64,000 nucleotides of DNA from Streptomyces peucetius (GTDB lineage Bacteria; Actinomycetota; Actinomycetes; Streptomycetales; Streptomycetaceae). Within the stretch, counting starts at the first letter, position 1. Every line of letters starts with the position of its first letter. This document shows positions 1 through 64,000 of this stretch, in pieces. Under the pieces are notes generated by a model. That model ran no database searches and had not been told where the DNA came from. It saw only the letters and a list, made by a program, of their open reading frames with translations. Made by a program: the position numbers and the translations under genes. The stretch covers positions 3,596,001-3,660,000 of the forward strand of contig NZ_CP107567.1 of assembly GCF_025854275.1 (NCBI RefSeq), written 5' to 3'.

Positions 1-1
1 C

Positions 2-292
2 GACGGGCTGCCCGTCCCGGTCCACCACGCCGCCGCGCTCGCCCGCCGCCGCCTCACCGACAAGCTCCCGTCGGAGCCGGTCCCGCTGCCGCCGCCCCAC
101 CGCATCCTCGAATGCGGCAAGTGCGGGGCGCCCGGCCGGGCGGACGCGCTCGTGGACGGCGTATGCGCCCGCTGCCGAGGCGGCGACACGGCCCCGCCAC
201 CCACTCTCCCGGCGGCCCGCGTCCACGCCCACGCGGCCCAGGCCCGCGCGGCGGCGACCCGCCCGCCCGAGACGACAAGGACACAGCCATGA
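2..292 (+). CDS. C-terminal part of a zinc-ribbon protein (5' end outside window)
   Basis: An open frame runs from the window edge to a TGA at 290-292 and gives the last 96 residues of a protein. It contains a CGKCG...CARCRG four-cysteine zinc-ribbon, followed by an Ala/Pro/Arg/Thr-rich tail without predicted structure. Similar zinc-ribbon tails follow DNA-binding or replication-related domains in Streptomyces accessory proteins, but the N-terminus is missing, so no function is assigned. The stop overlaps an in-frame ATG (289) of the next gene, which might couple them, though the better ribosome binding site for that gene is further downstream. Confidence 0.55.
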   Translation, partial: DGLPVPVHHAAALARRRLTDKLPSEPVPLPPPHRILECGKCGAPGRADALVDGVCARCRGGDTAPPPTLPAARVHAHAAQARAAATRPPETTRTQP

Positions 293-348
293 CCGTGCCG
301 CTCACCCGGCCCCGCCACGGGGGACGATGGAGGGGAGGAGGCGACGCC

Positions 349-933
349 ATGACCCGCATCAGCGCCGAGAACCCCGAGATGTCCGTCGAGGACTTCGAGG
401 AACTGGCACGCACTGCCCCTGAGGGCGTAAAGCTCGAGTACATCGCAGGAAAGTTGAGGGTCAAGCCCGTGCCGGACCAGCTTCACAGGGCAATGGTCAT
501 GTGGCTACTGACACAGTGCATGCAGCAACGGCCTGACCTGCTTCTTTACCCCGAACAGGACCTGCGGCTGGAGGGCTACCGCCGGGGGCGCGCCATCGCG
601 GACGGCGCGCTGGCTCCGATCGACCACTTTGTGGCGCATGAGGCCATGTGGCCGAACCCGGAGGGCGTCCTCATGACCGTCGAGGTCACCTCACACGACG
701 GCGACACCCACAATCGCGACCGGATCGAGAAGCGCGACGGCTACGCGGCCGCCGGGATTCCCGTCTATCTCCTCATCGATCGGGACACAAACTCGCTTCT
801 CGTTCACAGCGAGCCCAGGAACGGCACGTACCACCTCGCCCGGACCTACTCCTACGGCGAGACCGTCCGGCTCCCCTCTCCCGTCGACATCACCCTCGAA
901 ACGGAGAGGCTCAAGGACTACACCCAGGCGTAA
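349..933 (+). CDS. Uma2-family (PD-(D/E)XK nuclease fold) protein
   Basis: A 194-residue protein of the Uma2/DUF820 family, which is abundant in Streptomyces and cyanobacteria and has a restriction-endonuclease fold; its cellular role is not established. Visible features are an N-terminal 'VEDFEELARTAPEGVKLEYIAG' type opening with the Lys-Glu pair, then the metal-site pattern: Asp in DGALAP, 'TVEVTS' (the ExxS part) and the Arg/Lys-rich 'RDRIEKRDGYAAAG', ending in the usual 'IPVYLLIDRD' strand. The start at 349 is preceded by GGGGAGGAG at 7 nt; an alternative ATG at 289 overlaps the upstream stop codon. Confidence 0.85.
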   Translation: MTRISAENPEMSVEDFEELARTAPEGVKLEYIAGKLRVKPVPDQLHRAMVMWLLTQCMQQRPDLLLYPEQDLRLEGYRRGRAIADGALAPIDHFVAHEAMWPNPEGVLMTVEVTSHDGDTHNRDRIEKRDGYAAAGIPVYLLIDRDTNSLLVHSEPRNGTYHLARTYSYGETVRLPSPVDITLETERLKDYTQA

Positions 934-1057
934 ACTCGGCCGCATGAGCCGACGACGACATTGATCCACCGCCTCTGGTCCAGGAACGGGCTGTCGCGGG
1001 CCGCCGCGCGGGTGAGCACCCGGCGTCCCCTGTCCGTCCCAGCCAAGGACCACACGC

Positions 1058-2302
1058 ATGCTCACCGCTTCGTCGTGCCCACCCGGGCCGAACGGCCCGC
1101 TCGATCCCCGCGTCCGCAGACTTGAGCGACGGCTCTACGCCTACGCGGGACTTGAGGACTTCGTCCTCCTCTACCCCCTCTACGCCCTGCTCTTCGCCGA
1201 GCACGGTCTGACCACCGCCGAGATCTCGTCCCTGTTCGCCATCTGGTGCGTCGTCGGCCTGCTGGTCGAGGTGCCGTCCGGTGTGTGGGCCGACGTCGTG
1301 TCCCGCCGGGCCGTGATGGTCGTCGGCCCGGTGCTGACCGCCTGCGGGTTCGCGCTGTGGGCGCTGACCCCGTCGTACGCCGCCTACGCCGCCGGGTTCA
1401 CGCTCTGGGCGATCGGCGGTTCACTGCGCTCGGGCTCGATGGAGGCCCTCGTCCACGACGAGCTGGAACGGCTCGGCGCGGCCGACCGCTACGGGCGGGT
1501 CATGGGCCGGGCGGCGGCCGTCAGCATGGCCGCGACCGCCACGGCGACCGCCGCCGCCACGCCCGCGCTCGCCTTCGGCGGCGACACCCTGGTGTGGGCG
1601 GGCAGCATCGCCGCGTGCCTGCTGTGCGCGGCGGTCGGCGCGACGCTCCCCGAGCACCGGGCAGCCGCCCACCCTCGCGCGAAGGCCGAACTCCCGGGGT
1701 ACGTCGCCACCTTGCGGGACGGCCTCACCGAGGTACGTGGCAGCCGGCCCGTCCGCCGGGCCATGGTGCTCGCCGTGGTGATCACCTCGGTGTGGGGCGT
1801 GCTGGACGAGTACGTGCCGCTGCTGGCCGCGTCCACGGGCGTGGCGACCGAGACCGTACCGCTGCTGGTGCTGGTGGTGTGGGTCGGTGTGACGCTCGGC
1901 TCGCTGCTGGTCACGGCCGGCGAACGGCTCGCGGACCGTACGGTGGCCGCGCTGGTCGCGGCAGCCGCCGCCGCACTGGCCGCGGGCGCGCTCTCCGGCG
2001 TGCCTGCCGGATTCGTGCTGCTCGGTGCCGCGTTCGGCACCTTCCAGCTCGCGGACGTCCTGGCGGACGTACGGCTCCAGTCGGCGATCACCGGCCGAAG
2101 CCGGGCGACGATCACCTCGCTGACCGGTCTGGGCACCAACATCGTCTCCCTGCTGGCGTACGGCGCCTACGCGGCGCTGTCCCCGTTCGTCTCGCACGGT
2201 GCCGTCTTCGCCCTGCTGGCGCTGCCGTACCTGCTGGTGGCCGCCGCGCTGGGCCGGGCGCGGCGACCGGCCCAGGCGCCGGCCGGTCAGGAGACGCAGT
2301 AG
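1058..2302 (+). CDS. MFS transporter, possible lasso-peptide exporter
   Basis: A 414-residue major facilitator superfamily permease with about 12 hydrophobic segments. The loop after TM2 reads 'GVWADVVSRRAVM', the family's GxxxDRxxRR-type signature in degenerate form. The substrate cannot be read from the sequence. It is convergent with the lasso cluster, ending 62 bp from the leader-peptidase gene, and that cluster has no ABC exporter in the window, so a role in exporting the peptide or giving immunity is a possible inference but not shown. The start has AAGGACC upstream. Confidence 0.8.
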   Translation: MLTASSCPPGPNGPLDPRVRRLERRLYAYAGLEDFVLLYPLYALLFAEHGLTTAEISSLFAIWCVVGLLVEVPSGVWADVVSRRAVMVVGPVLTACGFALWALTPSYAAYAAGFTLWAIGGSLRSGSMEALVHDELERLGAADRYGRVMGRAAAVSMAATATATAAATPALAFGGDTLVWAGSIAACLLCAAVGATLPEHRAAAHPRAKAELPGYVATLRDGLTEVRGSRPVRRAMVLAVVITSVWGVLDEYVPLLAASTGVATETVPLLVLVVWVGVTLGSLLVTAGERLADRTVAALVAAAAAALAAGALSGVPAGFVLLGAAFGTFQLADVLADVRLQSAITGRSRATITSLTGLGTNIVSLLAYGAYAALSPFVSHGAVFALLALPYLLVAAALGRARRPAQAPAGQETQ

Positions 2303-2364
2303 CGGTCCCCCTCGGGCCGGCCTTCGGACCGCCCTTCAGGCCGGTCTTCTGCCCTGAGCTCTCG

Positions 2365-2811
2365 TCACTCCTCGGTGGCGCGCCCCGCCTTGGCCGGCGG
2401 CACGGCGATCAGGCGGGCGAAGCTCTCCGGGCGACCCCGTTCGCCGATCAGTTCACCGTCCGCCTCGACCCATGCGTGCGCGGCGAACGGCGGTGCCGCC
2501 CGTACGCCGACGCACCAGGTGGGCCACACGCCCTGGAGACGGCAGAGCAGCGCGATGGAGACCGAGCGCGGCAGGCACGAACGCAGGCCGTTGAGGCTGA
2601 GGCTGGCCGCCAGCACCGAGGCCCGGGCGCCGTGCGCCTGGGTGCTGTTCGCGGCGGCGGCCCCCCGGCTGAGGCGGGTCAGTACGCGGGTCAGCAGATG
2701 AGGTCTGAGGAGAACCAGCAGCCGGGCGGTGCAGATGGCCAGCCGGGTGAGGAGCCGCAGCCGCAGCGGCCGTCTGGTCCGGTTGCGCTCCAGGGCGACG
2801 GTGATGCTCAC
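2365..2811 (-). CDS. Lasso peptide leader peptidase (B2, transglutaminase-like)
   Basis: A 148-residue protein of the lasso B2/McjB-C type, the cysteine protease that removes the leader peptide during maturation. The catalytic triad can be placed: Cys in 'LRSCLPRSVS', His in 'AAHAWVE' and Asp in 'EADGELIGE'; the 'WVEADGELIGE' stretch is characteristic of the family. The N-terminal half is a hydrophobic/Arg-rich helical region as usual for split B2 proteins. Its ATG overlaps the stop of the RRE protein gene (ATGA), so the two are translationally coupled. It is the last gene of the A-C-B1-B2 order. Confidence 0.9.
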   Translation of the reverse strand: MSITVALERNRTRRPLRLRLLTRLAICTARLLVLLRPHLLTRVLTRLSRGAAAANSTQAHGARASVLAASLSLNGLRSCLPRSVSIALLCRLQGVWPTWCVGVRAAPPFAAHAWVEADGELIGERGRPESFARLIAVPPAKAGRATEE

Positions 2812-3065
2812 TCCTGCACCACCCCGGCGGAGCGCATGGCCGCGATCAGGGCCCGCACGTCGTCCGCCGCGCGCTCCGTGTCCACCTCGAAGTGGTCGGT
2901 GACGCGCCGGACGGCGTCATCGGTGTCGCCGCCGTCCAGCAGCGCCCGGGCGGCGGTGGCGGCGCTGGGGTTCATCTGCCAGTACTCGCCGGTCTTGGTG
3001 TCCAGCAGGACCGCACCGTATTCGGTCTCGGTGACGGTCAGATACGGGCGGTTGCGCAGCTTCAT
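2808..3065 (-). CDS. Lasso peptide RRE protein (B1, PqqD-like)
   Basis: An 85-residue PqqD-like RiPP recognition element. In split lasso systems B1 binds the leader peptide and hands it to the B2 peptidase. The sequence shows the three-strand winged-helix opening (VTETEYGAVLLDTKTGEYWQMNP) and the helical C-terminus with the DxxxAADDVRAL pattern. The ATG has AAGGAAGGA six bases upstream. It starts 27 bp after the cyclase stop and overlaps the B2 start by 4 bp. Confidence 0.92.
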   Translation of the reverse strand: MKLRNRPYLTVTETEYGAVLLDTKTGEYWQMNPSAATAARALLDGGDTDDAVRRVTDHFEVDTERAADDVRALIAAMRSAGVVQE

Positions 3066-3092
3066 CGCATTCCTTCCTTCCGGCCGGGCACG

Positions 3093-4904
3093 TCAGGCGA
3101 CTGCGCGCAGCCATGCTTCGCAGATGATGGTGGAGTCCACGGCGCCGTCCTTGAGGGCGGGCGTGCCGGGTGTCTCCGTCAGCCGGGCGAGCGCGCCGGC
3201 GTCGATGAGCCCGGCCTTGGCCAGGTCGCTGTCCTCCCACAGCGACCGGACCTCGTCGCGGTGCCGGTAGAGACCGCCGACCGCGTCGACGGTGCCTTCG
3301 AACTTGGTGGCGCGTGCCCGGCACTCCTCGGGCAGCACGCCGCGTACCGCTTCCTTGAGCACGGGCTTGAACTGCCAGGGGTCGGTCCGGTCCTCGGGGC
3401 GTACCGACAGTGCGGCGTCGACCACCGCGTCGTCGAAGTACGGCATGGTGACGGGAACGCCCGCCCGGCGTCCGGCCTCGGCGATCGCCGCGCACTCCTG
3501 CGTACCGGAGTAGAGGGCCGACAGCTCCCGGTGGCGGCCGAGCGTGGGTGCGTACGGCTCGGCCTGCGAGGCGGCCTCCCGCAGCCCGGCGGTCACCAGG
3601 TCCCGGCATTCGGGGGTGAGCCACGGCTGGACCACGGGCGGGGCGATCCAGGCCAGTTGCGGGGTGCAGAAGCCGAGGTCGCCGGGTGTGCTCAGGTCGA
3701 TCCCGGCGACCGCGCGGCGGTAGGAGCGCCGGTCGGCGAGCTGGCGCAGCACGGGGCGCCAGCGCCATCCGTAGAGGGTGCGGTAGCCGCGGACCCGCTG
3801 CCAGGCCAGCAGCGGGCGGCGGGTGATCAGGTCGTGGCAGTAGGCGCCGGTCTGGAAGAACAGATGGTCGCCGCCGTGTCCGGTCATGTGCAGCCGGGAG
3901 CCGCGCTCCGCCATCAGGGAGATCACGGCGGTGGCGCGGTCGCGGCTCATGGCGACACCGGCGGGGATGTCGGTGCGGCAGCCGTCGTCGAGGATGCCGC
4001 GGTAGAACAGCGGGGTCTGCTCCGGCGTCAGTTCCACGTGCTCGACGTGCGGCCAGTGCGCGGCGGCGAGACGGGCGTAGTGGGCGTCGTCGCTGATCGA
4101 CTCGTCCCCGGGGATGCCGCCGACGATCAGTTCGCCCGCGCCGAGTTGTCCGGCGGCGAAGGCGCACAGCGAGGTGGAGTCCATCCCGCCGGACAGGTCC
4201 GCGCTCAGCAGGCCGTCCCGCTGTGTGCGGACGGCGACGGCGGCGGCCAGCGCCTCGCGTACGTCGGCCGCGCCTTCGGCCGACGAGCGCTCGGGGGCGG
4301 GCGGGGTGTGCCAGCGGACGTGCCGGGGCGGGGTGCCTTCGCCGGTGGCGAGTAGGGCGAATCCGGGGGCGACGTCGGTCACGCCGTGCCACATGGGGCG
4401 CGGGGGCAGCTGCACGGCCAGTGGTTCGGGCAGCCGCAGGGCCACGGAGGTGAGGTCGATCTCGGCGCCGGCCAGCTCCGCCAGCGCCACGGCACGGTCG
4501 CCGGCCACCGGGCAGCCGTTCACGACGGTGTGGTGCACGCGGCGCATGCCGTAGGCCGTGCCCTGCACGTACAGGGTGCCGCCGACGCTGCCCACCACGT
4601 GGAAGCTGCCGGGGATCGCCGCGGAAAGGGCCTCGAGCCGTCCGGCCCTGCCCCGCAGCCTTCCGGTCCACCGGGGCAGTTCGTCGGTCCGTCGCGGCAG
4701 CATGCCGATCAGCGCGACGGCGTCCGTGCCGGCCCGGGCGACGGCGATGTCCTCGTCGGCCCAGGCGCCGATGATCCAGGGGCGGCCGGAGGGATGGTGC
4801 AGCACCCGCAGTCCGGGTGCCGCGGCCTGGAGGCGACGGGCCACGGCGCCCGCGTCCTCGCGGTCAGGAAGCGCAAAGAAGTGCGGTGCGCCGTGGCTCG
4901 TCAT
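3093..4904 (-). CDS. Lasso peptide macrolactam synthetase (asparagine synthetase-like C protein)
   Basis: A 603-residue asparagine-synthetase homologue that activates the side-chain carboxylate of the ring Asp with ATP and closes the isopeptide ring. The PPi-loop SGGMDSTS sits at about residue 239 (numbered from the upstream GTG). The N-terminal glutaminase-like domain lacks the catalytic Cys2, as expected for a lasso cyclase rather than a true AsnB. I chose the ATG at 4904 (8 nt from GGAGGA); a GTG at 4907 is adjacent. The gene begins 22 bp downstream of the precursor stop and the cluster reads as one transcript. Confidence 0.93.
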   Translation of the reverse strand: MTSHGAPHFFALPDREDAGAVARRLQAAAPGLRVLHHPSGRPWIIGAWADEDIAVARAGTDAVALIGMLPRRTDELPRWTGRLRGRAGRLEALSAAIPGSFHVVGSVGGTLYVQGTAYGMRRVHHTVVNGCPVAGDRAVALAELAGAEIDLTSVALRLPEPLAVQLPPRPMWHGVTDVAPGFALLATGEGTPPRHVRWHTPPAPERSSAEGAADVREALAAAVAVRTQRDGLLSADLSGGMDSTSLCAFAAGQLGAGELIVGGIPGDESISDDAHYARLAAAHWPHVEHVELTPEQTPLFYRGILDDGCRTDIPAGVAMSRDRATAVISLMAERGSRLHMTGHGGDHLFFQTGAYCHDLITRRPLLAWQRVRGYRTLYGWRWRPVLRQLADRRSYRRAVAGIDLSTPGDLGFCTPQLAWIAPPVVQPWLTPECRDLVTAGLREAASQAEPYAPTLGRHRELSALYSGTQECAAIAEAGRRAGVPVTMPYFDDAVVDAALSVRPEDRTDPWQFKPVLKEAVRGVLPEECRARATKFEGTVDAVGGLYRHRDEVRSLWEDSDLAKAGLIDAGALARLTETPGTPALKDGAVDSTIICEAWLRAVA

Positions 4905-4926
4905 CACGGGTTCCTCCGGGAGTCCG

Positions 4927-5043
4927 TCAGAACCAGCCGCGTCCGGTGCCGTCGTTGCCGAAGATCACCACGAAGCCGGTGACATCGCGGAAGGTGCCGG
5001 CGGAAACGAACTCCGGGGTCTCGTAAGCAGCCTTCTTCGCCAT
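4927..5043 (-). CDS. Lasso peptide precursor (A protein), 38 residues
   Basis: A 38-codon ORF immediately upstream of the cyclase, with AAAGGA ahead of its ATG. The leader carries the YxxPxF recognition motif (YETPEF, residues 7-12) that B1 proteins bind, and ends ...FRDVTG. With the conserved Thr at position -2, the core is FVVIFGNDGTGRGWF: 15 residues, with Phe1 closing onto Asp8 in an 8-residue ring and a 7-residue tail ending in the bulky Arg-Gly-Trp-Phe that could act as steric lock. There is no Cys, so it is class II. If cleavage were one residue earlier, Gly1-Asp9 would give a 9-residue ring. Family context is very strong; the processing site is inferred. Confidence 0.92.
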   Translation of the reverse strand: MAKKAAYETPEFVSAGTFRDVTGFVVIFGNDGTGRGWF

Positions 5044-5074
5044 CGTTCAGGTCCTTTCTCTTGATGGGATCGGA

Positions 5075-5135
5075 ATGGATCCGTAGGGATCTGGGGGGTG
5101 ACCCGCATGGATCCGTTGGATCGATCGAACGATCG
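5075..5135. promoter_or_regulatory. Direct repeats and palindrome upstream of the lasso precursor
   Basis: Two identical ATGGATCCGT copies (5075-5084, 5107-5116) lie 32 bp apart, about three helical turns, followed by CGATCG-AA-CGATCG (5122-5135). They lie 30-90 bp upstream of the precursor start, where promoter and operator are expected. No known regulator is assigned. Confidence 0.4.
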
Positions 5136-5298
5136 GCAGAAGCCTTGCCGCCCTGGGCGTGGCCGGGCGAGGGCGCTGACCGCTTGGTGCCGGTCCCGGG
5201 AACGTGCTTGGCAGGTCCGGCCGGACCACGCATGACCGGCCGGGGTGAACCACGTCACATCGGCCGCCCCGGTGCCGCCTGTCCGGGCCCGGAAACGC

Positions 5299-5336
5299 CC
5301 GAGGGCGGCACCCCCTTGAAGGGGTGCCGCCCTCGG
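5299..5336 (-). terminator. Rho-independent-type terminator of the symporter gene
   Basis: A perfect 16-bp stem CCGAGGGCGGCACCCC pairs with GGGGTGCCGCCCTCGG around a 6-nt loop, 43 bp past the symporter stop. The same 16-bp stem is used again after groEL2 at 7055-7094. Confidence 0.85.
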
Positions 5337-5378
5337 CCCTGCGGTCGGGTCCGGTCCGGGAGGGACCAGAGGTCCGTG

Positions 5379-6833
5379 TCACTGCCCGCCGTGCGACTTG
5401 GCGAGCCGCTGCGCGTCGTCGGCGTCCGTGCCCGCCGGTTCCCAGCACTCCACGCCCTTCAGGCCGGGGATGCGGTCCCGGGTGAAGACGGGGTCCAGTC
5501 CGGCACGGCGCTGGGCGGTGTAGTCGTCCATCAGCCGGAAGGCGATCGCCGACAGCGGCAGGATCGCGATCAGGTTGACGAGGACCATCGCGCCCATCGT
5601 GATGTCCGCGAGGCTCCACACGACGCTGACCGAGCCCATCGCTCCGAGCACGGCACAGGCGAGGACGACCGCCCGGTAGCCGGTCATCGCCGACGCGCTG
5701 CCGGTGATGAAGCGGATGTTGGACTCGCCGTAGTAGTAGTTACCGATCATGGAGCTGAAGGCGACCATGAAGACGACCAGCGTCAGGATGTGTCCGGCCC
5801 AGTCGCCGAGGGCCACGTTGAGGGCGGACTGGGTGACGTCCGCGCCGCCGCGCTCGCCCAGGGTCGGGTTGGCGCTGAGGATGATGAACGCGGTCATGCT
5901 GCAGACGACCAGCGTGTCGAAGTAGACGCCGAGGGTCTGCACCAGGCCCTGCTTGACCGGGTGCGTGGTGTCCGCGGAAGCGGCGGCGTTGGGCGCGGAG
6001 CCCATGCCGGCCTCGTTGGAGAACATGCCGCGCCGCACGCCCTGGAGGATCGCCGTGCCGACCGCGCCGCCCGCGACCTCGCGGAAGCCGAACGCGCCGC
6101 CGATGATGTCGGCGATCATGCCGGGCACCGCGGTGATGTTGAACAGGACGACCACGAGGCCGAGCAGCAGGTAGATGCCCGCCATCACCGGGATCAGCAC
6201 CTTGGTGACCGCGGTGAGGCGCTTCACGCCGAAGAACACGGCCAGCGCGAGCAGCACGGCCAGCACGACGCCGAGCACCGGGGCGAACCAGCTGGAGTCC
6301 GTACCGCCCATGGAGCCCTCGACGGCCACCGTGATGGTGTTGGACTGCACTGCGGTGAGAACGAACCCGAAGGTCAGAGTGATGAGCACGGCGAACAGCA
6401 CACCGAGCCAGCGCTTTCCGAGGGCGCGCTCCATGTAGTAGGCCGGGCCTCCGTGGTACGTGCCGGGCTCCTTGCCGCGCGCCTTGTACAGCTGGGCGAG
6501 GGCGGACTCGACGAACGCCGAGGCGCCGCCGACGAGGGCCATCATCCACATCCAGAAGACCGCGCCGGGCCCGCCCATGGTGATGGCGGTGGCCACACCG
6601 GCGATGTTGCCGGTGCCGATGCGGGCGGCCGCCGAGATGGTGAAGGCCCCGAAGGGGGAGACGCCGTCCGTCGACTTGTCCTTGAAGACCCGGAACATGT
6701 CCGGGATCATCCGCAGCTGGACCGCCCTGGAGCGGAAGGTGAACCAGAGGCCGGCCACGGCCACCAGCGGGATCAGCAGATAGGTCCAGAAGACATCATT
6801 GATGTCGACGATCCAGGTGTTGAGGGTGCTCAT
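5379..6833 (-). CDS. Alanine/glycine:sodium symporter (AGCS family)
   Basis: A 484-residue membrane protein of the AGCS family, which takes up alanine or glycine with Na+ (or H+). Family hallmarks are 'GAFTISAAARIGTGNIAGVATAITMGGPGAVFWMW', the consensus P-G-A-x-F-W-M-W, and 'RGMFSNEAGMGSAPNAAASA' near the middle, plus about 11 hydrophobic segments. The start at 6833 (MSTLNTW) puts the first TM at residue ~15; an upstream in-frame ATG at 6941 would add an Arg/Pro-rich stretch unlike the family. It stands alone, with its own terminator and two palindromes upstream. Confidence 0.9.
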   Translation of the reverse strand: MSTLNTWIVDINDVFWTYLLIPLVAVAGLWFTFRSRAVQLRMIPDMFRVFKDKSTDGVSPFGAFTISAAARIGTGNIAGVATAITMGGPGAVFWMWMMALVGGASAFVESALAQLYKARGKEPGTYHGGPAYYMERALGKRWLGVLFAVLITLTFGFVLTAVQSNTITVAVEGSMGGTDSSWFAPVLGVVLAVLLALAVFFGVKRLTAVTKVLIPVMAGIYLLLGLVVVLFNITAVPGMIADIIGGAFGFREVAGGAVGTAILQGVRRGMFSNEAGMGSAPNAAASADTTHPVKQGLVQTLGVYFDTLVVCSMTAFIILSANPTLGERGGADVTQSALNVALGDWAGHILTLVVFMVAFSSMIGNYYYGESNIRFITGSASAMTGYRAVVLACAVLGAMGSVSVVWSLADITMGAMVLVNLIAILPLSAIAFRLMDDYTAQRRAGLDPVFTRDRIPGLKGVECWEPAGTDADDAQRLAKSHGGQ

Positions 6834-6920
6834 GATGAGATGCGTCCCGGGTCTTTGTGAGTCGGGGCTCGGCTCGGGCTGCGATGCGTACGGGTCGCGT
6901 ACAGCTGGTGCCCTCGGCCG

Positions 6921-6955
6921 CGGAAGCATTCTTCCGTTCAAAGCTCTGCAGAGCT
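6921..6955. promoter_or_regulatory. Two palindromes upstream of the AGCS symporter gene
   Basis: CGGAAG-CATT-CTTCCG (6921-6936) and the perfect 14-bp palindrome AGCTCTGCAGAGCT (6942-6955) lie about 90-120 bp before the start codon. They could be operators; no regulator is recognised. Confidence 0.35.
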
Positions 6956-7054
6956 AACCAGGGCCTTGTCCCGCTGAAAAGACATTCCGGTCGTGCGGCA
7001 TCTCACACTCTGTACCGGTTTCTCCCGCAGAAAACCGCCCTGGAGCGGCAACGC

Positions 7055-7094
7055 CCGAGGGCGGCACCCCCTGGGAGTGGGGTGCCGCCCTCGG
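7055..7094 (-). terminator. Terminator of groEL2
   Basis: A perfect 16-bp stem identical to that at 5299-5336, with an 8-nt loop, 28 bp past the groEL2 stop. Confidence 0.85.
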
Positions 7095-7122
7095 TCAAGG
7101 ACGGTTGATCGACAGAAGTCGA

Positions 7123-8853
<1,731 letters not shown>

Positions 8854-8891
8854 TCACCGACCCGATCCAAGTTCTGTCACTCTCACTGGGA

Positions 8892-8918
8892 GAGTGCTAA
8901 CGCCAATGATTAGCACTC
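8892..8918. promoter_or_regulatory. CIRCE operator (HrcA binding site)
   Basis: GAGTGCTAA-N9-TTAGCACTC, a perfect 9-bp inverted repeat with the canonical 9-nt spacer, lies about 150 bp upstream of groEL2. HrcA binding here represses chaperonin genes outside heat shock. Confidence 0.97.
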
Positions 8919-8935
8919 GACCCCCGAGAGTGCAA
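8907..8935 (-). promoter_or_regulatory. Probable groEL2 promoter overlapping CIRCE
   Basis: On the minus strand TTGCAC (8930-8935) and TAATCA (8907-8912) are separated by 17 bp, with the -10 hexamer inside the CIRCE operator. This arrangement would let HrcA block RNA polymerase directly. Confidence 0.55.
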
Positions 8936-9090
8936 GCGGCTCCGAAGAAGCCTCCCTGAGGAGTGGCGGTCGGGTGACGGGAGGGCGCAAGCGGCTTCGA
9001 GGGAACGCGAGGCGGCGCCTGGGAGGCGGCCGACGCCGGATCGCGCCGGGAGGCGACCGGAGAGACGGACGGGCGCGCCCGGGCACGCGT

Positions 9091-9129
9091 GAGGGGCCCG
9101 CATCCCGGTGACCGGGAGGCGAGCCCCTC
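9091..9129 (-). terminator. Terminator of the cold-shock gene
   Basis: GAGGGGC pairs with GCCCCTC, and CCCGGT/ACCGGG pairs inside, about 36 bp after the csp stop. The outer flanks (CGCGT / ATGCG) extend the stem imperfectly. Confidence 0.6.
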
Positions 9130-9164
9130 ATGCGTGAGTGCGTCGGTGGCCGATCGCGCCTGGA

Positions 9165-9368
9165 TCAGACGGCGAGCTTGACCATGTCCGCCTGCGGACC
9201 CTTCTGGCCCTGCGAGATCTCGAATTCGACTCGCTGACCTTCTTCAAGGGTGCGGTAACCGTCCATCTGGATCGCGCTGTAGTGGACGAAAACATCCGCA
9301 CCACCGTCGACCGCGATGAAGCCGTACCCCTTCTCCGCGTTGAACCACTTGACGGTGCCCTGAGCCAT
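9165..9368 (-). CDS. csp: Cold-shock domain protein (CspA family)
   Basis: A 67-residue single-stranded nucleic-acid-binding OB-fold protein. RNP1 (KGYGFIAV) and RNP2 (VFVHYSAI) are intact, and the length is normal for the family. It acts as an RNA chaperone or anti-terminator. It stands alone between groEL2 and the sulfur-carrier gene, with a leader of several hundred bases possible upstream. Confidence 0.95.
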
Positions 9369-9711
9369 GCCTAACTCCCCTATTACTGGCCCTTGCGCAG
9401 GACCGCACTTCGCGGACCCGGGTCAGATCTCCACCCCAGCAGGAGGGGTGTGCGCCGGAACGCGTCGACCGCGGCTGAATGTATCTGCCCAACTGCCCTC
9501 TGCAACAGGTCAATCGGACGAGAATTCTGGGCAGGACCGAACGACCGATCCCTACGATTCCATAGAATTCCGGGGCAAGTCGGGCCCGGCAAATGACGCC
9601 TAAGTGGCAATTCGATCACGCAGTTTGGCCGCATTCTTGCGGAACTCGAAGGCATTCACGAGCGGCCGGCGGAGGGGGCTTCCCAGACTCTACCGCGCTC
9701 AACCATGCAGA
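9369..9711 (-). other. Intergenic region upstream of csp
   Basis: 343 bp without a convincing gene. AT content is higher than the surroundings (for example around 9520-9660), as expected for a promoter and a long 5' untranslated leader of a cold-shock gene. No specific operator was recognised. Confidence 0.4.
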
Positions 9712-9745
9712 ATTGCCCCCTCCGCTTCTCGGCGGAGAGGGCAAT
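9712..9745 (-). terminator. Terminator of the sulfur-carrier gene / thrC unit
   Basis: ATTGCCC pairs with GGGCAAT, and TCCGC with GCGGA inside, 33 bp after the small sulfur-carrier stop. Confidence 0.7.
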
Positions 9746-9778
9746 CTCTGTAACTACGAGTAAATCTTTGGGGTTGGA

Positions 9779-10054
9779 TCAGCCGCCGGCGACCGCGGGA
9801 ATGATCGACACGCCCGCGCCCTCCGGCGTGGCCGTCTCCAGGCCCTGCTCGAACCGCACGTCGTCGTCGTTGACGTACACGTTGACGAACCGGCGCAGCT
9901 TGCCCTGGTCGTCCAGAACGCGGGCCGCGATACCGGTGTGGTTCTTCTCGAGGTCCGCGATGACCTCGGCGAGGGTCGCGCCCTCCGCCGGGACCTCGGC
10001 CTGGCCGCCCGTGTACGTACGGAGGATGGTGGGGATGCGGACGTTGACGCTCAT
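9779..10054 (-). CDS. Ubiquitin-like sulfur carrier protein (MoaD/ThiS family)
   Basis: A 91-residue beta-grasp protein ending in VAGG. The C-terminal Gly-Gly is what an MoeB-type enzyme adenylates and converts to a thiocarboxylate. Length and sequence are closer to the CysO/MoaD branch than to short ThiS (about 66 residues). The gene follows thrC with a 37-bp gap on the same strand. In mycobacteria CysO works in cysteine synthesis from O-phosphoserine; whether this copy does is inference. Confidence 0.88.
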   Translation of the reverse strand: MSVNVRIPTILRTYTGGQAEVPAEGATLAEVIADLEKNHTGIAARVLDDQGKLRRFVNVYVNDDDVRFEQGLETATPEGAGVSIIPAVAGG

Positions 10055-10091
10055 GTGTGCAGCCTTCCTTGGGTCTCGGATCTCAGGGATC

Positions 10092-11411
10092 TCAACGGGC
10101 CAGGCCGGCGTCGCGGAACGCGTCCAGGCTCGGGCGGATGACGGCGGTCGCCTGTGAGGTCTCCGCGACCGCGTCGAGGGTCTTGAGGCCGTCGCCGGTG
10201 TTGAGGACGACGGTGGTGAGCGCCGGGTCGAGCACGCCCGTCTCGATGAGCTTCTTCGTCACACCCACCGTCACACCGCCCGCCGTCTCGGCGAAGATGC
10301 CCTCGGTACGGGCCAGCAGCTTGATCGCGTCGACGACCTGCTCGTCGTTCACGTCCTCCACCGCGCCGCCGGTGCGGCGGGCGATGTCCAGCACGTACGG
10401 GCCGTCGGCCGGGTTGCCGATGGCCAGCGATTTGGCGATGGTGTTCGGCTTCTGCGGGCGCACGACGTCATGACCGGCCTTGAACGCGGCAGAGACCGGC
10501 GAGCAGCCCTCCGCCTGGGCGCCGAAGATCTTGTAGGGCCTGTCCTCGACGAGACCGAGCTTGATCAGCTCCTGCAGGCCCTTGTCGATCTTCGTGAGCT
10601 GCGAGCCCGACGCGATCGGGACGACGAGCTGGTCGGGCAGCCGCCAGCCGAGCTGCTCGCAGATCTCGTACGCCAGGGTCTTGGAGCCCTCCGCGTAGTA
10701 CGGGCGGAGGTTGACGTTGACGAAGCCCCAGCCCTCGCCCAGGGGGTCGCCGATGAGCTCGGAGCAGAAGCGGTTCACGTCGTCGTAGTTGCCCTCGATA
10801 CCGACGAGCTCGCCGCCGTACACCGCGGCCATGACGACCTTGCCCTGCTCCAGGTCGTGCGGGATGAACACGCAGGAGCGGAAACCGGCCCGCGCGGCGG
10901 CGGCGCCGACCGCACCCGCGAGGTTGCCGGTGGAGGAGCAGGACAGGGTGGTGAAGCCGAAGGCGCGGGCGGCCTCGAGGGCCTGGGCGACGACGCGGTC
11001 CTTGAAGGAGTGCGTCGGGTTGCCGGAGTCGTCCTTGATGTACAGACCGCCGGTGACGCCCAGTTCACGCGCGAGGTTGTCGGCCTTGACGAGGTGGGTC
11101 CAGCCCGGGTTCAGGTTCGGCTTGTCCGCCACGTCGGCGGGGACGGGCAGCAGCGGGGCGTAGCGCCAGATGTTGGCCGGGCCGGCTTCGATCTGCTTCC
11201 GCAGCTCTTCGGGGCTGCCGCTCGGCAGGTCGTAGGCGACTTCGAGCGGCCCGAAACACTCCGCGCAGGCGAAAATGGGGCCGAGTTCGAAACGCTGTCC
11301 GCATTCGCGGCACGCGAGGGCGGCGGCGGGGCCGAGGTCCACGGAAGCGGATCCGGTGGAGGCGGTGGCGGAGGTGCTGGCGCTGGTGTTTGCGACGGTC
11401 TGCGCAGCCAT
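10092..11411 (-). CDS. thrC: Threonine synthase
   Basis: A 439-residue PLP enzyme converting O-phosphohomoserine to threonine. It carries an N-terminal zinc-ribbon (CRECG...CAEC, about residues 24-45) and the PLP lysine in NPTHSFKDR. Other landmarks are 'SCSSTGNLAGAVGAAAARAG' and the phosphate-binding 'ASGSQLTKI'. I chose the ATG at 11411 (MAAQTVAN); an ATG at 11435 lies inside the riboswitch P1 stem and is unlikely. A SAM-I riboswitch ends 19 nt upstream, so expression should respond to S-adenosylmethionine. Confidence 0.95.
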   Translation of the reverse strand: MAAQTVANTSASTSATASTGSASVDLGPAAALACRECGQRFELGPIFACAECFGPLEVAYDLPSGSPEELRKQIEAGPANIWRYAPLLPVPADVADKPNLNPGWTHLVKADNLARELGVTGGLYIKDDSGNPTHSFKDRVVAQALEAARAFGFTTLSCSSTGNLAGAVGAAAARAGFRSCVFIPHDLEQGKVVMAAVYGGELVGIEGNYDDVNRFCSELIGDPLGEGWGFVNVNLRPYYAEGSKTLAYEICEQLGWRLPDQLVVPIASGSQLTKIDKGLQELIKLGLVEDRPYKIFGAQAEGCSPVSAAFKAGHDVVRPQKPNTIAKSLAIGNPADGPYVLDIARRTGGAVEDVNDEQVVDAIKLLARTEGIFAETAGGVTVGVTKKLIETGVLDPALTTVVLNTGDGLKTLDAVAETSQATAVIRPSLDAFRDAGLAR

Positions 11412-11430
11412 GATGGCGAGGCCCTTTCTC

Positions 11431-11554
11431 CTCATCTTCCTCGTGACGCATTTCGCCACAAGACGGAATTGGCACCTTCCCCACCGTGACCTCGCGGTCG
11501 GCGGGAGGGTTGCCGGGGCTTCAACGGGCCGTTCCCTCTGCCCCTCTGGATGAG
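11431..11554 (-). promoter_or_regulatory. SAM-I (S-box) riboswitch upstream of thrC
   Basis: Read on the minus strand, the 124 nt match the S-box consensus along their whole length: CTCATCCAGAGGGGCAGAGG, then GGCCCGTTGAAGCCCCGGCA-ACC, a variable P3 arm, AAGGTGCCAATTCC, the P4 hairpin (GTGGCGAAATGCGTCAC) and the closing GAAGATGAG. P1 pairs CTCATC with GATGAG. The 3' side of P1 abuts the purine-rich GAGGAGAAAGGG ahead of the thrC ATG, and no clear terminator hairpin with a U-run separates them, so control of translation initiation is plausible. Basis: sequence match to an established family; mode of action inferred. Confidence 0.95.
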
Positions 11555-11738
11555 CGGTATGGCTCCGGACGTGCGGTCCGGGCGTTTGTGTGCTTGGACC
11601 CCCGAGATGCGAGGGTCGTTCGCGTTGCTCAAGACTGTAACCGAAGCCCCGGACGGTTGAGATAGTCGTCCGAACCGCGAGATGGATCACACGACCACAG
11701 TTCACCGACTGTTCGTCGACTGCCAAGGGAGACGCGAA

Positions 11739-12707
11739 GTGCTCGATGAGGTGGCCCGCTGGCTGAGCCGGCGCTCCTGGTCCGCGTCCGACCGCTCCCT
11801 CGACCGGCTGATATCCGCCAAGGTCAGACAGGGAACGACGGTCAGTGCCGTCCTTCCCGCGCTGAACGAGGAGGCGACGGTCGGCGACATCGTCACGATC
11901 ATCCGCCGAGAGCTGATGGAGAACGTCCCGCTCGTCGACGAGCTGGTCGTGATCGACTCCGCCTCCAGCGACCGCACGTCCGAGGTGGCCGCGGCCGCGG
12001 GGGCCCGGGTGGTGCACCGCGACTCGATCCTGCCCGGCCTGCCCGCCGTGGCCGGCAAGGGCGAGGTGCTGTGGCGGTCGCTGATGGTGACCGGCGGCGA
12101 CATCGTCTGCTTCTGCGACTCGGACCTGCGCGACTTCTCGCCCGACTTCGTCTCCGGCATCGTCGGACCGCTGCTGACCGAGCCGGAGGTCCAGTTCGTC
12201 AAGGCGATGTACGACCGCCCCCTCGGCGGCGGCGCCGCACCCGGCCCCGACGGTGTCCCCGCCCAGGGCGGCCGGGTGACCGAGCTGGTGGCGCGGCCGC
12301 TGCTCAATCTGCACTGGCCGCAGCTCGCCGGATTCGTCCAGCCGCTCGGCGGCGAGTACGCGGCACGCCGCTCGCTGCTGGAACGGCTCCCGTTCCCGGT
12401 CGGGTACGGCGTGGAGCTGGGACTGCTGATCGACTCGCTGAACCTGGTCGGCCTCGACGCGTTGGCCCAGGTCGACGTCGGCACCCGCAAGCACCGCCAT
12501 CAGGACGGACAGGCGCTCGGCAGAATGGCCGCGACGATCTACCGCACGGCGCAACTCCGGTTGTCCCGGCCGCACTTGGTACGGCCGTCGATCACCCAGT
12601 TCGATCGGGTGGGGAACGGCTTCGCCCCGCGGACCTACCGGGTGGACACCGAGGAGCGGCCGCCGATGCTCGAGATCGGTGAGTACGCGGCGCGTCGCGC
12701 GGCATAA
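11739..12707 (+). CDS. gpgS: Glucosyl-3-phosphoglycerate synthase (GT81)
   Basis: A 322-residue GT-A glycosyltransferase transferring glucose from a nucleotide sugar to 3-phosphoglycerate, the first step toward glucosylglycerate and methylglucose lipopolysaccharide-type solutes. Motifs are the nucleotide-binding 'VLPALNEEATVGDIV', the metal-binding DSD in 'CFCDSDLRDFSPDF', and the active-site loop 'PLGGEYAARRSLLERLPFPVGYGVELGLLID'. I chose the GTG at 11739 (GGGAG 7 nt upstream); an ATG at 11682 would add 19 residues. It lies near otsA/otsB, so compatible-solute genes cluster here. Confidence 0.9.
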   Translation: MLDEVARWLSRRSWSASDRSLDRLISAKVRQGTTVSAVLPALNEEATVGDIVTIIRRELMENVPLVDELVVIDSASSDRTSEVAAAAGARVVHRDSILPGLPAVAGKGEVLWRSLMVTGGDIVCFCDSDLRDFSPDFVSGIVGPLLTEPEVQFVKAMYDRPLGGGAAPGPDGVPAQGGRVTELVARPLLNLHWPQLAGFVQPLGGEYAARRSLLERLPFPVGYGVELGLLIDSLNLVGLDALAQVDVGTRKHRHQDGQALGRMAATIYRTAQLRLSRPHLVRPSITQFDRVGNGFAPRTYRVDTEERPPMLEIGEYAARRAA

Positions 12708-12745
12708 GCAGGACCTGCCGGTCATTTTGCCTACATTTCCGATGT

Positions 12746-13033
12746 ATGGCATTCATCGGATTTCTTGCTCCGCCGCGCGGCAGGCACCGCAGGCCCACGC
12801 CCTCCGGCGCGCACGAGCGGCTGACCCGGTTGCTCGGCGTGCTCGCCGTCACGACTGCCGCGACACTCGGTCCGGCCGGGCCGGCGACGGCGTCGCAGCA
12901 GGTGGAAATGGCCCGCACCGGCACCACGGCGGAACAGCTGTGGCTCCTGGGCGGCATCACACTGAGCCTGACAGCGGCGGGCCTCGTCGCCCTCGCCGCC
13001 ACCCGCCACCGCCGCGACCGCCGCGACCCCTGA
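12746..13033 (+). CDS. Small putative cell-surface protein
   Basis: A 95-residue protein I do not recognise. Around residues 26-50 is a signal-peptide-like stretch (RLTRLLGVLAVTTAATLGPAGPATA-S), followed by a short linker and a C-terminal hydrophobic segment (LWLLGGITLSLTAAGLVALAA) with an Arg-rich tail. That layout resembles a short membrane-anchored surface protein. No clear Shine-Dalgarno precedes the ATG, and it starts 38 bp after gpgS, so the exact start is uncertain. Confidence 0.5.
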   Translation: MAFIGFLAPPRGRHRRPTPSGAHERLTRLLGVLAVTTAATLGPAGPATASQQVEMARTGTTAEQLWLLGGITLSLTAAGLVALAATRHRRDRRDP

Positions 13034-13458
13034 GTCCGCCGCCCGGTCTGCCGCCGCGGCCGCCGACACCCCTGGGCCGGAACGGTCGCCACGGCCGCCG
13101 ACACCCCCACCGGAACGGTCGCCGCGCCGGTCGCCGCGCCCCGAAGACTCCGCGGTGGTGATCTTGTGCTCGGCCACCGGGACTCCTACGGTGGCCGGGA
13201 TGCCAGGGGGGGCGATCGAGGGATCGAGAGGCATAACGGGGGGATGGGGATGGTGGGGCCGGGTTTCGACCGCCAGTTTCATCAGGGCCGGCGCGGCCGC
13301 GTTCCGCGGCCGGCAACACTTCCTCTTTCCACGACCACCGGACGTGACACCACGGCCGGAAGTGTCGTGCGTCCCGTCCCACGGGGCTCTCGAAGCCCCC
13401 TGGCGAAGCGGCACACAGGCCGCTTCCGACCCGGGAAGGACGGACAGAGAAAGCCACC
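13034..13458 (+). other. Intergenic region upstream of the protease-like gene
   Basis: 425 bp with no gene I can support. The first 100 bp hold two imperfect copies of a GCCGCCGACACCCC...CCGGAACGGTCGCC element (about 13060-13130). The last 120 bp contain the ribosome binding site (GGGAAGGA, 13433-13440) and probably the promoter of the secreted protein gene. Confidence 0.4.
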
Positions 13459-15321
13459 ATGCTGAGACAACACAGACACACCCGTGCAGCCACGACGGCC
13501 GCGGTCACGCTCGCCGCCGTCGCGGCGGGCGCGCTGGGCGCCGCCCCCGCGCAGGCGGTGGTCGGCACTCCGGTCGCGAACGGTCAACTCACGTTCGCCG
13601 CACAGATCGACGTCGGGGGCGAGCGCGGCTGCTCCGGTGTCCTGGTGGACCCGCAGTGGGTCCTCACCGCCGCCTCCTGCTTCGCCGCGAACCCGGCGGA
13701 CACCTCCGACGTCGTGGCCGGCGCGCCGTCACTGAAGACGGTCGTCACCGTGGGCCGCACCGACCTGAACGCCACGGGCGGGCACGTCAGCGAGGTCGCC
13801 GAGCTGATCCCGCGTACGGACCGCGACCTGGTGATGGCCCGTCTCGCCACTGCCGCCACCGGTGTCGCCCCGATCGCGCTCGCCACCGGTGAACCCGCCG
13901 CGGGTGAGCGGCTGCGGGTGGCCGGCTTCGGCCGCACCGCCGACCAGTGGGTGCCCGACCGTCTGCGCAGCGGCACGTACACCGTCTCCTCCGTGACGGA
14001 CACCTCGCTGAACCTCGCGGCGGACGAGGGTTCGAGCATCTGCATGGGCGACACCGGCGGCCCGGCGTTCCGTGAGCGGAACGGGGCCTTCGAGTTGGTC
14101 GCCCTCAACAGCCGGTCCTGGCAAGGCGGCTGCTTCGCTTCCAAGGAGACCCGCACCGGGGCCGTGGACACCCGGGTGGACGACATCAACCCCTGGATCC
14201 AGCAGGTCCGTTCCCTGCCGCAGGGGAGCACTCCGCTGGCCGGTGACTTCGACGGCGACGGCAAGGCGGACTTCGGTGCGATGACCGGCTACGCCAGGAC
14301 GCCGGACGGCCGGAACCACACCGCGCTGTGGAACCTGGTCAGCGACGGCAGCGGCCTCGCGGAGCCGCGGACCGCCTGGGACAGCGGAACCGGCAGCTGG
14401 AACCGGGACTCCACCAAGCCGGTCACCGGCGACTTCAACGGCGACGGCAAGACCGACGTGGCGGCCTTGTACGACTACGGCAGGAGCGCGGACGGCCGCA
14501 ACCGGACTGGCCTGTGGACCTTCCTGGGCAACGGCAGCGGCTTCGCCGCCCCCACCAAGGTCTGGGAGAGCGGAGCAACGAGCTGGAGCTGGGACGCCGG
14601 CAAGCCCGTGGCCGGTGACTTCAACGGCGACGGCAGGACCGACCTCGGCGTCCTGTACCGCTACGCCCAGACCTCCGACGGCCGCAACCACACCGGCCTG
14701 TGGACCTTCCTCAGCAACGGCACCGGCTTCGCCGCCCCCACCAAGGTCTGGGACAGCGGAGCCGGCAGCTGGAACTGGGACGCCGGCAAGCCCGTGGCCG
14801 GCGACTTCAACGGCGACGGCAGGACCGACCTCGGCGTCCTGTACCGCTACGCCCAGACCTCCGACGGCCGCAACCACACCGGCCTGTGGACCTTCCTCAG
14901 CAACGGCACCGGCTTCGCCGCCCCCACCAAGGTCTGGGACAGCGGAACCGGCAGCTGGAACTGGGAGTCCAGCAAGCCCGTCGCCGGCGACTTCAACGGC
15001 GACGGCAAGGCCGACGTCGCGGTCTTCTACGACTACGGCAGGAGCGCGGAGGGCCTCAACCGGACCGGCCTGTGGAGCTTCCTGAGCAACGGCCCCGGCT
15101 TCGCCGCCCCCGCCAGGGTCTGGGACAGCACCACCAGCTGGAGCTGGGACGCCACCGACCCGGTCGCCGCTGACTTCACCGGCGACGGCAAGGCGGACCT
15201 GGGTGTGCTCTACCGGTACTCCCCGACCGCGGACGGCAGGAACCGGATCGGCGTCTGGTCGTTCACGAGCAACGGCCCGGGCTTCGCCGCCCCGGTGCGG
15301 CACTGGGACAGCAGGCTCTAG
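13459..15321 (+). CDS. Secreted S1 (trypsin-fold) protease-like protein with FG-GAP/VCBS repeats, catalytically degenerate
   Basis: A 620-residue secreted protein. Residues 1-33 are a signal peptide ending APAQA; residues ~34-250 have a chymotrypsin fold; ~255-620 are repeated FG-GAP/VCBS modules with calcium-loop motifs (D-F-N-G-D-G-K/R-T-D). The usual TAAHC is TAASC (His replaced by Ser) and GDSGGP is GDTGGP (Ser replaced by Thr), while the Asp region (DRDLVMARL) is kept. Two of the three catalytic residues are therefore altered and proteolysis is not expected; a binding or adhesion role is possible. Two adjacent repeats are nearly identical at DNA level. It stands alone. Confidence 0.88.
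   Translation: MLRQHRHTRAATTAAVTLAAVAAGALGAAPAQAVVGTPVANGQLTFAAQIDVGGERGCSGVLVDPQWVLTAASCFAANPADTSDVVAGAPSLKTVVTVGRTDLNATGGHVSEVAELIPRTDRDLVMARLATAATGVAPIALATGEPAAGERLRVAGFGRTADQWVPDRLRSGTYTVSSVTDTSLNLAADEGSSICMGDTGGPAFRERNGAFELVALNSRSWQGGCFASKETRTGAVDTRVDDINPWIQQVRSLPQGSTPLAGDFDGDGKADFGAMTGYARTPDGRNHTALWNLVSDGSGLAEPRTAWDSGTGSWNRDSTKPVTGDFNGDGKTDVAALYDYGRSADGRNRTGLWTFLGNGSGFAAPTKVWESGATSWSWDAGKPVAGDFNGDGRTDLGVLYRYAQTSDGRNHTGLWTFLSNGTGFAAPTKVWDSGAGSWNWDAGKPVAGDFNGDGRTDLGVLYRYAQTSDGRNHTGLWTFLSNGTGFAAPTKVWDSGTGSWNWESSKPVAGDFNGDGKADVAVFYDYGRSAEGLNRTGLWSFLSNGPGFAAPARVWDSTTSWSWDATDPVAADFTGDGKADLGVLYRYSPTADGRNRIGVWSFTSNGPGFAAPVRHWDSRL
14608..15165 (+). repeat. Three tandem 186-bp (62-residue) coding repeats
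   Basis: Units begin at 14608, 14794 and 14980 with exact 186-bp spacing. Units 1 and 2 differ at only a handful of bases, which points to recent duplication or gene conversion; unit 3 is more diverged. Each encodes one FG-GAP-type module of about 62 residues. Confidence 0.9.
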
Positions 15322-15499
15322 CTGTACTCGGCCGGCACCTGCGGGGACCGCCTTGGTCCCCGGGCCGCACCCGGGTACCGCCCGGCGGAGGAGGGTGCGG
15401 CGGCACGGCCGGAAGCGTCACGGCCGGAAGTCGCCGCACCCTCGCGGATCGGGACGTACGCACGTTTGAGGGGCAGCGGTACGGGCTAGGTTTCGGCAC

Positions 15500-16957
15500 A
15501 TGGTCTCCGACGCAGCCCAGATTCTCGTCGCGTCCAACCGCGGCCCCGTCTCGTACGCGCTGAACGACAACGGAGAGCTCGACGCCCGCCGCGGTGGAGG
15601 AGGTCTCGTCTCCGGCCTGTCGGCCATCGGCTCGAACGCCCGGTCGACATGGGTGTGCGCAGCCCTCGGCGACGGTGACCGCGAGGCCGTGCGACGCGGC
15701 GTCGGGGAACCGGGCGTACGGATGCTCGACATCCCCGCGGCCGTCCACCACGACGCGTACAACGGCATCGCCAACTCGGTGCTGTGGTTCGTCCACCACA
15801 TGCTGTACCAGACGCCCATGGAGCCCGTGTTCGGCCAGGAGTTTCGGCGGCAGTGGGGCGCGTACCGGCTCTACAACCGGGCGTTCGCGGAGGCGCTCGC
15901 CGCGGAGGCGGCCGACGACGCGGCGGTGCTGGTCCAGGACTACCACCTCGCGCTGGTGCCGGGGATGCTCCGGGAACTCCGCCCCGACCTGCGGATCGGG
16001 CACTTCTCGCACACCCCGTGGGCGCCCCCGGAGTACTTCGCGATGCTCCCCGGCGACGTCGCGGAGGAGCTGCTGCTCGGGATGCTCGGCGCGGACCGGC
16101 TCGGGTTCCTGACCAAGCGCTGGCTGCGCGCGTTCCAGGGCTGCGCCGCGAGCGTACTGGCGCCGTACGACGGGACGTCGGTGTGGCCGAAGGACAACGA
16201 GCCGGCGTTCGAGTTCCGGATCGAGGGCCGCGGGCGCCACCGGACCCGGCTCGGGGTGCACGGGCTCGGCGCCGACGGCGACTTCCTGCGCGAGCGTGCC
16301 GCGAAGCCCGACGTCGAGGAGCACCTGGCGGCCCTGCGCGCCCAGGTGGGCGAGGGCCGGCGGACGATCGTCCGCGTCGACCGTACGGAACTGTCCAAGA
16401 ACATCGTGCGCGGCCTGCTGGCCTACCGGGAGCTGCTGGAGGAGCGCCCCGAGTGGCGCGAACGCGTCGTGCACATCGCGCTCGCCTACCCATCGCGCCA
16501 GGATCTCGCGGTCTACCGCGAATACACGGCCGAGGTCTCCCGCCTCGCCGAAGAGATCAACGCGCAGTACGGCACGGACGCCTGGACGCCCGTAGTCGTT
16601 CACGTGAAGGACGACTTCGCCCGCTCACTGGCCGCGTACCGAATGGCCGACGTGGCGCTGGTCAACCCGATCAGGGACGGTATGAACCTGGTCGCCAAGG
16701 AGGTCCCCGTCGTCACCGACCTCGGCTGCGCCCTGGTGCTGTCGCGGGAGGCAGGCGCCCACGAGGAGCTCGCCCACGACGCCATCACCGTCAACCCGTA
16801 CGACGTGAGCGGCACCGCGGCCGCGCTGCACGAGGCACTGACGATGTCCGCGGACGAGCGGGCCGACCGGTCCAAGCGGCTGGCGGCGGCAGCGACCGCG
16901 CTGCCGCCGCGGCAGTGGTTCCTCGACCAGTTGGACGCGCTGCGCGAGAGCGCCTAG
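15500..16957 (+). CDS. otsA: Trehalose-6-phosphate synthase (GT20)
   Basis: A 485-residue GT-B glycosyltransferase joining UDP/GDP-glucose and glucose-6-phosphate. It opens with ILVASNRGPVSY, has the GGGGLVSGL loop, 'VQDYHLALVPGMLRELRPDLRIGHFSHTPW' (acceptor and donor site), and the C-terminal 'NPIRDGMNLVAKE'. The last codons overlap the convergent phosphatase gene by 4 bp. Together they form the OtsA/OtsB trehalose pathway, linked to osmotic and spore stress tolerance. Confidence 0.95.
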   Translation: MVSDAAQILVASNRGPVSYALNDNGELDARRGGGGLVSGLSAIGSNARSTWVCAALGDGDREAVRRGVGEPGVRMLDIPAAVHHDAYNGIANSVLWFVHHMLYQTPMEPVFGQEFRRQWGAYRLYNRAFAEALAAEAADDAAVLVQDYHLALVPGMLRELRPDLRIGHFSHTPWAPPEYFAMLPGDVAEELLLGMLGADRLGFLTKRWLRAFQGCAASVLAPYDGTSVWPKDNEPAFEFRIEGRGRHRTRLGVHGLGADGDFLRERAAKPDVEEHLAALRAQVGEGRRTIVRVDRTELSKNIVRGLLAYRELLEERPEWRERVVHIALAYPSRQDLAVYREYTAEVSRLAEEINAQYGTDAWTPVVVHVKDDFARSLAAYRMADVALVNPIRDGMNLVAKEVPVVTDLGCALVLSREAGAHEELAHDAITVNPYDVSGTAAALHEALTMSADERADRSKRLAAAATALPPRQWFLDQLDALRESA

Positions 16958-17808
16958 AGGCGCCGCGCCAGGGCCGCCAGGAAGTCCGACAGCTGCGCCG
17001 GGCCCGGCAGCAACAGGTCCGCGCGCTCGGCGAGTTCGGTGACCTCGCTGCCGCTGCACACCAGCAGCCCGGACAGGCCGTCGGAGCGGAGCTTGTCGAC
17101 GGCGGCGTACGCGGCGAGATCGCCGAGGTCGTCCCCGGCGTACAGCACGACCTCCGCGCCGACCTCGCGTACGTACTCGGACAGGGCCACGCCCTTGTCC
17201 ACGCCCGGCGGGCGCAGTTCCAGGACCATGCGCCCCGGCTCCAGGATCAGGCCGTGCCGGGAGGCGAGCGCCGCCAGGGGCTCGCGCAGGGCGTCGAAGG
17301 CGGCCTGCGGGTCCGCGGCGCGGCGGGTGTGCACCGCGACGGCACGGCCCTTCTCCTCGATCCAGGTGCCGTGCCAGGCGCCGATGCCGTCGAGGAAGCC
17401 GGGGAGTTCGGCGCGCGCGGCCGCGACCCCCGGGTCGGGGGCCGGCGCCCGTACGGAGCCGGTCACGGCGTCCCAGCGTTCCGCGCCGTAGTGGCCGAGG
17501 ACGACGAGGCGGTCCAGGCCCTCGACACCGGCGAAGCCGCCGTACCGGACGGCGACCCCGGCCGGGCGGCCGGTGATCACCGCGACGGAGGCGACCTTCG
17601 GCGCGAGCGCGGCGAGCGCGGGGACGGCACGCTCATGGGCGCGCGCCTGCTCGGGGTCGGGCACGATCTCGGCGAGCGTGCCGTCGAAGTCGAGGGCGAT
17701 CACGGCTCTGCCGGGCCGTTCGAGGAGTGCCGCGAGGCCATCCCGGCCTGCGGGGGTGGACGGCGTCGGCAGGGAGTCACTGGCGTCTGCATACGGGGAG
17801 CTGCCCAT
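16954..17808 (-). CDS. otsB: Trehalose-6-phosphate phosphatase
   Basis: A 284-residue HAD-superfamily phosphatase that removes phosphate from trehalose-6-phosphate. HAD motif I is DFDGTLAEIV (residues ~40-49); the downstream GDDLGD is motif IV, and 'PGVDKGVALSEYV' matches trehalose phosphatases. It is convergent with, and overlaps, otsA, an unusual geometry for partner enzymes. Confidence 0.93.
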   Translation of the reverse strand: MGSSPYADASDSLPTPSTPAGRDGLAALLERPGRAVIALDFDGTLAEIVPDPEQARAHERAVPALAALAPKVASVAVITGRPAGVAVRYGGFAGVEGLDRLVVLGHYGAERWDAVTGSVRAPAPDPGVAAARAELPGFLDGIGAWHGTWIEEKGRAVAVHTRRAADPQAAFDALREPLAALASRHGLILEPGRMVLELRPPGVDKGVALSEYVREVGAEVVLYAGDDLGDLAAYAAVDKLRSDGLSGLLVCSGSEVTELAERADLLLPGPAQLSDFLAALARRL

Positions 17809-17818
17809 GCCTCCGACC

Positions 17819-18139
17819 CTAGCGGCGACTTCTCCTCGCGTCCCTCACACGACGAAGCCTGTTGACGGTGACCGGGTCGTGGGCGAGGGCGCGCGGGTCG
17901 TCGAGGAGGGCGTTGAGCAGCTGGTAGTAGCGGACCGGGGAGATGTCGAGCTGCTCCCTGATGGCCCGCTCCTTGGCCCCGGGGCCGCGCCAGGAACGCC
18001 GCTCCATGGCCAGAACGGCCCGGTCCCGCCCGGACAGCTCCTGATCGTCGGGGCGGTCGTCGTCAGGGCCGCCGGTGGCGCCGGTGGCGCCGGTGCGCTC
18101 GTCGTCAGATCCCTGGTCCTCGGTCATACGATCCAACAT
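17819..18139 (-). CDS. DUF3263 protein
   Basis: A 106-residue protein with an acidic, low-complexity N-terminus and a C-terminal DUF3263 region (LSGRDRAVLAMERRSWRGPGAKERAIREQLDISPVRYYQLLN), a helix-turn-helix-like module of unknown function found across actinobacteria. The ATG at 18139 has AGAAGG 8 nt upstream; a start at 18127 is also possible. It ends 10 bp before otsB and probably shares its transcript. Confidence 0.8.
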   Translation of the reverse strand: MLDRMTEDQGSDDERTGATGATGGPDDDRPDDQELSGRDRAVLAMERRSWRGPGAKERAIREQLDISPVRYYQLLNALLDDPRALAHDPVTVNRLRRVRDARRSRR

Positions 18140-18194
18140 ATCGGCGCCTTCTGACGTTCCGACCGCCCCTGTGGACAACGCCCCGGGGCCGCGC

Positions 18195-19469
18195 CTACTC
18201 CGCGGCTTCGGCCGCCCTGGCGTCCTGCGAGATCCGGCTCAGCGTGCGGGCGGGACTGCCGCCCGGTCCCACGGCCTCGCCGATGTTCTTCTTGATGTCC
18301 TCGCTCGCCGAGGCCCACGACGTCTTGCCCACCGGCGGCAGTACGGAACCCGGCAGCACCTCCAGGAACTCCTTGAGGTCCGCGTGCTCCTTGTCGTTCC
18401 TCATCGTCTCCTGTGCGGAGACCGTCACCGGCAACAGATCGTTCTGCCCGGCGAACTCCAGGACGTTCTGGTCGGTGAAGAGGAAGTTGAGGAAGGTACC
18501 GATCTCCTTGCGGTGACCGTTCTGCTTGAAGCCCATGATCCAGTCGGCGACACCCATCGCCGTCTCGGCCGGGCCGTCCTTGCCGGGCAGCGCCACCGTG
18601 CCGACGTCGATCCCCGTCTTCTTCGCAGCCTGCAGGAGCGACGGGTGGCCGTTGAGCATGCCGACCTCACCGCGCGTGAAGGCGGCGAAGGCGTCCTTGC
18701 GGTTGAGCTTGCCGGGGGCGATCGGGCCGGTGAGCTCCTCTTCGACCAGGTTCTCCTTCAGCCACTCGAAGGTCTTGATGTTCTGCGGGGAGTCGATCGC
18801 GTACCTGCCGAGCTCGTCGGTGTAACCACCACCGCCGCTGAGCAACCACATCATCGTCTCCGCCTGGGCCTCCTCGGGACCGAGCGGCAGAGCGAAGGGG
18901 TAGGCGACGTCGGTGTTCAGCTTCAGCTGCTCCGCGTCCTCCTTCAGCTCCTCCCACGTCTCGGGAGCGCTGGTGATCCCCGCGTCCTCGAACAGCTCCT
19001 TGTTGTAGAAGAGCAGCCGGGTGGAGGCGACGAACGGCAGACCGTAGAGCGTGCGCTTCATCTCGCCCGCCTCGGTGAGCGGGGGAAGGAAGTTGGAGTG
19101 GACGGGTATGGAGAGCATCTGGTCGGCGGAGTACAGCTTGCCGGCCGCCGCGTAGTCGGCATAGGCGCCGATCTGGGCGATGTCGGGGGCCTCACCGGCC
19201 TTGACCATCTCGGCGACCTTGCGGTCCACGTCGTTCCACGACTCGATCTGGACGTCGACGTCGATGCCGGGGTTCTCGGCCTCGAACGCGGCCGTCAGGT
19301 CGGCCCAGTACTTCTTGCTGCTCTCGCCGCCGGCGACGTCGTAGTCCGCGGCAACCAGCTTGAGGGTGACGTCGTCACCGGAGCCGCTGGTGGTGCCGCA
19401 TCCCGCGAGCGACACCGTCATTCCGAGTGCGGCGACTGCCGCGGTCAGACCCAAGAAGCGCCGCTGCAC
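18195..19469 (-). CDS. Sugar ABC transporter substrate-binding lipoprotein
   Basis: A 424-residue family 1 extracellular solute-binding lipoprotein. The GTG start at 19469 gives VQRRFLGL... with lipobox VSLAGC at residue ~24. The mature domain is typical of sugar binders (WADLTAAFEAENPGIDVDVQ, FVASTRLLFYNKELFEDAG). No permease genes are adjacent, so its membrane partners are encoded elsewhere, and MsiK (41210-42334) is the likely ATPase. The neighbouring SIS/nagK/nagA genes and a dre-like site upstream suggest an amino-sugar ligand; this is inference. Confidence 0.9.
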   Translation of the reverse strand: MQRRFLGLTAAVAALGMTVSLAGCGTTSGSGDDVTLKLVAADYDVAGGESSKKYWADLTAAFEAENPGIDVDVQIESWNDVDRKVAEMVKAGEAPDIAQIGAYADYAAAGKLYSADQMLSIPVHSNFLPPLTEAGEMKRTLYGLPFVASTRLLFYNKELFEDAGITSAPETWEELKEDAEQLKLNTDVAYPFALPLGPEEAQAETMMWLLSGGGGYTDELGRYAIDSPQNIKTFEWLKENLVEEELTGPIAPGKLNRKDAFAAFTRGEVGMLNGHPSLLQAAKKTGIDVGTVALPGKDGPAETAMGVADWIMGFKQNGHRKEIGTFLNFLFTDQNVLEFAGQNDLLPVTVSAQETMRNDKEHADLKEFLEVLPGSVLPPVGKTSWASASEDIKKNIGEAVGPGGSPARTLSRISQDARAAEAAE

Positions 19470-19572
19470 AGCTCTTCCCCACCCTCTGCTACTCAATGTT
19501 TGTCCGTTTGATCCCAGTCGGTCCCCCGCGACGTCCTGTGAGACGGGGAGCGATCTTTCCCCATCCGGACTG

Positions 19573-19588
19573 CAAGGTCTACACCACT
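19573..19588. promoter_or_regulatory. dre-like site (DasR) between the lipoprotein and SIS genes
   Basis: CAAGGTCTACACCACT matches the DasR consensus A(C/G)TGGTCTAGACCA(C/G)T at 12 of 16 positions, including the central GGTCTA.ACCA. It lies about 105 bp from the lipoprotein GTG and 120 bp from the SIS gene start, able to serve either divergent gene. Confidence 0.7.
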
Positions 19589-19710
19589 GTGGTCTCACTT
19601 TCACAACGCCCGCGCTCCACCGGGCGGCGGGCGGGGCGGCGTTGCCGCCGTGGCGCGGCGGCTGCTATGCACGTCACGTCATGGCCGCCGCCCCCGAGGA
19701 GCCTCGCCGC

Positions 19711-20604
19711 ATGTCGCGTACCGCAGCAGAGATAGCCACGCAGCCCGCCTGCTGGCGCCGGGCGGCCGAGGCCGCCGCGGCTTTCGAGGGGCTGCCCCGG
19801 CCGGGCGAGCGGGTCGCCGTCACCGGCTGCGGGACGTCGTGGTTCATGGCGCTCGCGTACGCCGCGCTGCGGGAGGGGGCGGGGCTCGGCGAGACCGACG
19901 CGTTCGCCGCGTCGGAGTTCCCGGCGGGCCGTGTGTACGACCGGGTGGTCGCGATCACCCGGTCCGGTACGACGACCGAGGTCCTCGGCCTGCTCACCCG
20001 ACTCAAGGACCGGGTGCCCACCCTCGCGCTGACCGCCGGCCCCGCGACGCCGGTCGTGGACGCGGCCGACGCGGTGGCGGTACTGGACTGGGCGGACGAG
20101 GAGTCGGTCGTCCAGACGCGCTTCGCGACGACGGCCCTCGCGTTCCTGCGGGCCGGGCTCGGGGAGCTGCCCGGCGTGAAGCCGGTCGCCGAGGCGGCGG
20201 TGGACGCGGAGCTCGCGCTCACCGAGCCCCTGCCGGAGGCGGTCGTCACCGCCGAGCAGTGGACGTTCCTGGGCCAGGGCTGGACGTACGGGCTGGCGCT
20301 CGAGGCCGGCCTGAAGATGCGGGAGGCGGCGGGTGCGTGGACGGAGGCGTACCCGGCGATGGAGTACCGCCACGGCCCGGTCGCGATCACCCGCCCGGGG
20401 CGGGTCACGTGGGTCCTCGGCGCGCTCCCGGAGGGCCTGGCGGGCGACGTGGCGCGGGCCGGCGGCACGCTTGTGGCCCGCCAGGACGCGGATCCGCTGG
20501 CGGACCTGATCCGCGCGCAGCGCCTCGCGGTGACCCTGGCGGAGTCCCAGGCCCTCGACCCGGACCACCCCCGCCACCTCACGCGCAGCGTGATCCTCCC
20601 CTGA
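19711..20604 (+). CDS. SIS-domain sugar isomerase (AgaS/GlmS C-terminal type)
   Basis: A 297-residue protein with two sugar-isomerase (SIS) domains and no glutaminase domain. Motifs are 'VTGCGTSWFMALAYAALRE', 'ITRSGTTTEVL' and the C-terminal 'GAWTEAYPAMEYRHGP', the substrate loop of amino-sugar deaminase/isomerases. It probably handles glucosamine-6-phosphate or a similar amino-sugar phosphate. I chose the ATG at 19711 (GAGGAG 9 nt upstream); an ATG at 19681 is in frame. It is divergent from the lipoprotein gene and followed by nagK-nagA. Confidence 0.88.
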   Translation: MSRTAAEIATQPACWRRAAEAAAAFEGLPRPGERVAVTGCGTSWFMALAYAALREGAGLGETDAFAASEFPAGRVYDRVVAITRSGTTTEVLGLLTRLKDRVPTLALTAGPATPVVDAADAVAVLDWADEESVVQTRFATTALAFLRAGLGELPGVKPVAEAAVDAELALTEPLPEAVVTAEQWTFLGQGWTYGLALEAGLKMREAAGAWTEAYPAMEYRHGPVAITRPGRVTWVLGALPEGLAGDVARAGGTLVARQDADPLADLIRAQRLAVTLAESQALDPDHPRHLTRSVILP

Positions 20605-21252
20605 CCGACGCCCCCACGGGCGTGCACCGCTTCGCGGGGCTGCTCCCCACCCCGCCCCTTCCCGAAACGGGGCTCCACCCCGTCCCCCGCGCCTCAAACG
20701 CCGGCGAGGCTGAACTTGCCACCCGTCGGGGCTCCACCCCGAACCCCGCGCCTCAAACTCCCCCTACGGCCTGGCGGCCGTGGGAGGGACCCCCAGCGAG
20801 GCTGGATTTCGCTCCCGCCCGGCGGGCTGGGTGCCGCGCAGTGGCACATCCAGCCCGGCCGGCGTTTGAGGCCACCGCGCGAAGCGCGGTACCGGGGCCC
20901 GGGGCGGAGCCCTGGTGCGGGGGCCAGGGCGGAGCCGCGGTACCGGGGTCCCAGGGGTCCCAGGGCGGAGCCCCGAAACGCCGCGCGGAGCGCGGACCGG
21001 GGCCCGGGGCCGAGCCGCGGTACCGGGTCCCGGGGTCCGGGGCGGAGCCCCGAAACGCCGCGCGGAGCGCGGACCGGGGCCCGGGGCGGACCCCGGTTTC
21101 GGGAAGGGGCGGGGTGGGGGAAAGGCCCGCCGCAGGCGGCACCGCGTCACGCCGGGAGGGCGTAACGGGACCTCGCCGGGAGGCGTGTCACGGCCGCGGC
21201 GGCGGGCAATGGCGTGGTTATCGGTTTGTATGGCGTGGCAACAATCTCGCGC
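20605..21252 (+). repeat. GC-rich intergenic repeat region
   Basis: About 650 bp with no supportable gene. An inverted pair GCCTCAAACGCCGGC (20691-20705) / GCCGGCGTTTGAGGC (20858-20872) brackets a region rich in CCAGCGAGGCTGG-type motifs, a palindromic repeat type common between Streptomyces genes. Downstream, variants of CCGGGGCCCGGGGCGGAGCC recur. Overlapping open frames here are products of the composition. Confidence 0.75.
20964..21087 (+). repeat. Two identical 47-bp direct repeats
   Basis: Positions 20964-21010 and 21041-21087 are identical over 47 bp (beginning GGCGGAGCCCCGAAACGCCG), 77 bp apart start to start, within the intergenic repeat region between the SIS gene and nagK. Confidence 0.9.
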
Positions 21253-21268
21253 AGTGGACTAGACCTAT
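21253..21268. promoter_or_regulatory. dre-like site (DasR) upstream of nagK-nagA
   Basis: AGTGGACTAGACCTAT matches the dre consensus at 13 of 16 positions with an intact CTAGACC core. It lies 27 bp before the nagK GTG, a position suited to repression by DasR and relief by glucosamine-6-phosphate. Confidence 0.8.
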
Positions 21269-21294
21269 TCTGGGTTCACCGCCAGACTGTTCCC

Positions 21295-22227
21295 GTGAGA
21301 CACGTCATCGCCCTCGATGTGGGCGGCACCGGTATGAAGGCCGCCCTGGTCGGGGCGGACGGCGCGCTGTTGTACGAGGCGCGGCGCGCGACCGGGCGGG
21401 AGCGCGGGGCCGACGCCGTCGTCGAGTCGATCCTCGGCTTCGCCGAGGAGCTGCGCGCCCACGGCCGGCAGCGCTTCGGCACGGCCGCAGAGGCCGCCGG
21501 CGTCGCCGTGCCCGGCATCGTCGACGCCGAGCAGGGCGTCGCCGTCTACGCCGCCAACCTCGGCTGGCGCGACGTCCCGATGCGGGAGCTGCTGAGCCGC
21601 AGGCTCGGCTCGGTCCCCGTGGCCCTCGGTCACGACGTCCGCGCCGGCGGCCTCGCGGAGGGCCGCATCGGGGCGGGCCGCGGCGCCGACCGGTTCCTGT
21701 TCGTGCCGCTCGGCACCGGCATCGCCGGCGCGATCGGCATCGCCGGCACCATCGAGGCCGGCGCCCACGGCTGCGCCGGCGAGATCGGCCACGTCGTGGT
21801 CCGCCCCGGCGGCCCCGCCTGCGGCTGCGGGCAGCGCGGCTGCCTCGAGACGCTCGCCTCCGCCGCCGCTGTCACCCGGGCCTGGGCCGCCGCGACCGGC
21901 GACCCGGCCGCCGACGCCGCCGACTGCGCCAAGGCCGTCGAGGCCGGCGACAAGACGGCGACCACGGTGTGGCAGGAGGCCGTCGACGCGCTCGCCGACG
22001 GTCTCGTCATGGCGCTCACCCTCCTGGACCCCCGCACGCTGATCATCGGTGGCGGCCTCGCCGAGGCCGGGGAAACCTTGTTCACACCCCTTCGGGCGGC
22101 CGTGGCGGAACGCGTCACGTTCCAGAAGCTGCCCACGATCGTCCCGGCGGCCCTCGGGGACACCGCCGGATGCCTGGGCGCAGGGCTGCTCGCCTGGGAT
22201 CTACTCGCCACGGAGGTAACCGCCTGA
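21295..22227 (+). CDS. nagK: N-acetylglucosamine kinase (ROK family)
   Basis: A 310-residue ROK sugar kinase phosphorylating GlcNAc or a related hexose. The ATP-binding opening is ALDVGGTGMKAALVG; the catalytic Asp follows in 'ALGHDVRAGGLAEGRIGAGRG'; the ROK zinc motif CGCGQRGCLE is intact. The GTG at 21295 gives VRHVIALD. The stop overlaps the nagA start by one base (TGATG), and the pairing with nagA is what supports the GlcNAc assignment. Confidence 0.88.
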   Translation: MRHVIALDVGGTGMKAALVGADGALLYEARRATGRERGADAVVESILGFAEELRAHGRQRFGTAAEAAGVAVPGIVDAEQGVAVYAANLGWRDVPMRELLSRRLGSVPVALGHDVRAGGLAEGRIGAGRGADRFLFVPLGTGIAGAIGIAGTIEAGAHGCAGEIGHVVVRPGGPACGCGQRGCLETLASAAAVTRAWAAATGDPAADAADCAKAVEAGDKTATTVWQEAVDALADGLVMALTLLDPRTLIIGGGLAEAGETLFTPLRAAVAERVTFQKLPTIVPAALGDTAGCLGAGLLAWDLLATEVTA

Positions 22228-23426
22228 TGGCCGCCAGTGCCGCTCGCGCCACGAGCACGGTTCACGCCAGGAGCCCGCACCACCCGAAGAGCACCGTCCT
22301 GGCCGGTGCCCGCGTGGTGCTGCCGACGGGAACCGTCGACGGCGGACGGGTCGTCGTCGAGGGCACGAAGATCGCCGAGGAGGCCCACGCCGACGCGACC
22401 GTCCACGACCTGTCCGGCCACTGGGTCGTCCCGGGCTTCGTCGACATCCACAACCACGGCGGCGGCGGCGCCTCCTTCACCTCCGGCAGCGCGGAGGACG
22501 TGCTGCGGGGCGTGATGACGCACCGCCGGCACGGCACGACGACCCTCGTCGCCTCCACCGTCACCGGCGACATGGACTTCCTTGCCCACCGGGCCGGGTT
22601 CCTGGCCGAGCTGGTCGAGCAGGGCGATCTCGCGGGCATCCACTTCGAGGGCCCGTTCATCTCCCCGTGCCGCAAGGGCGCCCACAGCGAGGACCTGCTG
22701 CGCGACCCCGACCCGGCCGAGGTCCGCAAGCTGATCGACGCCGCCCGCGGCACCGCCAGGATGGTCACCCTCGCCACCGAACTGCCCGGCGGCATCGACT
22801 CCGTACGCCTTCTGGCCGAGCACGGCGTGATCGCCGCGATCGGCCACACGGACGCCACGTACGAGCAGACCCGTGAGGCCATCGAGGCGGGCGCCACGGT
22901 CGCCACCCACCTGTTCAACGCGATGCCCGCGCTGGGCCACCGGGCCCCCGGGCCGATCGCCGCGCTGCTCGAGGACGAGCGGGTCACGGTCGAGCTGATC
23001 AACGACGGCACGCATCTGCACCCCGCCGCCCTGGAGCTCGCCTTCCGCAGCGCGGGCGCCGGCCGGGTCGCGTTCATCACGGACGCCATGGACGCGGCCG
23101 GTTTCGGCGACGGCCGCTACCAGCTGGGCCCCCTCGAGGTCGAGGTCAAGGACGGTGTCGCACGGCTCGTCGAGGGCGACTCCATCGCGGGCTCCACGCT
23201 CACGCTGGACACGGCCTTCAGACGTGCCGTCACCGTCGACCGCCTCCCGGTCGAGGAGGTCGTCGCCGCGATCTCCGCCAACCCGGCCAAGCTGCTCGGC
23301 GTCCACGACAGGGTCGGCTCGCTGGAGTCCGGCAAGGACGCGGACCTCGTGGTCCTCGACGCCGCCTTCGGTCTCAAGGGCGTCATGCGACGCGGCGAAT
23401 GGGTGGTCGACCCCCAAGCTGGCTGA
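22227..23426 (+). CDS. nagA: N-acetylglucosamine-6-phosphate deacetylase
   Basis: A 399-residue amidohydrolase removing the acetyl group of GlcNAc-6-phosphate. Metal and substrate motifs are DIHNHGGGGASF, HFEGPFISPCRKGAH, GHTDATYEQ, THLFNAM and the catalytic Asp in ITDAMDAAG. Its product, glucosamine-6-phosphate, is the effector of DasR. It overlaps nagK by one base; the two form an operon behind the dre-like site. Confidence 0.96.
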   Translation: MAASAARATSTVHARSPHHPKSTVLAGARVVLPTGTVDGGRVVVEGTKIAEEAHADATVHDLSGHWVVPGFVDIHNHGGGGASFTSGSAEDVLRGVMTHRRHGTTTLVASTVTGDMDFLAHRAGFLAELVEQGDLAGIHFEGPFISPCRKGAHSEDLLRDPDPAEVRKLIDAARGTARMVTLATELPGGIDSVRLLAEHGVIAAIGHTDATYEQTREAIEAGATVATHLFNAMPALGHRAPGPIAALLEDERVTVELINDGTHLHPAALELAFRSAGAGRVAFITDAMDAAGFGDGRYQLGPLEVEVKDGVARLVEGDSIAGSTLTLDTAFRRAVTVDRLPVEEVVAAISANPAKLLGVHDRVGSLESGKDADLVVLDAAFGLKGVMRRGEWVVDPQAG

Positions 23427-23543
23427 GCACGCGACACCTCACGGCAGGCGGCCGGCCACCAGGTCTTGGGCCAACCGCCTTCCGTTTGGCATGATCAGGA
23501 CCCGTACGAGCACGGCGAACGCGTTCTTCGGGGGTGTCCACGG

Positions 23544-24479
23544 GTGATCCTTACGGTCACACTCAACGCCGCCCTCGACATCACGTACAAGGTCGCCGCC
23601 CTCACCCCGCACGCCGTCCACCGCGTCGGCGAGGTCACCGAACGCCCCGGCGGCAAGGGCGTCAACGTCGCCCGGGTGCTGGCCGCGCTCGGTCACGAGA
23701 GCGTCGTCACCGGCTTCGCCGGCGGGCCGACCGGGGCCGTGCTGCGCGAGATGCTCGCGCCGATGGCACCGCGTGACGCGTTCGTCGAGGTCGCCGGCAA
23801 CACCCGCCGTACCCTCGCCGTCGCCGACGACGCGACCGGCGACACCACCCAGCTGAACGAGCCGGGCCCGACGGTCACACCCGGCGAGTGGACCGCCTTC
23901 CTCTCCTCGTACGACGCGCTCCTGCGCGATGCCGAGGCCGTCGCGCTGTGCGGCAGCCTGCCGCCGGGCATCCACGTCGGCGCGTACGCCGAGCTGGTGC
24001 GCCGGGCGCGAGCATCCGACGTGCCGGTGCTGCTCGACACCAGCGGCGAACCACTGCGCCGGGGCATCGCCGCCCGCCCCGATCTCATCAAGCCGAACGC
24101 CGACGAACTCGCCCGGCTCACCGGCTCCCGCGAACCGCTGCGCGCCACCCGTGACGCCCGCCGCCGCGGCGCCCACACGGTCGTCGCCTCCCTCGGCCCC
24201 GACGGTCTGCTCGCCGCCACCCCGCACGGCACCTGGCAGGCCACCCCGCCCGAACGGATGAAGGGCAATCCGACGGGCGCGGGCGACTCGGCGGTCGCGG
24301 GCCTGCTGTCCGGGCTCGTCGCGGGACTGTCCTGGCCGGAGCGCCTGTCACGGGCGGTGGCCCTCTCGGCGGCGACGGTCCTCGCCCCGGCGGCCGGCGA
24401 GTTCGACGCCGCGGCCTACGAGGAACTGGTGCCGCGCGTCACGGTCGTCGAACACCCGGCGGCGGCGCCGGGCAGGTGA
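23544..24479 (+). CDS. PfkB-family hexose-phosphate kinase (1-phosphofructokinase-like)
   Basis: A 311-residue PfkB kinase of the 1-phosphofructokinase/tagatose-6-phosphate kinase group. Signatures are GGKGVNVARVLAALG at the N-terminus and NPTGAGDSAVAG with the catalytic Asp near the C-terminus. The GTG at 23544 gives VILTVTLNAALD, the usual first strand. It lies 117 bp after nagA and may extend the amino-sugar operon. No PTS partner is adjacent, so the exact substrate is open. Confidence 0.88.
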   Translation: MILTVTLNAALDITYKVAALTPHAVHRVGEVTERPGGKGVNVARVLAALGHESVVTGFAGGPTGAVLREMLAPMAPRDAFVEVAGNTRRTLAVADDATGDTTQLNEPGPTVTPGEWTAFLSSYDALLRDAEAVALCGSLPPGIHVGAYAELVRRARASDVPVLLDTSGEPLRRGIAARPDLIKPNADELARLTGSREPLRATRDARRRGAHTVVASLGPDGLLAATPHGTWQATPPERMKGNPTGAGDSAVAGLLSGLVAGLSWPERLSRAVALSAATVLAPAAGEFDAAAYEELVPRVTVVEHPAAAPGR

Positions 24480-24519
24480 CGCCCGGAAAACCCCTGCACG
24501 ACCGGGACTTCGGCCGGGC

Positions 24520-25047
24520 TCACCTGTCGCCCGTGTCCACGGCCCGGTCCGAAGGTTCAGGGCCGAGGCCAAAGCCAAGGCCGCTGTCGCTGTCGCGTAC
24601 GACATGCATGGCGGCCTCCTCGGAAGCTGCGGCACCGGCATCGATGCCCACGTCGGAGGCGAAGAGCTCCCTGTCGGTGTCCTCGTGGGCTCCCTCATCC
24701 GGCGCCACGAGCCGTCCCGCCCGCTCGTTCCCGGCCTCGGGATCGACCGGTTCGCCCTCGCCGCCGGGCAGGTCGCCGATCCCGTCGTCCGTCTCGTCCG
24801 CGACGGTGTCGGGCAGCTCCTCGGCCAGCCGCTGGTCGAGGGTCTCGCCGTCGTGCTGCTCCGCCGCGGTGGTACCGACTCTGTTCACCCCGAGCGGCCT
24901 CTCCGGCGGCGAATAGCCCTCGTCGAGGATCTCGTCGTAGGTACGCTCGCCCACCGCGTCCTGCAGGTCCAGGGCAGCGGCGTCGGCTTGCTCCTCGTTG
25001 TTGCCCGTGGGCTGGTAGACGTCGTCGGCCATGCTGTCGTCGGCCAT
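24520..25047 (-). CDS. DUF5709 protein
   Basis: A 175-residue acidic, hydrophilic protein of the DUF5709 type common in actinobacteria, of unknown function. Conserved stretches are 'DEILDEGYSPPERPLGVNRVGTTAAEQHDGETLDQRLAEELPD' and the C-terminal Ala-rich 'AASEEAAMHVVRD'. The ATG at 25047 has GAGGGAG upstream. It follows the hemerythrin gene by 26 bp on the same strand. Confidence 0.85.
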   Translation of the reverse strand: MADDSMADDVYQPTGNNEEQADAAALDLQDAVGERTYDEILDEGYSPPERPLGVNRVGTTAAEQHDGETLDQRLAEELPDTVADETDDGIGDLPGGEGEPVDPEAGNERAGRLVAPDEGAHEDTDRELFASDVGIDAGAAASEEAAMHVVRDSDSGLGFGLGPEPSDRAVDTGDR

Positions 25048-25073
25048 GACTGCTCCCTCTCTCCGCCGGCGGG

Positions 25074-25805
25074 TCACGCTCCGTTCCGGGCCGGTGGCGA
25101 CTCCTTCGGGCGCGGTTCCTTCCGCGGCCTGCCGAGCCGGCGCAGTACGGCGCACACCGCTGCCGCGGTGACGAGCGCCCCGGCCAGTCCGACGGACTTC
25201 CTCCAAGCGCCGCCGGCGGTGCCGCCGGGACCGAGCACGTCACGTGTCCGGTCGTAGAGACTCAGCGGTACGCCCAGGATCGCGTTGCCCGGTGGACGCC
25301 GGGGGACGACGGGGTGGGGATGCGTCGGTGCGGTCTGCCGTACGGTCTCCCAGGCCGTGCCGAGTCGTCGCAGCCGGGCCGTGTCCATCGCGTCCTGCAG
25401 CCGGGGCAGGAGAAGGTCCTCCTCGTCCCGGATGTCCTGCCGTATCAGCGCGAACGCTCGCTCCACCTTCTCCTCGCGGTCCGGGTCGCCGGGAGCGAGG
25501 CGTTCGACGTCGGCGACGAGATCGCTGATCTGCTGGTGTTCCCCCTCGACCCGGGCGGTCAGTTGCTCCCCTTCGGGGACCGCGCGCCGCACGGTCGGCC
25601 ACAGCACGGTCTCCTCCGCGAAGGCGTGGCTGAAGACCAGCTGGACGACCTCCTGCAGTATCCGCTCGCGGGTCTCACGGCGCCCGGAGGCCCGGTACTG
25701 GTCCATCAACCGGTCGATCTGCGCGTGTTCACGGCGCTGCCGCGCCAGAACGCTGCTGGAGCCGCCCAGTTGCTGAAGCGTCTGCTCCTTGATGGTCTTC
25801 GACAT
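25074..25805 (-). CDS. Hemerythrin HHE domain membrane-anchored protein
   Basis: A 243-residue protein. Residues ~20-145 form a hemerythrin-type four-helix bundle with iron ligands expected at the His/Glu of 'REHAQIDRLM', 'HAFAEETVLWP', 'EGEHQQISDL' and 'DEEDLLLPRLQ'. A C-terminal hydrophobic segment (SVGLAGALVTAAAVCAVL) followed by Arg/Lys suggests a membrane tail. Roles in O2, NO or redox sensing are known for the family; this one's is not. The start at 25805 has GGGAGCGG upstream. Confidence 0.88.
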   Translation of the reverse strand: MSKTIKEQTLQQLGGSSSVLARQRREHAQIDRLMDQYRASGRRETRERILQEVVQLVFSHAFAEETVLWPTVRRAVPEGEQLTARVEGEHQQISDLVADVERLAPGDPDREEKVERAFALIRQDIRDEEDLLLPRLQDAMDTARLRRLGTAWETVRQTAPTHPHPVVPRRPPGNAILGVPLSLYDRTRDVLGPGGTAGGAWRKSVGLAGALVTAAAVCAVLRRLGRPRKEPRPKESPPARNGA

Positions 25806-25940
25806 GGACCGCTCCCATCCGGCCGGGCCGCTCCGGCAAGGACGCCGGCTCACGGCGCGGTCAAGCCGTGCGTTCCGTTTCGCACCGCGGCCTGAGCCTG
25901 TGCCCGGCCGGTCCCTGCCCGGCCGGTCCCTCCCCGGGCG

Positions 25941-26867
25941 TCAGGCGGCATCCCACCCCTTTGTGCCCCTCGCTCCGTCGAGGCGCAAGCATGCTTCCAC
26001 GTGGCCGTCCGTGATGCGCGTTTCGAAGGCGGGCTGCGGTGCCGTCGCCGGGCCGCGTACGTTCCAGCCGTCGGCGAGACGGAAGACGCTGCCGTGCCAC
26101 GGGCACTGCACACACTCGTCCGCGATCACGCCCTCCGTGAGCGGCCCGCCCAGGTGGCTGCACCTGTCGGCCAGGACATGGACCTGGTTGCCGCTCTCAC
26201 GGACGACCAGCACGGTCACGTCGTCGATGTGGCGTCGGACCGCCTGGCCGACGGGGAAGTCGGCCACCGCTCCGATGCGGTGCCAGCCGGGTGTCACCAG
26301 ATGGGGCACCACTTCGGAGTGATTGGCCCCGGCGGCCTGCCGGTAGGCCAGGTGGCCGCCGAGCGCGCCGCCGAGACTCACGGCCGAGAGGCCGGCGAAT
26401 CCCAGCGCCCTGCCCAGGCCGTCGCGTCCCCGGAGCCGTGCGCCCAGCGAACCCGCGTAGAGCGCCACCGCGGTGATGTTGGCCGCGGCGTGCACGAGCC
26501 CCACCCGCATCTGCTGGCGTTGCAGCTCCGCCCAGTCGACCCAGCCGGCCACGGCCGCGGGTCCGGCGGTGGCGAGCCCCACACCGATCAGCGCCCGGGC
26601 TCCCCGGCGCTGCCCGGGCAGCAGGTCGAGCACCGCTGCGGAAAGCCAGCTGCCCATCGGGACCTGCACCATCAAGGGGTGCACCGGGTGGCCCAGCCAG
26701 CGTCCGTGCAGTGCGTCCCGGCCGCGGCCGAGCGGCAGGCGGCGCACCACTCCCTGAACAGAGCGCGCGATGCCGTCGAGCCCGGCATTGCTCTCAAGGC
26801 GGTCCACCGCCGTGAGGACTCTTCCCGGCCCCGAGGCTGACGGCAGCAGCCTCTCCAGCGTGTGCAT
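25941..26867 (-). CDS. DUF2231 membrane domain fused to Rieske [2Fe-2S] domain
   Basis: A 308-residue protein with an N-terminal four-TM DUF2231-type region ('HGRWLGHPVHPLMVQVPMGSWLSAAVLDLL') and a C-terminal Rieske ferredoxin domain. The cluster ligands are CSHLGGPL and CVQCPWHGSVF (Cys-x-His, Cys-x2-His pattern). It is probably a membrane-anchored electron-transfer protein. It shares orientation with the hemerythrin gene, so both may belong to one redox unit. The start at 26867 is preferred over the upstream 26909. Confidence 0.88.
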   Translation of the reverse strand: MHTLERLLPSASGPGRVLTAVDRLESNAGLDGIARSVQGVVRRLPLGRGRDALHGRWLGHPVHPLMVQVPMGSWLSAAVLDLLPGQRRGARALIGVGLATAGPAAVAGWVDWAELQRQQMRVGLVHAAANITAVALYAGSLGARLRGRDGLGRALGFAGLSAVSLGGALGGHLAYRQAAGANHSEVVPHLVTPGWHRIGAVADFPVGQAVRRHIDDVTVLVVRESGNQVHVLADRCSHLGGPLTEGVIADECVQCPWHGSVFRLADGWNVRGPATAPQPAFETRITDGHVEACLRLDGARGTKGWDAA

Positions 26868-26993
26868 CGGCCCGGGGCCCTGATTATCGGCTTTCGGCTG
26901 TCGGTACATGGCGACCGGGTACCCGGCTGCGGCGGAAGAAACGCTCCTCGCCGACCGTCGCCGGAGAGCCCGCGGGCTGTCGCCCGGCGCGGC

Positions 26994-27965
26994 TCAGCTC
27001 TTGTTCTGGCCGGCCTCCAGCCAGACCTGGTCGAGATACGCCTCGCACTGGTCCCCCTGCTCGCAGGAGATCTTGAGGTCGTTCCTGCCCTTCTCCAGGT
27101 TCACGAAGGCGTAGGTGTTGGTCCAGCCCTTCTCCCAGTCGCCCTCCTCGGCCTTGGCGAAGTTCGACATGTTGAGCTCTCGGGGCTCCCCGCCGTTGAT
27201 CGTCAGGCTGGTCTTGGCGTCCTTGCCGGGCACGCTGTACGTGATGTACATCGTGTACGCACCGGCCTCCGGGACCTCCACCGACCAGCCGGCCGAGCCG
27301 CCGACGCCGTTGAACATCACGTACGCGCCGTCCGCGCCCTTCGCGCCGGGCACGTCCTTGGCCAGGGCCGCCGGCGGTCCGAGCGTCAGCGTCGCCGCGT
27401 CCTGCTTGGGCAGATCGGCGGGCTCCGTCTCCTTCTCCGACGGCGACGGCTGCTCCTGGACGGTCTCGCCCGCGGACGGCGTGCTGCCGGCCGGGTTGTC
27501 ACCGCCGGCCTGGTCCTTCTCGCCGCCGCTGGTCATCAGCGCCGCGGCGATGCCGATCACGACGACAGCGACGACCGCGATCGCGCCGATCAGCAGACCC
27601 TTGGTGTTGGGGCCGCCGCTGCGGCCGCTGCCGTGACCACCGTGCCCGTGGCCGCCCTGGGGCGGCACCGGAACCTGGCGCGTCTGGGCGGCGGCGCCCG
27701 GGTAGGTCTCGGGAGCGGCGTACGCGGCCGTGGGCTGCTGGCCGTACGCCTGCTGCTGCGGGACCTGCTGGCCGTACTGGCGCTCGCCGACCGTCCGGAC
27801 CTGGTTGTACGAGGTGCGGGGAACCCCGGGCTGCGCGGCCGGACCGGGGTAGCCGTAGCCGCCCTGGCGGGGCGGCGTGGCGCCCGCCTGCTGCCCGTCC
27901 GCATACAGATAACCGAACGGGTCTTCGTCCTCGGGCGTGCTCGCGCCGTTGTTCGCGGCCGTCAT
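26994..27965 (-). CDS. Membrane protein with C-terminal carbohydrate-binding-like domain
   Basis: A 323-residue protein with a Pro/Gln/Tyr-rich cytoplasmic N-terminus (about 115 residues), one TM segment (GLLIGAIAVVAVVVIGIAAALMTSG), a Ser/Glu/Pro linker, and a C-terminal beta-sandwich resembling CBM35/CBM6 (YVMFNGVGGSAGWSVEVPEAGAYTMYITYS ... YLDQVWLE). It is likely a cell-surface glycan-binding protein. The ATG at 27965 is 9 nt from AGGAG; a GTG at 27974 is in frame. Confidence 0.8.
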   Translation of the reverse strand: MTAANNGASTPEDEDPFGYLYADGQQAGATPPRQGGYGYPGPAAQPGVPRTSYNQVRTVGERQYGQQVPQQQAYGQQPTAAYAAPETYPGAAAQTRQVPVPPQGGHGHGGHGSGRSGGPNTKGLLIGAIAVVAVVVIGIAAALMTSGGEKDQAGGDNPAGSTPSAGETVQEQPSPSEKETEPADLPKQDAATLTLGPPAALAKDVPGAKGADGAYVMFNGVGGSAGWSVEVPEAGAYTMYITYSVPGKDAKTSLTINGGEPRELNMSNFAKAEEGDWEKGWTNTYAFVNLEKGRNDLKISCEQGDQCEAYLDQVWLEAGQNKS

Positions 27966-28184
27966 CCCAGTCACTCCTCACCATCTCGCCAGCACAACGC
28001 TGACGCGTGGCGAGCCTACCCGGTTCCCCGCACCCGATTGAGTGGCATGGACCTCATCCCGTACCCGGCCGCCCGGTCACCAGGGCGGGTACGAACCCGG
28101 TGTGATACGTCACCACGGGACCTGCCGCCGCCCGTACCGCGATCCGCACCTGGTCCGTACCGGATCCGCACGTGGTCCGAACCG

Positions 28185-29822
28185 TCATCCGGCCCGGCGG
28201 TGGACCTTCGAGCGGGACCGCTTCTCGATGTACATCCGCTGGTCGGCCGACTGCAGGACCTCCTCGACGGACATCCCGCAGCTCGCCCAGCCGATACCGA
28301 AGCTGGCACCCACCCGCACCCCGCGGCCGCCGACCCGGATCGGCAGGATGATCGCGTTCCGCAGGCGTACTGCCAGATCGGCGGCGTCCGCCGCGCCGAG
28401 GCCGTCCGCGAGGACCACGAACTCGTCGCCGCCGAGCCTGGCGACCGTGTCCCCGTCCCGCACACCGGTGGTGAGCCGGCGCGCGACCTCGACGAGGACG
28501 GCGTCCCCGGTCTGGTGCCCGAACCGGTCGTTGATCGACTTGAAGCCGTCCAGGTCGCAGAAGAGGACCGCGAGCCCCTTGGTCCCGTCGTCGATCTCGC
28601 CGTCCGGCGCCACCGTGTGCACATGGTGGTCGTACGGCCGGGTGCCGACCGCGTCGAAGTCGAAGCCGTCGCCGCGGTAGGCACGGTCGCCGTCGTACGC
28701 GGCGTCGAGCGCCTCGATGTCCGTCGCGTACGCCGCGTGCGGGCGCTCGCACAGCCGGGAGCTGAGCCGGGCGCGCAGTTCGGCGCTGTTGGGCAGGCCG
28801 GTGAGGGCGTCGTGCGAGGCGCGGTGCGCGAGCTGGAGCTCGTGACGCTTGCGGTCCTCGATGTCCTCGACGTGGGTGAGCAGGAAACGGGGCCCGTCCG
28901 CGGTGTCGGCGACCACCGAGTTCCGCAGGGACACCCACACGTAGGAGCCGTCCCTGCGGCCCAGTCTGATCTCCGCGCGCCCGCCCTCCGCGGAGGTACG
29001 CAGCAGTGTGCCCACGTCCTCCGGGTGGACGAGGTCGGCGAAGGAGTAGCGGCGCATCGCGGAGGCCGGGCGGCCCAGCAGCCGGCAGAGCGCGTCGTTG
29101 GTGCGCAGCAGCCGTCCGTGCTGGTCACCGCCCATCTCGGCGATGGCCATGCCGCTGGGCGCGTACTCGAATGCCTGACGGAATGATTCCTCGCTGGCGC
29201 GCAGTGCCTGCTGCTCCCGCTCGAGGCGGACCAGGGCGCGCTGCATGTTGGCGCGAAGTCGTGCGTTGCTGATGGCGATGGCGGCCTGCGACGCGTACAT
29301 CTGCAGCGCCTCCTGGCCCCAGGGGCCGGGGCGGCGGCCGTTGCGCGGGCGGTCGACGGATATCACGCCGAGCAGTTCCCGTCCGCCGCCGGACGCGTAC
29401 ATGGGCGCGTAGAGACGGTCCTGCGGGTGCCACTCGTCCTCGAAGCGGGGTTCGGGGCCGTCGGTGTGCCACTGGGGCACGTCGTCCTCGATGAGCACCC
29501 AGCCCTCGGTGTGCGGGATGAAGCGCAGGTCGCCCCAGGCCTCACCCATGGACAGGCGGCGGTCCCAGGAGGTCCGGGAGCCGACCCGGCCGGTGATCAG
29601 CGCCTCCGCGGCGGCGCTGCCGGCGAAGGCGGCGACGACGAGGTCACCGTCCGGGCGGACGAGATTGACACAGGCCAGCTCGTAGCCCAGTCCGGCGACG
29701 ATTCCGTCCGCGACGGTCTGCAGGGTGTCGGCCAGGCTGCGGGCCGTGTTGAGCTCCGCGACGACCCGGTGCAGCTGCCGCAGGGTCGCAAGACGGACAT
29801 AGGGCTCCGACTCGGTCTCCAT
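28185..29822 (-). CDS. cdgB: Diguanylate cyclase, GAF-PAS-GGDEF (CdgB type)
   Basis: A 545-residue cyclase making c-di-GMP. It has a GAF domain (~20-190), a coiled coil, a PAS/PAC domain (~210-325) and a GGDEF domain (~335-540). The active-site GGDEF is at 464-468, and an RxxD inhibitory I-site (RDGD, 455-458) precedes it by the standard five residues, so product inhibition is expected. Architecture and gene context match S. coelicolor CdgB, a BldD target controlling development. The ATG at 29822 has GGGGAG upstream. BldD-like and Crp-like sites lie upstream. Confidence 0.93.
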   Translation of the reverse strand: METESEPYVRLATLRQLHRVVAELNTARSLADTLQTVADGIVAGLGYELACVNLVRPDGDLVVAAFAGSAAAEALITGRVGSRTSWDRRLSMGEAWGDLRFIPHTEGWVLIEDDVPQWHTDGPEPRFEDEWHPQDRLYAPMYASGGGRELLGVISVDRPRNGRRPGPWGQEALQMYASQAAIAISNARLRANMQRALVRLEREQQALRASEESFRQAFEYAPSGMAIAEMGGDQHGRLLRTNDALCRLLGRPASAMRRYSFADLVHPEDVGTLLRTSAEGGRAEIRLGRRDGSYVWVSLRNSVVADTADGPRFLLTHVEDIEDRKRHELQLAHRASHDALTGLPNSAELRARLSSRLCERPHAAYATDIEALDAAYDGDRAYRGDGFDFDAVGTRPYDHHVHTVAPDGEIDDGTKGLAVLFCDLDGFKSINDRFGHQTGDAVLVEVARRLTTGVRDGDTVARLGGDEFVVLADGLGAADAADLAVRLRNAIILPIRVGGRGVRVGASFGIGWASCGMSVEEVLQSADQRMYIEKRSRSKVHRRAG

Positions 29823-29923
29823 CGCTCGCTCTCCCCGAGACCTCGACAGCAAACTCCAGGGCGTCTGATTGGCGTACTTGTAGCGGTATCCCGGCCACTG
29901 AATCACAGCGAGCAGCCCGCTCG

Positions 29924-29936
29924 GTACACAGGGTCA
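29924..29936. promoter_or_regulatory. BldD-box-like site upstream of cdgB
   Basis: GTACACAGGGTCA fits the BldD consensus TNACNC(A/T)GNGTNA except for its first base. It lies about 100 bp upstream of the cdgB start. BldD-c-di-GMP repression of cdgB is established in S. coelicolor, so this would be a feedback loop. Confidence 0.65.
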
Positions 29937-29951
29937 ACAAATACTCTCCTG

Positions 29952-29967
29952 TGTGACTCAAGTCACA
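29952..29967. promoter_or_regulatory. Crp-type palindrome upstream of cdgB
   Basis: TGTGACTCAAGTCACA is a perfect 6+4+6 palindrome matching the Streptomyces Crp motif GTG-N6-GNCAC, about 130 bp upstream of the cdgB start and 185 bp from the divergent flavin reductase. Confidence 0.7.
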
Positions 29968-30082
29968 TCAGATGATGAAGGGTCAGATGCGGTCGGACGC
30001 CCTGACGCCCGCCTCCCCGGCGTCAATTATTGAACGCAAAACCATTGGTCCGTACCCATGGTTACGCGTGCTCATGAGGCCA

Positions 30083-30096
30083 TGGTCCTAGGACCA
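30083..30096. promoter_or_regulatory. 14-bp palindrome upstream of the flavin reductase gene
   Basis: TGGTCCTAGGACCA is a perfect palindrome centred about 62 bp before the GTG start, near where the promoter should be. The regulator is unknown. Confidence 0.4.
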
Positions 30097-30151
30097 GGCT
30101 GGTCCCGGGGCCCGATGCGAAGGCGGAACGGCCGACACTAGCGTCAGTTGT

Positions 30152-30706
30152 GTGTTGCACACGACTCCCGCACCGACCGCACCCGCCATCCCCCATCCTG
30201 AGGGGGTGAGCAACGAGGAATTCCGTGCCGCCATGTCCCGGCTGGCCGCCGGCGTGGTGCTCGTCACCGCGCACGACGCCGACCACGGGCCGCGCGGCGA
30301 GGACGTGGGGATGACGGCCACGGCCTTCATGTCCGTCTCGCTCGATCCGCCGCTGGTGCTCGTCAGCCTGCGCAACGGCTCACGCATGGACGACCTGCTC
30401 GCCGAGCAGCCGCTGTGGGGCGTCTCCGTACTCGCGGAGAGCCAGCGTCAGATCGCCGGGCGCTTCGCGATGAAGGGGCGGCTCAGCGACCGCCTGCTCT
30501 TCGAGGACCTGGCCCACGAGCGTGGCGAGGTGTGCGGGGCGCCGCTGGTCGCGGGTGCGCTCGCGACACTGGAGTGCCGCACGCGGCAGCGGGTGGAGGC
30601 GGGCGACCACACGCTGGTGATCGGGCACGTGCTGAAGGTCGGCCTCGCCGACCAGGTGGCGGGGCCGCTCACCTACTTCCGGGGCCGGTACCGGCACCTG
30701 GCGTGA
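30152..30706 (+). CDS. Flavin reductase-like protein (FMN-binding split barrel)
   Basis: A 184-residue flavin reductase/HpaC-like domain protein. Landmarks are 'FRAAMSRLAAGVVLVTA', 'GMTATAFMSVSLDPPLVLVSL', 'FAMKGRLSDRLLFEDL' and the terminal 'PLTYFRGRYRHL'. Such enzymes supply reduced FMN/FAD to monooxygenases. The GTG start has no clear Shine-Dalgarno, and TAGCGT lies about 10 bp upstream, so a leaderless mRNA is possible. It is divergent from cdgB. Confidence 0.88.
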   Translation: MLHTTPAPTAPAIPHPEGVSNEEFRAAMSRLAAGVVLVTAHDADHGPRGEDVGMTATAFMSVSLDPPLVLVSLRNGSRMDDLLAEQPLWGVSVLAESQRQIAGRFAMKGRLSDRLLFEDLAHERGEVCGAPLVAGALATLECRTRQRVEAGDHTLVIGHVLKVGLADQVAGPLTYFRGRYRHLA

Positions 30707-30811
30707 AGCGCCCGCGGCGGCCGGTACGGGGTGGGGTGGGAGCAGGGCGGGCCGGAGCGGGGCCGTGGCGCCGGCCGCAAGGGGGAGGCGCCTTCGCCGC
30801 CCGGCGCGTGC

Positions 30812-31237
30812 CTACCAGTCGCGGCCTGAGCGGCCGCGCTTCTTCTGCGCGCGCTGCTTCTTCTCCCGCAGCCGGCGCTCGTTGATACCCCGCGGGATCT
30901 TCGTCGGCCTGCGCGGCCTCGGCGGCGGGGCCGTCGCCTCCGCCAGCAGCGAGGCCAGCCGCACCGCCGCGGTCTCCCGGTTGCGCCACTGAGAGCGGTG
31001 CTCCGAGGCGCGTACGGTGATCACGCCGTCCACCAGCCTGCCCGCGAGCCGCTCCAGCGCGCGGTCCTTCCAGACCTGCGGCAGCGCCTCCGTCTTCGCG
31101 AGGTCGAAGCGCAGCTCCGCCTGCGAGTCGCTGGTGTTGACGTGCTGGCCGCCGGGCCCCGAGGAGCGGGAGAAACGCCACATGAGCTCCGCCTCCGGCA
31201 GGGAGACGGAACCGCGGATGATGTAGGGCCCGGACAT
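30812..31237 (-). CDS. arfB: Alternative ribosome-rescue factor ArfB (peptidyl-tRNA hydrolase)
   Basis: A 141-residue ICT1/ArfB-type protein with the catalytic GGQ in 'SSGPGGQHVNTSDSQ' and a basic C-terminal tail (RRLREKKQRAQKKRGRSG) that in this family inserts into the empty mRNA channel of stalled ribosomes. Length is normal. The start is placed at MSGPYIIRG (31237); an ATG at 31246 is three codons upstream. It is convergent with the flavin reductase. Confidence 0.92.
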   Translation of the reverse strand: MSGPYIIRGSVSLPEAELMWRFSRSSGPGGQHVNTSDSQAELRFDLAKTEALPQVWKDRALERLAGRLVDGVITVRASEHRSQWRNRETAAVRLASLLAEATAPPPRPRRPTKIPRGINERRLREKKQRAQKKRGRSGRDW

Positions 31238-31386
31238 GACATCCATGGTCCCGTGTACGACCGGGGTGCGTCACCCTCTTTTCGCCGCGGATGGAACCTG
31301 GAGGTCCCCTCCCCGCGTTATGGCCTGTGACGGTAGCTTCGGGAGGACCCGCAAGCCCGCAGTAACGAAACGAAGGGGACTTCCCA

Positions 31387-31962
31387 ATGGCAGTAAGCCT
31401 GTCCAAGGGCGGCAACGTCTCGCTCACCAAGGAGGCTCCGGGCCTGACCGCCGTCACGGTCGGCCTCGGCTGGGACGTCCGCACCACCACCGGCACGGAC
31501 TTCGACCTCGACGCCTCCGCGATCGGCGTGAACGCCGCGGGCAAGGTCGCCTCCGACGCCCACTTCGTCTTCTTCAACAACAAGTCGACGCCGGACCAGA
31601 CCATCGTCCACACCGGCGACAACCGCACCGGCGAGGGCGGCGGCGACGACGAGCAGATCAACGTCAACCTGGCCGGTCTGCCGGCCGACGTCGACAAAAT
31701 CGTCTTCCCGGTCTCGATCTACGACGCCGTGACCCGCAGCCAGAACTTCGGCCAGGTGCGGAACGCCTACATCCGCATCGTCAACCAGGCCGGCGGCGCC
31801 GAGATCGCCCGCTACGACCTGAGCGAGGACGCCGCCGTCGAGACCGCCATGGTCTTCGGCGAGCTGTACCGCAACGGCGCGGAGTGGAAGTTCCGCGCGG
31901 TCGGCCAGGGTTACGCCTCCGGCCTCGAGGGCATCGCCCGCGACTTCGGCGTCAACCTCTGA
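31387..31962 (+). CDS. terD: TerD-family stress protein
   Basis: A 191-residue TerD domain protein. It has the calcium-binding '[12 protein letters not shown]' and '[17 protein letters not shown]' loops and the terminal '[17 protein letters not shown]'. TerD proteins are linked to tellurite resistance, calcium responses and development in Streptomyces; the exact role is unknown. A good RBS (GAAGGGG) precedes the ATG, and a terminator follows. Confidence 0.96.
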
Positions 31963-31985
31963 CGAAGCCTTCGCAGCTCTGTCGC

Positions 31986-32015
31986 GCAGGGCCCCGGCTC
32001 CGGCCGGGGCCCTGC
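31986..32015 (+). terminator. Terminator of terD
   Basis: GCAGGGCCCCGG pairs perfectly with CCGGGGCCCTGC around a 6-nt loop, 24 bp past the terD stop. Confidence 0.85.
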
Positions 32016-32099
32016 CGCGTTCGCGGTCCGCGCCGAGACCGGGCCCTTCACCACCGGCGACCGCCGACGGCCGCCTCCCCGTCCGGGCGCGGCGCCGGC

Positions 32100-32639
32100 T
32101 CAGCGGCCGAGCGCGGCGACGCCCGCCAGGGCGAACTTCTCGTCCAGGGCGCCGCTCGGCGCGCCCGCCACACCGATGCCCGCGACCGGCGCGCCCTTGA
32201 CCTGCACCGGCGCGCCGCCGCCGAGGAACAGCGTGCCCGGGATGTCCTTCAGGTTCGGTGCCTGCTCCAGACGCTTCGTCAGCTCGGAGGTGGGCGCGTT
32301 CCAGGAGACGGCGGTGTACGCCTTCTTCTCCGCCGACTCGTACGACTGCGGGCCCGCGCCGTCGCCGCGCAGGGTGACGATCGTGTTGCCGTTGCGGTCG
32401 ACGACGGCGACGGTGATGCGCTGGTTCTCCTTCTCGGCGGCGTCGAGGGCGGCCTGCGCGGCCCGGGTGGCGGCGTCGATCGTCAGATGCGTGGACTGCT
32501 GGAGGCTGCGGTCCGAGACGTCGGCGGTGACGGCGGCCTTCGACTCCGCGGCCGGGGCGGAGGCGTTCGCCGCGACCGTGCCGAACGTACCGGCGGCGAC
32601 GACGGCGGCGGTGACGGCACCGATCATGGTCTTCTTCAT
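32100..32639 (-). CDS. Secreted GlcG/HbpS-like heme-degrading/binding protein
   Basis: A 179-residue secreted protein. The signal peptide (MKKTMIGAVTAAVVAAGTFGTVAANA-SA) precedes a GlcG/HbpS domain (ITVAVVDRNGNTIVTLRGDGAGPQSYESAEKKAYTAV ... GAPVAGIGVAGAPSGALDEKFALAG). In S. reticuli, HbpS is an extracellular heme- and iron-binding partner of the SenS/SenR two-component system. This gene is divergent from exactly such a sensor/regulator pair, which strengthens the assignment. The start at 32639 has GGAGCC upstream. Confidence 0.88.
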   Translation of the reverse strand: MKKTMIGAVTAAVVAAGTFGTVAANASAPAAESKAAVTADVSDRSLQQSTHLTIDAATRAAQAALDAAEKENQRITVAVVDRNGNTIVTLRGDGAGPQSYESAEKKAYTAVSWNAPTSELTKRLEQAPNLKDIPGTLFLGGGAPVQVKGAPVAGIGVAGAPSGALDEKFALAGVAALGR

Positions 32640-32866
32640 CTGGGGTGGCTCCTTCGGAAGGGCGGCTGATCCGCCGCGGTTGTCGTGCCGCCATCGATCC
32701 TCCGGCCGCGCGGCGGCCCGCACGGTCCACGCTCCGGCTGCCGCTGCCGCGCATGATGGACGACGGCGGGGTCAGCCGATCGGCTGATGCCCGCATGGCC
32801 GCGCCGGGCCACCATGAACCAGGCGGGCCCAGGTCCGGGCCGGGCAGGACGAGCGAGGAGACGGTG

Positions 32867-34102
32867 GTGCGGCGGGAACACGTCCGCGACGACCAGGAAG
32901 CCGACGAGCGAGGAGCCGACGAGCAGGACCCCGACGCCCGCTGGCTGGCCCGGGTGATGCACACGGCGTTCTTCCTGCTGCTCGGCGCCTCCCTCACCCG
33001 CTATCTGCTGCGCCACCCCTGGGAGTTCCGCTCCCCGTGGATCATCGGGCTCTCCGCGGCCCTCGCCGTGCTCTACACGGTCGGGCCGGTGTTCGGCCCG
33101 CGCGCCACGCCCCGCCGGCTGCTGTGGCTGTTCACCGTCGTGGCCGTCTGGGTCGTCCTCGTGGTCCTCGCGCCGAGCTTCGCCTGGTGCGCCGTCCCCC
33201 TCCTCTACACCGGCCTGCGCGCCCTGCCGACCCGCGCGGCGATCGCCCTGGTCGTCCTGCTCACCCTGTTCGTGGTCGCCGCACAACTCCAGCTCGCGGA
33301 CGGCGGCTTCGACCCGAATCTCGTGCTCGCCCCGCCCTCCGTCGCGGCGGTGGCGACGGCGGTCTTCGTCCACGCCGAACGGCTCGCGGAGCGCCGGCGG
33401 GCGCTCATCGACGACCTGGTCCGCACCCGCCGCGAACTCGCCGCCACCGAACGGCGCGAGGGCACCCTCGCCGAACGGCAGCGGCTGTCCATGGAGATCC
33501 ACGACACCCTCGCCCAGAGCCTGTCCAGCCAGCAGATGCTGCTCCAGGCCGCCGACCGGACCTGGGACACCGACCCGTCCGCCGCCCGCGAACATGTCCG
33601 TACCGCCGAGTCGATCGCCGAGCGCAGCCTCGCCGAGGCGCGCCGGTTCGTCCACGACCTCGCCCCGGCGGACCTGGCCGCGGGCGGAAGTCTGCCGGAG
33701 GCACTGCGCACCCTGGCGGCACGGGAGACGACCGGCGCCCTCGCCGTGCGCTTCCATCTCGACGGACCCGACGTGCCGCTGCCCCAGCCGGCCCAGTCGG
33801 CCCTGCTGCGGATCGCGCAGGGCGCACTGGCGAACGTGCGGGAGCACGCGGACGCGACCACCGCGACGCTCACCCTCACGGTCCTCGACGACCAGGTCGT
33901 CCTCGACGTCGCGGACGACGGCCGCGGCTTCGACCCCGCGGCCGTCCGCCCCGGCACGGCACGGGCCGAGGGCCCGCGCGGGCACGGCCTGCCCGCGATC
34001 CGGGCCCGTACGGAACAGTTGGGCGGCGCCCTCACCATCGAGTCCGCACCCGGCGAAGGCACCGTGCTGTCCGCCGCGATCCCGTTGGAGGCCGGCCCAT
34101 GA
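32867..34102 (+). CDS. NarL-type sensor histidine kinase (SenS-like)
   Basis: A 411-residue kinase (from the GTG at 32867, six bases past GAGGAG; the true start may be earlier). About five TM segments span residues ~30-165, followed by a HisKA_3 dimerisation domain with the phospho-His in 'RQRLSMEIHDTLAQSL' (about residue 212) and a HATPase with 'NVREHADATTATLTL', 'DDGRGFDP' and 'GHGLPAIRAR'. The stop overlaps the response regulator start. Placement beside the HbpS-like gene suggests a SenS-type redox or heme stress sensor. Confidence 0.87.
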   Translation: MRREHVRDDQEADERGADEQDPDARWLARVMHTAFFLLLGASLTRYLLRHPWEFRSPWIIGLSAALAVLYTVGPVFGPRATPRRLLWLFTVVAVWVVLVVLAPSFAWCAVPLLYTGLRALPTRAAIALVVLLTLFVVAAQLQLADGGFDPNLVLAPPSVAAVATAVFVHAERLAERRRALIDDLVRTRRELAATERREGTLAERQRLSMEIHDTLAQSLSSQQMLLQAADRTWDTDPSAAREHVRTAESIAERSLAEARRFVHDLAPADLAAGGSLPEALRTLAARETTGALAVRFHLDGPDVPLPQPAQSALLRIAQGALANVREHADATTATLTLTVLDDQVVLDVADDGRGFDPAAVRPGTARAEGPRGHGLPAIRARTEQLGGALTIESAPGEGTVLSAAIPLEAGP

Positions 34103-34722
34103 CCGCCGTACGCATCCTGCTCTGCGACGACCACGCCGTCGTACGCGCCGGGCTGCTCGCCCTGATCGGCAGCGAGGCCGACATCGAGGTCGTCGGCGAG
34201 GCCGGCAGCGGCGAGGAGGCCGTCGCCATGGCCGCCAAGCTGAAGCCGGACGTCGTCCTGATGGACCTCCAGCTCGGCGCGGGCATCGACGGGGTCGAGG
34301 CGACCCGCCGTATCGCCTCGCCCGACGTGCATGTGCTCGTCCTGACCACGTACGACACCGACGCGGACATCACCCGTGCCATCGAGGCGGGCGCGACCGG
34401 CTACCTCCTCAAGGCCGAGCGGCCCGAGGAGCTCTTCGCGGCGATCCGCGCGGCGGCGCAGGGCCGCACCGCGCTCTCCGCGCCCGTCGCGAGCCGTGTC
34501 ATGGACCGCATGCGCGGCGCCGCGGGCCCGTCGCTGACCGACCGGGAGCGCGACATCCTGGCCCAGCTGGCCCACGGCCTCGGCAACCGCGAGATCGCCC
34601 GCGCCCTGTTCATCAGCGAGGCGACCGTGAAGACGCACCTCGGCCGCATCTACGCCAAGCTCGGCGTCGACACCCGCGCCGGCGCGGTCGCCGTCGCCAA
34701 GGAACGACGACTGCTCCCCTGA
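34099..34722 (+). CDS. NarL/LuxR-family response regulator (SenR-like)
   Basis: A 207-residue regulator. The receiver domain has the acidic pocket in LLCDDH, phospho-Asp56 in VVLMDLQL, Thr/Ser in VLTTYD and Lys in LLKAE. The C-terminal LuxR-type helix-turn-helix (SLTDRERDILAQLAHGLGNREIARALFISEATVKTHLGRIYAKLGV) binds DNA. The ATG overlaps the kinase stop (ATGA), showing coupling; the pair is one operon. Confidence 0.95.
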   Translation: MTAVRILLCDDHAVVRAGLLALIGSEADIEVVGEAGSGEEAVAMAAKLKPDVVLMDLQLGAGIDGVEATRRIASPDVHVLVLTTYDTDADITRAIEAGATGYLLKAERPEELFAAIRAAAQGRTALSAPVASRVMDRMRGAAGPSLTDRERDILAQLAHGLGNREIARALFISEATVKTHLGRIYAKLGVDTRAGAVAVAKERRLLP

Positions 34723-35141
34723 CGCACCCCCCGCCCCGCCGCACACACCCCTCGCAGGTCACGTCGCCCCTCGCCGGACCGGGGCGTGCCGGCCGGGGGC
34801 GCACGCCGCCGCCGGAAGCCACACGCCAGGGCAGGGCGCCGCCGCAGGCAGCCAAGCGCCCGGACCTGGATCGAGGTCGGCACCGCGGCGACCGTGCCGC
34901 GGCCAGCCACCACAGCCGCGGAGCCGGGCAGCTGCACCGCGCCCCCGAAGCCGGGCGACCGGACTGGACCGAGCCGTGCCGGGACCGGGCCGGCGCGCAC
35001 ACCGCCGCCGGCGGCCACGCGACCGGGGCAGGGCCTGCCGCCGCCGGGCCAGGCGGCCGGGCCGGAGCCAGCCGGCCAAGCCGGTGGCGCCGGCTCGTGC
35101 GGTGGGCGGCGGGTGGTGGCGGGCATGGCACCATCGAGCAC
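34723..35141 (+). other. GC-rich intergenic region
   Basis: About 420 bp between the response regulator and the next gene. It is Pro/Gly/Ala/Arg-rich in every frame and holds imperfect repeats of GCCGCCGCCGG and GCCGGGCC, including two related GGCAGGGC(G/C)(C/T)GCCGC segments near 34830 and 35030. Open frames run through it without ribosome binding sites; I see no gene. Confidence 0.45.
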
Positions 35142-35642
35142 GTGCTCGACATCGGCTACTCCCTCTCCCGCCGCTTCCCCGACCCGCCGCAGACCGACTA
35201 CCGGCGCGCGGACGTGCAGGCGCTGCGCCACGACCTCTTCTGCGGCGACGTCTACCTCGCCGACACCAAAGAGGACCGTGAGGTGTCCACGGCCTGGGGA
35301 TGGGTGCCGGTGCTCGACTTCGCCTGGGCGCTCTGCGACATCGTCGAGCAGCTCGACCGCGACCCCCTCGGCAGCCGCCAGGCCAAGCCCCAGCACGCCG
35401 AGCTCGACTTCACCGAGTCCAGCGACCGGATGCTCTTCGAGCGCCGCTTCGGCTGGGTCGACGTCGAAGCGGACTGGATGCCCGCCGACGAGCCTCCTCT
35501 CAGCTTCAACCACGCCGAACTCCGCCGCGAGGCCCGCGACTTCCTCCACGACCTGATCGCCGACCTCACCGACATGCACGAAGGCCTCGGCGACAACCCG
35601 GTGATCTGGGACCTCCAGGCCCGCTTCCCCCGCACCCCCTGA
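35142..35642 (+). CDS. Conserved hypothetical protein, acidic
   Basis: A 166-residue soluble protein I cannot assign. It is acidic and aromatic (VLDFAWALCDIVEQLDRDPLGS; ELDFTESSDRMLFERRFGWVDVEADWMP; HDLIADLTDMHEGLGDNP) with no TM or signal peptide, and looks like the small conserved actinobacterial proteins used in immunity-like or unknown roles. The GTG at 35142 is a guess; another in-frame GTG is at 35097. Codon bias is normal from about 35142 onward, but not in the long upstream open frame. Confidence 0.65.
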   Translation: MLDIGYSLSRRFPDPPQTDYRRADVQALRHDLFCGDVYLADTKEDREVSTAWGWVPVLDFAWALCDIVEQLDRDPLGSRQAKPQHAELDFTESSDRMLFERRFGWVDVEADWMPADEPPLSFNHAELRREARDFLHDLIADLTDMHEGLGDNPVIWDLQARFPRTP

Positions 35643-35684
35643 CGCCTCCCGCCGGCCCCCGCCGGCCCTCGCGCCGCGCCCCCG

Positions 35685-36353
35685 TCACTCCACACGGACC
35701 CCGATCTGCGCCGCGAACGCCGGGGCCAGGTCGAACAGTTGGGCGGAGCTGATCACGCCGCCCGACAGCCGCTCGACCCCACGAGCGATGTCGAGCTCCG
35801 CCGCACCCCGCAGGTCCACATCCTTCATCCGCACCGCGGTCAAGTCCGCCTGCCGCAGCGCACAGTCCCTGAACTCCACCCTCTCCAGCCGCGCACCCCC
35901 GAAATCCGCCTCCGACAGCACACAGCCGTCGAACACCACATCCGTCAGTCTCGCCTCCCGAAGATTCAGATAGTCGATCTTCCCGCCCCGCAGCAGCACA
36001 CCCGTCAGCACCGCCCCGTGCAACTGCGCCCCGCCCAGCCGCGCCTCCCGCACCTCCACGTCGCGCAGCGAAGCCCCCGCGAGATCCGCCCCCACCCCCC
36101 GGACCCCCTCCAGCACGCAGTCCACGAAACGGGCCTGCGGCAACCGCGTCCCGTCCAGCGCGCAGTCCCGCAGCGCGCAGTCGATGAACCGCGCCCCCGC
36201 CCCGTCCTGGCCGCCCAGGTCCAGCCCCGCGAACTCCACCCCGTCGTAGTCCCCGTCCGGCTCCAGCGCCCCGCCCCCGAACGCCTCCAGCCGGGGCAAC
36301 CGGACCTCGGTCACCCTCGCCGCCGCCACCGCCGGCCTCCGCGCCTTCGCCAT
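35685..36353 (-). CDS. Pentapeptide-repeat protein
   Basis: A 222-residue protein in which residues ~55-200 are tandem A(D/N)LxX-type pentapeptides (for example 'CALRDCALDGTRLPQARFVDCVLEGV', 'GADLAGASLRDVEVREARLGGAQL'), predicted to form a right-handed quadrilateral beta-helix. Some members mimic DNA and protect gyrase; no such role can be read here. The start at 36353 (MAKARRP) is the usual one; the upstream ATG at 36407 would add a Gly/Cys-rich stretch. It is divergent from the FAD enzyme. Confidence 0.85.
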   Translation of the reverse strand: MAKARRPAVAAARVTEVRLPRLEAFGGGALEPDGDYDGVEFAGLDLGGQDGAGARFIDCALRDCALDGTRLPQARFVDCVLEGVRGVGADLAGASLRDVEVREARLGGAQLHGAVLTGVLLRGGKIDYLNLREARLTDVVFDGCVLSEADFGGARLERVEFRDCALRQADLTAVRMKDVDLRGAAELDIARGVERLSGGVISSAQLFDLAPAFAAQIGVRVE

Positions 36354-36478
36354 GACCCCACAGTGACATGCGCCACTGACAACGCCCTGCGGCCCGCCCG
36401 ATGTCACGCGCCACGGCCCCCGGTCCGTCCCAGTCGTGGAAACGCATCGAGCGACACCAGGAGCAGGAGAGAGACACC

Positions 36479-37663
36479 ATGCAGGAGATCACCGTCATCG
36501 GCGGCGGCTTCGCCGGGCTCACCGCGGCCATCACCGCCGCGGAGTCCGGCGCCCGCGTCTGCCTGTACGAGGCCCACCACACCCTCGGCGGACGCGCCCG
36601 CACCAGCGAAGGCCCCTACAGGACCAACGACGGCCCCCACGCCCTCTACCACCGCGGCCCCCACTGGACCTGGCTGAAGCAGCGCGGCCTCCTCGGCCCC
36701 CTGGCGCGCCTGCCGCTCCTCGAAGGCGCCCGCCTGCGTTTCCGCCGCGACGGCGCGCTGCGCAGGACCCCGCCGCTCGGCATGCTGCGGCTCGCCCGCC
36801 GTCCCGCCGAAGCCGCCCCCGTCGACATCGACTTCCTGAGCTGGGCCACCTCCGCAGCGGGCGAGAAGGCCGCCCGCGCCGCCGCCCACTACATGGGGGT
36901 CGCCCTCTACCACCACGATCCCGGCTCACTGTCCGCCGCGTTCGTCCAGCAGCGCCTCCGCCGCGCCACCGCCCTCCCGCCCGAGGCCCACTACCCGCGC
37001 GGCGGCTGGGGCCAGGTCATGGAGCGCATGGCCGCCCGCGCCTGGGACCTCGGCGTACGCATCGAGACCACGTCGCGCGTCGACACGCTGCCCGAGGGCC
37101 ACGGCCCGGTCGTCGTCGCCACCACCCTCGACGCCGCACGCCGCCTCCTCGGCGACGACACCCTGCACTGGACCAGCGGCCGCACCACCCTGATCGACCT
37201 GGCGCTGCGCACCCGGCGCGGCGACCCGTTCGCCGTCTCCGACCTCGACGCCCCCGGCTGGCTGGAGCGCTTCACCGCGCAGGACCCGACGCTCGCCCCC
37301 GCCGGGGAACAGCTCATCCAGGGCCAGCTGCCCATCGCCCCCGACCGTTCCAAGGCCGACGGCACCGCCCACGCGGAAACCCTGCTCGACCTCGGCTTCC
37401 CCGGCTGGCGGGACCGGACCGTCCGGCGGCGCGAGGCGGTCGCGAACGGCCGCACCGGCGCCGTCGACCTGCCGGGCACCACCTGGCGCGACCGCCCCGC
37501 CATCGACCGCGGCGACGGGGTGTACCTGGCCGGGGACCAGGTGGCAGCCCCCGGCCTGCTGTCCGAGGTGTCGTTCAACAGCGCGCTCGAAGCCACCTCA
37601 CTGGCGCTTCGCGGGAGTCGGCGTCCGGCCTCCCGCAACCACCTTGACCTCAAGCGCGCTTGA
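36479..37663 (+). CDS. FAD-dependent phytoene-desaturase-like oxidoreductase
   Basis: A 394-residue flavoprotein of the NAD(P)/FAD amine-oxidase/phytoene-desaturase group. The dinucleotide fold is VIGGGFAGLTAAITAAESGARVCLYEAHHTLGGRARTS, and the C-terminal FAD motif is 'GDGVYLAGDQVAAPGLLSEVSFNSALEA'. Substrate unknown; no carotenoid genes are adjacent. GGAG lies upstream of the ATG. Its last codons contain the SoxR box of the next gene. Confidence 0.87.
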   Translation: MQEITVIGGGFAGLTAAITAAESGARVCLYEAHHTLGGRARTSEGPYRTNDGPHALYHRGPHWTWLKQRGLLGPLARLPLLEGARLRFRRDGALRRTPPLGMLRLARRPAEAAPVDIDFLSWATSAAGEKAARAAAHYMGVALYHHDPGSLSAAFVQQRLRRATALPPEAHYPRGGWGQVMERMAARAWDLGVRIETTSRVDTLPEGHGPVVVATTLDAARRLLGDDTLHWTSGRTTLIDLALRTRRGDPFAVSDLDAPGWLERFTAQDPTLAPAGEQLIQGQLPIAPDRSKADGTAHAETLLDLGFPGWRDRTVRRREAVANGRTGAVDLPGTTWRDRPAIDRGDGVYLAGDQVAAPGLLSEVSFNSALEATSLALRGSRRPASRNHLDLKRA

Positions 37664-37665
37664 GG
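37648..37665. promoter_or_regulatory. SoxR binding site
   Basis: CCTCAAGCGCGCTTGAGG is a perfect 18-bp palindrome matching the SoxR consensus CCTCAAGTTAACTTGAGG except in the central four bases. TTGACC (37644-37649) overlaps its left edge as a -35, giving the long-spacer promoter typical of MerR/SoxR targets. It lies 45 bp before the quinone oxidoreductase start and overlaps the upstream stop codon. Confidence 0.95.
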
Positions 37666-37709
37666 TTGAAGAGTGGGGTTCCTCGATCCGCGTCACAAGG
37701 GAGCCCCCC

Positions 37710-38705
37710 ATGCACGCCGTCCGCCTGCACGCCTTCGGCCCCGCCGAGAACCTCACCTACGAGACCACCGACGACCCCGTACCCGGCCCCGGCCAGGTAC
37801 GGATCACCGTCGCGGCCGCCGGTGTCCACCTCCTGGACACCGCACTGCGCGAAGGCGCGGCAGGCCCCTTCGGCGCCCCCGCCCGACTGCCCACCATTCC
37901 CGGCCGCGAGGTCGCCGGCACCGTCGACGCCCTCGGCGAGGGCACCGATCCCGCCTGGCTCGGCAAGCGCGTCGTCGCCCACCTCGGGATGGTCCCCGGG
38001 GGCTACGCGGAACTCGCCGTCACCGACGCCGGCAGACTCCACGAGATCCCCGGCAACCTCGACGCGAGCGAAGCCGTCGCCATGATCGGCACCGGCCGCA
38101 CCGCCCTCGGCATCATCCAGTACACCGAACTCGGCCCCGAGGACATCGTGATCGTCCCCGCCGCCGCGGGCGGCATCGGCACCCTGATCGTCCAGTACGC
38201 CAAGCACGCCGGCGCCACCGTCATCGGCCTCGCCGGCGGCCCCGCCAAGACCGCCCGCGTCCGCGAGAACGGCGCCGACCTCGCCGTCGACTACAAGCGG
38301 CCCGACTGGCCGCAGACCGTACGGGACCACCTCGGCGACCGGCACGCCACCGTCGTCTACGACTCCGTCGGCGGCGACGCCGGCCGCGCCGCCGTCGGCC
38401 TCCTCGGCAAAGGCGGCCGGCACATCGTCTTCGGCTGGTCCAGCAAGGGCATCCTGTCCGACAGCCCGCTCGCCTTCACCGACGAGGAACTCGCCGAACG
38501 CGGCATCACCTCGCACAGCGTCCTCGGCCCCGCCATGCTCGAGAAGGCCGGCGGCCTGCGCGCCCTGGAGACCCGCGCCCTCACCGAAGCCGCCACCGGC
38601 CGGCTGCGCCCCGCGATCCAGCGCCACGCCCTCGCCGACGCCGCAGGCGCCCACCGCGCCCTGGAGACCCGAGGCACCGTCGGCAAGGTCGTCCTGATCC
38701 CCTGA
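37710..38705 (+). CDS. Zinc-less NADPH:quinone oxidoreductase (SoxR-regulated)
   Basis: A 331-residue medium-chain reductase of the quinone oxidoreductase group. It has the N-terminal GroES-like fold (MHAVRLHAFGPAENLTYE), the NADPH loop 'VPAAAGGIGTLIVQYAKHAGATVIG' and no catalytic-zinc Cys/His set. From memory, the S. coelicolor gene in this position is one of the SoxR targets induced by redox-active compounds such as actinorhodin. GGGAG precedes the ATG. Confidence 0.93.
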   Translation: MHAVRLHAFGPAENLTYETTDDPVPGPGQVRITVAAAGVHLLDTALREGAAGPFGAPARLPTIPGREVAGTVDALGEGTDPAWLGKRVVAHLGMVPGGYAELAVTDAGRLHEIPGNLDASEAVAMIGTGRTALGIIQYTELGPEDIVIVPAAAGGIGTLIVQYAKHAGATVIGLAGGPAKTARVRENGADLAVDYKRPDWPQTVRDHLGDRHATVVYDSVGGDAGRAAVGLLGKGGRHIVFGWSSKGILSDSPLAFTDEELAERGITSHSVLGPAMLEKAGGLRALETRALTEAATGRLRPAIQRHALADAAGAHRALETRGTVGKVVLIP

Positions 38706-38764
38706 GGACTGCTGAGGCGGTTGCGGCCCGTTGACGCCCGTGGACGCCCGAAAGCGGGCCCGCC

Positions 38765-39235
38765 CTACGAACCCAGGCTCTTGAGCGCCCCGTCGGTCAG
38801 CCGGTACACCGACCACTCGTCCTGCGGCCGCGCGCCCAGCGACCGGTAGAAGTCGATCGACGGGGTGTTCCAGTTCAGCACCGACCACTCCAGCCGCTCG
38901 TAACCCCGCTCCACACAGATCCGCGCCAGCTCCGTCAGCAGCGCCTTGCCGTGCCCGCCGCCCCTCAGCTGCGGACGCACGTAGAGGTCCTCCAGATAGA
39001 TCCCGTGCACGCCCCGCCACGTCGAGAAGTTCAGGAACCACAGCGCGAAACCGGCGACCCGGCCGTCCTCGGTCTCCGCGATGTGCGCGAACGCGGCGGG
39101 CCGCTCGCCGAACAGTGCCTCACGCAACTGCTCCTCGGTGGCGTTCGCCTCGTGCAGGGCCTTCTCGTAGTCCGCGAGCTCCCGGACCATCTCGTGGATC
39201 ACCGGGACATCAGCGGGTGTGGCGTTGCGAATCAT
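38765..39235 (-). CDS. GNAT N-acetyltransferase (diamine/SSAT-like)
   Basis: A 156-residue GNAT protein (from MIRNATPAD; alternative starts lie up to 39256). The acetyl-CoA loop is 'VRPQLRGGGHGKALLTELARICVERG', followed by 'LEWSVLNWNTPSIDFYRSLGARP', the pattern of the spermidine/spermine-type N-acetyltransferases, which also includes 'YLEDLYVRPQLRG'. Its acceptor is unknown. It is convergent with the quinone reductase. Confidence 0.9.
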   Translation of the reverse strand: MIRNATPADVPVIHEMVRELADYEKALHEANATEEQLREALFGERPAAFAHIAETEDGRVAGFALWFLNFSTWRGVHGIYLEDLYVRPQLRGGGHGKALLTELARICVERGYERLEWSVLNWNTPSIDFYRSLGARPQDEWSVYRLTDGALKSLGS

Positions 39236-39507
39236 GGCCTCAGCCTGCACGGACACCCGCTCGTCGCGCCAGCGGCGTCCGAGCGGTGAACATGCCCCTC
39301 GTCCGGCTCCCCCTCCCCGGCCTCCGTGCGCCGGAGGCCGTTCCGCAGCACCCTGCCAGCGTCCAGGCCCGTGCCCGGTCCCGGTCCGGCCCCAGCGCCC
39401 CGGCCATCAGGTCGACCACGCCGTGATCGCATGTCGCCAAACCCCGGGCCGAGCAGTAGATTCCCGCCAGACGCAGGCGACCACCGGCAGGGAAACGGCA
39501 CACGACA

Positions 39508-40899
39508 ATGAACACCGTCAACGGCGGCATATCGTTCTGGTACGCGCAGGACGGCGCCTCCGCGCCCCGCGAACCCCTCCCCGGCGACAGCACCGCCGAC
39601 GTCTGCATCGTCGGCGGCGGCTACACCGGCCTGTGGACCGCGTACTACCTCAAGAAGGCCGTCCCCTTCCTCAACATCACCGTCCTGGAAGCCAGGTTCT
39701 GCGGCTACGGCGCCTCGGGGCGCAACGGCGGCTGGCTCTACAACGGCATCGCCGGCCGCGGCCGCTACGCGCGGCTCCACGGCCACGACGCCGCCGTACG
39801 CCTCCAGCAGGCCATGAACGACACCGTCGACGAGGTCGTCCGCGTCGCCGCCGACGAGAACATCGACGCCGACATCCACAAGGGCGGCGTCCTCGAGACC
39901 GCGCACACCCCCGCCCAGCTCCAGCGCCTGAAGGACTTCCACTCCGTCGAGGTCGCCTTCGGCGAGAAGGACCGCGTCCTGCTCGGCGCCCGCGAAACGG
40001 CCGAACGCATCCGCGTCAGCGGCGCCGTCGCCTCCAGCTGGACCCCGCACGGCGCCCGGCTGCACCCGGTGAAACTGGTCAAGGGCCTCGCCGCCGCCGT
40101 CGAAGCCCTCGGCGTCACCGTCCACGAGTCGACCCCCGTCACCGAGATCAGGCCCAAGCACGCCGTCACCCCGTACGGCACCGTCCGCGCCCCGTACGTC
40201 CTGCGCTGCACCGAAGGCTTCACCGCGTCCCTGAAGGGCCAGCACCGCACCTGGCTTCCGATGAACTCCTCCATGATCGTCACGGATCCGCTGCCCGAGG
40301 ACGTCTGGAGCGAGATCGGCTGGTCCGGCCGCGAAACGCTCGGCGACATGGCCCATGCCTACGTGTACGCCCAGCGCACCGCCGACGACCGCATCGCGAT
40401 CGGCGGCCGCGGCGTCCCGTACCGCTACGGCTCGAAGACCGACCACGACGGCCGCACTCCGCCCGCCACGGTCGAGGCGCTGCGCGACATCCTGGTCCGG
40501 TTCTTCCCCCGGCTCGCCGGCGCCGGCATCGCCCACACCTGGTCCGGCGTCCTCGGCGTCCCCCGCGACTGGTGCGCCACCGCCACCCTCGACCGCTCCA
40601 CCGGCCTCGGCTGGGCCGGCGGCTACGTCGGCTCCGGCGTCGCCACCTCCAACCTGGCCGCCCGCACCCTGCGCGACCTGATCCAGCAGGACTCCGGCCA
40701 GTCGGGCCCCACCGACCTCACCGCCCTGCCGTGGGTCGACCACAAGGTCCGCAAGTGGGAGCCGGAACCGCTTCGCTGGCTCGGCGTCCAGAGCCTCTAC
40801 GCCGCCTACCGCAAGGCCGACCACCGCGAGGCCACCACCCACGCCCCGACGACCGACCGCCTCGCGACCCTGGCCGACAAGATCTCCGGCCGCCGGTGA
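39508..40899 (+). CDS. FAD-dependent amine/amino-acid oxidoreductase (DAO family)
   Basis: A 463-residue DAO-type flavoprotein, often annotated as gamma-glutamylputrescine oxidase-like. The FAD fold is VCIVGGGYTGLWTAYYLKKAVPFLNITVLEARFCGYGASGRNGGW, and the C-terminal 'GLGWAGGYVGSGVATSNLAARTL' closes the FAD site. It probably oxidises a polyamine or amino acid; the nearby SSAT-like acetyltransferase would fit polyamine metabolism, though this is only contextual. A terminator follows. Confidence 0.88.
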   Translation: MNTVNGGISFWYAQDGASAPREPLPGDSTADVCIVGGGYTGLWTAYYLKKAVPFLNITVLEARFCGYGASGRNGGWLYNGIAGRGRYARLHGHDAAVRLQQAMNDTVDEVVRVAADENIDADIHKGGVLETAHTPAQLQRLKDFHSVEVAFGEKDRVLLGARETAERIRVSGAVASSWTPHGARLHPVKLVKGLAAAVEALGVTVHESTPVTEIRPKHAVTPYGTVRAPYVLRCTEGFTASLKGQHRTWLPMNSSMIVTDPLPEDVWSEIGWSGRETLGDMAHAYVYAQRTADDRIAIGGRGVPYRYGSKTDHDGRTPPATVEALRDILVRFFPRLAGAGIAHTWSGVLGVPRDWCATATLDRSTGLGWAGGYVGSGVATSNLAARTLRDLIQQDSGQSGPTDLTALPWVDHKVRKWEPEPLRWLGVQSLYAAYRKADHREATTHAPTTDRLATLADKISGRR

Positions 40900-40910
40900 C
40901 GGCGAACGGC

Positions 40911-40945
40911 GAAGGGCTCCGGACATCTCGTGTCCGGAGCCCTTC
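40911..40945 (+). terminator. Terminator after the DAO-family gene
   Basis: GAAGGGCTCCGGACA pairs perfectly with TGTCCGGAGCCCTTC around TCTCG, 11 bp past the stop, and also closes the convergent tRNA unit. Confidence 0.9.
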
Positions 40946-40954
40946 GCGCCGCTG

Positions 40955-41031
40955 TGGAGCCCCCTGTCGGGTTCGAACCGACGACCCCCGCTTTACAAGA
41001 GCGGTGCTCTGGCCAGCTGAGCTAAGGAGGC
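40955..41031 (-). tRNA. tRNA-Thr (anticodon UGU)
   Basis: The minus strand folds into a complete cloverleaf: acceptor GCCTCCT/AGGGGGC (with one U-G pair), D arm with AGCTCAGCTGGCC, anticodon arm CCGCTCT-TGT-AAAGCGG, T arm GTCGG-TTCGAAC-CCGAC, and an encoded CCA. The anticodon TGT reads ACA threonine codons. Confidence 0.97.
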
Positions 41032-41140
41032 AACCAGAGCAGTGTAACCAACCGCCGGACCACCATGGTCAAGAATTTCGTCGCCCGAGAACTGCTGACA
41101 GACGCCACCCGGCCGGGTAGCGTCACGGCAGGTCCACGCC

Positions 41141-41156
41141 GTTGGACTACACCACT
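41141..41156. promoter_or_regulatory. dre-like site (DasR) upstream of msiK
   Basis: GTTGGACTACACCACT matches the dre consensus at 12 of 16 positions, with GG.CTA.ACCACT conserved. It lies 54 bp before the msiK start. Confidence 0.7.
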
Positions 41157-41209
41157 CCCTTACAACGGATCGTCCGGCACGTTCCTGCCGGTGAAGGAGA
41201 CGCTGAACC

Positions 41210-42334
41210 ATGGCCACTGTCACGTTCGACAAGGCGACCCGGATCTACCCGGGTTCCGACAAGCCCGCCGTCGACCAGCTCGAGATCGAGACCGAGGACG
41301 GCGAGTTCCTCGTCCTCGTCGGACCGTCCGGCTGCGGCAAGTCGACCTCCCTGCGGATGCTCGCGGGTCTCGAGGACGTCAACGGCGGATCCATCCGCAT
41401 CGGCGACCGCGACGTCACGCACCTGCCGCCCAAGGACCGGGACATCGCCATGGTGTTCCAGAACTACGCGCTCTACCCGCACATGACCGTCGCCGACAAC
41501 ATGGGCTTCGCGCTCAAGATCGCCGGCGTCAACAAGAGCGAGATCCGCAAGAAGGTCGAGGAGGCCGCGAAGATCCTCGACCTCAGCGAGTACCTGGACC
41601 GCAAGCCGAAGGCGCTCTCCGGTGGTCAGCGGCAGCGTGTCGCGATGGGCCGGGCCATCGTGCGTGAGCCGCAGGTCTTCCTCATGGACGAGCCGCTGTC
41701 GAACCTCGACGCCAAGCTCCGTGTGTCGACGCGTACGCAGATCGCGAGCCTGCAGCGCCGGCTCGGCATCACCACGGTGTACGTCACGCACGACCAGGTC
41801 GAGGCCATGACCATGGGCGACCGGGTGGCCGTGCTGAAGGACGGTCTGCTCCAGCAGGTCGACTCCCCGCGCCACATGTACGACCGTCCGGCCAACCTCT
41901 TCGTCGCCGGCTTCATCGGCTCCCCGGCCATGAACCTGGTCGAGGTGCCGATCACCGACGGTGGCGTGAAGTTCGGCAACAGCGTCGTCCCCGTCTCCCG
42001 CGAGGCCCTGTCCGCCGCCGCCGACAAGGGGGACACCACGGTCACGGTCGGCGTCCGCCCCGAGCACTTCCAGGTCGTCGAGCACGGCGCCGACGCCAAG
42101 ACGCTCTCCAAGGACGCTCCGGCCGGCCTCGCCGTGTCGGTGAACGTGGTCGAGGAACTCGGCGCCGACGGTTACGTGTACGGCTCCGCCGAGGTCGGCG
42201 GCCAGCACAAGGACCTCGTCGTCCGCGTGGGCGGCCGCAGCGTCCCCGAGAAGGGCAGCGAGCTGCACGTCGTGCCGCAGCCGGGCGAGCTCCACGTCTT
42301 CTCGACGTCGACGGGCGAGCGCCTCAGCGACTGA
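41210..42334 (+). CDS. msiK: Multiple-sugar ABC transporter ATPase MsiK
   Basis: A 374-residue MalK/UgpC-type ATPase that energises many Streptomyces sugar importers (cellobiose, maltose, chitobiose and others). Walker A is GPSGCGKST (38-46), then the Q-loop (MVFQNYALYPH), the signature LSGGQRQRVA, Walker B (VFLMDEPLSNLDAK) and the C-terminal TOBE regulatory domain from ~240. No permease or binding protein is adjacent, as expected for the shared ATPase. A dre-like site lies upstream and a strong terminator downstream. Confidence 0.96.
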   Translation: MATVTFDKATRIYPGSDKPAVDQLEIETEDGEFLVLVGPSGCGKSTSLRMLAGLEDVNGGSIRIGDRDVTHLPPKDRDIAMVFQNYALYPHMTVADNMGFALKIAGVNKSEIRKKVEEAAKILDLSEYLDRKPKALSGGQRQRVAMGRAIVREPQVFLMDEPLSNLDAKLRVSTRTQIASLQRRLGITTVYVTHDQVEAMTMGDRVAVLKDGLLQQVDSPRHMYDRPANLFVAGFIGSPAMNLVEVPITDGGVKFGNSVVPVSREALSAAADKGDTTVTVGVRPEHFQVVEHGADAKTLSKDAPAGLAVSVNVVEELGADGYVYGSAEVGGQHKDLVVRVGGRSVPEKGSELHVVPQPGELHVFSTSTGERLSD

Positions 42335-42359
42335 GGACAGCAGTGGCCCCAAGGGCCGG

Positions 42360-42391
42360 GCCGGGCTCCGCACTTCGGTGCGGAGCCCGGC
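42360..42391 (+). terminator. Terminator of msiK
   Basis: GCCGGGCTCCGCAC pairs perfectly with GTGCGGAGCCCGGC around TTCG, followed by TTTTCCTTT: a textbook intrinsic terminator. Confidence 0.95.
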
Positions 42392-42545
42392 TTTTCCTTT
42401 CAGGGGACAAATACCCTGACAGGCCGGGCATTCGGCCTATTTCACGGCACCGCGTCAACACGGGATTCGAAAGGAGGCCTCGAACCGTCCCTCGCGTGAG
42501 TGACTAAATGTCGCCATATCATCACCGGGCGCTACGCTCGCTCGC

Positions 42546-42968
42546 GTGACCCACACAGCCCGCCGAATCGGCCGCACACTCGCCCTTGTTCTGCCTGTCG
42601 TCCTCGTGCTCTCGGGAACCCTCGCGGTCACCGCCGTCCCGTGGGCGGGGCAGGCCACACAGTCGCAGATGCTCACCGCCTCCTCGGAGAACGTGTCCGT
42701 ACGCGCCAAGTCCCGTGCCCCGCACGAGGTCCTGCGCGACCGGCTGCTGACCGAACTGCAGACGAAGGACCCCGGCGCGGCGCTCACCCGCCTCCAGCGC
42801 GAGGTCGAGGCGCGCCCGTCGCTCGCGGAGCACTGCATGTCGATCGCGCGGGCCCTCGGCCGCGCCGCCGTCGAGCGCTACGGGCCGACGCGTGCCCAGC
42901 GGTTCTCCCGGCCCGTATGCGACACCTCGTTCGCCACGGGCGTCGCGCAGCAGACCCAGGGCTCCTGA
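42546..42968 (+). CDS. Putative secreted protein
   Basis: A 140-residue protein I do not recognise. Residues ~1-35 look like a signal peptide (MTHTARRIGRTLALVLPVVLVLSGTLAVTAVPWAGQA), and the rest is a helical region (HEVLRDRLLTELQTKDPGAALTRLQREVEARPSLAEHCMSIARALGRAAVERYG) with two cysteines that could pair outside the cell. The start is a GTG with a weak RBS. It sits alone between msiK and the nucleotidyltransferase. Confidence 0.65.
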   Translation: MTHTARRIGRTLALVLPVVLVLSGTLAVTAVPWAGQATQSQMLTASSENVSVRAKSRAPHEVLRDRLLTELQTKDPGAALTRLQREVEARPSLAEHCMSIARALGRAAVERYGPTRAQRFSRPVCDTSFATGVAQQTQGS

Positions 42969-43103
42969 GAAGCGTTCTGAAGGCTCTGAGGCGCCCCTGG
43001 GCACCCTGACCCGGCCGGCGCCCCGGAAGACGGCCCCACGGGGCCTGCGAGCCCGTCGCACCCGTCGCGGTACGGGGTCGGCGGGCCGCATATCGTTCAC
43101 GCC

Positions 43104-43826
43104 ATGCAAACGCCTACGTTTCCGACGCAGGCCGTGGTCCTGGCGGGCGGCCAGGGCTCGCGGCTGCGCCCGTACACGGACGACCGCCCCAAGCCGATGG
43201 TCGAGATCCCGGGGACCGGGACCCCGATCATCGGCCATCAGCTTGCCTGGCTGGCCGAGGAGGGCGTGACGGACGCCGTGGTCTCCTGCGGCCATCTCGC
43301 CGAGGTCCTCCAGGAGTGGCTGGACAGCGCGGTGCTGCCGCTGCGCGTCACGACCGTCGTGGAGACGGAGCCACTGGGCCGTGGCGGCGGGCTGAAGTAC
43401 GCCGCGGCGAGCCTGCCGCACCCCGACCGGCCCTGGTACGCGACGAACGGCGACATCTGGACCCGTTTCTCGCTGCGGGAGATGGCCGCGTTCCACACGG
43501 AGCGCGATGCCACGGCGACCCTCGCGCTGGCGCGTCCCCGCATCCCCTGGGGAGCCGTCGAGACGGACGCCTTCGGGCACATCACCGACTTCATCGAGTC
43601 GCCGCCGTCCCCGTATCTCATCAACGCGGGCGTGTATGTCTTCTCCGCCGCGTTCACCGGGCTGCTGCCCGACGTGGGCGACCACGAGCGCACGACCTTC
43701 CCGCGGCTGGCGCGTGAGCGCCGGCTGGCGGGTTTCCCGTTGCCGAACGGGGCCTACTGGCGGGCGATCGACACCGCGAAGGACCTCACAGAGGCGGCCA
43801 AGGAGCTCGACACGAAGGTGCGCTGA
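43104..43826 (+). CDS. Sugar-phosphate nucleotidyltransferase
   Basis: A 240-residue nucleotidyltransferase of the GlmU/RmlA/ManC N-terminal type. The signature is VVLAGGQGSRLRPYTDDRPKPMVEI, and the metal-binding Asp is in YATNGDIW. There is no acyltransferase repeat domain, so it is a short stand-alone enzyme. The product, an NDP-sugar, cannot be specified. A long-stem terminator follows. Confidence 0.88.
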   Translation: MQTPTFPTQAVVLAGGQGSRLRPYTDDRPKPMVEIPGTGTPIIGHQLAWLAEEGVTDAVVSCGHLAEVLQEWLDSAVLPLRVTTVVETEPLGRGGGLKYAAASLPHPDRPWYATNGDIWTRFSLREMAAFHTERDATATLALARPRIPWGAVETDAFGHITDFIESPPSPYLINAGVYVFSAAFTGLLPDVGDHERTTFPRLARERRLAGFPLPNGAYWRAIDTAKDLTEAAKELDTKVR

Positions 43827-43863
43827 GCAACACCGCTGAGGAACGCTGCCGAGGAGCACGGAC

Positions 43864-43906
43864 CGAGGGGCGGCCACCGGATCGGGGATCCGGTGGCCGC
43901 CCCTCG
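43864..43906 (+). terminator. Terminator shared by the nucleotidyltransferase and DoxX genes
   Basis: A perfect 20-bp stem (CGAGGGGCGGCCACCGGATC / its complement) with a 3-nt loop lies between two convergent genes and should stop transcription from both sides. Confidence 0.9.
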
Positions 43907-43940
43907 TCGCGTCGTGCGCGGGCCGCCTGCGGCGGGCCGC

Positions 43941-45575
43941 TCAGCCGAGCAGGCCGCCGATCACGCCACCGCCGGAGCTCGCGTCGCCGTCCCCGGAGCC
44001 GCCGGTCGAGTCGTCGCCGGTCCAACCGCCGGAGCTGCTGCCGCCCGTGGACGTCGGCCCGGTCGTGCCGGAGGACGGCGGCGGCGTGGGCTGCGAGTCG
44101 GTGGGCGGCTGCTGGCCGCTGCCCTGCGTCTCACTGGGCGTACCGGCGACCGTGCCGGTCTCCTGCACGGACTCCGCCGGAGGCGTGGACGCCTCTTCCT
44201 CGGGCTTCTCCGCGGTGTGGCTGGCGGACGGGGTGGGCTTGTCCTCACGCGTGGCCGAGGAGCTGCGCTGCGCACCCGGCTCCCCCGGCAGCGGTGCGCC
44301 GGGCAGGTGGTTGGTCGGGTGCTGGTTCGGTCCGGGGACGGTGACCATGTCGTCGGAGCGGACGGCTCCGCCGAGCACGGAGCCGACGAGCATCGTGAGC
44401 CCGACCACGACAGCGGCGGCGAGACCGCCGCGCCGCAGTACGCGCCGGCGCAGGTCCCACAGCTCCGAGCGGGGCCCCAGGGTGCGCCAGGCCTCGCCCG
44501 CGAGCCGGCCGTCGACCGAGTAGACCGGAGCCCCGGCGATGATCAGCGGCGACCATGCGGCGAGGTAGATGAGGTCCGGCGTCTCGTAGACGGGGACGGT
44601 GCTCCAGCTGACGGTCATGACCAGCGCGGCGGACAGCAGCGCGCCGAAGACGGCCGCGAGCCGCTGCCAGAGTCCGAAGACGGTCAGGACGCCGACGACG
44701 ACCTGGAGGAAGGCGACGGTGAGGCCGGAGCCCACCGGGTGGGCGATCGCGAAGTCCCGCAGGGGCTCGCCGAGGGCCCACGGGTTCAGACCGTTGAGCC
44801 ACTTGACCATGGAGCCGCGGTCGCCGCCGTCGAAGTAGACGGGGTCGCACAGCTTGCCCATGCCGGCGTAGATGGAGATGAAGCCGAGCAGCAGGCGCAG
44901 CGGCAGGAGCACCACGCCGAGGTTCATCCGGCGGCCGGGGTAGTACGCGTGCCGCACCGAGTCGGCTGCGTGGCGCTGCGGCGGGCGCCGCCGGTCCTTG
45001 GCGAGAGCGTCGTCGTAAGGCTCGACGTCGTACATGCCGGCGTCGTAGGGCTGCCGGCCGTGGTAGGGCTGCCGGCCGTCGGAGGGCCGGTCGTCGGGAA
45101 GCGGGTCGTACGGCGGGTCGGTGTTGTATGAGTCGTAGGCGCCGGCCGCCTGCCGCATGGGCGGCAGCAGCGGCTTGTCGCGGCCGGGCCCGCCGGGCGC
45201 GGGGACCGTCGGGGCCTGCATCGTCTCGTCGAGCGCGACGCGTGGCAGGACCTGGGTGGCGGCCCCGCTGTAGGTGTCGTGCTCCAGGGTGGAGTTGCGT
45301 ACGGCCTGGAGGAGCCCCGTCGCGCCGGAGTCCCCGGGCGCCGACCTGCCGCTCCACACGACGGGTGCCCGGCGCCGCGCCGGGGCGGCTCCGGCGAGGG
45401 AGGCGAGGCGTGCGGTGTTCGCCAGGCCACGAGCGGGGCGCGGGCTCTGGGAGAGCTGCACCCGGAAGCTGGCGTGGTTGACGATGACCTGCGCGGGATC
45501 GCAGTCCACCTTGACCATGCTCAGCGCAGGCTGATCATCGAACCCGGACCGGGGCGTTCTGGTGTCCACACTCAT
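43941..45575 (-). CDS. DoxX-domain membrane protein with long disordered ends
   Basis: A 544-residue protein. About 215 residues at the N-terminus are polar, Pro/Asp/Tyr-rich and disordered; residues ~216-345 form a DoxX-like four-TM unit (LLLGFISIYAGMGKLCDPVYF ... YLAAWSPLIIAGAPVYSVDGRL); a further TM (GGLAAAVVVGLTMLVGSVLGG) leads to an extracellular Ser/Thr/Gly/Pro tail. DoxX proteins are linked to redox and thiol stress, but the function of this extended version is unknown. It is convergent with the nucleotidyltransferase gene. Confidence 0.82.
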   Translation of the reverse strand: MSVDTRTPRSGFDDQPALSMVKVDCDPAQVIVNHASFRVQLSQSPRPARGLANTARLASLAGAAPARRRAPVVWSGRSAPGDSGATGLLQAVRNSTLEHDTYSGAATQVLPRVALDETMQAPTVPAPGGPGRDKPLLPPMRQAAGAYDSYNTDPPYDPLPDDRPSDGRQPYHGRQPYDAGMYDVEPYDDALAKDRRRPPQRHAADSVRHAYYPGRRMNLGVVLLPLRLLLGFISIYAGMGKLCDPVYFDGGDRGSMVKWLNGLNPWALGEPLRDFAIAHPVGSGLTVAFLQVVVGVLTVFGLWQRLAAVFGALLSAALVMTVSWSTVPVYETPDLIYLAAWSPLIIAGAPVYSVDGRLAGEAWRTLGPRSELWDLRRRVLRRGGLAAAVVVGLTMLVGSVLGGAVRSDDMVTVPGPNQHPTNHLPGAPLPGEPGAQRSSSATREDKPTPSASHTAEKPEEEASTPPAESVQETGTVAGTPSETQGSGQQPPTDSQPTPPPSSGTTGPTSTGGSSSGGWTGDDSTGGSGDGDASSGGGVIGGLLG

Positions 45576-45730
45576 CTAACCGAGTGATGGGTGTTTAGGG
45601 CACGGCCGTGACGGGCCCGATCTGTCCGAGACCCGTCAAGCACACCATATCGGCCGGTTTGCGCCAAGGTGCGCCAAGGTCCGCCCGGAGACGGTACGAG
45701 GTCCGTCAGAAAACGACCGGACCGGGCACC

Positions 45731-46681
45731 TCACGCGCGCCGCTTGGCCGCCTCGTACAGCACGACACCGGCCGCGACACCCGCGTTGAGCGACTCGGCG
45801 CCGCCCGGCATGGGAATGCGGACCAGAACGTCGCAGGTCTCGCCGACGAGGCGGGACAGACCCTTGCCCTCGCTGCCGACGACGATCACCAGGGGACCGC
45901 CCAGCGCCTCGAGGGCGCCGACCTCGGTGTCACCGTCCGCGGACAGACCGACGACCGTCAGACCGGCCTTCTGGTACGCCTCGAGGGCGCGCGTCAGGTT
46001 GGTGGCGCGGGCGACGGGCGTACGGGCGGCGGTGCCCGCGGAGGTCTTCCAGGCACCCGCGGTCATCCCGGCGGCACGGCGCTCGGGGACGACGACGCCG
46101 TGACCGCCGAAGGCGGAGACGGAGCGGACGACCGCGCCGAGGTTGCGGGGGTCGGTGACGCCGTCGAGAGCGACGATCAGCGGGTCCTCACCGTCGTCGA
46201 AGGCGGCGGCGGCCAGGTCCTCGGGGTGCGCGTACTCGTACGGCGGGACCTGGAGCACCAGGCCCTGGTGGTTGAGCCCGTTCGTCATCCGGTCGAGCTC
46301 GGGGCGCGGCGCCTCCATGATGTTGATGTTGCCGCGACCGGTGGCGAGCTGGAGCGCCTCGCGCACCCGCTCGTCGTTGTCGATGAACTGCTGCACATAG
46401 AGCGTGGAGGCGGGCACACCGTCGCGCAGCGCCTCGAAGACGGGGTTGCGGCCGACGACCATCTCGGACGTGCCCTTGCCGCCGCGGCGAGCGACGGGCC
46501 GGCGAGCGGCGTGCTTGGCCTTGGCGTTGGCCACCCGGTTCTTGACGTGCCCCTTGCGGGCGGAGGCGGGCGGCGTGGGGCCCTTGCCCTCGAGCCCGCG
46601 ACGCCGCTTGCCACCGCTGCCGACCTGCGCGCCCTTCTTGTTGGACGTGCGGCGGTTCCTGCGCTGGCTGTTCCCGGCCAT
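45731..46681 (-). CDS. rlmB: 23S rRNA (guanosine-2'-O-) methyltransferase RlmB
   Basis: A 316-residue SPOUT methyltransferase modifying G2251 (E. coli numbering) of 23S rRNA. A basic, disordered N-terminal extension of about 70 residues precedes the RNA-binding domain ([23 protein letters not shown]). Knot motifs are '[23 protein letters not shown]', '[12 protein letters not shown]' and '[23 protein letters not shown]'. It lies downstream of cysS, the usual actinobacterial order. Confidence 0.95.
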
Positions 46682-46719
46682 GACTTTTCGTTCCTCTGGA
46701 TCGCGTCGTTGAGTGAAAG

Positions 46720-46747
46720 TGTGCCGCCCGGGTCCCCGGGCGGCACA
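46720..46747 (-). terminator. Terminator between cysS and rlmB
   Basis: TGTGCCGCCCGGG pairs with CCCGGGCGGCACA around TC, 35 bp past the cysS stop. rlmB therefore probably has its own promoter or depends on read-through. Confidence 0.85.
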
Positions 46748-46781
46748 TTGCGCCTGGTGCTGCGGACGCGAGGGCCGGACC

Positions 46782-48179
46782 CTAGCGGGGTCCCAGCGTC
46801 CAGCGGGGCCCGTCCGGACCGTCCTCGATGACGAGCCCGGACTGGTTCAGCTGGTCACGGATGGCGTCCGCCGTCGTCCAGTCCTTGCGGGACCTGGCCG
46901 CCTCGCGCTGCTGGAGCACGAGCCGCACGAGGGTGTCGACGACTCCGTGGAGGTCCTCACCACGATCGGACTCGCCGGCCCAGTGGGGGTCGAGCGGATC
47001 GAGTCCGAGCACACCCAGCATGGCACGGACCTCGGCGAGGCGGGCGACGGCGGCTTCCTTGTCGTCGTCGGCCAGTGCGCTGTTTCCCTGCCGGACGGTC
47101 GTGTGGACGATCGCGAGGGCCTGCGGCACCCCGAAGTCGTCGTCCATGGCCTCGGCGAACGCGGGCGGCACCTCCGCCGCCGGCGCGACCGGACCGGACT
47201 TCTCGACGACCCGCTGGACGAAGCCCTCGATCCGCGCGAACGCCGACTCGGCCTCGCGCAGCGCCTCCGGGCTGTACTCGATCATCGAGCGGTAGTGCGG
47301 GGTGCCGAGGTAGTAGCGCAGGACGATGGGGCGCCACTGCTTGACCATCTCGGAGACGAGCACCGAGTTGCCGAGCGACTTGGACATCTTCTCGCCGCTC
47401 ATGGTGACCCAGGCGTTGTGCACCCAGTACGAGGCGAAGGCGTCGCCGTAGGCCTTGGCCTGGGCGATCTCGTTCTCGTGGTGGGGGAAGACCAGGTCGA
47501 GGCCGCCGCCGTGGATGTCGAAGGCCTCGCCCAGGTACTTGTGCGCCATCGCCGAGCACTCGAGGTGCCAGCCCGGCCGGCCGCGGCCCCACGGGGTCTC
47601 CCAGGAGGGCTCGCCCGGCTTGGTCGCCTTCCACATGGCGAAGTCGCGCGGGTCGCGCTTGCCGGTGATGCCCTCCTCCGCGGGCTGGCGCAGGTCGTCG
47701 ATGTCCTGGTTGGAGAGCGCCAGGTAGTCGGGGAAGGACCGCACGTCGAAGTAGACGCTGCCGTCGGCCTCGTAGGCGTGTCCGCGCTCGATGAGGCCGC
47801 GCATCATCTCGACCATCTCGGTGACGTGGCCGGTGGCGCGCGGCTCGTAGGTGGGCGGGAGGCAGCCGAGGGCCTCGTAGCCGTCGTTGAAGGCGCGCTC
47901 GTTCTCGTAGCCGATGGACCACCACGGGCGGCCCTGGTCGGACGACTTGGCGATGATCTTGTCGTCGATGTCGGTCACGTTGCGGATGAACGTGACGTCG
48001 TAGCCGCGGTACTGGAACCAGCGGCGCATGATGTCGAAGTTCAGTCCCGACCGGATGTGCCCGATGTGCGGAGCGGCCTGCACGGTCGCACCGCACAGGT
48101 AGATCGAGACACAACCCGGCACTAGAGGGGCGAAGTCACGGATCTGCCGGGCGCTGGTGTCGTACAGGCGAATGGTCAC
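46782..48179 (-). CDS. cysS: Cysteinyl-tRNA synthetase
   Basis: A 465-residue class I synthetase charging tRNA-Cys. The zinc and HIGH region is [24 protein letters not shown] is '[10 protein letters not shown]', and the anticodon-binding helical domain follows. It starts GTG at 48179. It is not a mycothiol MshC paralogue, since the full anticodon-binding domain is present. It is encoded between ispF and rlmB. Confidence 0.96.
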
Positions 48180-48335
48180 GCAACAAGGGTAGTGGGCGCG
48201 TGGTAGTGCCTCGCGACCCGTTCCGGACGGAATCCGGTACCGAGGTGACGCGCACGGCGGGCCGGGCCGGTCCCGCGACGGGGCGCCGGCCGGGCCGGCC
48301 GGGGCAGGGACGTCAGCCCGGCAGGGCGGGGGCCG

Positions 48336-48839
48336 TCAGCCGGTCCTGACGACGAGCGCCGTCGCGATGGCGGCGAGCCCTTCGGCCCGGCCGGTCAGGC
48401 CGAGACCGTCGGTCGTGGTCCCCGAGACGGCGACCGGCGCGCCGACCGCGGCCGACAGCTCCTTCTGCGCCTCTTCGCGCCGCTTGCCGATCTTCGGGCG
48501 GACCCCGATCACCTGGACGGAGACATTGCCGATCTCGAACCCGGCCGCGCGCACGATCCGCGCCGCCTCGGCGAGCAGGGCGACCCCGGAGGCACCGGAC
48601 CACTCGGGCCGGGAGGTGCCGAAGTGGGCGCCGAGGTCACCGACGCCGGCGGCGGAGAACAGGGCGTCGCAGGCGGCGTGCGCGGCGACGTCACCGTCGG
48701 AGTGGCCGGCGAGGCCGTAGCCGTCGCTGTCGGAGCCTTCCCACAGCAGCCCGGCACACCAGAGCTCACGCCCCTTCTCGAAGGCGTGGACGTCGGTGCC
48801 GATGCCGACCAGCGGCAGGCGGAGCTGCTCAGAAGCCAT
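48336..48839 (-). CDS. ispF: 2-C-methyl-D-erythritol 2,4-cyclodiphosphate synthase
   Basis: A 167-residue MEP-pathway enzyme. Metal-binding Asp and His are in 'GIGTDVHAF', and the conserved '[23 protein letters not shown]' and '[16 protein letters not shown]' are present. It overlaps the ispD gene by 11 bp, so the consecutive enzymes are co-translated. Confidence 0.96.
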
Positions 48840-49566
48840 CGGTGGCCCTCCTCCGGGCGAGTACCGCCTCGGCCAGTACGAGATCCAGCGGCCGGGTCAC
48901 CTTGAAGGCTTCCTCGTGGCCGGGGACGACGACGACCCGCAGGCCCAGCTGCTCGACCATGCTGGCGTCGTCGGTGACATTCTCCGTGACCGTGCCGTGG
49001 GCGCGGACGAGGGTCTCGCGGTCGAAGCCCTGGGGCGTCTGCACGGCCCTCAGCGTCGCCCGGTCGGGGGTGGCCACGACGGCCTCCGCCTCGCCCCCGG
49101 TGGCCGGTTCCACCTGCTTGACGGTGTCCGCGAGAGGCAGCGCCGGCACGACGGCCGGGGAGCCGCCGTGCACGGCCGCGACGACCGCGTCGACGGTCTC
49201 CTCGGGCACGAGCGGGCGGGCCGCGTCGTGCACGAGCACGGTGGTGATGTCGTCGGGCAGCGCGTCGAGGCCGAGCCGTACGGACTCCTGGCGGCTGTCG
49301 CCGCCCGGGACGACGAGGTAGTCGGTCCTCTCGGGCAGGGCGTGCGCGTCGAGGAGCCGCTTGACCTCCCGAGCGCCGTCGGGGGGTGCGACCACCACGA
49401 CGAGCGAGACGGCGCGGGAGGCGGCCATGGCGCGGACGGCGTGGACGAGCATGGGCGTGCCGTTCAGCGCGCGGAGCGCCTTGGGGGCGCCCGGGCCCAG
49501 CCGTACGCCCCGGCCGGCCGCCGGGATCACGGCGGCGGTGCGGCGGTGGCGCGATTCGTCTGACAT
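48829..49566 (-). CDS. ispD: 2-C-methyl-D-erythritol 4-phosphate cytidylyltransferase
   Basis: A 245-residue MEP-pathway enzyme. The CTP-binding opening is [20 protein letters not shown], followed by '[16 protein letters not shown]' and '[10 protein letters not shown]'. I chose the ATG at 49566 (MSDESRHRR); an in-frame upstream start would add over 70 unrelated residues. carD lies upstream, the carD-ispD-ispF order seen across actinobacteria. Confidence 0.95.
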
Positions 49567-49890
49567 CGGTTGCACTCCGGCAGGTTTGTTTCCTCGGCCG
49601 ACATGGGTATGGCCTGGGCGTACCCCGGCCGTAGGTTGGGGGAGAGTGCCGGGCGCGACGCCTTGACCGGACCCTTCCGTGACCAGGTCTGCGCCAGCCG
49701 CCCGGGCCCGGCACGCCAAAACGCCCGGCGACGGCGGGCGCGACGATCCGTCGCGTTCCGTCAGAAGCGCGACCGCCGTGCGCATACCGCGTCCGCACGC
49801 ATGCCGCAGCGCCCGGCGGCAGGCTGGATTTCACAAGGTGATTTCACAGCGTGCCGACGGGCACTGCGGCATTGTGGTGCGTGTCGTGCG
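49567..49890 (-). other. Region between carD and ispD
   Basis: 324 bp without a gene. It contains several short GC-rich inverted repeats (around 49720-49750, CGCC...GGCG) that could terminate carD, and presumably an ispD promoter. Nothing more specific is visible. Confidence 0.4.
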
Positions 49891-50373
49891 TCAGGACGCG
49901 AGGACCTCGTCCAGCAGGGCCTCGGCCTTGTCCTCGTTGGTGTTCTCCGCGAGCGCGAGCTCGCTCACCAGGATCTGGCGCGCCTTGGCGAGCATCCGCT
50001 TCTCACCGGCGGACAGCCCGCGCTCACGCTCGCGACGCCACAGGTCACGCACCACTTCGGCGACCTTGATGACATCGCCGGAGGCGAGCTTCTCGAGATT
50101 TGCCTTGTAACGACGGGACCAGTTCGTCGGCTCTTCGGCGTACGGCGCGCGAAGCACCTCGAAGACCCGGTCCAGTCCGTCCTGGCCGACCACATCGCGA
50201 ACGCCGACGAACTCCGCATTGTCCGCCGGTACGCGAACCGTCAGGTCGCCCTGGGCGACCTTGAGCACCAAGTAGGTCTTGTCCACGCCTTTGATCTGGC
50301 GAGTTTCGATAGCCTCGATCAGCGCGGCCCCGTGATGGGGATAGACCACGGTGTCGCCAACCTTGAACGTCAT
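49891..50373 (-). CDS. carD: CarD/CdnL RNA polymerase-binding transcription factor
   Basis: A 160-residue global regulator that binds the RNA polymerase beta subunit and stabilises open complexes at rRNA and housekeeping promoters. The N-terminal Tudor-like RID ([23 protein letters not shown]) precedes the DNA-binding helical domain with the conserved Trp in '[13 protein letters not shown]'. The RBS GGAAGGGG precedes the ATG by 9 nt. Confidence 0.96.
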
Positions 50374-50922
50374 GTGACAGGTACCCCTTCCGTGGCTATC
50401 CAGGGTAACACGGATACAGCTTGTTCTGAATGGCGTTTTCGCAGGTCAGGGCATATCTCGGGGCTTGACAACAGCAACCGGAACGTGCTGCGGGCGGCTT
50501 CCGGAGTGCGGTATTCGCAGGTCGGAGCCGCTGCGCGGGCGGACGGAAACGCGCATGTTTCGCGCCGCACACCCCCCTCCAAAGCGCCCGAACGTCCCGA
50601 TTTGCCGGAATCTCGACGGTGAACTTTCCGTACTCCGTTCGGCCGCCGCTCACCCGTACGGGCGGACGCTCCGGAGAATCCTGAATTGATCACCGACGGG
50701 TATTCGTAAGGAATGTGTGGCGACCTCGGAAATTGATCACTGCGGTTATGTGAACGCACAGGTCCGGACCGCCCTCCCGACGGGTCCCGCTCCACCGGTA
50801 CCGACAAAGGGCGGGTCGGGTGCGGGGCGTGATCGACGGCTCGGTAACCTGAGCCCGGGCTGGCACGCAATCAGCCGGTGACAGCCACCACCCGTCCGTA
50901 CGTAGAAGGAGAAGCCGCCGCC
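50374..50922. other. Divergent intergenic region between carD and the lipoprotein gene
   Basis: 549 bp lower in GC than its surroundings, with no gene I can support. It must hold the carD promoter (minus) and the lipoprotein promoter (plus). A TTGACA hexamer at 50465-50470 has no obvious -10 partner. AT-richer patches occur at 50610-50760. Confidence 0.4.
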
Positions 50923-51600
50923 GTGAGCAGCAGCCTTCGACGCGGTGCCCTCGCCGGCGCTGCCATCGTCTTCTCGATCGCCTCGCTCTCCGCCTGCGGT
51001 GCGGGCAACGACGCGCAAACCCTCGGAGTCAGGCCGGACAACGCCGCGACCACGGTCGACAGCCTGAAGCTCCAGAACGTAACCGTCATCACCCAGCCGA
51101 AGCCCGACACCGAGGGCCCGGCGGCCGTGAGCCTCACGATCTTCAACGAGGGCAGCAAGCCGCAGACCCTCGAATCGATCGAGCTGCCGGGCTCCCGGGC
51201 CACGGTGAAGCTGAACCCTGCCGACGGCTCGGGCGCGATCACCGTCCCCGCGCAGGGCAGCGTCGTCATCGGTGGCGAGGGCAACGCGTCCGCCGTCATC
51301 GAGAACGGCAACAAGGAGATCAACCACGGCGTCGTGCGCGAGGTCGTCTTCCGGTTCAGCGAGACCGGTGACGTGCCCGTGAGGGCCCAGGTCTTCCCGG
51401 CGACGAACTACTTCCGGAGCTGGGGCCCGAGCGAGCTGCCGAGCCCGCCCGCGCAGTCCCCGTCCGGCAGCCCCTCCGCGTCGCCGACGGACAGCCCGGC
51501 CGGCACGGAGACCGCCCCGGCGGACACCGAGGCCGCCGGCGGCGAGGGCGAGGCCGCCCCGTCCGACGCAGCGTCCGCGTCGCACTCCGCCGGTCACTGA
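50923..51600 (+). CDS. Putative lipoprotein with Ser/Pro-rich tail
   Basis: A 225-residue protein. From the GTG at 50923 (AAGGAGAAG upstream) it has a lipoprotein signal with lipobox SLSACG (Cys at about residue 25). The mature part is a beta-rich, copper-chaperone-like (DUF461/PCuAC-type) domain (VSLTIFNEGSKPQTLESIELPGSRATVKL...), and the last 60 residues are Ser/Pro/Thr/Glu/Ala-rich. The function is unproven. A bidirectional terminator separates it from phoP. Confidence 0.8.
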   Translation: MSSSLRRGALAGAAIVFSIASLSACGAGNDAQTLGVRPDNAATTVDSLKLQNVTVITQPKPDTEGPAAVSLTIFNEGSKPQTLESIELPGSRATVKLNPADGSGAITVPAQGSVVIGGEGNASAVIENGNKEINHGVVREVVFRFSETGDVPVRAQVFPATNYFRSWGPSELPSPPAQSPSGSPSASPTDSPAGTETAPADTEAAGGEGEAAPSDAASASHSAGH

Positions 51601-51621
51601 CAGACACCCGGGTACGCACGC

Positions 51622-51658
51622 ACAGGGGGCGCTCGCCGACACGGCGAGCGCCCCCTGT
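51622..51658. terminator. Bidirectional terminator between the lipoprotein gene and phoP
   Basis: A perfect 16-bp stem ACAGGGGGCGCTCGCC / GGCGAGCGCCCCCTGT with loop GACAC lies between two convergent genes. Confidence 0.9.
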
Positions 51659-51685
51659 CACGTACCCATGGCCCGTCGGGGCGGC

Positions 51686-52366
51686 CTACGGCTCGAACTT
51701 GTACCCCAGACCGCGGACCGTCACCAGGTAGCGCGGCGCACCCGGGTCCGGCTCGATCTTGGCGCGCAGACGCTTCACATGGACGTCGAGGGTCTTCGTG
51801 TCACCCACGTAGTCCGCGCCCCACACCCGGTCGATCAGCTGCATACGGGTCAGCACCCGGCCCGCGTTGCGCAGCAGCATCTCCAGCAGGTCGAACTCCT
51901 TCAGCGGAAGGTCGACCTTGCCGCCCGAGACGGTCACGACGTGACGGTCCACGTCCATCCGCACCGGCCCGGCCTCCAGGGCGGCGGGCGTGACCTCCTC
52001 CGGCTCGCCGCGGCGGCGCAGCACCGCGCGGATGCGGGCGACCAGCTCCCGCGAGGAGAAGGGCTTGGTGACGTAGTCGTCGGCTCCTATCTCCAGCCCG
52101 ACGACCTTGTCGATCTCACTGTCCTTGGCGGTCACCATGATCACGGGCACGTTCGAGCGGCCCCGCAGCTGGCGGCACACCTCGGTGCCCGGCAGGCCGG
52201 GCAGCATCAGGTCGAGGAGCACGAGGTCGGCGCCGTTGCGCTCGAACTCGTCGAGTCCGTCGGGGCCCGTGGTCGCGACCGCGACCTCGAAGCCCTCCTT
52301 GCGGAGCATGTAGGACAGGGCGTCGCTGAAGGATTCCTCATCCTCGACGACGAGCACTCGGGTCAC
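51686..52366 (-). CDS. phoP: Phosphate response regulator PhoP
   Basis: A 226-residue OmpR-family regulator. The receiver pocket includes VVEDEE, phospho-Asp52 (VLLDLML) and Lys101 (VTKPFSS). The C-terminal winged helix ('LKEFDLLEMLLRNAGRVLTRMQLIDRVWG...TLDVHVKRLRAKIEP') binds PHO boxes. The GTG start overlaps the phoR stop by 4 bp. Identification rests on the phoR/phoU neighbours. Confidence 0.96.
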   Translation of the reverse strand: MTRVLVVEDEESFSDALSYMLRKEGFEVAVATTGPDGLDEFERNGADLVLLDLMLPGLPGTEVCRQLRGRSNVPVIMVTAKDSEIDKVVGLEIGADDYVTKPFSSRELVARIRAVLRRRGEPEEVTPAALEAGPVRMDVDRHVVTVSGGKVDLPLKEFDLLEMLLRNAGRVLTRMQLIDRVWGADYVGDTKTLDVHVKRLRAKIEPDPGAPRYLVTVRGLGYKFEP

Positions 52367-53619
52367 GGAAGGACCTCCGGGGCAGGGATCTCGCTGTTGG
52401 GATCGGTGTCGTAAGGCCGGTCGTCGTCCTCGTCGACGCGATCCCGGCCGGTGGTTGCGCGGTCTTTCGCTGCGCCCGCCTCTGGCAGCCGCAGGGTGAA
52501 CGTGGAGCCCTGTCCCTCGGAGCTCCACACCGTGACCTCCCCGCCGTGCGAGGCGGCCACGTGCTTGACGATGGCCAGCCCGAGGCCGGTGCCTCCGGTG
52601 GCGCGGGAACGGGCGGGGTCGACGCGGTAGAACCGCTCGAAGATCCGCTCGCGGTCCTTCTCCGAGATACCGATGCCCTGGTCGGTGACGGCTATCTCGA
52701 TCAAATCTCCGCCGGGTGCGCTGACCCGGCGGGCGGAGATGCCGACGCGGGTGCGGGCCGGGGAGTAGTTGACGGCGTTCTCGACGAGATTGCCGAGGGC
52801 GGCGGCGAGCTTGCCGCGGTTGCCCCATATCCGCAGGTCGGAGGCGGCCCCCGCGGCCATGGTGATCTGCTTGGCGGAGGCCGGCTGCCGGGAGCGGTCG
52901 ATGGCCTCCGCGACGAGCTCCTCCACCCGCACGGGCTCGGCGTCCTCCAGCGGGTCGTCGTTCTGGACCCGCGAGAGGTCGATGAGCTCCTGTACGAGGT
53001 TGGTGAGCCGGGTCGCCTCGATCTGCATACGGCCGGCGAAGCGGGTGACCGCCTCGGGATCGTCGGAGGCGTCCATGACGGCCTCGGAGAGCAGGGCGAG
53101 CGCTCCGACCGGGGTCTTGAGCTCATGGCTGACGTTGGCGACGAAGTCGCGCCGTACCGCCTCTATACGGCGGGCCTCCGTCAGGTCCTCGACCAGGAGC
53201 AGGACCAGCCGGGAACCGAGGGGCGCGACGCGCGCGGAGACGGCCAGGGCTTCGCCGCGTCCGGTGCCGCGGCGCGGCAGATCCAGCTCGACCTGCCGTA
53301 TCTCACCGTCGCGACGGGTGTCGCGGGCCATGTGCAGCATCGGCTCGACGGCGAGCTTCCCGCCGCGCACCAGGCCGAGGGCGTACGCCGCGGAGCTGGC
53401 CTTGACCACGGAGTCGGACTCGTCGAGGACCACCGCGGAGCTTCTGAGGACGGACAGGACGGTGTCGACACCGGGCGGCAGCACGGCGTCGGTGTGCAGC
53501 GAACTCCGGGTGGGGCGGCTCTGTTCGCGCTCGCTCCAGCGGAACGCCAGCATGGCGATGACACCGGTGCAGAGACCGGCGATCGCTGCTGCTGCGGCAA
53601 CCGCCGCGTTCACGTCCAT
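52363..53619 (-). CDS. phoR: Phosphate sensor histidine kinase PhoR
   Basis: A 418-residue kinase with one N-terminal TM (AAVAAAAAIAGLCTGVIAMLAF), a PAS-like region (~45-145) and HisKA with phospho-His165 in FVANVSHELKTP. HATPase boxes are 'NLVENAVNYSP', 'VTDQGIGISEKDRERIFERFYRVDPARSR' and 'GTGLGLAIVKH'. It lacks a large external sensor loop, as is usual for PhoR, which is controlled through PhoU/Pst. It is co-transcribed with phoP and divergent from phoU. Confidence 0.96.
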   Translation of the reverse strand: MDVNAAVAAAAAIAGLCTGVIAMLAFRWSEREQSRPTRSSLHTDAVLPPGVDTVLSVLRSSAVVLDESDSVVKASSAAYALGLVRGGKLAVEPMLHMARDTRRDGEIRQVELDLPRRGTGRGEALAVSARVAPLGSRLVLLLVEDLTEARRIEAVRRDFVANVSHELKTPVGALALLSEAVMDASDDPEAVTRFAGRMQIEATRLTNLVQELIDLSRVQNDDPLEDAEPVRVEELVAEAIDRSRQPASAKQITMAAGAASDLRIWGNRGKLAAALGNLVENAVNYSPARTRVGISARRVSAPGGDLIEIAVTDQGIGISEKDRERIFERFYRVDPARSRATGGTGLGLAIVKHVAASHGGEVTVWSSEGQGSTFTLRLPEAGAAKDRATTGRDRVDEDDDRPYDTDPNSEIPAPEVLP

Positions 53620-53692
53620 GCATTCAGGTTATGCGGGCCTCGGGGCACTCTCCCAGCCAAACGGGTGGCACCTCGAACAGTCGTCGCTCAGA

Positions 53693-53725
53693 GTTCACCA
53701 AGGGGATAGTGCTGATTCATTTGGG
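53693..53725 (+). promoter_or_regulatory. PHO box between phoR and phoU
   Basis: Three head-to-tail 11-mers, GTTCACCAAGG, GGATAGTGCTG and ATTCATTTGGG. The first and third closely fit the Streptomyces PhoP repeat G(G/T)TCAYYYR(G/C)G and the middle unit is degenerate. Placed between the divergent phoRP and phoU genes, it suggests autoregulation. Confidence 0.85.
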
Positions 53726-53816
53726 AGGGAGCCCACGGACGCCTGACCGGCCGAACGTGGGAGCGTGGGGGTTCGGAGCCCCACCCGGACCCCGGTCGCA
53801 TCAAGAGAGGGACACC

Positions 53817-54494
53817 ATGCGGGACGCGTACCACGAGGAACTGGACTCGATCGGCGAGGGCCTGGTCGAGATGGCCCGGCTGGTCGGGTCGGCGATCGGG
53901 CGCGCCACCACGGCCATGCTCGACGCCGACCTGAAGCTGGCCGAGACCGTGATCGCCGCCGACCAGAAGGTCGACGACCTCCAGCACGAGCTGGAGGCGC
54001 GTGCGATCGCCCTGCTGGCCCGGCAGCAGCCCGTCGCCACGGATCTGCGGATCGTCGTGACGTCACTGCGGATGAGCGCCGACCTGGAGCGCTCGGGCGA
54101 CCTGGCCCAGCACGTGGCCAAGCTGGCCCGGCTGCGCTTCCCGAACCGCGCCGTACCGGACGACCTGCACGCCACGATCCTGCAGATGGGACAGCTGGCG
54201 CAGCGCCTGATGGCGAAGGCCGCGGAGGTCATCATCACCAAGGACGTCGACCTGGCCCTCCAGCTGGAGCAGGACGACGACGAGATGGACCTGCTGCACC
54301 GCGCGCTCTTTCAGCACCTGATGGACGACCGCTGGAAGCACGGCATCGAGACCGCGGTCGACGTCACCCTGCTCGGCCGCTACTACGAGCGCTTCGCGGA
54401 CCACGCGGTGTCCGTGGCCAAGCGCGTGGTCTATCTGGTGACGGGCGAGCACGCGGACGAGCTCCAGCAGCAGACCACGGTCGAGGGCGCGTAG
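53817..54494 (+). CDS. phoU: Phosphate transport regulator PhoU
   Basis: A 225-residue all-helical protein with two PhoU three-helix repeats. It shows the metal-binding ExxxD patterns ('ELDSIGEGLVEMARLVG', 'RSGDLAQHVAKLARLRF', 'YYERFADHAVSVAKRVVYLVTGE'). It links phosphate uptake status to PhoR. The ATG at 53817 follows AGAGAGGGA. The length fits the family. Confidence 0.96.
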   Translation: MRDAYHEELDSIGEGLVEMARLVGSAIGRATTAMLDADLKLAETVIAADQKVDDLQHELEARAIALLARQQPVATDLRIVVTSLRMSADLERSGDLAQHVAKLARLRFPNRAVPDDLHATILQMGQLAQRLMAKAAEVIITKDVDLALQLEQDDDEMDLLHRALFQHLMDDRWKHGIETAVDVTLLGRYYERFADHAVSVAKRVVYLVTGEHADELQQQTTVEGA

Positions 54495-54609
54495 CGGCAC
54501 CCGAGGGGGCGTACGGGGGGCGCCTGCGCGCATGCGCCGTTGATGCGCCCGGCCCTGCGGTCCTGCAATGGGCATGGTGGCATTCCCATAAGCCCTTGAG
54601 GAGGGACCC

Positions 54610-54750
54610 ATGGCCGAATCCCCCACGACCGATCCCCAGCAGGAAGCCCCGCGCGACGCGGTGTTCCTGCCCGTCCTCGGCGCCTGCGGCTGCGGCTCCG
54701 GCTGTGGCTGCGGCTGCCAGTCCGGCGCCCCCTGCCAGTGCGGCGGCTGA
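54610..54750 (+). CDS. Cysteine-rich metallothionein-like mini-protein (46 residues)
   Basis: A 46-residue ORF with a strong RBS (GAGGAGGGA) ahead of its ATG. The first 24 residues are polar; the C-terminal half holds seven cysteines in the pattern CxCxxxCxCxC-x5-CxC within Gly/Gln/Ser. That spacing suits binding of Zn, Cd or Cu as a thiolate cluster. No database family was checked; a metallothionein-like role is inference. It lies 115 bp after phoU and 24 bp before the mobile element's left end. Confidence 0.75.
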   Translation: MAESPTTDPQQEAPRDAVFLPVLGACGCGSGCGCGCQSGAPCQCGG

Positions 54751-54774
54751 CCCGACCCGCACCCGCTTCACCCC

Positions 54775-54817
54775 AGGGCCCCGTCCGGAACCGGATGCTG
54801 TTGGTCAATTCCGGGGC
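54775..54817 (+). repeat. Left terminal inverted repeat of the IS1182-like element
   Basis: Begins AGGGCCCCGTCCGG and ends TTGGTCAATTCCGGGGC; pairs with 55693-55735 with three mismatches. Confidence 0.9.
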
Positions 54818-54889
54818 CTAGCGTGACGTCGGCCTTCGAGACCCGGTTGTGGTCTTGAAGGCCGACGTTGTCGTATGGGGTGGGTGCGG

Positions 54890-55693
54890 ATGTCGATGCA
54901 TCCGAAGGGGTCTGGGGAGATCCCGGCGGAGACGGTGCGGGTGGCGCGGGCCGCGTTCCCGAAGGGGAGTCCGGCGATCCGGCTGCGGGATGAGTTGGGG
55001 CCGCTGTTCACGGATGAGGAGTTCGCGGATCTCTTTCCCGCTCGGGGGCGTCCTGCCTGGTCGCCCGCCGGGCTGGCGCTGGTGTCGGTGTGGCAGTTCG
55101 TGGAGGGGCTGACCGACCGGCAGGCGGCAGAGGCGGTGCGGGCGCGGATCGATGTCAAGTACGCGCTCGGGCTGGAACTGGACGATCCGGGCTTCGATTT
55201 CTCGGTGCTGTCGGAGTTAAGAGGCCGGCTGGCCCAGGCGGACGGCGGGCGGCGGGTGCTGGATGGTGTCTTGGCCGCAGCCCGGGAGAAAGGGCTGCTC
55301 AAGAGGGCAGGCCGCGCTCGGACGGACTCCACCCACGTGCTGTCGGCGGCGCGTGAGCTGTGCTGGCCGGAGATGGTGGCAAAGACCTTGCGGTCGGCGT
55401 TGAACGCGCTCGCGCAGGCGGCACCGGACTGGCTGGCCGGTATCGCCGGGTCCGGCCGCGAGCCCGCGCAGACCATCGGGAGCGCCGGGCGCCAGCGCTG
55501 CGGCCTGCGCAGATCCCGCTACCGGGGCCTGGCGAAGACCAGCCTCCAGCACCAGCTCACCGGCGCCGCCATCAACCTCGCCCGCATCGACGCCCACCTC
55601 ACCGGCACACCCCGAGCACGCACCCGCACCAGCCACTTCGCACGGCTTCGCCCCGCCGACCAGAACTCGATCGACGGGGCGAAGAAGGCATAG
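54890..55693 (+). pseudogene. IS1182-family transposase with internal deletion
   Basis: A 267-residue remnant. The N-terminal ~185 residues match the family (ARAAFPKGSPAIRLRDELG, DRQAAEAVRARIDVKYALGLEL, GRARTDSTHVL with the first catalytic Asp). The sequence then jumps after 'PDWLAGIAGSGRE' to the family's C-terminus ('INLARIDAHLTGTPRARTRTSHFARL'). About 250 central residues with the rest of the DDE site are gone, so it cannot be an active transposase. It contains a TTA leucine codon at 55217-55219, rare in Streptomyces. Confidence 0.87.
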
Positions 55694-55735
55694 CCCCGGA
55701 ATTGACCAACAGTATCCGGAACCGGACGGGGCCCT
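55693..55735 (-). repeat. Right terminal inverted repeat of the IS1182-like element
   Basis: Reverse complement of the left repeat (54775-54817) at 40 of 43 positions; overlaps the last base of the transposase stop codon. Confidence 0.9.
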
Positions 55736-55802
55736 CGGCACGCGCCGGCCAGGCCGTCCACGACGTGGAAATGCCGACCGCCGTGACGCCGGCGCCGGAA
55801 CG

Positions 55803-56459
55803 ATGTCTCCCATGACGATGACGAATGACATACGGAAGGCATACCTGCAGGCCGCCGAGGAGGCCGTGCGCCTGCTGGCCACGGAGCAGGTGGCCGGTGG
55901 CTGGGAGAACGAGTCCGTGCTCCCCGGGATGTCGGTGGGCGGCCTGGCCGGCCACTTGGCGCGCAGCGTGCTGCAGGTCGAGTGGTTCCTCGACGGTCCG
56001 GTCACCGGCGCGGAACCGGTGTCGCCGGTGCGGTACTACGCGCGGCTCGTCGGCACGTCGGTGCCGGACTCGGCGCTCAACGTCGGGGTCCGCGCGCGCA
56101 GCGAGGAAACTGCGGCGGCCGGCCCCGCCGCCGTGGCCGAGCAGGCACGGGAGGTGTGGGAACGGCTGACCCAGCGCCTGGACCGCGAGCCGGCCGACCG
56201 CCGGGTGGCCGTCCTCCACCGCCAGGGAGAGGAGATGCTGCTCGACGGCTACCTGCGCACCCGGTGCGTCGAGCTGGCCGTCCACCTCGACGACCTGGCG
56301 CTGAGCGTGGGCGAACACCCCCGGACACCGGACGCCGCGCTCGCCGTCGCCGTGGACGTACTCGTCGCCGCCGCCCGCGACCGCCACGGCGACCAGGCGG
56401 TCCTCCACGCACTGGCCCGACGCGAGCGCGACACCGCCGACGCTCTGCGCGTCCTGTAG
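55803..56459 (+). CDS. DinB/maleylpyruvate isomerase N-terminal domain protein
   Basis: A 218-residue four-helix-bundle protein of the mycothiol-dependent maleylpyruvate isomerase/DinB type. The metal-site His residues fall in 'VGGLAGHLARSVLQVEWFL' and 'RCVELAVHLDDLALSVG'. Such proteins in actinobacteria often use mycothiol, consistent with mshA in this window. The substrate is unknown. Two further in-frame ATGs (55812, 55818) are possible starts. Confidence 0.82.
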   Translation: MSPMTMTNDIRKAYLQAAEEAVRLLATEQVAGGWENESVLPGMSVGGLAGHLARSVLQVEWFLDGPVTGAEPVSPVRYYARLVGTSVPDSALNVGVRARSEETAAAGPAAVAEQAREVWERLTQRLDREPADRRVAVLHRQGEEMLLDGYLRTRCVELAVHLDDLALSVGEHPRTPDAALAVAVDVLVAAARDRHGDQAVLHALARRERDTADALRVL

Positions 56460-56472
56460 ACCGGCAGACCGG

Positions 56473-56517
56473 CAAGGCCCCTCGGCTCGCGGAGAAACCA
56501 CGCACCGGGGGGCCTTG
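56473..56517 (-). terminator. Terminator-like hairpin, diverged copy of the gpmA terminator
   Basis: CAAGGCCCC pairs with GGGGCCTTG. The hairpin and the following ...CTTGTTCG...GGGCTACTTCTTCTTG closely resemble 58241-58306 at the gpmA 3' end. Confidence 0.7.
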
Positions 56518-56580
56518 TTCGCTGCAGGCCGGGCTACTTCTTCTTGTTCTTCTTGCCCTGGGTCTTGCCGCGGATCTCGG
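56473..56580 (-). repeat. Diverged duplicate of the gpmA 3' end (candidate attachment site scar)
   Basis: On the minus strand a short open frame ends ...EIRGKTQGKKNKKK-stop (stop at 56534-56536), like the gpmA end ...[14 protein letters not shown], and is followed by the same type of hairpin. Together with the real gpmA end at 58241-58330 it brackets 1.7 kb containing an integrase remnant. Confidence 0.55.
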
Positions 56581-57293
56581 CGACCTGCGTTTTCGCTGGT
56601 CCGGGGGCATCTCTCAGCTCGACCTCCCGCTGAACCTCGACCAGAACCGCCACAACGCGTTCCACAGTCGCCTGAAGAATCTCCGGGCCCAAGCACGCCA
56701 ACGAGCGCGGGAGTTGCCCGTCAGTTCATAGGAGCTGGGACTCACTACGGCGGAGCGGGCCCCGGGCCTGACTGAGCGGCGGCCTGGTCCCCGCCGATCC
56801 CCGCACGATCCGGCACGTGTCTGGCTGGTCGGCCGTACGATCCGTACGTCTGGCTTGAGCCACGGACTACTCGTAGGTGGTCGCAGCTCGTAGAGCTTGT
56901 GCGAAGAAGCTCCAGTCCCCGGCTACCGCTGGCGGCAGATCGCGACCGGCGTTGCTGTACGCGCCGTCCGCGTCGTCCAGGTGGTACGGGTTGATCGAGG
57001 AAGGCAACCGGCGCACGCAGCAGGTGATCGACAACGACCCCGTGATGCCGTTCATGCTGCGTCTGCGCGATCAATCGGAGCCGCGAGGCCTTCCGGCGTT
57101 GACGGCGCACATTCCCATCCCGGCCGGCAGGGCCAACGCGCAAGGCAGGGACGGAGGTTGAGGTCTGGAGTGTGTCCAAAGGCGGTCGGCTTGCGGCAGG
57201 ATTGCACAGCACTGGCAAGGTCCAAGTCGGGTTACCCGCGACCTTCCAGGGAAAGATCTCAAGTGCATCTCAGTGAGTCGGAGGGGGCTGCTC
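56581..57293 (+). other. Remnant sequence inside the decayed element
   Basis: About 710 bp with no intact gene. A plus-strand fragment ending at 56731 reads ISQLDLPLNLDQNRHNAFHSRLKNLRAQARQRARELPVSS. A second, ending at 57161, reads WYGLIEEGNRRTQQVIDNDPVMPFML and is preceded in another frame by VPGYRWRQIATG, as if one gene had been frameshifted. Neither has a start or a recognisable family; both look like debris of element genes. GC content is lower and less biased than in core genes. Confidence 0.4.
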
Positions 57294-57542
57294 ATGAGCG
57301 GTACGTCACGGTCGCGTCACAACAGGACAGAGCCTGGGCCGCCGCCCGAGCGCGGCACCGATCGCTTCAGCGACGGTCCCCCTGATCCCCTCGCCTCGCT
57401 GCTGGCCAAGGTCAACAGGGGGGAACACATTTCGACTCCTGGAGACAACGCGGGCGGCGAAGACCGCGACCCCCGTGACGAGGAATGGCGGGAACACGAT
57501 CGCCACGGCCCCTATGCACAGGGGCGTCGCCGGAGGAACTGA
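57294..57542 (+). CDS. Small hydrophilic protein of unknown function
   Basis: An 82-residue ORF with a good RBS (GGAGGGGG) about 9 nt before the ATG. The product is very polar (Arg, Asp, Glu, Gly, Pro), with 'DPLASLLAKVNRGEHISTPG' as its only ordered-looking part. It lies inside the decayed element. I do not recognise it; it may be intact cargo or a chance frame. Confidence 0.45.
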   Translation: MSGTSRSRHNRTEPGPPPERGTDRFSDGPPDPLASLLAKVNRGEHISTPGDNAGGEDRDPRDEEWREHDRHGPYAQGRRRRN

Positions 57543-57798
57543 CGCACAGGGCGGAGTCCCCCGTCTGCGGCAGCGCAGGCGGGGACTTGGCGTGAGGGCT
57601 GCTCACGAGGCTGGAGCGGGGCGGCTTGCCAATCGACGAGCAGACGGCGCGCACCGGGCGACAGCTCCTGGGGGGTGTACACGATATGTACGGCCCGCCT
57701 GGGCAGCCCAGACGGGCTGTCACGAGACAGTGCGCGCAATGCACGCATGCGGCCCCGTTTCACTGCGTTACTCGGCTGGACAAGGGCGTCATGGTGGG

Positions 57799-58212
57799 CG
57801 ACCGCCCAAGCAGTTCCCGCCCGTCGAGATCACCCTGCCCTGGAAGGTCTCGGGCGGGCCGATGGTCACGAAGAAGCTCGTGTTCATCGCGCCGCGCGGT
57901 GGCCACGTCTGGCGCACGTCCCTGAACAAGGAGGCGTGGAAGCCCGCCCTCGCCGCAGCCGGGGTCCTCCCGGTCCCCGAGCGCGGCCGGCCTTTTGCCG
58001 AGTCCCGCGAGAACGGCATGCACGCCCTGCGCCACTTCTACGCCTCGGTCCTCCTGGACGCCGGGGAGAACATCAAAGCGCTCGCCGAGTATCTCGGTCA
58101 CTCCGCCCCCGGCCTGACCCTCCGCGTCTACGCGCACCTCATGCCGTCCGGTCAGGAGCGCACCCGCAAGGCCGTCGCTGCCATCTTCGAGACGGCCCGA
58201 TCAAGCACCTGA
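57799..58212 (+). pseudogene. Tyrosine recombinase (integrase), C-terminal remnant
   Basis: About 137 residues of the catalytic domain of a phage/AICE-type integrase. It keeps the His-x-x-Arg box (HALRHFYASVLLDAGENIKALAEYLGHS) with a second His/Gly motif, and the catalytic Tyr in RVYAHL. The core-binding domain, the first catalytic Arg and the start are missing; upstream codons in the same frame do not look like an integrase. It ends 28 bp from the gpmA terminator, at the edge of the proposed element. Confidence 0.85.
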
Positions 58213-58240
58213 CGGCCCAGCGACGGCCCAAGGGCAGCAA

Positions 58241-58281
58241 CAAGCCCCCTCCCGGCGGAGAAACCGCAGGTAGGGGGCTTG
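58241..58281 (-). terminator. Terminator of gpmA
   Basis: CAAGCCCCCT pairs with AGGGGGCTTG, with partial pairing inside (CGG/CCG), 11 bp past the gpmA stop. It may also end the integrase remnant. Confidence 0.8.
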
Positions 58282-58291
58282 TTCGTGCGGG

Positions 58292-59053
58292 CTACTTCTT
58301 CTTGCCCTGGTTCTTGACCGCCTCGATCGCCGCCGCCGCCGCGGCCGGGTCGAGGTAGGTGCCGCCCGGGGTGACCGGGTTGAAGTCGGCGTCGAGTTCG
58401 TAGACGAGCGGGATGCCGGTCGGGATGTTCAGGCCGGCGATGTCCGCGTCGGAGATGCCGTCCAGGTGCTTGACCAGGGCGCGCAGGCTGTTGCCGTGGG
58501 CGGCGATCAGGACCGTGCGGCCGGTGAGCAGGTCGGGGACGATGCCGTCGTACCAGTACGGCATCATGCGCTGGACGACGTCCTTGAGGCACTCGGTGCG
58601 GGGGCGCAGCTCGCTGGGGATCGTCTGGTAGCGGGCATCGTCCGACTGCGAGAACTCCGTACCGTCCTCGAGGGGCGGCGGCGGGGTGTCGTACGAACGG
58701 CGCCAGAGCATGAACTGCTCCTCGCCGAACTCGGCCAGCGTCTGGGCCTTGTCCTTGCCCTGAAGGGCGCCGTAGTGGCGCTCGTTCAGCCGCCAGGAGC
58801 GGTGGACCGGGATCCAGTGGCGGTCGGCGGCCTCCAGGGCGAGCTGCGCCGTGCGGATGGCGCGCTTCTGGAGCGAGGTGTGGAGAACGTCGGGGAGCAG
58901 ACCGGCGTCCTTGAGCAGCTCACCGCCGCGGACTGCCTCCTTCTCGCCCTTCTCCGTGAGGTTGACGTCCACCCAGCCGGTGAACAGGTTCTTCGCGTTC
59001 CATTCGCTCTCGCCGTGGCGGAGGAGGATCAGCTTGTACGGTGCGTCGGCCAT
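58292..59053 (-). CDS. gpmA: 2,3-bisphosphoglycerate-dependent phosphoglycerate mutase
   Basis: A 253-residue glycolytic mutase interconverting 3- and 2-phosphoglycerate. The catalytic His is in [12 protein letters not shown], and the remaining motifs are '[17 protein letters not shown]', '[18 protein letters not shown]' and '[21 protein letters not shown]'. The C-terminus ends ...KNQGKKK, and this 3' end appears to be the target of an integrated element. The length is normal. Confidence 0.97.
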
Positions 59054-59208
59054 GCGCCCGAGCCTAATCGACTCCTCCTGACCGCCGCGCGGCCGCCCGA
59101 GGAGCGGACTCGGTTGACCGTCGCCGTCAATTGAGTGGCGGCGCGAGCCCCGCCCTATGTAACTTGCGGATGCTTGTTGAGGTCATTACAGCCGTGGGGG
59201 GCTCCCGT

Positions 59209-60588
59209 ATGTCCATCGCTTCACTCGTCCGCGCGTCGCGCGCGACCGTGTCCGGCCTGCCACCGGGCTTCTGGTGGCTGTGGACCTCGACGCTGGTGAA
59301 CCGCACAGGCGCGTTCGTCCTCACCTTCCTGTCGCTCTATCTGACGCAGGAACTCGACTACTCGGCCTGGTACGCCGGTCTCGTCATCGCGCTCCACGGA
59401 CTCGGCGGCGTGGCCGGGTCGCCACTGGGCGGGATGCTCACCGACCGGTGGGGACGGCGTCCGACGATGATCTCGATGCACCTGGCCGGCGGGACGTGCG
59501 CCGCCGCGCTCGCCGTGGTGAGCAGCGCCTGGGGAATCGCGGTCGTGGTGCTGCTCATGGGCGTGGCCATGCAGGCCGTGCGGCCGGCGATCAGCGCCAT
59601 GATCGCGGACATGGTGCCCGAGGCCGACCTGCGCCGGGCCTACGCGCTGAACTACTGGGCCCTCAACCTGGGCTTCGCCGTCGCCGCCCTCGGCGGTGGC
59701 GCCGCGATCTTCCTCGGCTACCGGACTCTCTTCGTCGCCGACGCCGTCGCGACGGCCCTGTGCGCCGTGATCGTCTTCATGCGGCTGCGCGAGACCCGGC
59801 CCGAGGCCCGGGTCGACAGTGCCGGCCAGGCTGTCCAGGAGCAGCGGGTCACCGTCCTCGACGTACTGAAGGACGCCCCGTTCCGGACCCTGGTGCTGCT
59901 CAACCTGCTGGTGTGCCTCATCTTCACCGCCCCGTGGGTCGGCCTGCCGCTCACCATGGCGGGCGAGGGGCTGTCGGCCGACTCGTACGGCATGGTCATC
60001 GCCGTCAACGGCGTGGTGATCGTCGCGCTGCAGCTGCTCGTCAACCGGATCACCGACAAGCGCTCCCCGGCCGTGCTGCTCACCGTCTCGTCGCTGCTCT
60101 TCGCCGCCGGCACCGGGGCGACCGCCCTGGCCGGTACGCCCCTGGTGTTCGCGGCGACCGTGGTGGTGTGGACGCTGGGTGAGATGGTGCACGTCCCGAC
60201 CAATGCCGCCGCGACCGCCCGCCTCGCCCCGGAGCACGCGCGCGGCCGGTACCAGGGCGTGATGGGCATGTCCTGGGCGGTGGCCGGCTTCGTCGCCCCG
60301 ATCCTGGCGGGCTGGGTCGTGGACGGGCCCGGACCGGACGTCCTGTGGATGGGCTGCGCGGTGGTCGGCGCGGTGGCCGCGGTGGGCTACACGGTCCTGC
60401 TGCGGCGGGCGCTGGCGGAGGACGGCGGGCCGGCGGAGGACGAGCCGAGGGACGCTGCGCCGGTCCCCGCCGAGAAGGCAGGGCCCGGCGAGAAGGCAGG
60501 CTCCGTCGAGAAGGCGGAGCCCATTGAGAAGGCCGTCGAGAAGGCCGTCGAGAAGCCCGCCGAGAAGGCGGAGCCCGTCGGCGGCTGA
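59209..60588 (+). CDS. MFS transporter with Glu-Lys-Ala repeat tail
   Basis: A 459-residue 12-TM MFS permease (MdtH/drug-efflux-like). The loop-2 motif 'GGMLTDRWGRRPTM' is intact and 'GPLL'-type proton-antiporter motifs are partly recognisable. The last ~55 residues are an unusual cytoplasmic tail of repeated EKA/EKAV units rich in Glu, Lys, Ala and Pro. I chose the ATG at 59209 (GGGGGGCT upstream). The substrate is unknown. It is divergent from gpmA. Confidence 0.87.
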   Translation: MSIASLVRASRATVSGLPPGFWWLWTSTLVNRTGAFVLTFLSLYLTQELDYSAWYAGLVIALHGLGGVAGSPLGGMLTDRWGRRPTMISMHLAGGTCAAALAVVSSAWGIAVVVLLMGVAMQAVRPAISAMIADMVPEADLRRAYALNYWALNLGFAVAALGGGAAIFLGYRTLFVADAVATALCAVIVFMRLRETRPEARVDSAGQAVQEQRVTVLDVLKDAPFRTLVLLNLLVCLIFTAPWVGLPLTMAGEGLSADSYGMVIAVNGVVIVALQLLVNRITDKRSPAVLLTVSSLLFAAGTGATALAGTPLVFAATVVVWTLGEMVHVPTNAAATARLAPEHARGRYQGVMGMSWAVAGFVAPILAGWVVDGPGPDVLWMGCAVVGAVAAVGYTVLLRRALAEDGGPAEDEPRDAAPVPAEKAGPGEKAGSVEKAEPIEKAVEKAVEKPAEKAEPVGG

Positions 60589-60606
60589 GCCCTCGCCGCC
60601 CCAGGG

Positions 60607-62247
60607 TCAGGGGGCGCGAGCCGCTCCGCCGGCCGGCTCCCCGGCGGACCCGCCCGCCGGGTCCGCCGTCACCCGGGTCCCCGGGTGCAGCAGCGCGCAA
60701 AGGAAGGCGAGCGCGAGCGCGATGGCCATCCCGTAGAAGACCCGCTGGTTGGCCTCCGCGAAGTCCAGGCGGATGGCGTCCATCGCGTCGCGCATGAGCT
60801 GAGACTGCTCCCCCGTGCCGGTCGGCGCGCGGTCGTCCGCGTGGCCGGTGACCGCCTCGGCGATGCCCCGGCCCGCGTCCTCGGCCGCCGGGGCGGGGAC
60901 GCCCCGCGAGGTGAGGGTGGAGACGACACGGTCGGTGGTGACGTGGGTGAGGACGGTGCCGAAGACCGCGATGCCGACCGCCGCGGCGAAGTTGCGGACG
61001 GTCTGGGTGATGCCGGTGACCTCCCCGTACGACGCGCCGATCGAGCGGTTGACGGCGTCGGTGGAGGCCGGGGCCAGCAGGAAACCGATGCCCGCGCCGG
61101 CGAGGGCCGCGTACGGCCACTGGTCGTGCACGGACAGGTCGGTGAGTTTGTGCGCCCAGAGCGCGAAACCCACCGCGCCGAGCGCCGTGCCGAGCTTCAT
61201 CGCGGGCCGCGCGCCGCGCTGGTCCAGTATGCGGCCGCCCCACTGGGAGGCGATGGCGAAGCCGGCGAAGAAGTACAGCAGGAACAGCGCGGCCTGGTTG
61301 GGTGACGCGCTAAGCGAGATCTGCGCGTACACGGACGCGAAGAAGAAGACCGGGACGAAGGCGAGCATCGCGAAGAACAGCACCAGGATGTCGGCGGTGA
61401 ACGCCCGGTCGCGGAAGACCCTGAGCTGGATCAGTGGATGCTCCACCCCCGGCTCGTACCGGAAGAACACGGCGAGGACGACCAGTCCGCCGACGATGCA
61501 CAGCCAGGTCAGGAAGCTGCTCCAGCCCCATGCGGAGGCCTGCTGCAGACCCAGCACGCTCAGCCCCATGCCGACGGCGACGAGCACGGCGCCGGGGACG
61601 TCGAGGCGTTCACGGCGGGAGGTGTTCGGGACGCGGGCCAGCGCCGTCAGTGCGAGGGCGACGACCGCGACGGGTACGTTGACCCAGAAGATCGCGCGCC
61701 AGGTCCAGCCGGTGAGCCAGCCGCCGAGCAGCGGACCGACGGCGGTCAGCGCTCCGGAGAGGCCGAAGAACAGAGCCAGCGCCCGCCCGCGCCGCTCCAC
61801 CGGGAAGACCACGATGACGACGGCGAGCGCGGCCGGGAACATCAGGGCCGCGCCGAGGCCCTGGGTGGCCCGGAAGATGATCAGCCAGGTCTGGGCGAAG
61901 TCGCCCTCGGGCACGGATCCGCAGAGCACGGACGAGACGACGAACATCAGGGTGCCGGTCAGCATGATCCGGCGGTGTCCGAAGATGTCGGCCAGCCGCC
62001 CGCCGAGGGCGAAGAAGGCCGCCAGGGAGAGCAGATAGGCGTTGACGACCCACTGCATCCCCGAGGACGACAGTCCCAGTTCTCTGACGATGCTGGGCGC
62101 GGCGATGGACACGATCGTCTGGTCGATGAAGGTCATCGACACCGCGAAGAGCATCGCCGCGAGCGCCAGCGTCTGGTTCGGCGCGCCGCGGGTGGAGGCG
62201 GGAGCAGCTCCCGCGCCGGAGCGGGGCGGGTGCCGTTCGGTGCTCAT
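60607..62247 (-). CDS. MFS drug:H+ antiporter, DHA2 (14-TM) family
   Basis: A 546-residue 14-TM efflux permease of the EmrB/QacA type. Motif A is 'LGGRLADIFGHRRIMLTG', the proton-coupling motif C is 'GLSGALTAVGPLLGGWLTG', and the family opening 'FIDQTIVSIAAPSI' is the D1 motif. It probably exports a drug or natural product. The ATG at 62247 overlaps the stop of a 9-codon leader ORF made by tandem duplication of this start region. It is convergent with the upstream MFS gene. Confidence 0.92.
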   Translation of the reverse strand: MSTERHPPRSGAGAAPASTRGAPNQTLALAAMLFAVSMTFIDQTIVSIAAPSIVRELGLSSSGMQWVVNAYLLSLAAFFALGGRLADIFGHRRIMLTGTLMFVVSSVLCGSVPEGDFAQTWLIIFRATQGLGAALMFPAALAVVIVVFPVERRGRALALFFGLSGALTAVGPLLGGWLTGWTWRAIFWVNVPVAVVALALTALARVPNTSRRERLDVPGAVLVAVGMGLSVLGLQQASAWGWSSFLTWLCIVGGLVVLAVFFRYEPGVEHPLIQLRVFRDRAFTADILVLFFAMLAFVPVFFFASVYAQISLSASPNQAALFLLYFFAGFAIASQWGGRILDQRGARPAMKLGTALGAVGFALWAHKLTDLSVHDQWPYAALAGAGIGFLLAPASTDAVNRSIGASYGEVTGITQTVRNFAAAVGIAVFGTVLTHVTTDRVVSTLTSRGVPAPAAEDAGRGIAEAVTGHADDRAPTGTGEQSQLMRDAMDAIRLDFAEANQRVFYGMAIALALAFLCALLHPGTRVTADPAGGSAGEPAGGAARAP

Positions 62248-62277
62248 GATCGCGAGTGCCGTTCGGTGCTCATGATC
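62231..62277 (-). repeat. 26-bp-period tandem duplication of the translation start region
   Basis: TGCCGTTCGGTGCTCATGATC occurs at 62231-62251 and 62257-62277. Each copy contains an ATG-AGC-ACC-GAA-CGG-CAC start on the minus strand. Confidence 0.95.
62244..62273 (-). CDS. Nine-codon leader ORF overlapping the DHA2 transporter start
   Basis: ATG at 62273 encodes MSTERHSRS and stops at a TGA (62244-62246) that overlaps the transporter ATG (ATGA). It copies the transporter's own first six codons, then shifts frame because the duplication is 26 bp. It could couple, delay or attenuate translation of the transporter; whether it is translated is unknown. Confidence 0.5.
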   Translation of the reverse strand: MSTERHSRS

Positions 62278-62380
62278 CGAGTCTGGACCCGCTGGGCACC
62301 GCCCGCACATCAAGCCGTAAGGGGTTACGAACGGGCAAGGTCAGCGGAGGTGCGAGCGCCGCCGCACCTGCCGCGCCGGC

Positions 62381-62447
62381 CGGGTCGGTTCGCGAGCCGC
62401 CGGGTCAGTTCGCGGGCCGCTGGGTCAGTTCGCGGGCCGCTGGGTCA
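62381..62447 (-). repeat. 20-bp tandem repeat across the ybjN-like 3' end
   Basis: Units begin at 62381, 62401 and 62421 (CGGGTCAGTTCGCGGGCCGC type), plus a partial fourth at 62441. The last units encode the C-terminal TQRPAN of the YbjN-like protein, and the copies beyond the stop carry the same codons. Confidence 0.9.
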
Positions 62448-62925
62448 GGTGCTTGAAGGCGTCCAGGTTGCGGGTGGATTCGCCGCGCGAGACCCGCCAC
62501 TCGTACTCGCGGCGGATCGCGCTCGCGAAGCCGAGCTCCAGCAGCGTGTTGAAGGAGCCGTCCGCCGCCTCCAGGATCGTGCCGAGCAGCCGGTCGAGTT
62601 CCTCGGGCGTGACCACGGACAGCGGGAGTTTGCCCACAAGATAGATGTCACCGAGGGAGTCGATCGCGTAACTCACCCCGTACAGCTTGAGGTTGCGCTC
62701 CAGCAGCCAGCGGTGGACGGCCGCGTCGTTCTCGTCGGGGTGGCGGATGACGAAGGCGTTGACGGAGAGCGAGTGCTTGCCGACGAGGAACGAACACGTC
62801 GTCGACAGCTTCCGGGTGCCCGGGAGTTTGACCACGTAGGAGCCTGTGTCCGGGCTTTCCCACTCCAGGTCGGCGTCCTTGAAGGTCTGTTCGACGACCC
62901 GCGTCACCTGCTGCACGTCAGCCAT
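62425..62925 (-). CDS. YbjN-domain protein (type III secretion chaperone-like fold)
   Basis: A 166-residue YbjN-family protein common in actinobacteria, of unknown function. Recognisable parts are 'DLEWESPDTGSYVVKLPGTRKLSTTCSFLVGKHSLSVNAFVIRHPDENDAAVHRWLLERN' and 'DIYLVGKLPLSVVTPEELDRLLG'. It follows mshA by 14 bp on the same strand, so it is probably co-transcribed. Its C-terminus lies in a tandem repeat. Confidence 0.9.
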   Translation of the reverse strand: MADVQQVTRVVEQTFKDADLEWESPDTGSYVVKLPGTRKLSTTCSFLVGKHSLSVNAFVIRHPDENDAAVHRWLLERNLKLYGVSYAIDSLGDIYLVGKLPLSVVTPEELDRLLGTILEAADGSFNTLLELGFASAIRREYEWRVSRGESTRNLDAFKHLTQRPAN

Positions 62926-62939
62926 GGGGCGAGCGTACG

Positions 62940-64000
62940 TCAGTGGTGCGTGGCCCGTGAGCGGCGCCGGTGGTCGTACATGGCCGCCTGGTAGACGTCC
63001 GCCGTCGTCGACGCGGCCGTGTCCCAGCCGAACGACTGCGCGTGCCGGCCCGCGGCGTCCCCCATCCGGTCCGTCAGGGAGGGGTCGCGTACGAAGCTGC
63101 CCAGCACGTCCGCGTAGTGCGCGGGATCGTGTCCGGGCACCAGGAATCCGGTGAGCTCGTCACGGACGGCGACCGGCAGGCCGCCCACGGCGGCGGCGAC
63201 CACCGGTGTGCCCGCCGCCTGTGCCTCTATGGCGACGAGGCCGAAGGACTCGCTGTACGAGGGCATGACCAGCACGGAGGCGGCGCGGAACCAGTCCGCG
63301 AGCCGCTCCTGGTCGACCGGCGGCTGGAAGTGGACGACGTCCGCGATGCCGAGCCTGGCCGCCAGCTTCTGCAGGCCCTCCGGCTTGGCCAGTCCGCTGC
63401 CGCTGGGTCCGCCGACGACGGGCACGAAGATACGGCGGCGCAGTGACGGGTCGCGCTCCAGCAGGACCGCGACGGCGCGCAGCAGGATGTCGGGGGCCTT
63501 CAGCGGCTGTATACGGCCCGCGAAGAGGGGGATGAACGCCTCCTGCGGGAGCCCGAGACGGGCCCGGGCGGCGGCCCGGCCGTCCGCGGGGCGGAAGAGG
63601 TCGAGATTGACGCCGGGGTGGACGACGGCGACCTTCGCCGGGTCCGCGTCGTAGAAGCGGACGAGTTCGCCGGCCTCCTCCGCGGTGTTGGCGATCAGCC
63701 GGTCCGCGGCGGTGACGATCTGGGTCTCGCCGATCACGCGCGTGGCCGGCTCCGGGGTGTCGCCCTCCGCCAGCGCCGCGTTCTTCACCTTGGCCATGGT
63801 GTGCATGGCGTGCACGAGCGGGACGCCCCACCGCTCGGCCGCGAGCCAGCCCACGTGGCCGGAGAGCCAGTAGTGCGAGTGGACGAGGTCGTAGTGACCG
63901 GGGCGGCGGGCGGCCCACGCCTGCATCACGCCGTGGGTGAAGGCGCACAGCTGGGGCGGCAGGTCCTCCTTGGCCAGGCCCTCGTAGGGTCCGGCGTTGA
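62940..64000 (-). CDS. mshA: D-inositol-3-phosphate glycosyltransferase (mycothiol synthesis), 5' end outside window
   Basis: The C-terminal ~353 residues of a GT4 glycosyltransferase; the start lies beyond 64000. MshA joins UDP-GlcNAc and inositol-3-phosphate in the first step of mycothiol synthesis. Visible features are 'YDLVHSHYWLSGHVGWLAAERWGVPLVHAMHTMAKVKN', the UDP-binding 'LFAGRIQPLKAPDILLRAV', and the EX7E motif in 'SYSESFGLVAIEAQAAGTPVVAA'. Assignment from family motifs is strong. The YbjN-like gene follows. Confidence 0.94.
   Translation of the reverse strand, partial: NAGPYEGLAKEDLPPQLCAFTHGVMQAWAARRPGHYDLVHSHYWLSGHVGWLAAERWGVPLVHAMHTMAKVKNAALAEGDTPEPATRVIGETQIVTAADRLIANTAEEAGELVRFYDADPAKVAVVHPGVNLDLFRPADGRAAARARLGLPQEAFIPLFAGRIQPLKAPDILLRAVAVLLERDPSLRRRIFVPVVGGPSGSGLAKPEGLQKLAARLGIADVVHFQPPVDQERLADWFRAASVLVMPSYSESFGLVAIEAQAAGTPVVAAAVGGLPVAVRDELTGFLVPGHDPAHYADVLGSFVRDPSLTDRMGDAAGRHAQSFGWDTAASTTADVYQAAMYDHRRRSRATHH

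What the first reader, a model, noticed from the sequence alone, without database searches (positions are those of the whole stretch)
2365..5043. Complete class II lasso-peptide cluster with core FVVIFGNDGTGRGWF
Seen directly: a 38-codon ORF at 4927-5043 with YETPEF in the leader, followed in order by a lasso cyclase (SGGMDS, no Cys2), an RRE protein and a B2 peptidase with a Cys/His/Asp triad. With Thr at leader position -2, the core closes Phe1 onto Asp8. By my arithmetic the threaded peptide should have a monoisotopic mass near 1652.81 Da ([M+2H]2+ about 827.41); the alternative Gly1-Asp9 form would be near 1709.83 Da. I cannot tell without a search whether this peptide is known.
Basis: partly seen in the sequence, partly recalled or inferred. 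Interest (0 to 1): 0.75.

Follow-up and report, generated by a model that had tools for sequence, protein, structure and literature searches.

The report
Lasso peptide gene cluster with Phe1
A Streptomyces chromosome carries a complete, compact four-gene recipe for a small knotted (lasso) peptide that belongs to an apparently uncharacterised branch resembling the citrulassins; it is a new member of a well-known kind of natural product rather than a new kind of system.

Summary
The minus strand carries, in order, a 38-aa precursor (4927-5043), a lasso cyclase (3093-4904), a PqqD-type RRE (2808-3065) and a B2 leader peptidase (2365-2811). One detail is doubtful: the B2 acid partner is more likely Glu (Glu124 or Glu116, each invariant in 14 of 14 B2 proteins aligned) than Asp118 (7 of 14).

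The Phe1-Asp8 reading is well supported. Twenty distinct related precursors (19 cores) all place Tyr at -17, Thr at -2 and Gly at -1; no core begins with Gly under this cut (8 F, 6 L, 4 M, 1 W). In four 17-residue cores, starting at the Gly would need a 10-residue ring, outside the known 7-9. Leepeptin, with the same Thr-Gly, was found one Gly lighter than first predicted.

The cyclases form a clade apart from the citrulassins; the peptide lacks citrulassin's Arg9 and tail, and no PAD match was found in this genome. The core was absent from the open-access main texts searched. Production, threading and activity are untested. Verdict: new member of a known kind, in an apparently uncharacterised subfamily.

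The parts
4927..5043 (-). Precursor gene (A), 38 aa
   Evidence: NF033521 lasso leader 23.4 bits over the cut-off of 19; orthologues at 83% and 61% identity in 2 of 391 other genomes of the genus sample
4975..5043 (-). Leader MAKKAAYETPEFVSAGTFRDVTG (23 aa); Tyr -17, Thr -2, Gly -1
   Evidence: Register identical in 20 of 20 distinct related precursors
4930..4974 (-). Core FVVIFGNDGTGRGWF; ring Phe1-Asp8 (inferred), tail GTGRGWF with Trp14/Phe15 as probable plugs (inferred)
5052..5057 (-). Probable ribosome-binding site before the precursor ATG
   Evidence: the last 20 or so bases before the ATG are alike in S. durocortorensis and S. xantholiticus, the DNA just above them is not
3093..4904 (-). 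Lasso cyclase (C), 603 aa, Asn-synthetase family, SGGMDS motif
   Evidence: PF00733; NF033561 below cut-off; 87-88% identical orthologues
2808..3065 (-). RRE / PqqD-like leader-binding protein (E or B1), 85 aa
   Evidence: NF033530 105.5 bits over 70; matches the solved TfuB1 chain 6jx3, E 1.6e-16
2365..2811 (-). B2 leader peptidase, 148 aa, Cys79/His112 and Glu124 or Glu116; its GTG start overlaps the RRE stop
   Evidence: NF033537 100.7 bits over 33; residue conservation

Best explanation
This is a complete, probably functional A-C-E-B lasso-peptide operon. The 85-aa RRE binds the YETPEF leader and presents the precursor to the B2 cysteine peptidase (Cys79/His112, probably with Glu124), which cuts after Thr(-2)-Gly(-1). 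The cyclase activates the Asp8 side chain with ATP and joins it to the amino group of Phe1, closing an 8-residue ring around the tail GTGRGWF, with Trp14/Phe15 holding it threaded. The expected product is a 15-residue class II lasso peptide of 1652.810 Da. It belongs to a clade of lasso peptides with bulky hydrophobic first residues and, mostly, a C-terminal Gly-Trp-Phe/Leu, apart from the citrulassins. Shown: gene content, order, conservation, motif register, clade. Inferred: enzyme steps, ring, threading, plugs, production. The target is unknown; a narrow antagonistic or signalling role between bacteria is a guess from the class.
For: Gene content and family scores. RRE matches the solved TfuB1. 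Same four-gene order in S. durocortorensis, S. xantholiticus, G287, G671, G309 and G502 and on the plasmid of Streptomyces sp. NBC_00190. 20 distinct precursors with the same leader register and Asp8 (15-mers) or Asp9 (17-mers). Precedents for a core starting after Thr-Gly with a bulky residue: leepeptin, Snou-LP, citrulassin N. Cyclase tree: the 13 rows with a precursor seen or linked all fall in one 24-row clade, SH-aLRT 100, apart from the citrulassins. In S. durocortorensis and S. xantholiticus ring residues differ while the tail is GTGRGW(F/L). A lasso cluster without a transporter can work: chaxapeptin is exported from S. coelicolor and S. albus without one (PMC6856326, passages).
Against: No expression, mass or structure data. 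No transporter lies in the operon, although most lasso clusters encode one, leepeptin needed its two and a citrulassin cluster (Lp1) has one. No sigma-70-like promoter or intrinsic terminator was found in 2290-5400 (the model suits Streptomyces poorly). In the core, replacement changes between the three close orthologues are not fewer than silent ones (3, 3, 5 against 2, 1, 1), so purifying selection is not shown. The cyclase is below the cut-off of its best NCBIfam model. The citrulassin cluster Lp1 of S. leeuwenhoekii gave no detectable product natively or heterologously.
Confidence: 0.86

Rival explanations
1. The core begins one residue earlier: GFVVIFGNDGTGRGWF, 16 residues, Gly1-Asp9 ring of nine, mass 1709.83 Da.
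For: Gly is the usual first residue of lasso peptides (PMC5974421, passages), and this Gly is invariant in 20 of 20 related precursors, as a ring-closing residue would be.
Against: It would put Thr at -1 and the YxxP motif at -16. In the four 17-residue relatives the ring would have 10 members. Leepeptin, Snou-LP and citrulassin N start after the Gly; leepeptin's product was 57.02 Da lighter than the first prediction, the mass of one Gly.
Confidence: 0.05
2. The peptide is made and then further modified by enzymes encoded elsewhere in the genome, as citrulassins are by a distant PAD, so the bare mass is not the end product.
For: Citrulassin deimination is encoded outside the cluster (passages of PMC12971885 and PMC8498205). 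The core holds Arg12 and Trp14, possible targets.
Against: No PAD (PF03068) match in this genome, G178, G287 or G309; it was found in 3 of 9 genomes searched, and those 3 are among the 5 citrulassin carriers searched. Residue 9 is Gly, not the Arg9 that PAD modifies. No tailoring gene lies within the four-gene run. Other tailoring enzymes were not searched for.
Confidence: 0.12
3. A silent or decaying cluster: the genes are intact but not expressed in this strain, or the locus is on its way out after transfer.
For: Patchy distribution: a cyclase of at least 48% identity in 4 of 392 sampled genus genomes, own included. Different chromosomal sites in near relatives. No transporter in the operon.
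Against: All four frames are open with conserved active-site residues. The order is kept down to 46-49% cyclase identity.
Confidence: 0.15

Closest known systems
Citrulassins (citrulassin A, N and relatives)
   Same: Leader MKKAYE.P....G.FR..TG, bulky first residue after Thr-Gly, 8-residue ring ending Gly-Asn-Asp8, 15-residue core, genes A-C-E-B; 42-45% cyclase identity in the loci opened
   Different: Tail GTGRGWF instead of RLILSKN; Gly9 instead of Arg9; no PAD match in this genome; separate cyclase clade; the citrulassin cluster Lp1 encodes an ABC transporter (PMC6856326, passages), this operon none
Leepeptin (S. leeuwenhoekii)
   Same: Leader YETPA..TG/Leu1; 8-residue ring; first predicted with the Gly in the core, found without it (PMC6856326, passages)
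   Different: 18 residues, Leu1-Glu8, unlike core; gene order leeCEBADF with two ABC transporter genes
Snou-LP (S. noursei)
   Same: Aromatic first residue (Tyr1) after Thr-Gly; no transporter gene in the cluster (PMC5974421, passages)
   Different: 18 residues; unlike core
Chaxapeptin (S. leeuwenhoekii, pSLE2)
   Same: 15 residues, no Cys, two bulky C-terminal residues (NFF against GWF); same gene order; no transporter in the cluster; B2 with the same Cys, His and two Glu
   Different: Leader ends Thr-Leu, core begins with Gly; cyclase 38.9% identical
keywimysin-related RiPP (NCBI name of relatives; Pfam DUF5972)
   Same: NCBI gives this name to 10 of the 14 distinct precursor hits; 13 of the 14 bear the Pfam mark
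   Different: This precursor scores 20.5 bits, below the Pfam cut-off of 22.6; the name says nothing about the core

Membership tests
Class II lasso peptide | Leader with YxxPx(hydrophobic) and Thr at -2 | tested here: met
   YETPEF at -17 to -12, Thr -2; NF033521 over cut-off
Class II lasso peptide | Asp or Glu at core position 7-9 | tested here: met
   Asp8
Class II lasso peptide | Cyclase, RRE and B2 peptidase encoded beside the precursor | tested here: met
Class II lasso peptide | No Cys in the core | tested here: met
   Sequence
Class II lasso peptide | Threaded ring in the mature product | not testable with these tools
   Needs MS/MS, carboxypeptidase or NMR
Citrulassin | Arg9, described as invariant in the family | tested here: not met
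   Gly9 here; Arg9 in 25 of 26 citrulassin-like loci opened; invariance from PMC9266682, passages
Citrulassin | PAD gene elsewhere in the genome (not universal among carriers) | tested here: not met
   No PF03068 match in G000; found in 3 of 5 citrulassin carriers searched
Citrulassin | Cyclase inside the citrulassin clade | tested here: not met
   Two separate clades, each SH-aLRT 100; the node joining them is weak, 48
DUF5972 / keywimysin-related RiPP | Pfam PF19397 over its gathering score | tested here: inconclusive
   20.5 bits against 22.6; 13 of 14 related precursors carry the mark

The most novel reading that the evidence does not exclude
The window peptide represents a lasso subfamily whose rings close only on bulky hydrophobic first residues (Phe, Leu, Met or Trp in 19 of 19 cores seen), including what may be the first Phe1-Asp8 and Met1-Asp9 rings to be made. 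In its innermost branch a fixed tail (GTGRGWF/L) is the target-binding part while ring residues 1-5 diversify, and the cassette, with no transporter of its own in that branch, has moved between chromosomal sites.
Probability: 0.4. Interest if true: 0.42.

Novelty: new member of a known kind. Interest (0 to 1): 0.3.

Why it matters
If made, it would add an apparently uncharacterised lasso subfamily with Phe at the ring-closing position. Its cyclase would be a natural tool for closing rings on bulky residues, which matters for lasso engineering. The clade gives 19 natural cores, a ready series for testing which ring and tail residues a lasso cyclase accepts and what the conserved Gly-Trp-Phe/Leu end binds.

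Tried and rejected
Papers. The exact core: 0 papers. Five fragments of it and of two sister cores: 0 papers with any of them. "Phe1" as a whole word with "lasso peptide": 4 papers, judged by title and start of abstract only, none about a Phe1 lasso by those; with "macrolactam" added, 0; as the start of a word, 33 papers, 10 listed, a search that also catches Phe10 to Phe19. Supplementary files were not searched and subscription papers are missing, so lists of predicted lasso peptides may well hold this core.

The neighbouring MFS gene (1058-2302, +) as an exporter: rejected as a cluster part. It keeps its place in S. xantholiticus (87% identical) but had no match in the S. durocortorensis stretch nor in the eight further stretches of about 15-16 kb compared; homologues of 52-59% identity at E <= 1e-60 occur in 5 of 30 other genomes.

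Citrulassin membership: rejected (Arg9, tail, PAD, clade). Phage origin: no cyclase match in the phage records. Solved structures: no match for cyclase, B2 or precursor at the limits set. Rfam over 1-9000: none at gathering. Structure prediction was not run: it cannot show a lasso fold, and no coordinates are returned for measuring the active site.

Limits of the clade statements. Of the 24 tree rows in the window's clade 13 are labelled by precursor, six of them (P0002-P0006, P0008) linked only by equal contig length; the precursors of the other 11 were not seen. The tree used 45 of the 120 listed database cyclases plus 11 from the window and loci; the fragment P0010 was left out. The four citrulassin rows start at tblastn match ends, so a few N-terminal residues are missing.
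Full report
What is there. The window lies at 3,596,001-3,660,000 of an 8,050,611-base single-contig genome of a Streptomyces near S. xantholiticus (inferred: 93% DNA identity over 5.7 kb that includes groEL). On the minus strand four genes follow each other closely: precursor 4927-5043, cyclase 3093-4904, RRE 2808-3065, B2 2365-2811. The RRE stop and the B2 start overlap. Family searches name every part: lasso leader NF033521 (23.4 bits, cut-off 19), Asn_synthase PF00733 (121.8, cut-off 21), lasso PqqD NF033530 (105.5, cut-off 70), lasso B2 NF033537 (100.7, cut-off 33). Two scores fall short: Pfam DUF5972 on the precursor (20.5 of 22.6) and NF033561 on the cyclase (240.9 of 300). The genome gives one PF13471 (B2-type) match, this one.

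Arithmetic.

Relatives. The precursor alone matched 3 of 392 sampled genus genomes, the window's own included. In the named genome collection the cyclase gave three loci: S. durocortorensis (87%), S. xantholiticus (88%) and S. harenosi (37%); the S. harenosi precursor has another core and leader end. Among 392 genus genomes 87 have a match at E <= 1e-90, but only 4, own included, reach 48% identity. Samples of the family (4 of 394) and order (5 of 391) at E <= 1e-145 overlap with these; over the three searches six genomes, own included, reach 48%. The next 26 loci opened (L011-L036, 42-45% identity) all carry citrulassin-like precursors such as MKKAYEAPTLVRLGTFRKKTG/LLQSSGNDRLILSKN; 25 of 26 have Arg9, and the other, L029, reads LLGLRGNDELVLDKHV. 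Two protein-database searches with precursor alignments gave 14 distinct precursors (sequences), none identical to the window's.

Where the core begins. In 20 of 20 distinct related precursors Tyr lies at -17, Thr at -2 and Gly at -1 if the cut follows the Gly; they were found by likeness, so some sameness is built in. PMC10368454 (passages) gives YxxPxL at -17 to -12 in its own precursors and says that Thr(-2) was found in all lasso precursors reported before. Three characterised peptides begin after Thr-Gly with a bulky residue. Leepeptin (PMC6856326, passages) has Leu1-Glu8 by NMR; its product weighed 2,338.0440 Da against 2,395.0658 predicted at first, a difference of one Gly (my reading), which is exactly the choice at issue here. 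Snou-LP has Tyr1 (PMC5974421, passages). Citrulassin N has Leu1-Asp8 (PMC12971885, passages); its precursor was not printed in the passages seen, but the same core follows Thr-Gly in L015, L017, L022 and L026. Four relatives have 17-residue cores such as MGLPIGGWDWNHVGGWF; there the acid is residue 9 under this cut but residue 10 if the Gly were first, outside the 7-9 residues known. So Phe1-Asp8 is much the better reading. One citrulassin locus also has Phe1 (FLQRNGNDRLILSKN, L020), so Phe1 is not confined to this clade.

The clade. The 19 distinct cores begin with F (8), L (6), M (4) or W (1); 17 of 19 end in Gly-Trp-Phe/Leu/Ile, the others in GII and GFL; 15 have 15 residues and four have 17. 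In a cyclase tree of 56 rows the window sits in a 24-row clade with SH-aLRT 100, the citrulassins in a 12-row clade with 100; the node that joins the two has only 48, so a sister relation is not shown. Thirteen of the 24 rows are labelled by precursor, six of these by equal contig length only.

Enzymes. In 14 B2 proteins, including the chaxapeptin B2 of pSLE2 and a lariatin-family B2, the His of HAW, the Glu 4 residues after it, the Glu 12 residues after it, the Cys of CLPRS (CLQRS in chaxapeptin) and a second Cys are invariant; the Asp 6 residues after the His is Asp in 7 of 14, Glu in 5 and Gly in 2. The McjB-type triad is described as Cys-His-Asp (PMC7533575, passages); here the third member is more likely Glu124 or Glu116. 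This rests on alignment alone. The RRE matches the solved TfuB1 chain 6jx3 at E 1.6e-16.

Modification. Citrulassins carry an Arg9, described as invariant, that a distant PAD can turn into citrulline (PMC9266682, passages). Here residue 9 is Gly. PF03068 has no match in this genome, G178, G287 or G309; it was found in 3 of 9 genomes searched, all three among the five citrulassin carriers in that set. An unmodified mass is expected, though other tailoring enzymes were not searched for.

Surroundings and movement. In S. xantholiticus the order is groEL - cluster - MFS; in the window it is groEL - agcS - cluster - MFS. In S. durocortorensis the cluster lies elsewhere, after mnmA; the matching site of the window's genome is colinear on both sides (matches end at 7,789 and resume at 8,807 of L062) and holds no cluster. 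In G287 and G671 it lies near DUF2637 and class I lysyl-tRNA synthetase genes. So in the 15-residue branch no shared neighbour was seen across sites, and no transporter besides the MFS gene among the neighbours examined. The 17-residue branch differs: L045, L046 and the 260-kb linear plasmid of Streptomyces sp. NBC_00190 each have a kinase-like ABC1/AarF gene on one side and an MMPL transporter gene on the other, and two of the three an ABC transporter pair further off. That plasmid is typed non-mobilizable in PLSDB; three further plasmids carry the same cyclase match at 46.5%. That the cassette moves as a unit is inferred from the differing sites.

Export. Most lasso clusters encode a transporter, but chaxapeptin's does not and is still exported from S. 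coelicolor and S. albus, while leepeptin needed its two ABC genes (PMC6856326, passages). Here a general Streptomyces exporter must be assumed.

Selection. Between the window, S. xantholiticus and S. durocortorensis, replacement changes in the core (3, 3 and 5 of 15 codons) are not fewer than silent ones (2, 1 and 1); in tail residues 9-15 there are 1, 0 and 1 replacements against 2, 1 and 1 silent. The numbers are too small for a test, but they agree with a varying ring and a kept tail.

Known or not. The core and fragments of it occur in 0 papers of the open-access library; supplements were not searched and subscription papers are missing. NCBI names 10 of the 14 related precursors keywimysin-related RiPP, so automatic annotation already sees this kind. 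I rate it a new member of a known kind: sound and testable, but not surprising to a specialist.

Noticed in passing
window 5303-5332 and 7059-7090: Two similar, very stable G+C-rich hairpins (stems of 16-17 pairs, no T run) flank agcS (5379-6839, -). The exact 12-base-arm pattern occurs only at these two sites in the whole 8-Mb genome; the S. xantholiticus stretch has one copy and no agcS between groEL and the lasso cluster, so agcS was gained or lost between such repeats.
   Followed up: partly
L045, L046, L063: The 17-residue branch (MGLP..WD.., would close Met1-Asp9) has constant neighbours: a divergent ABC1/AarF kinase-like gene upstream and a convergent MMPL transporter gene downstream in 3 of 3 stretches; they may belong to that branch's system.
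   Followed up: partly
P0126 and P0127 (protein database): Precursors of two types (LVVTIHADWNAPGWF and WVYIIGNDGTGRGWL) share a longest-contig length of 8,927,841, suggesting one Streptomyces genome with two lasso cores of this clade.
   Followed up: no
window 112-933, +: Uma2-family (PF05685) protein gene beside the MFS gene.
   Followed up: no
L004 10369-10722: Downstream of the S. durocortorensis cluster lies a stretch whose ORFs repeat short motifs such as VRTCTRT and RYAYTYG, possibly a degenerate tandem repeat.
   Followed up: no
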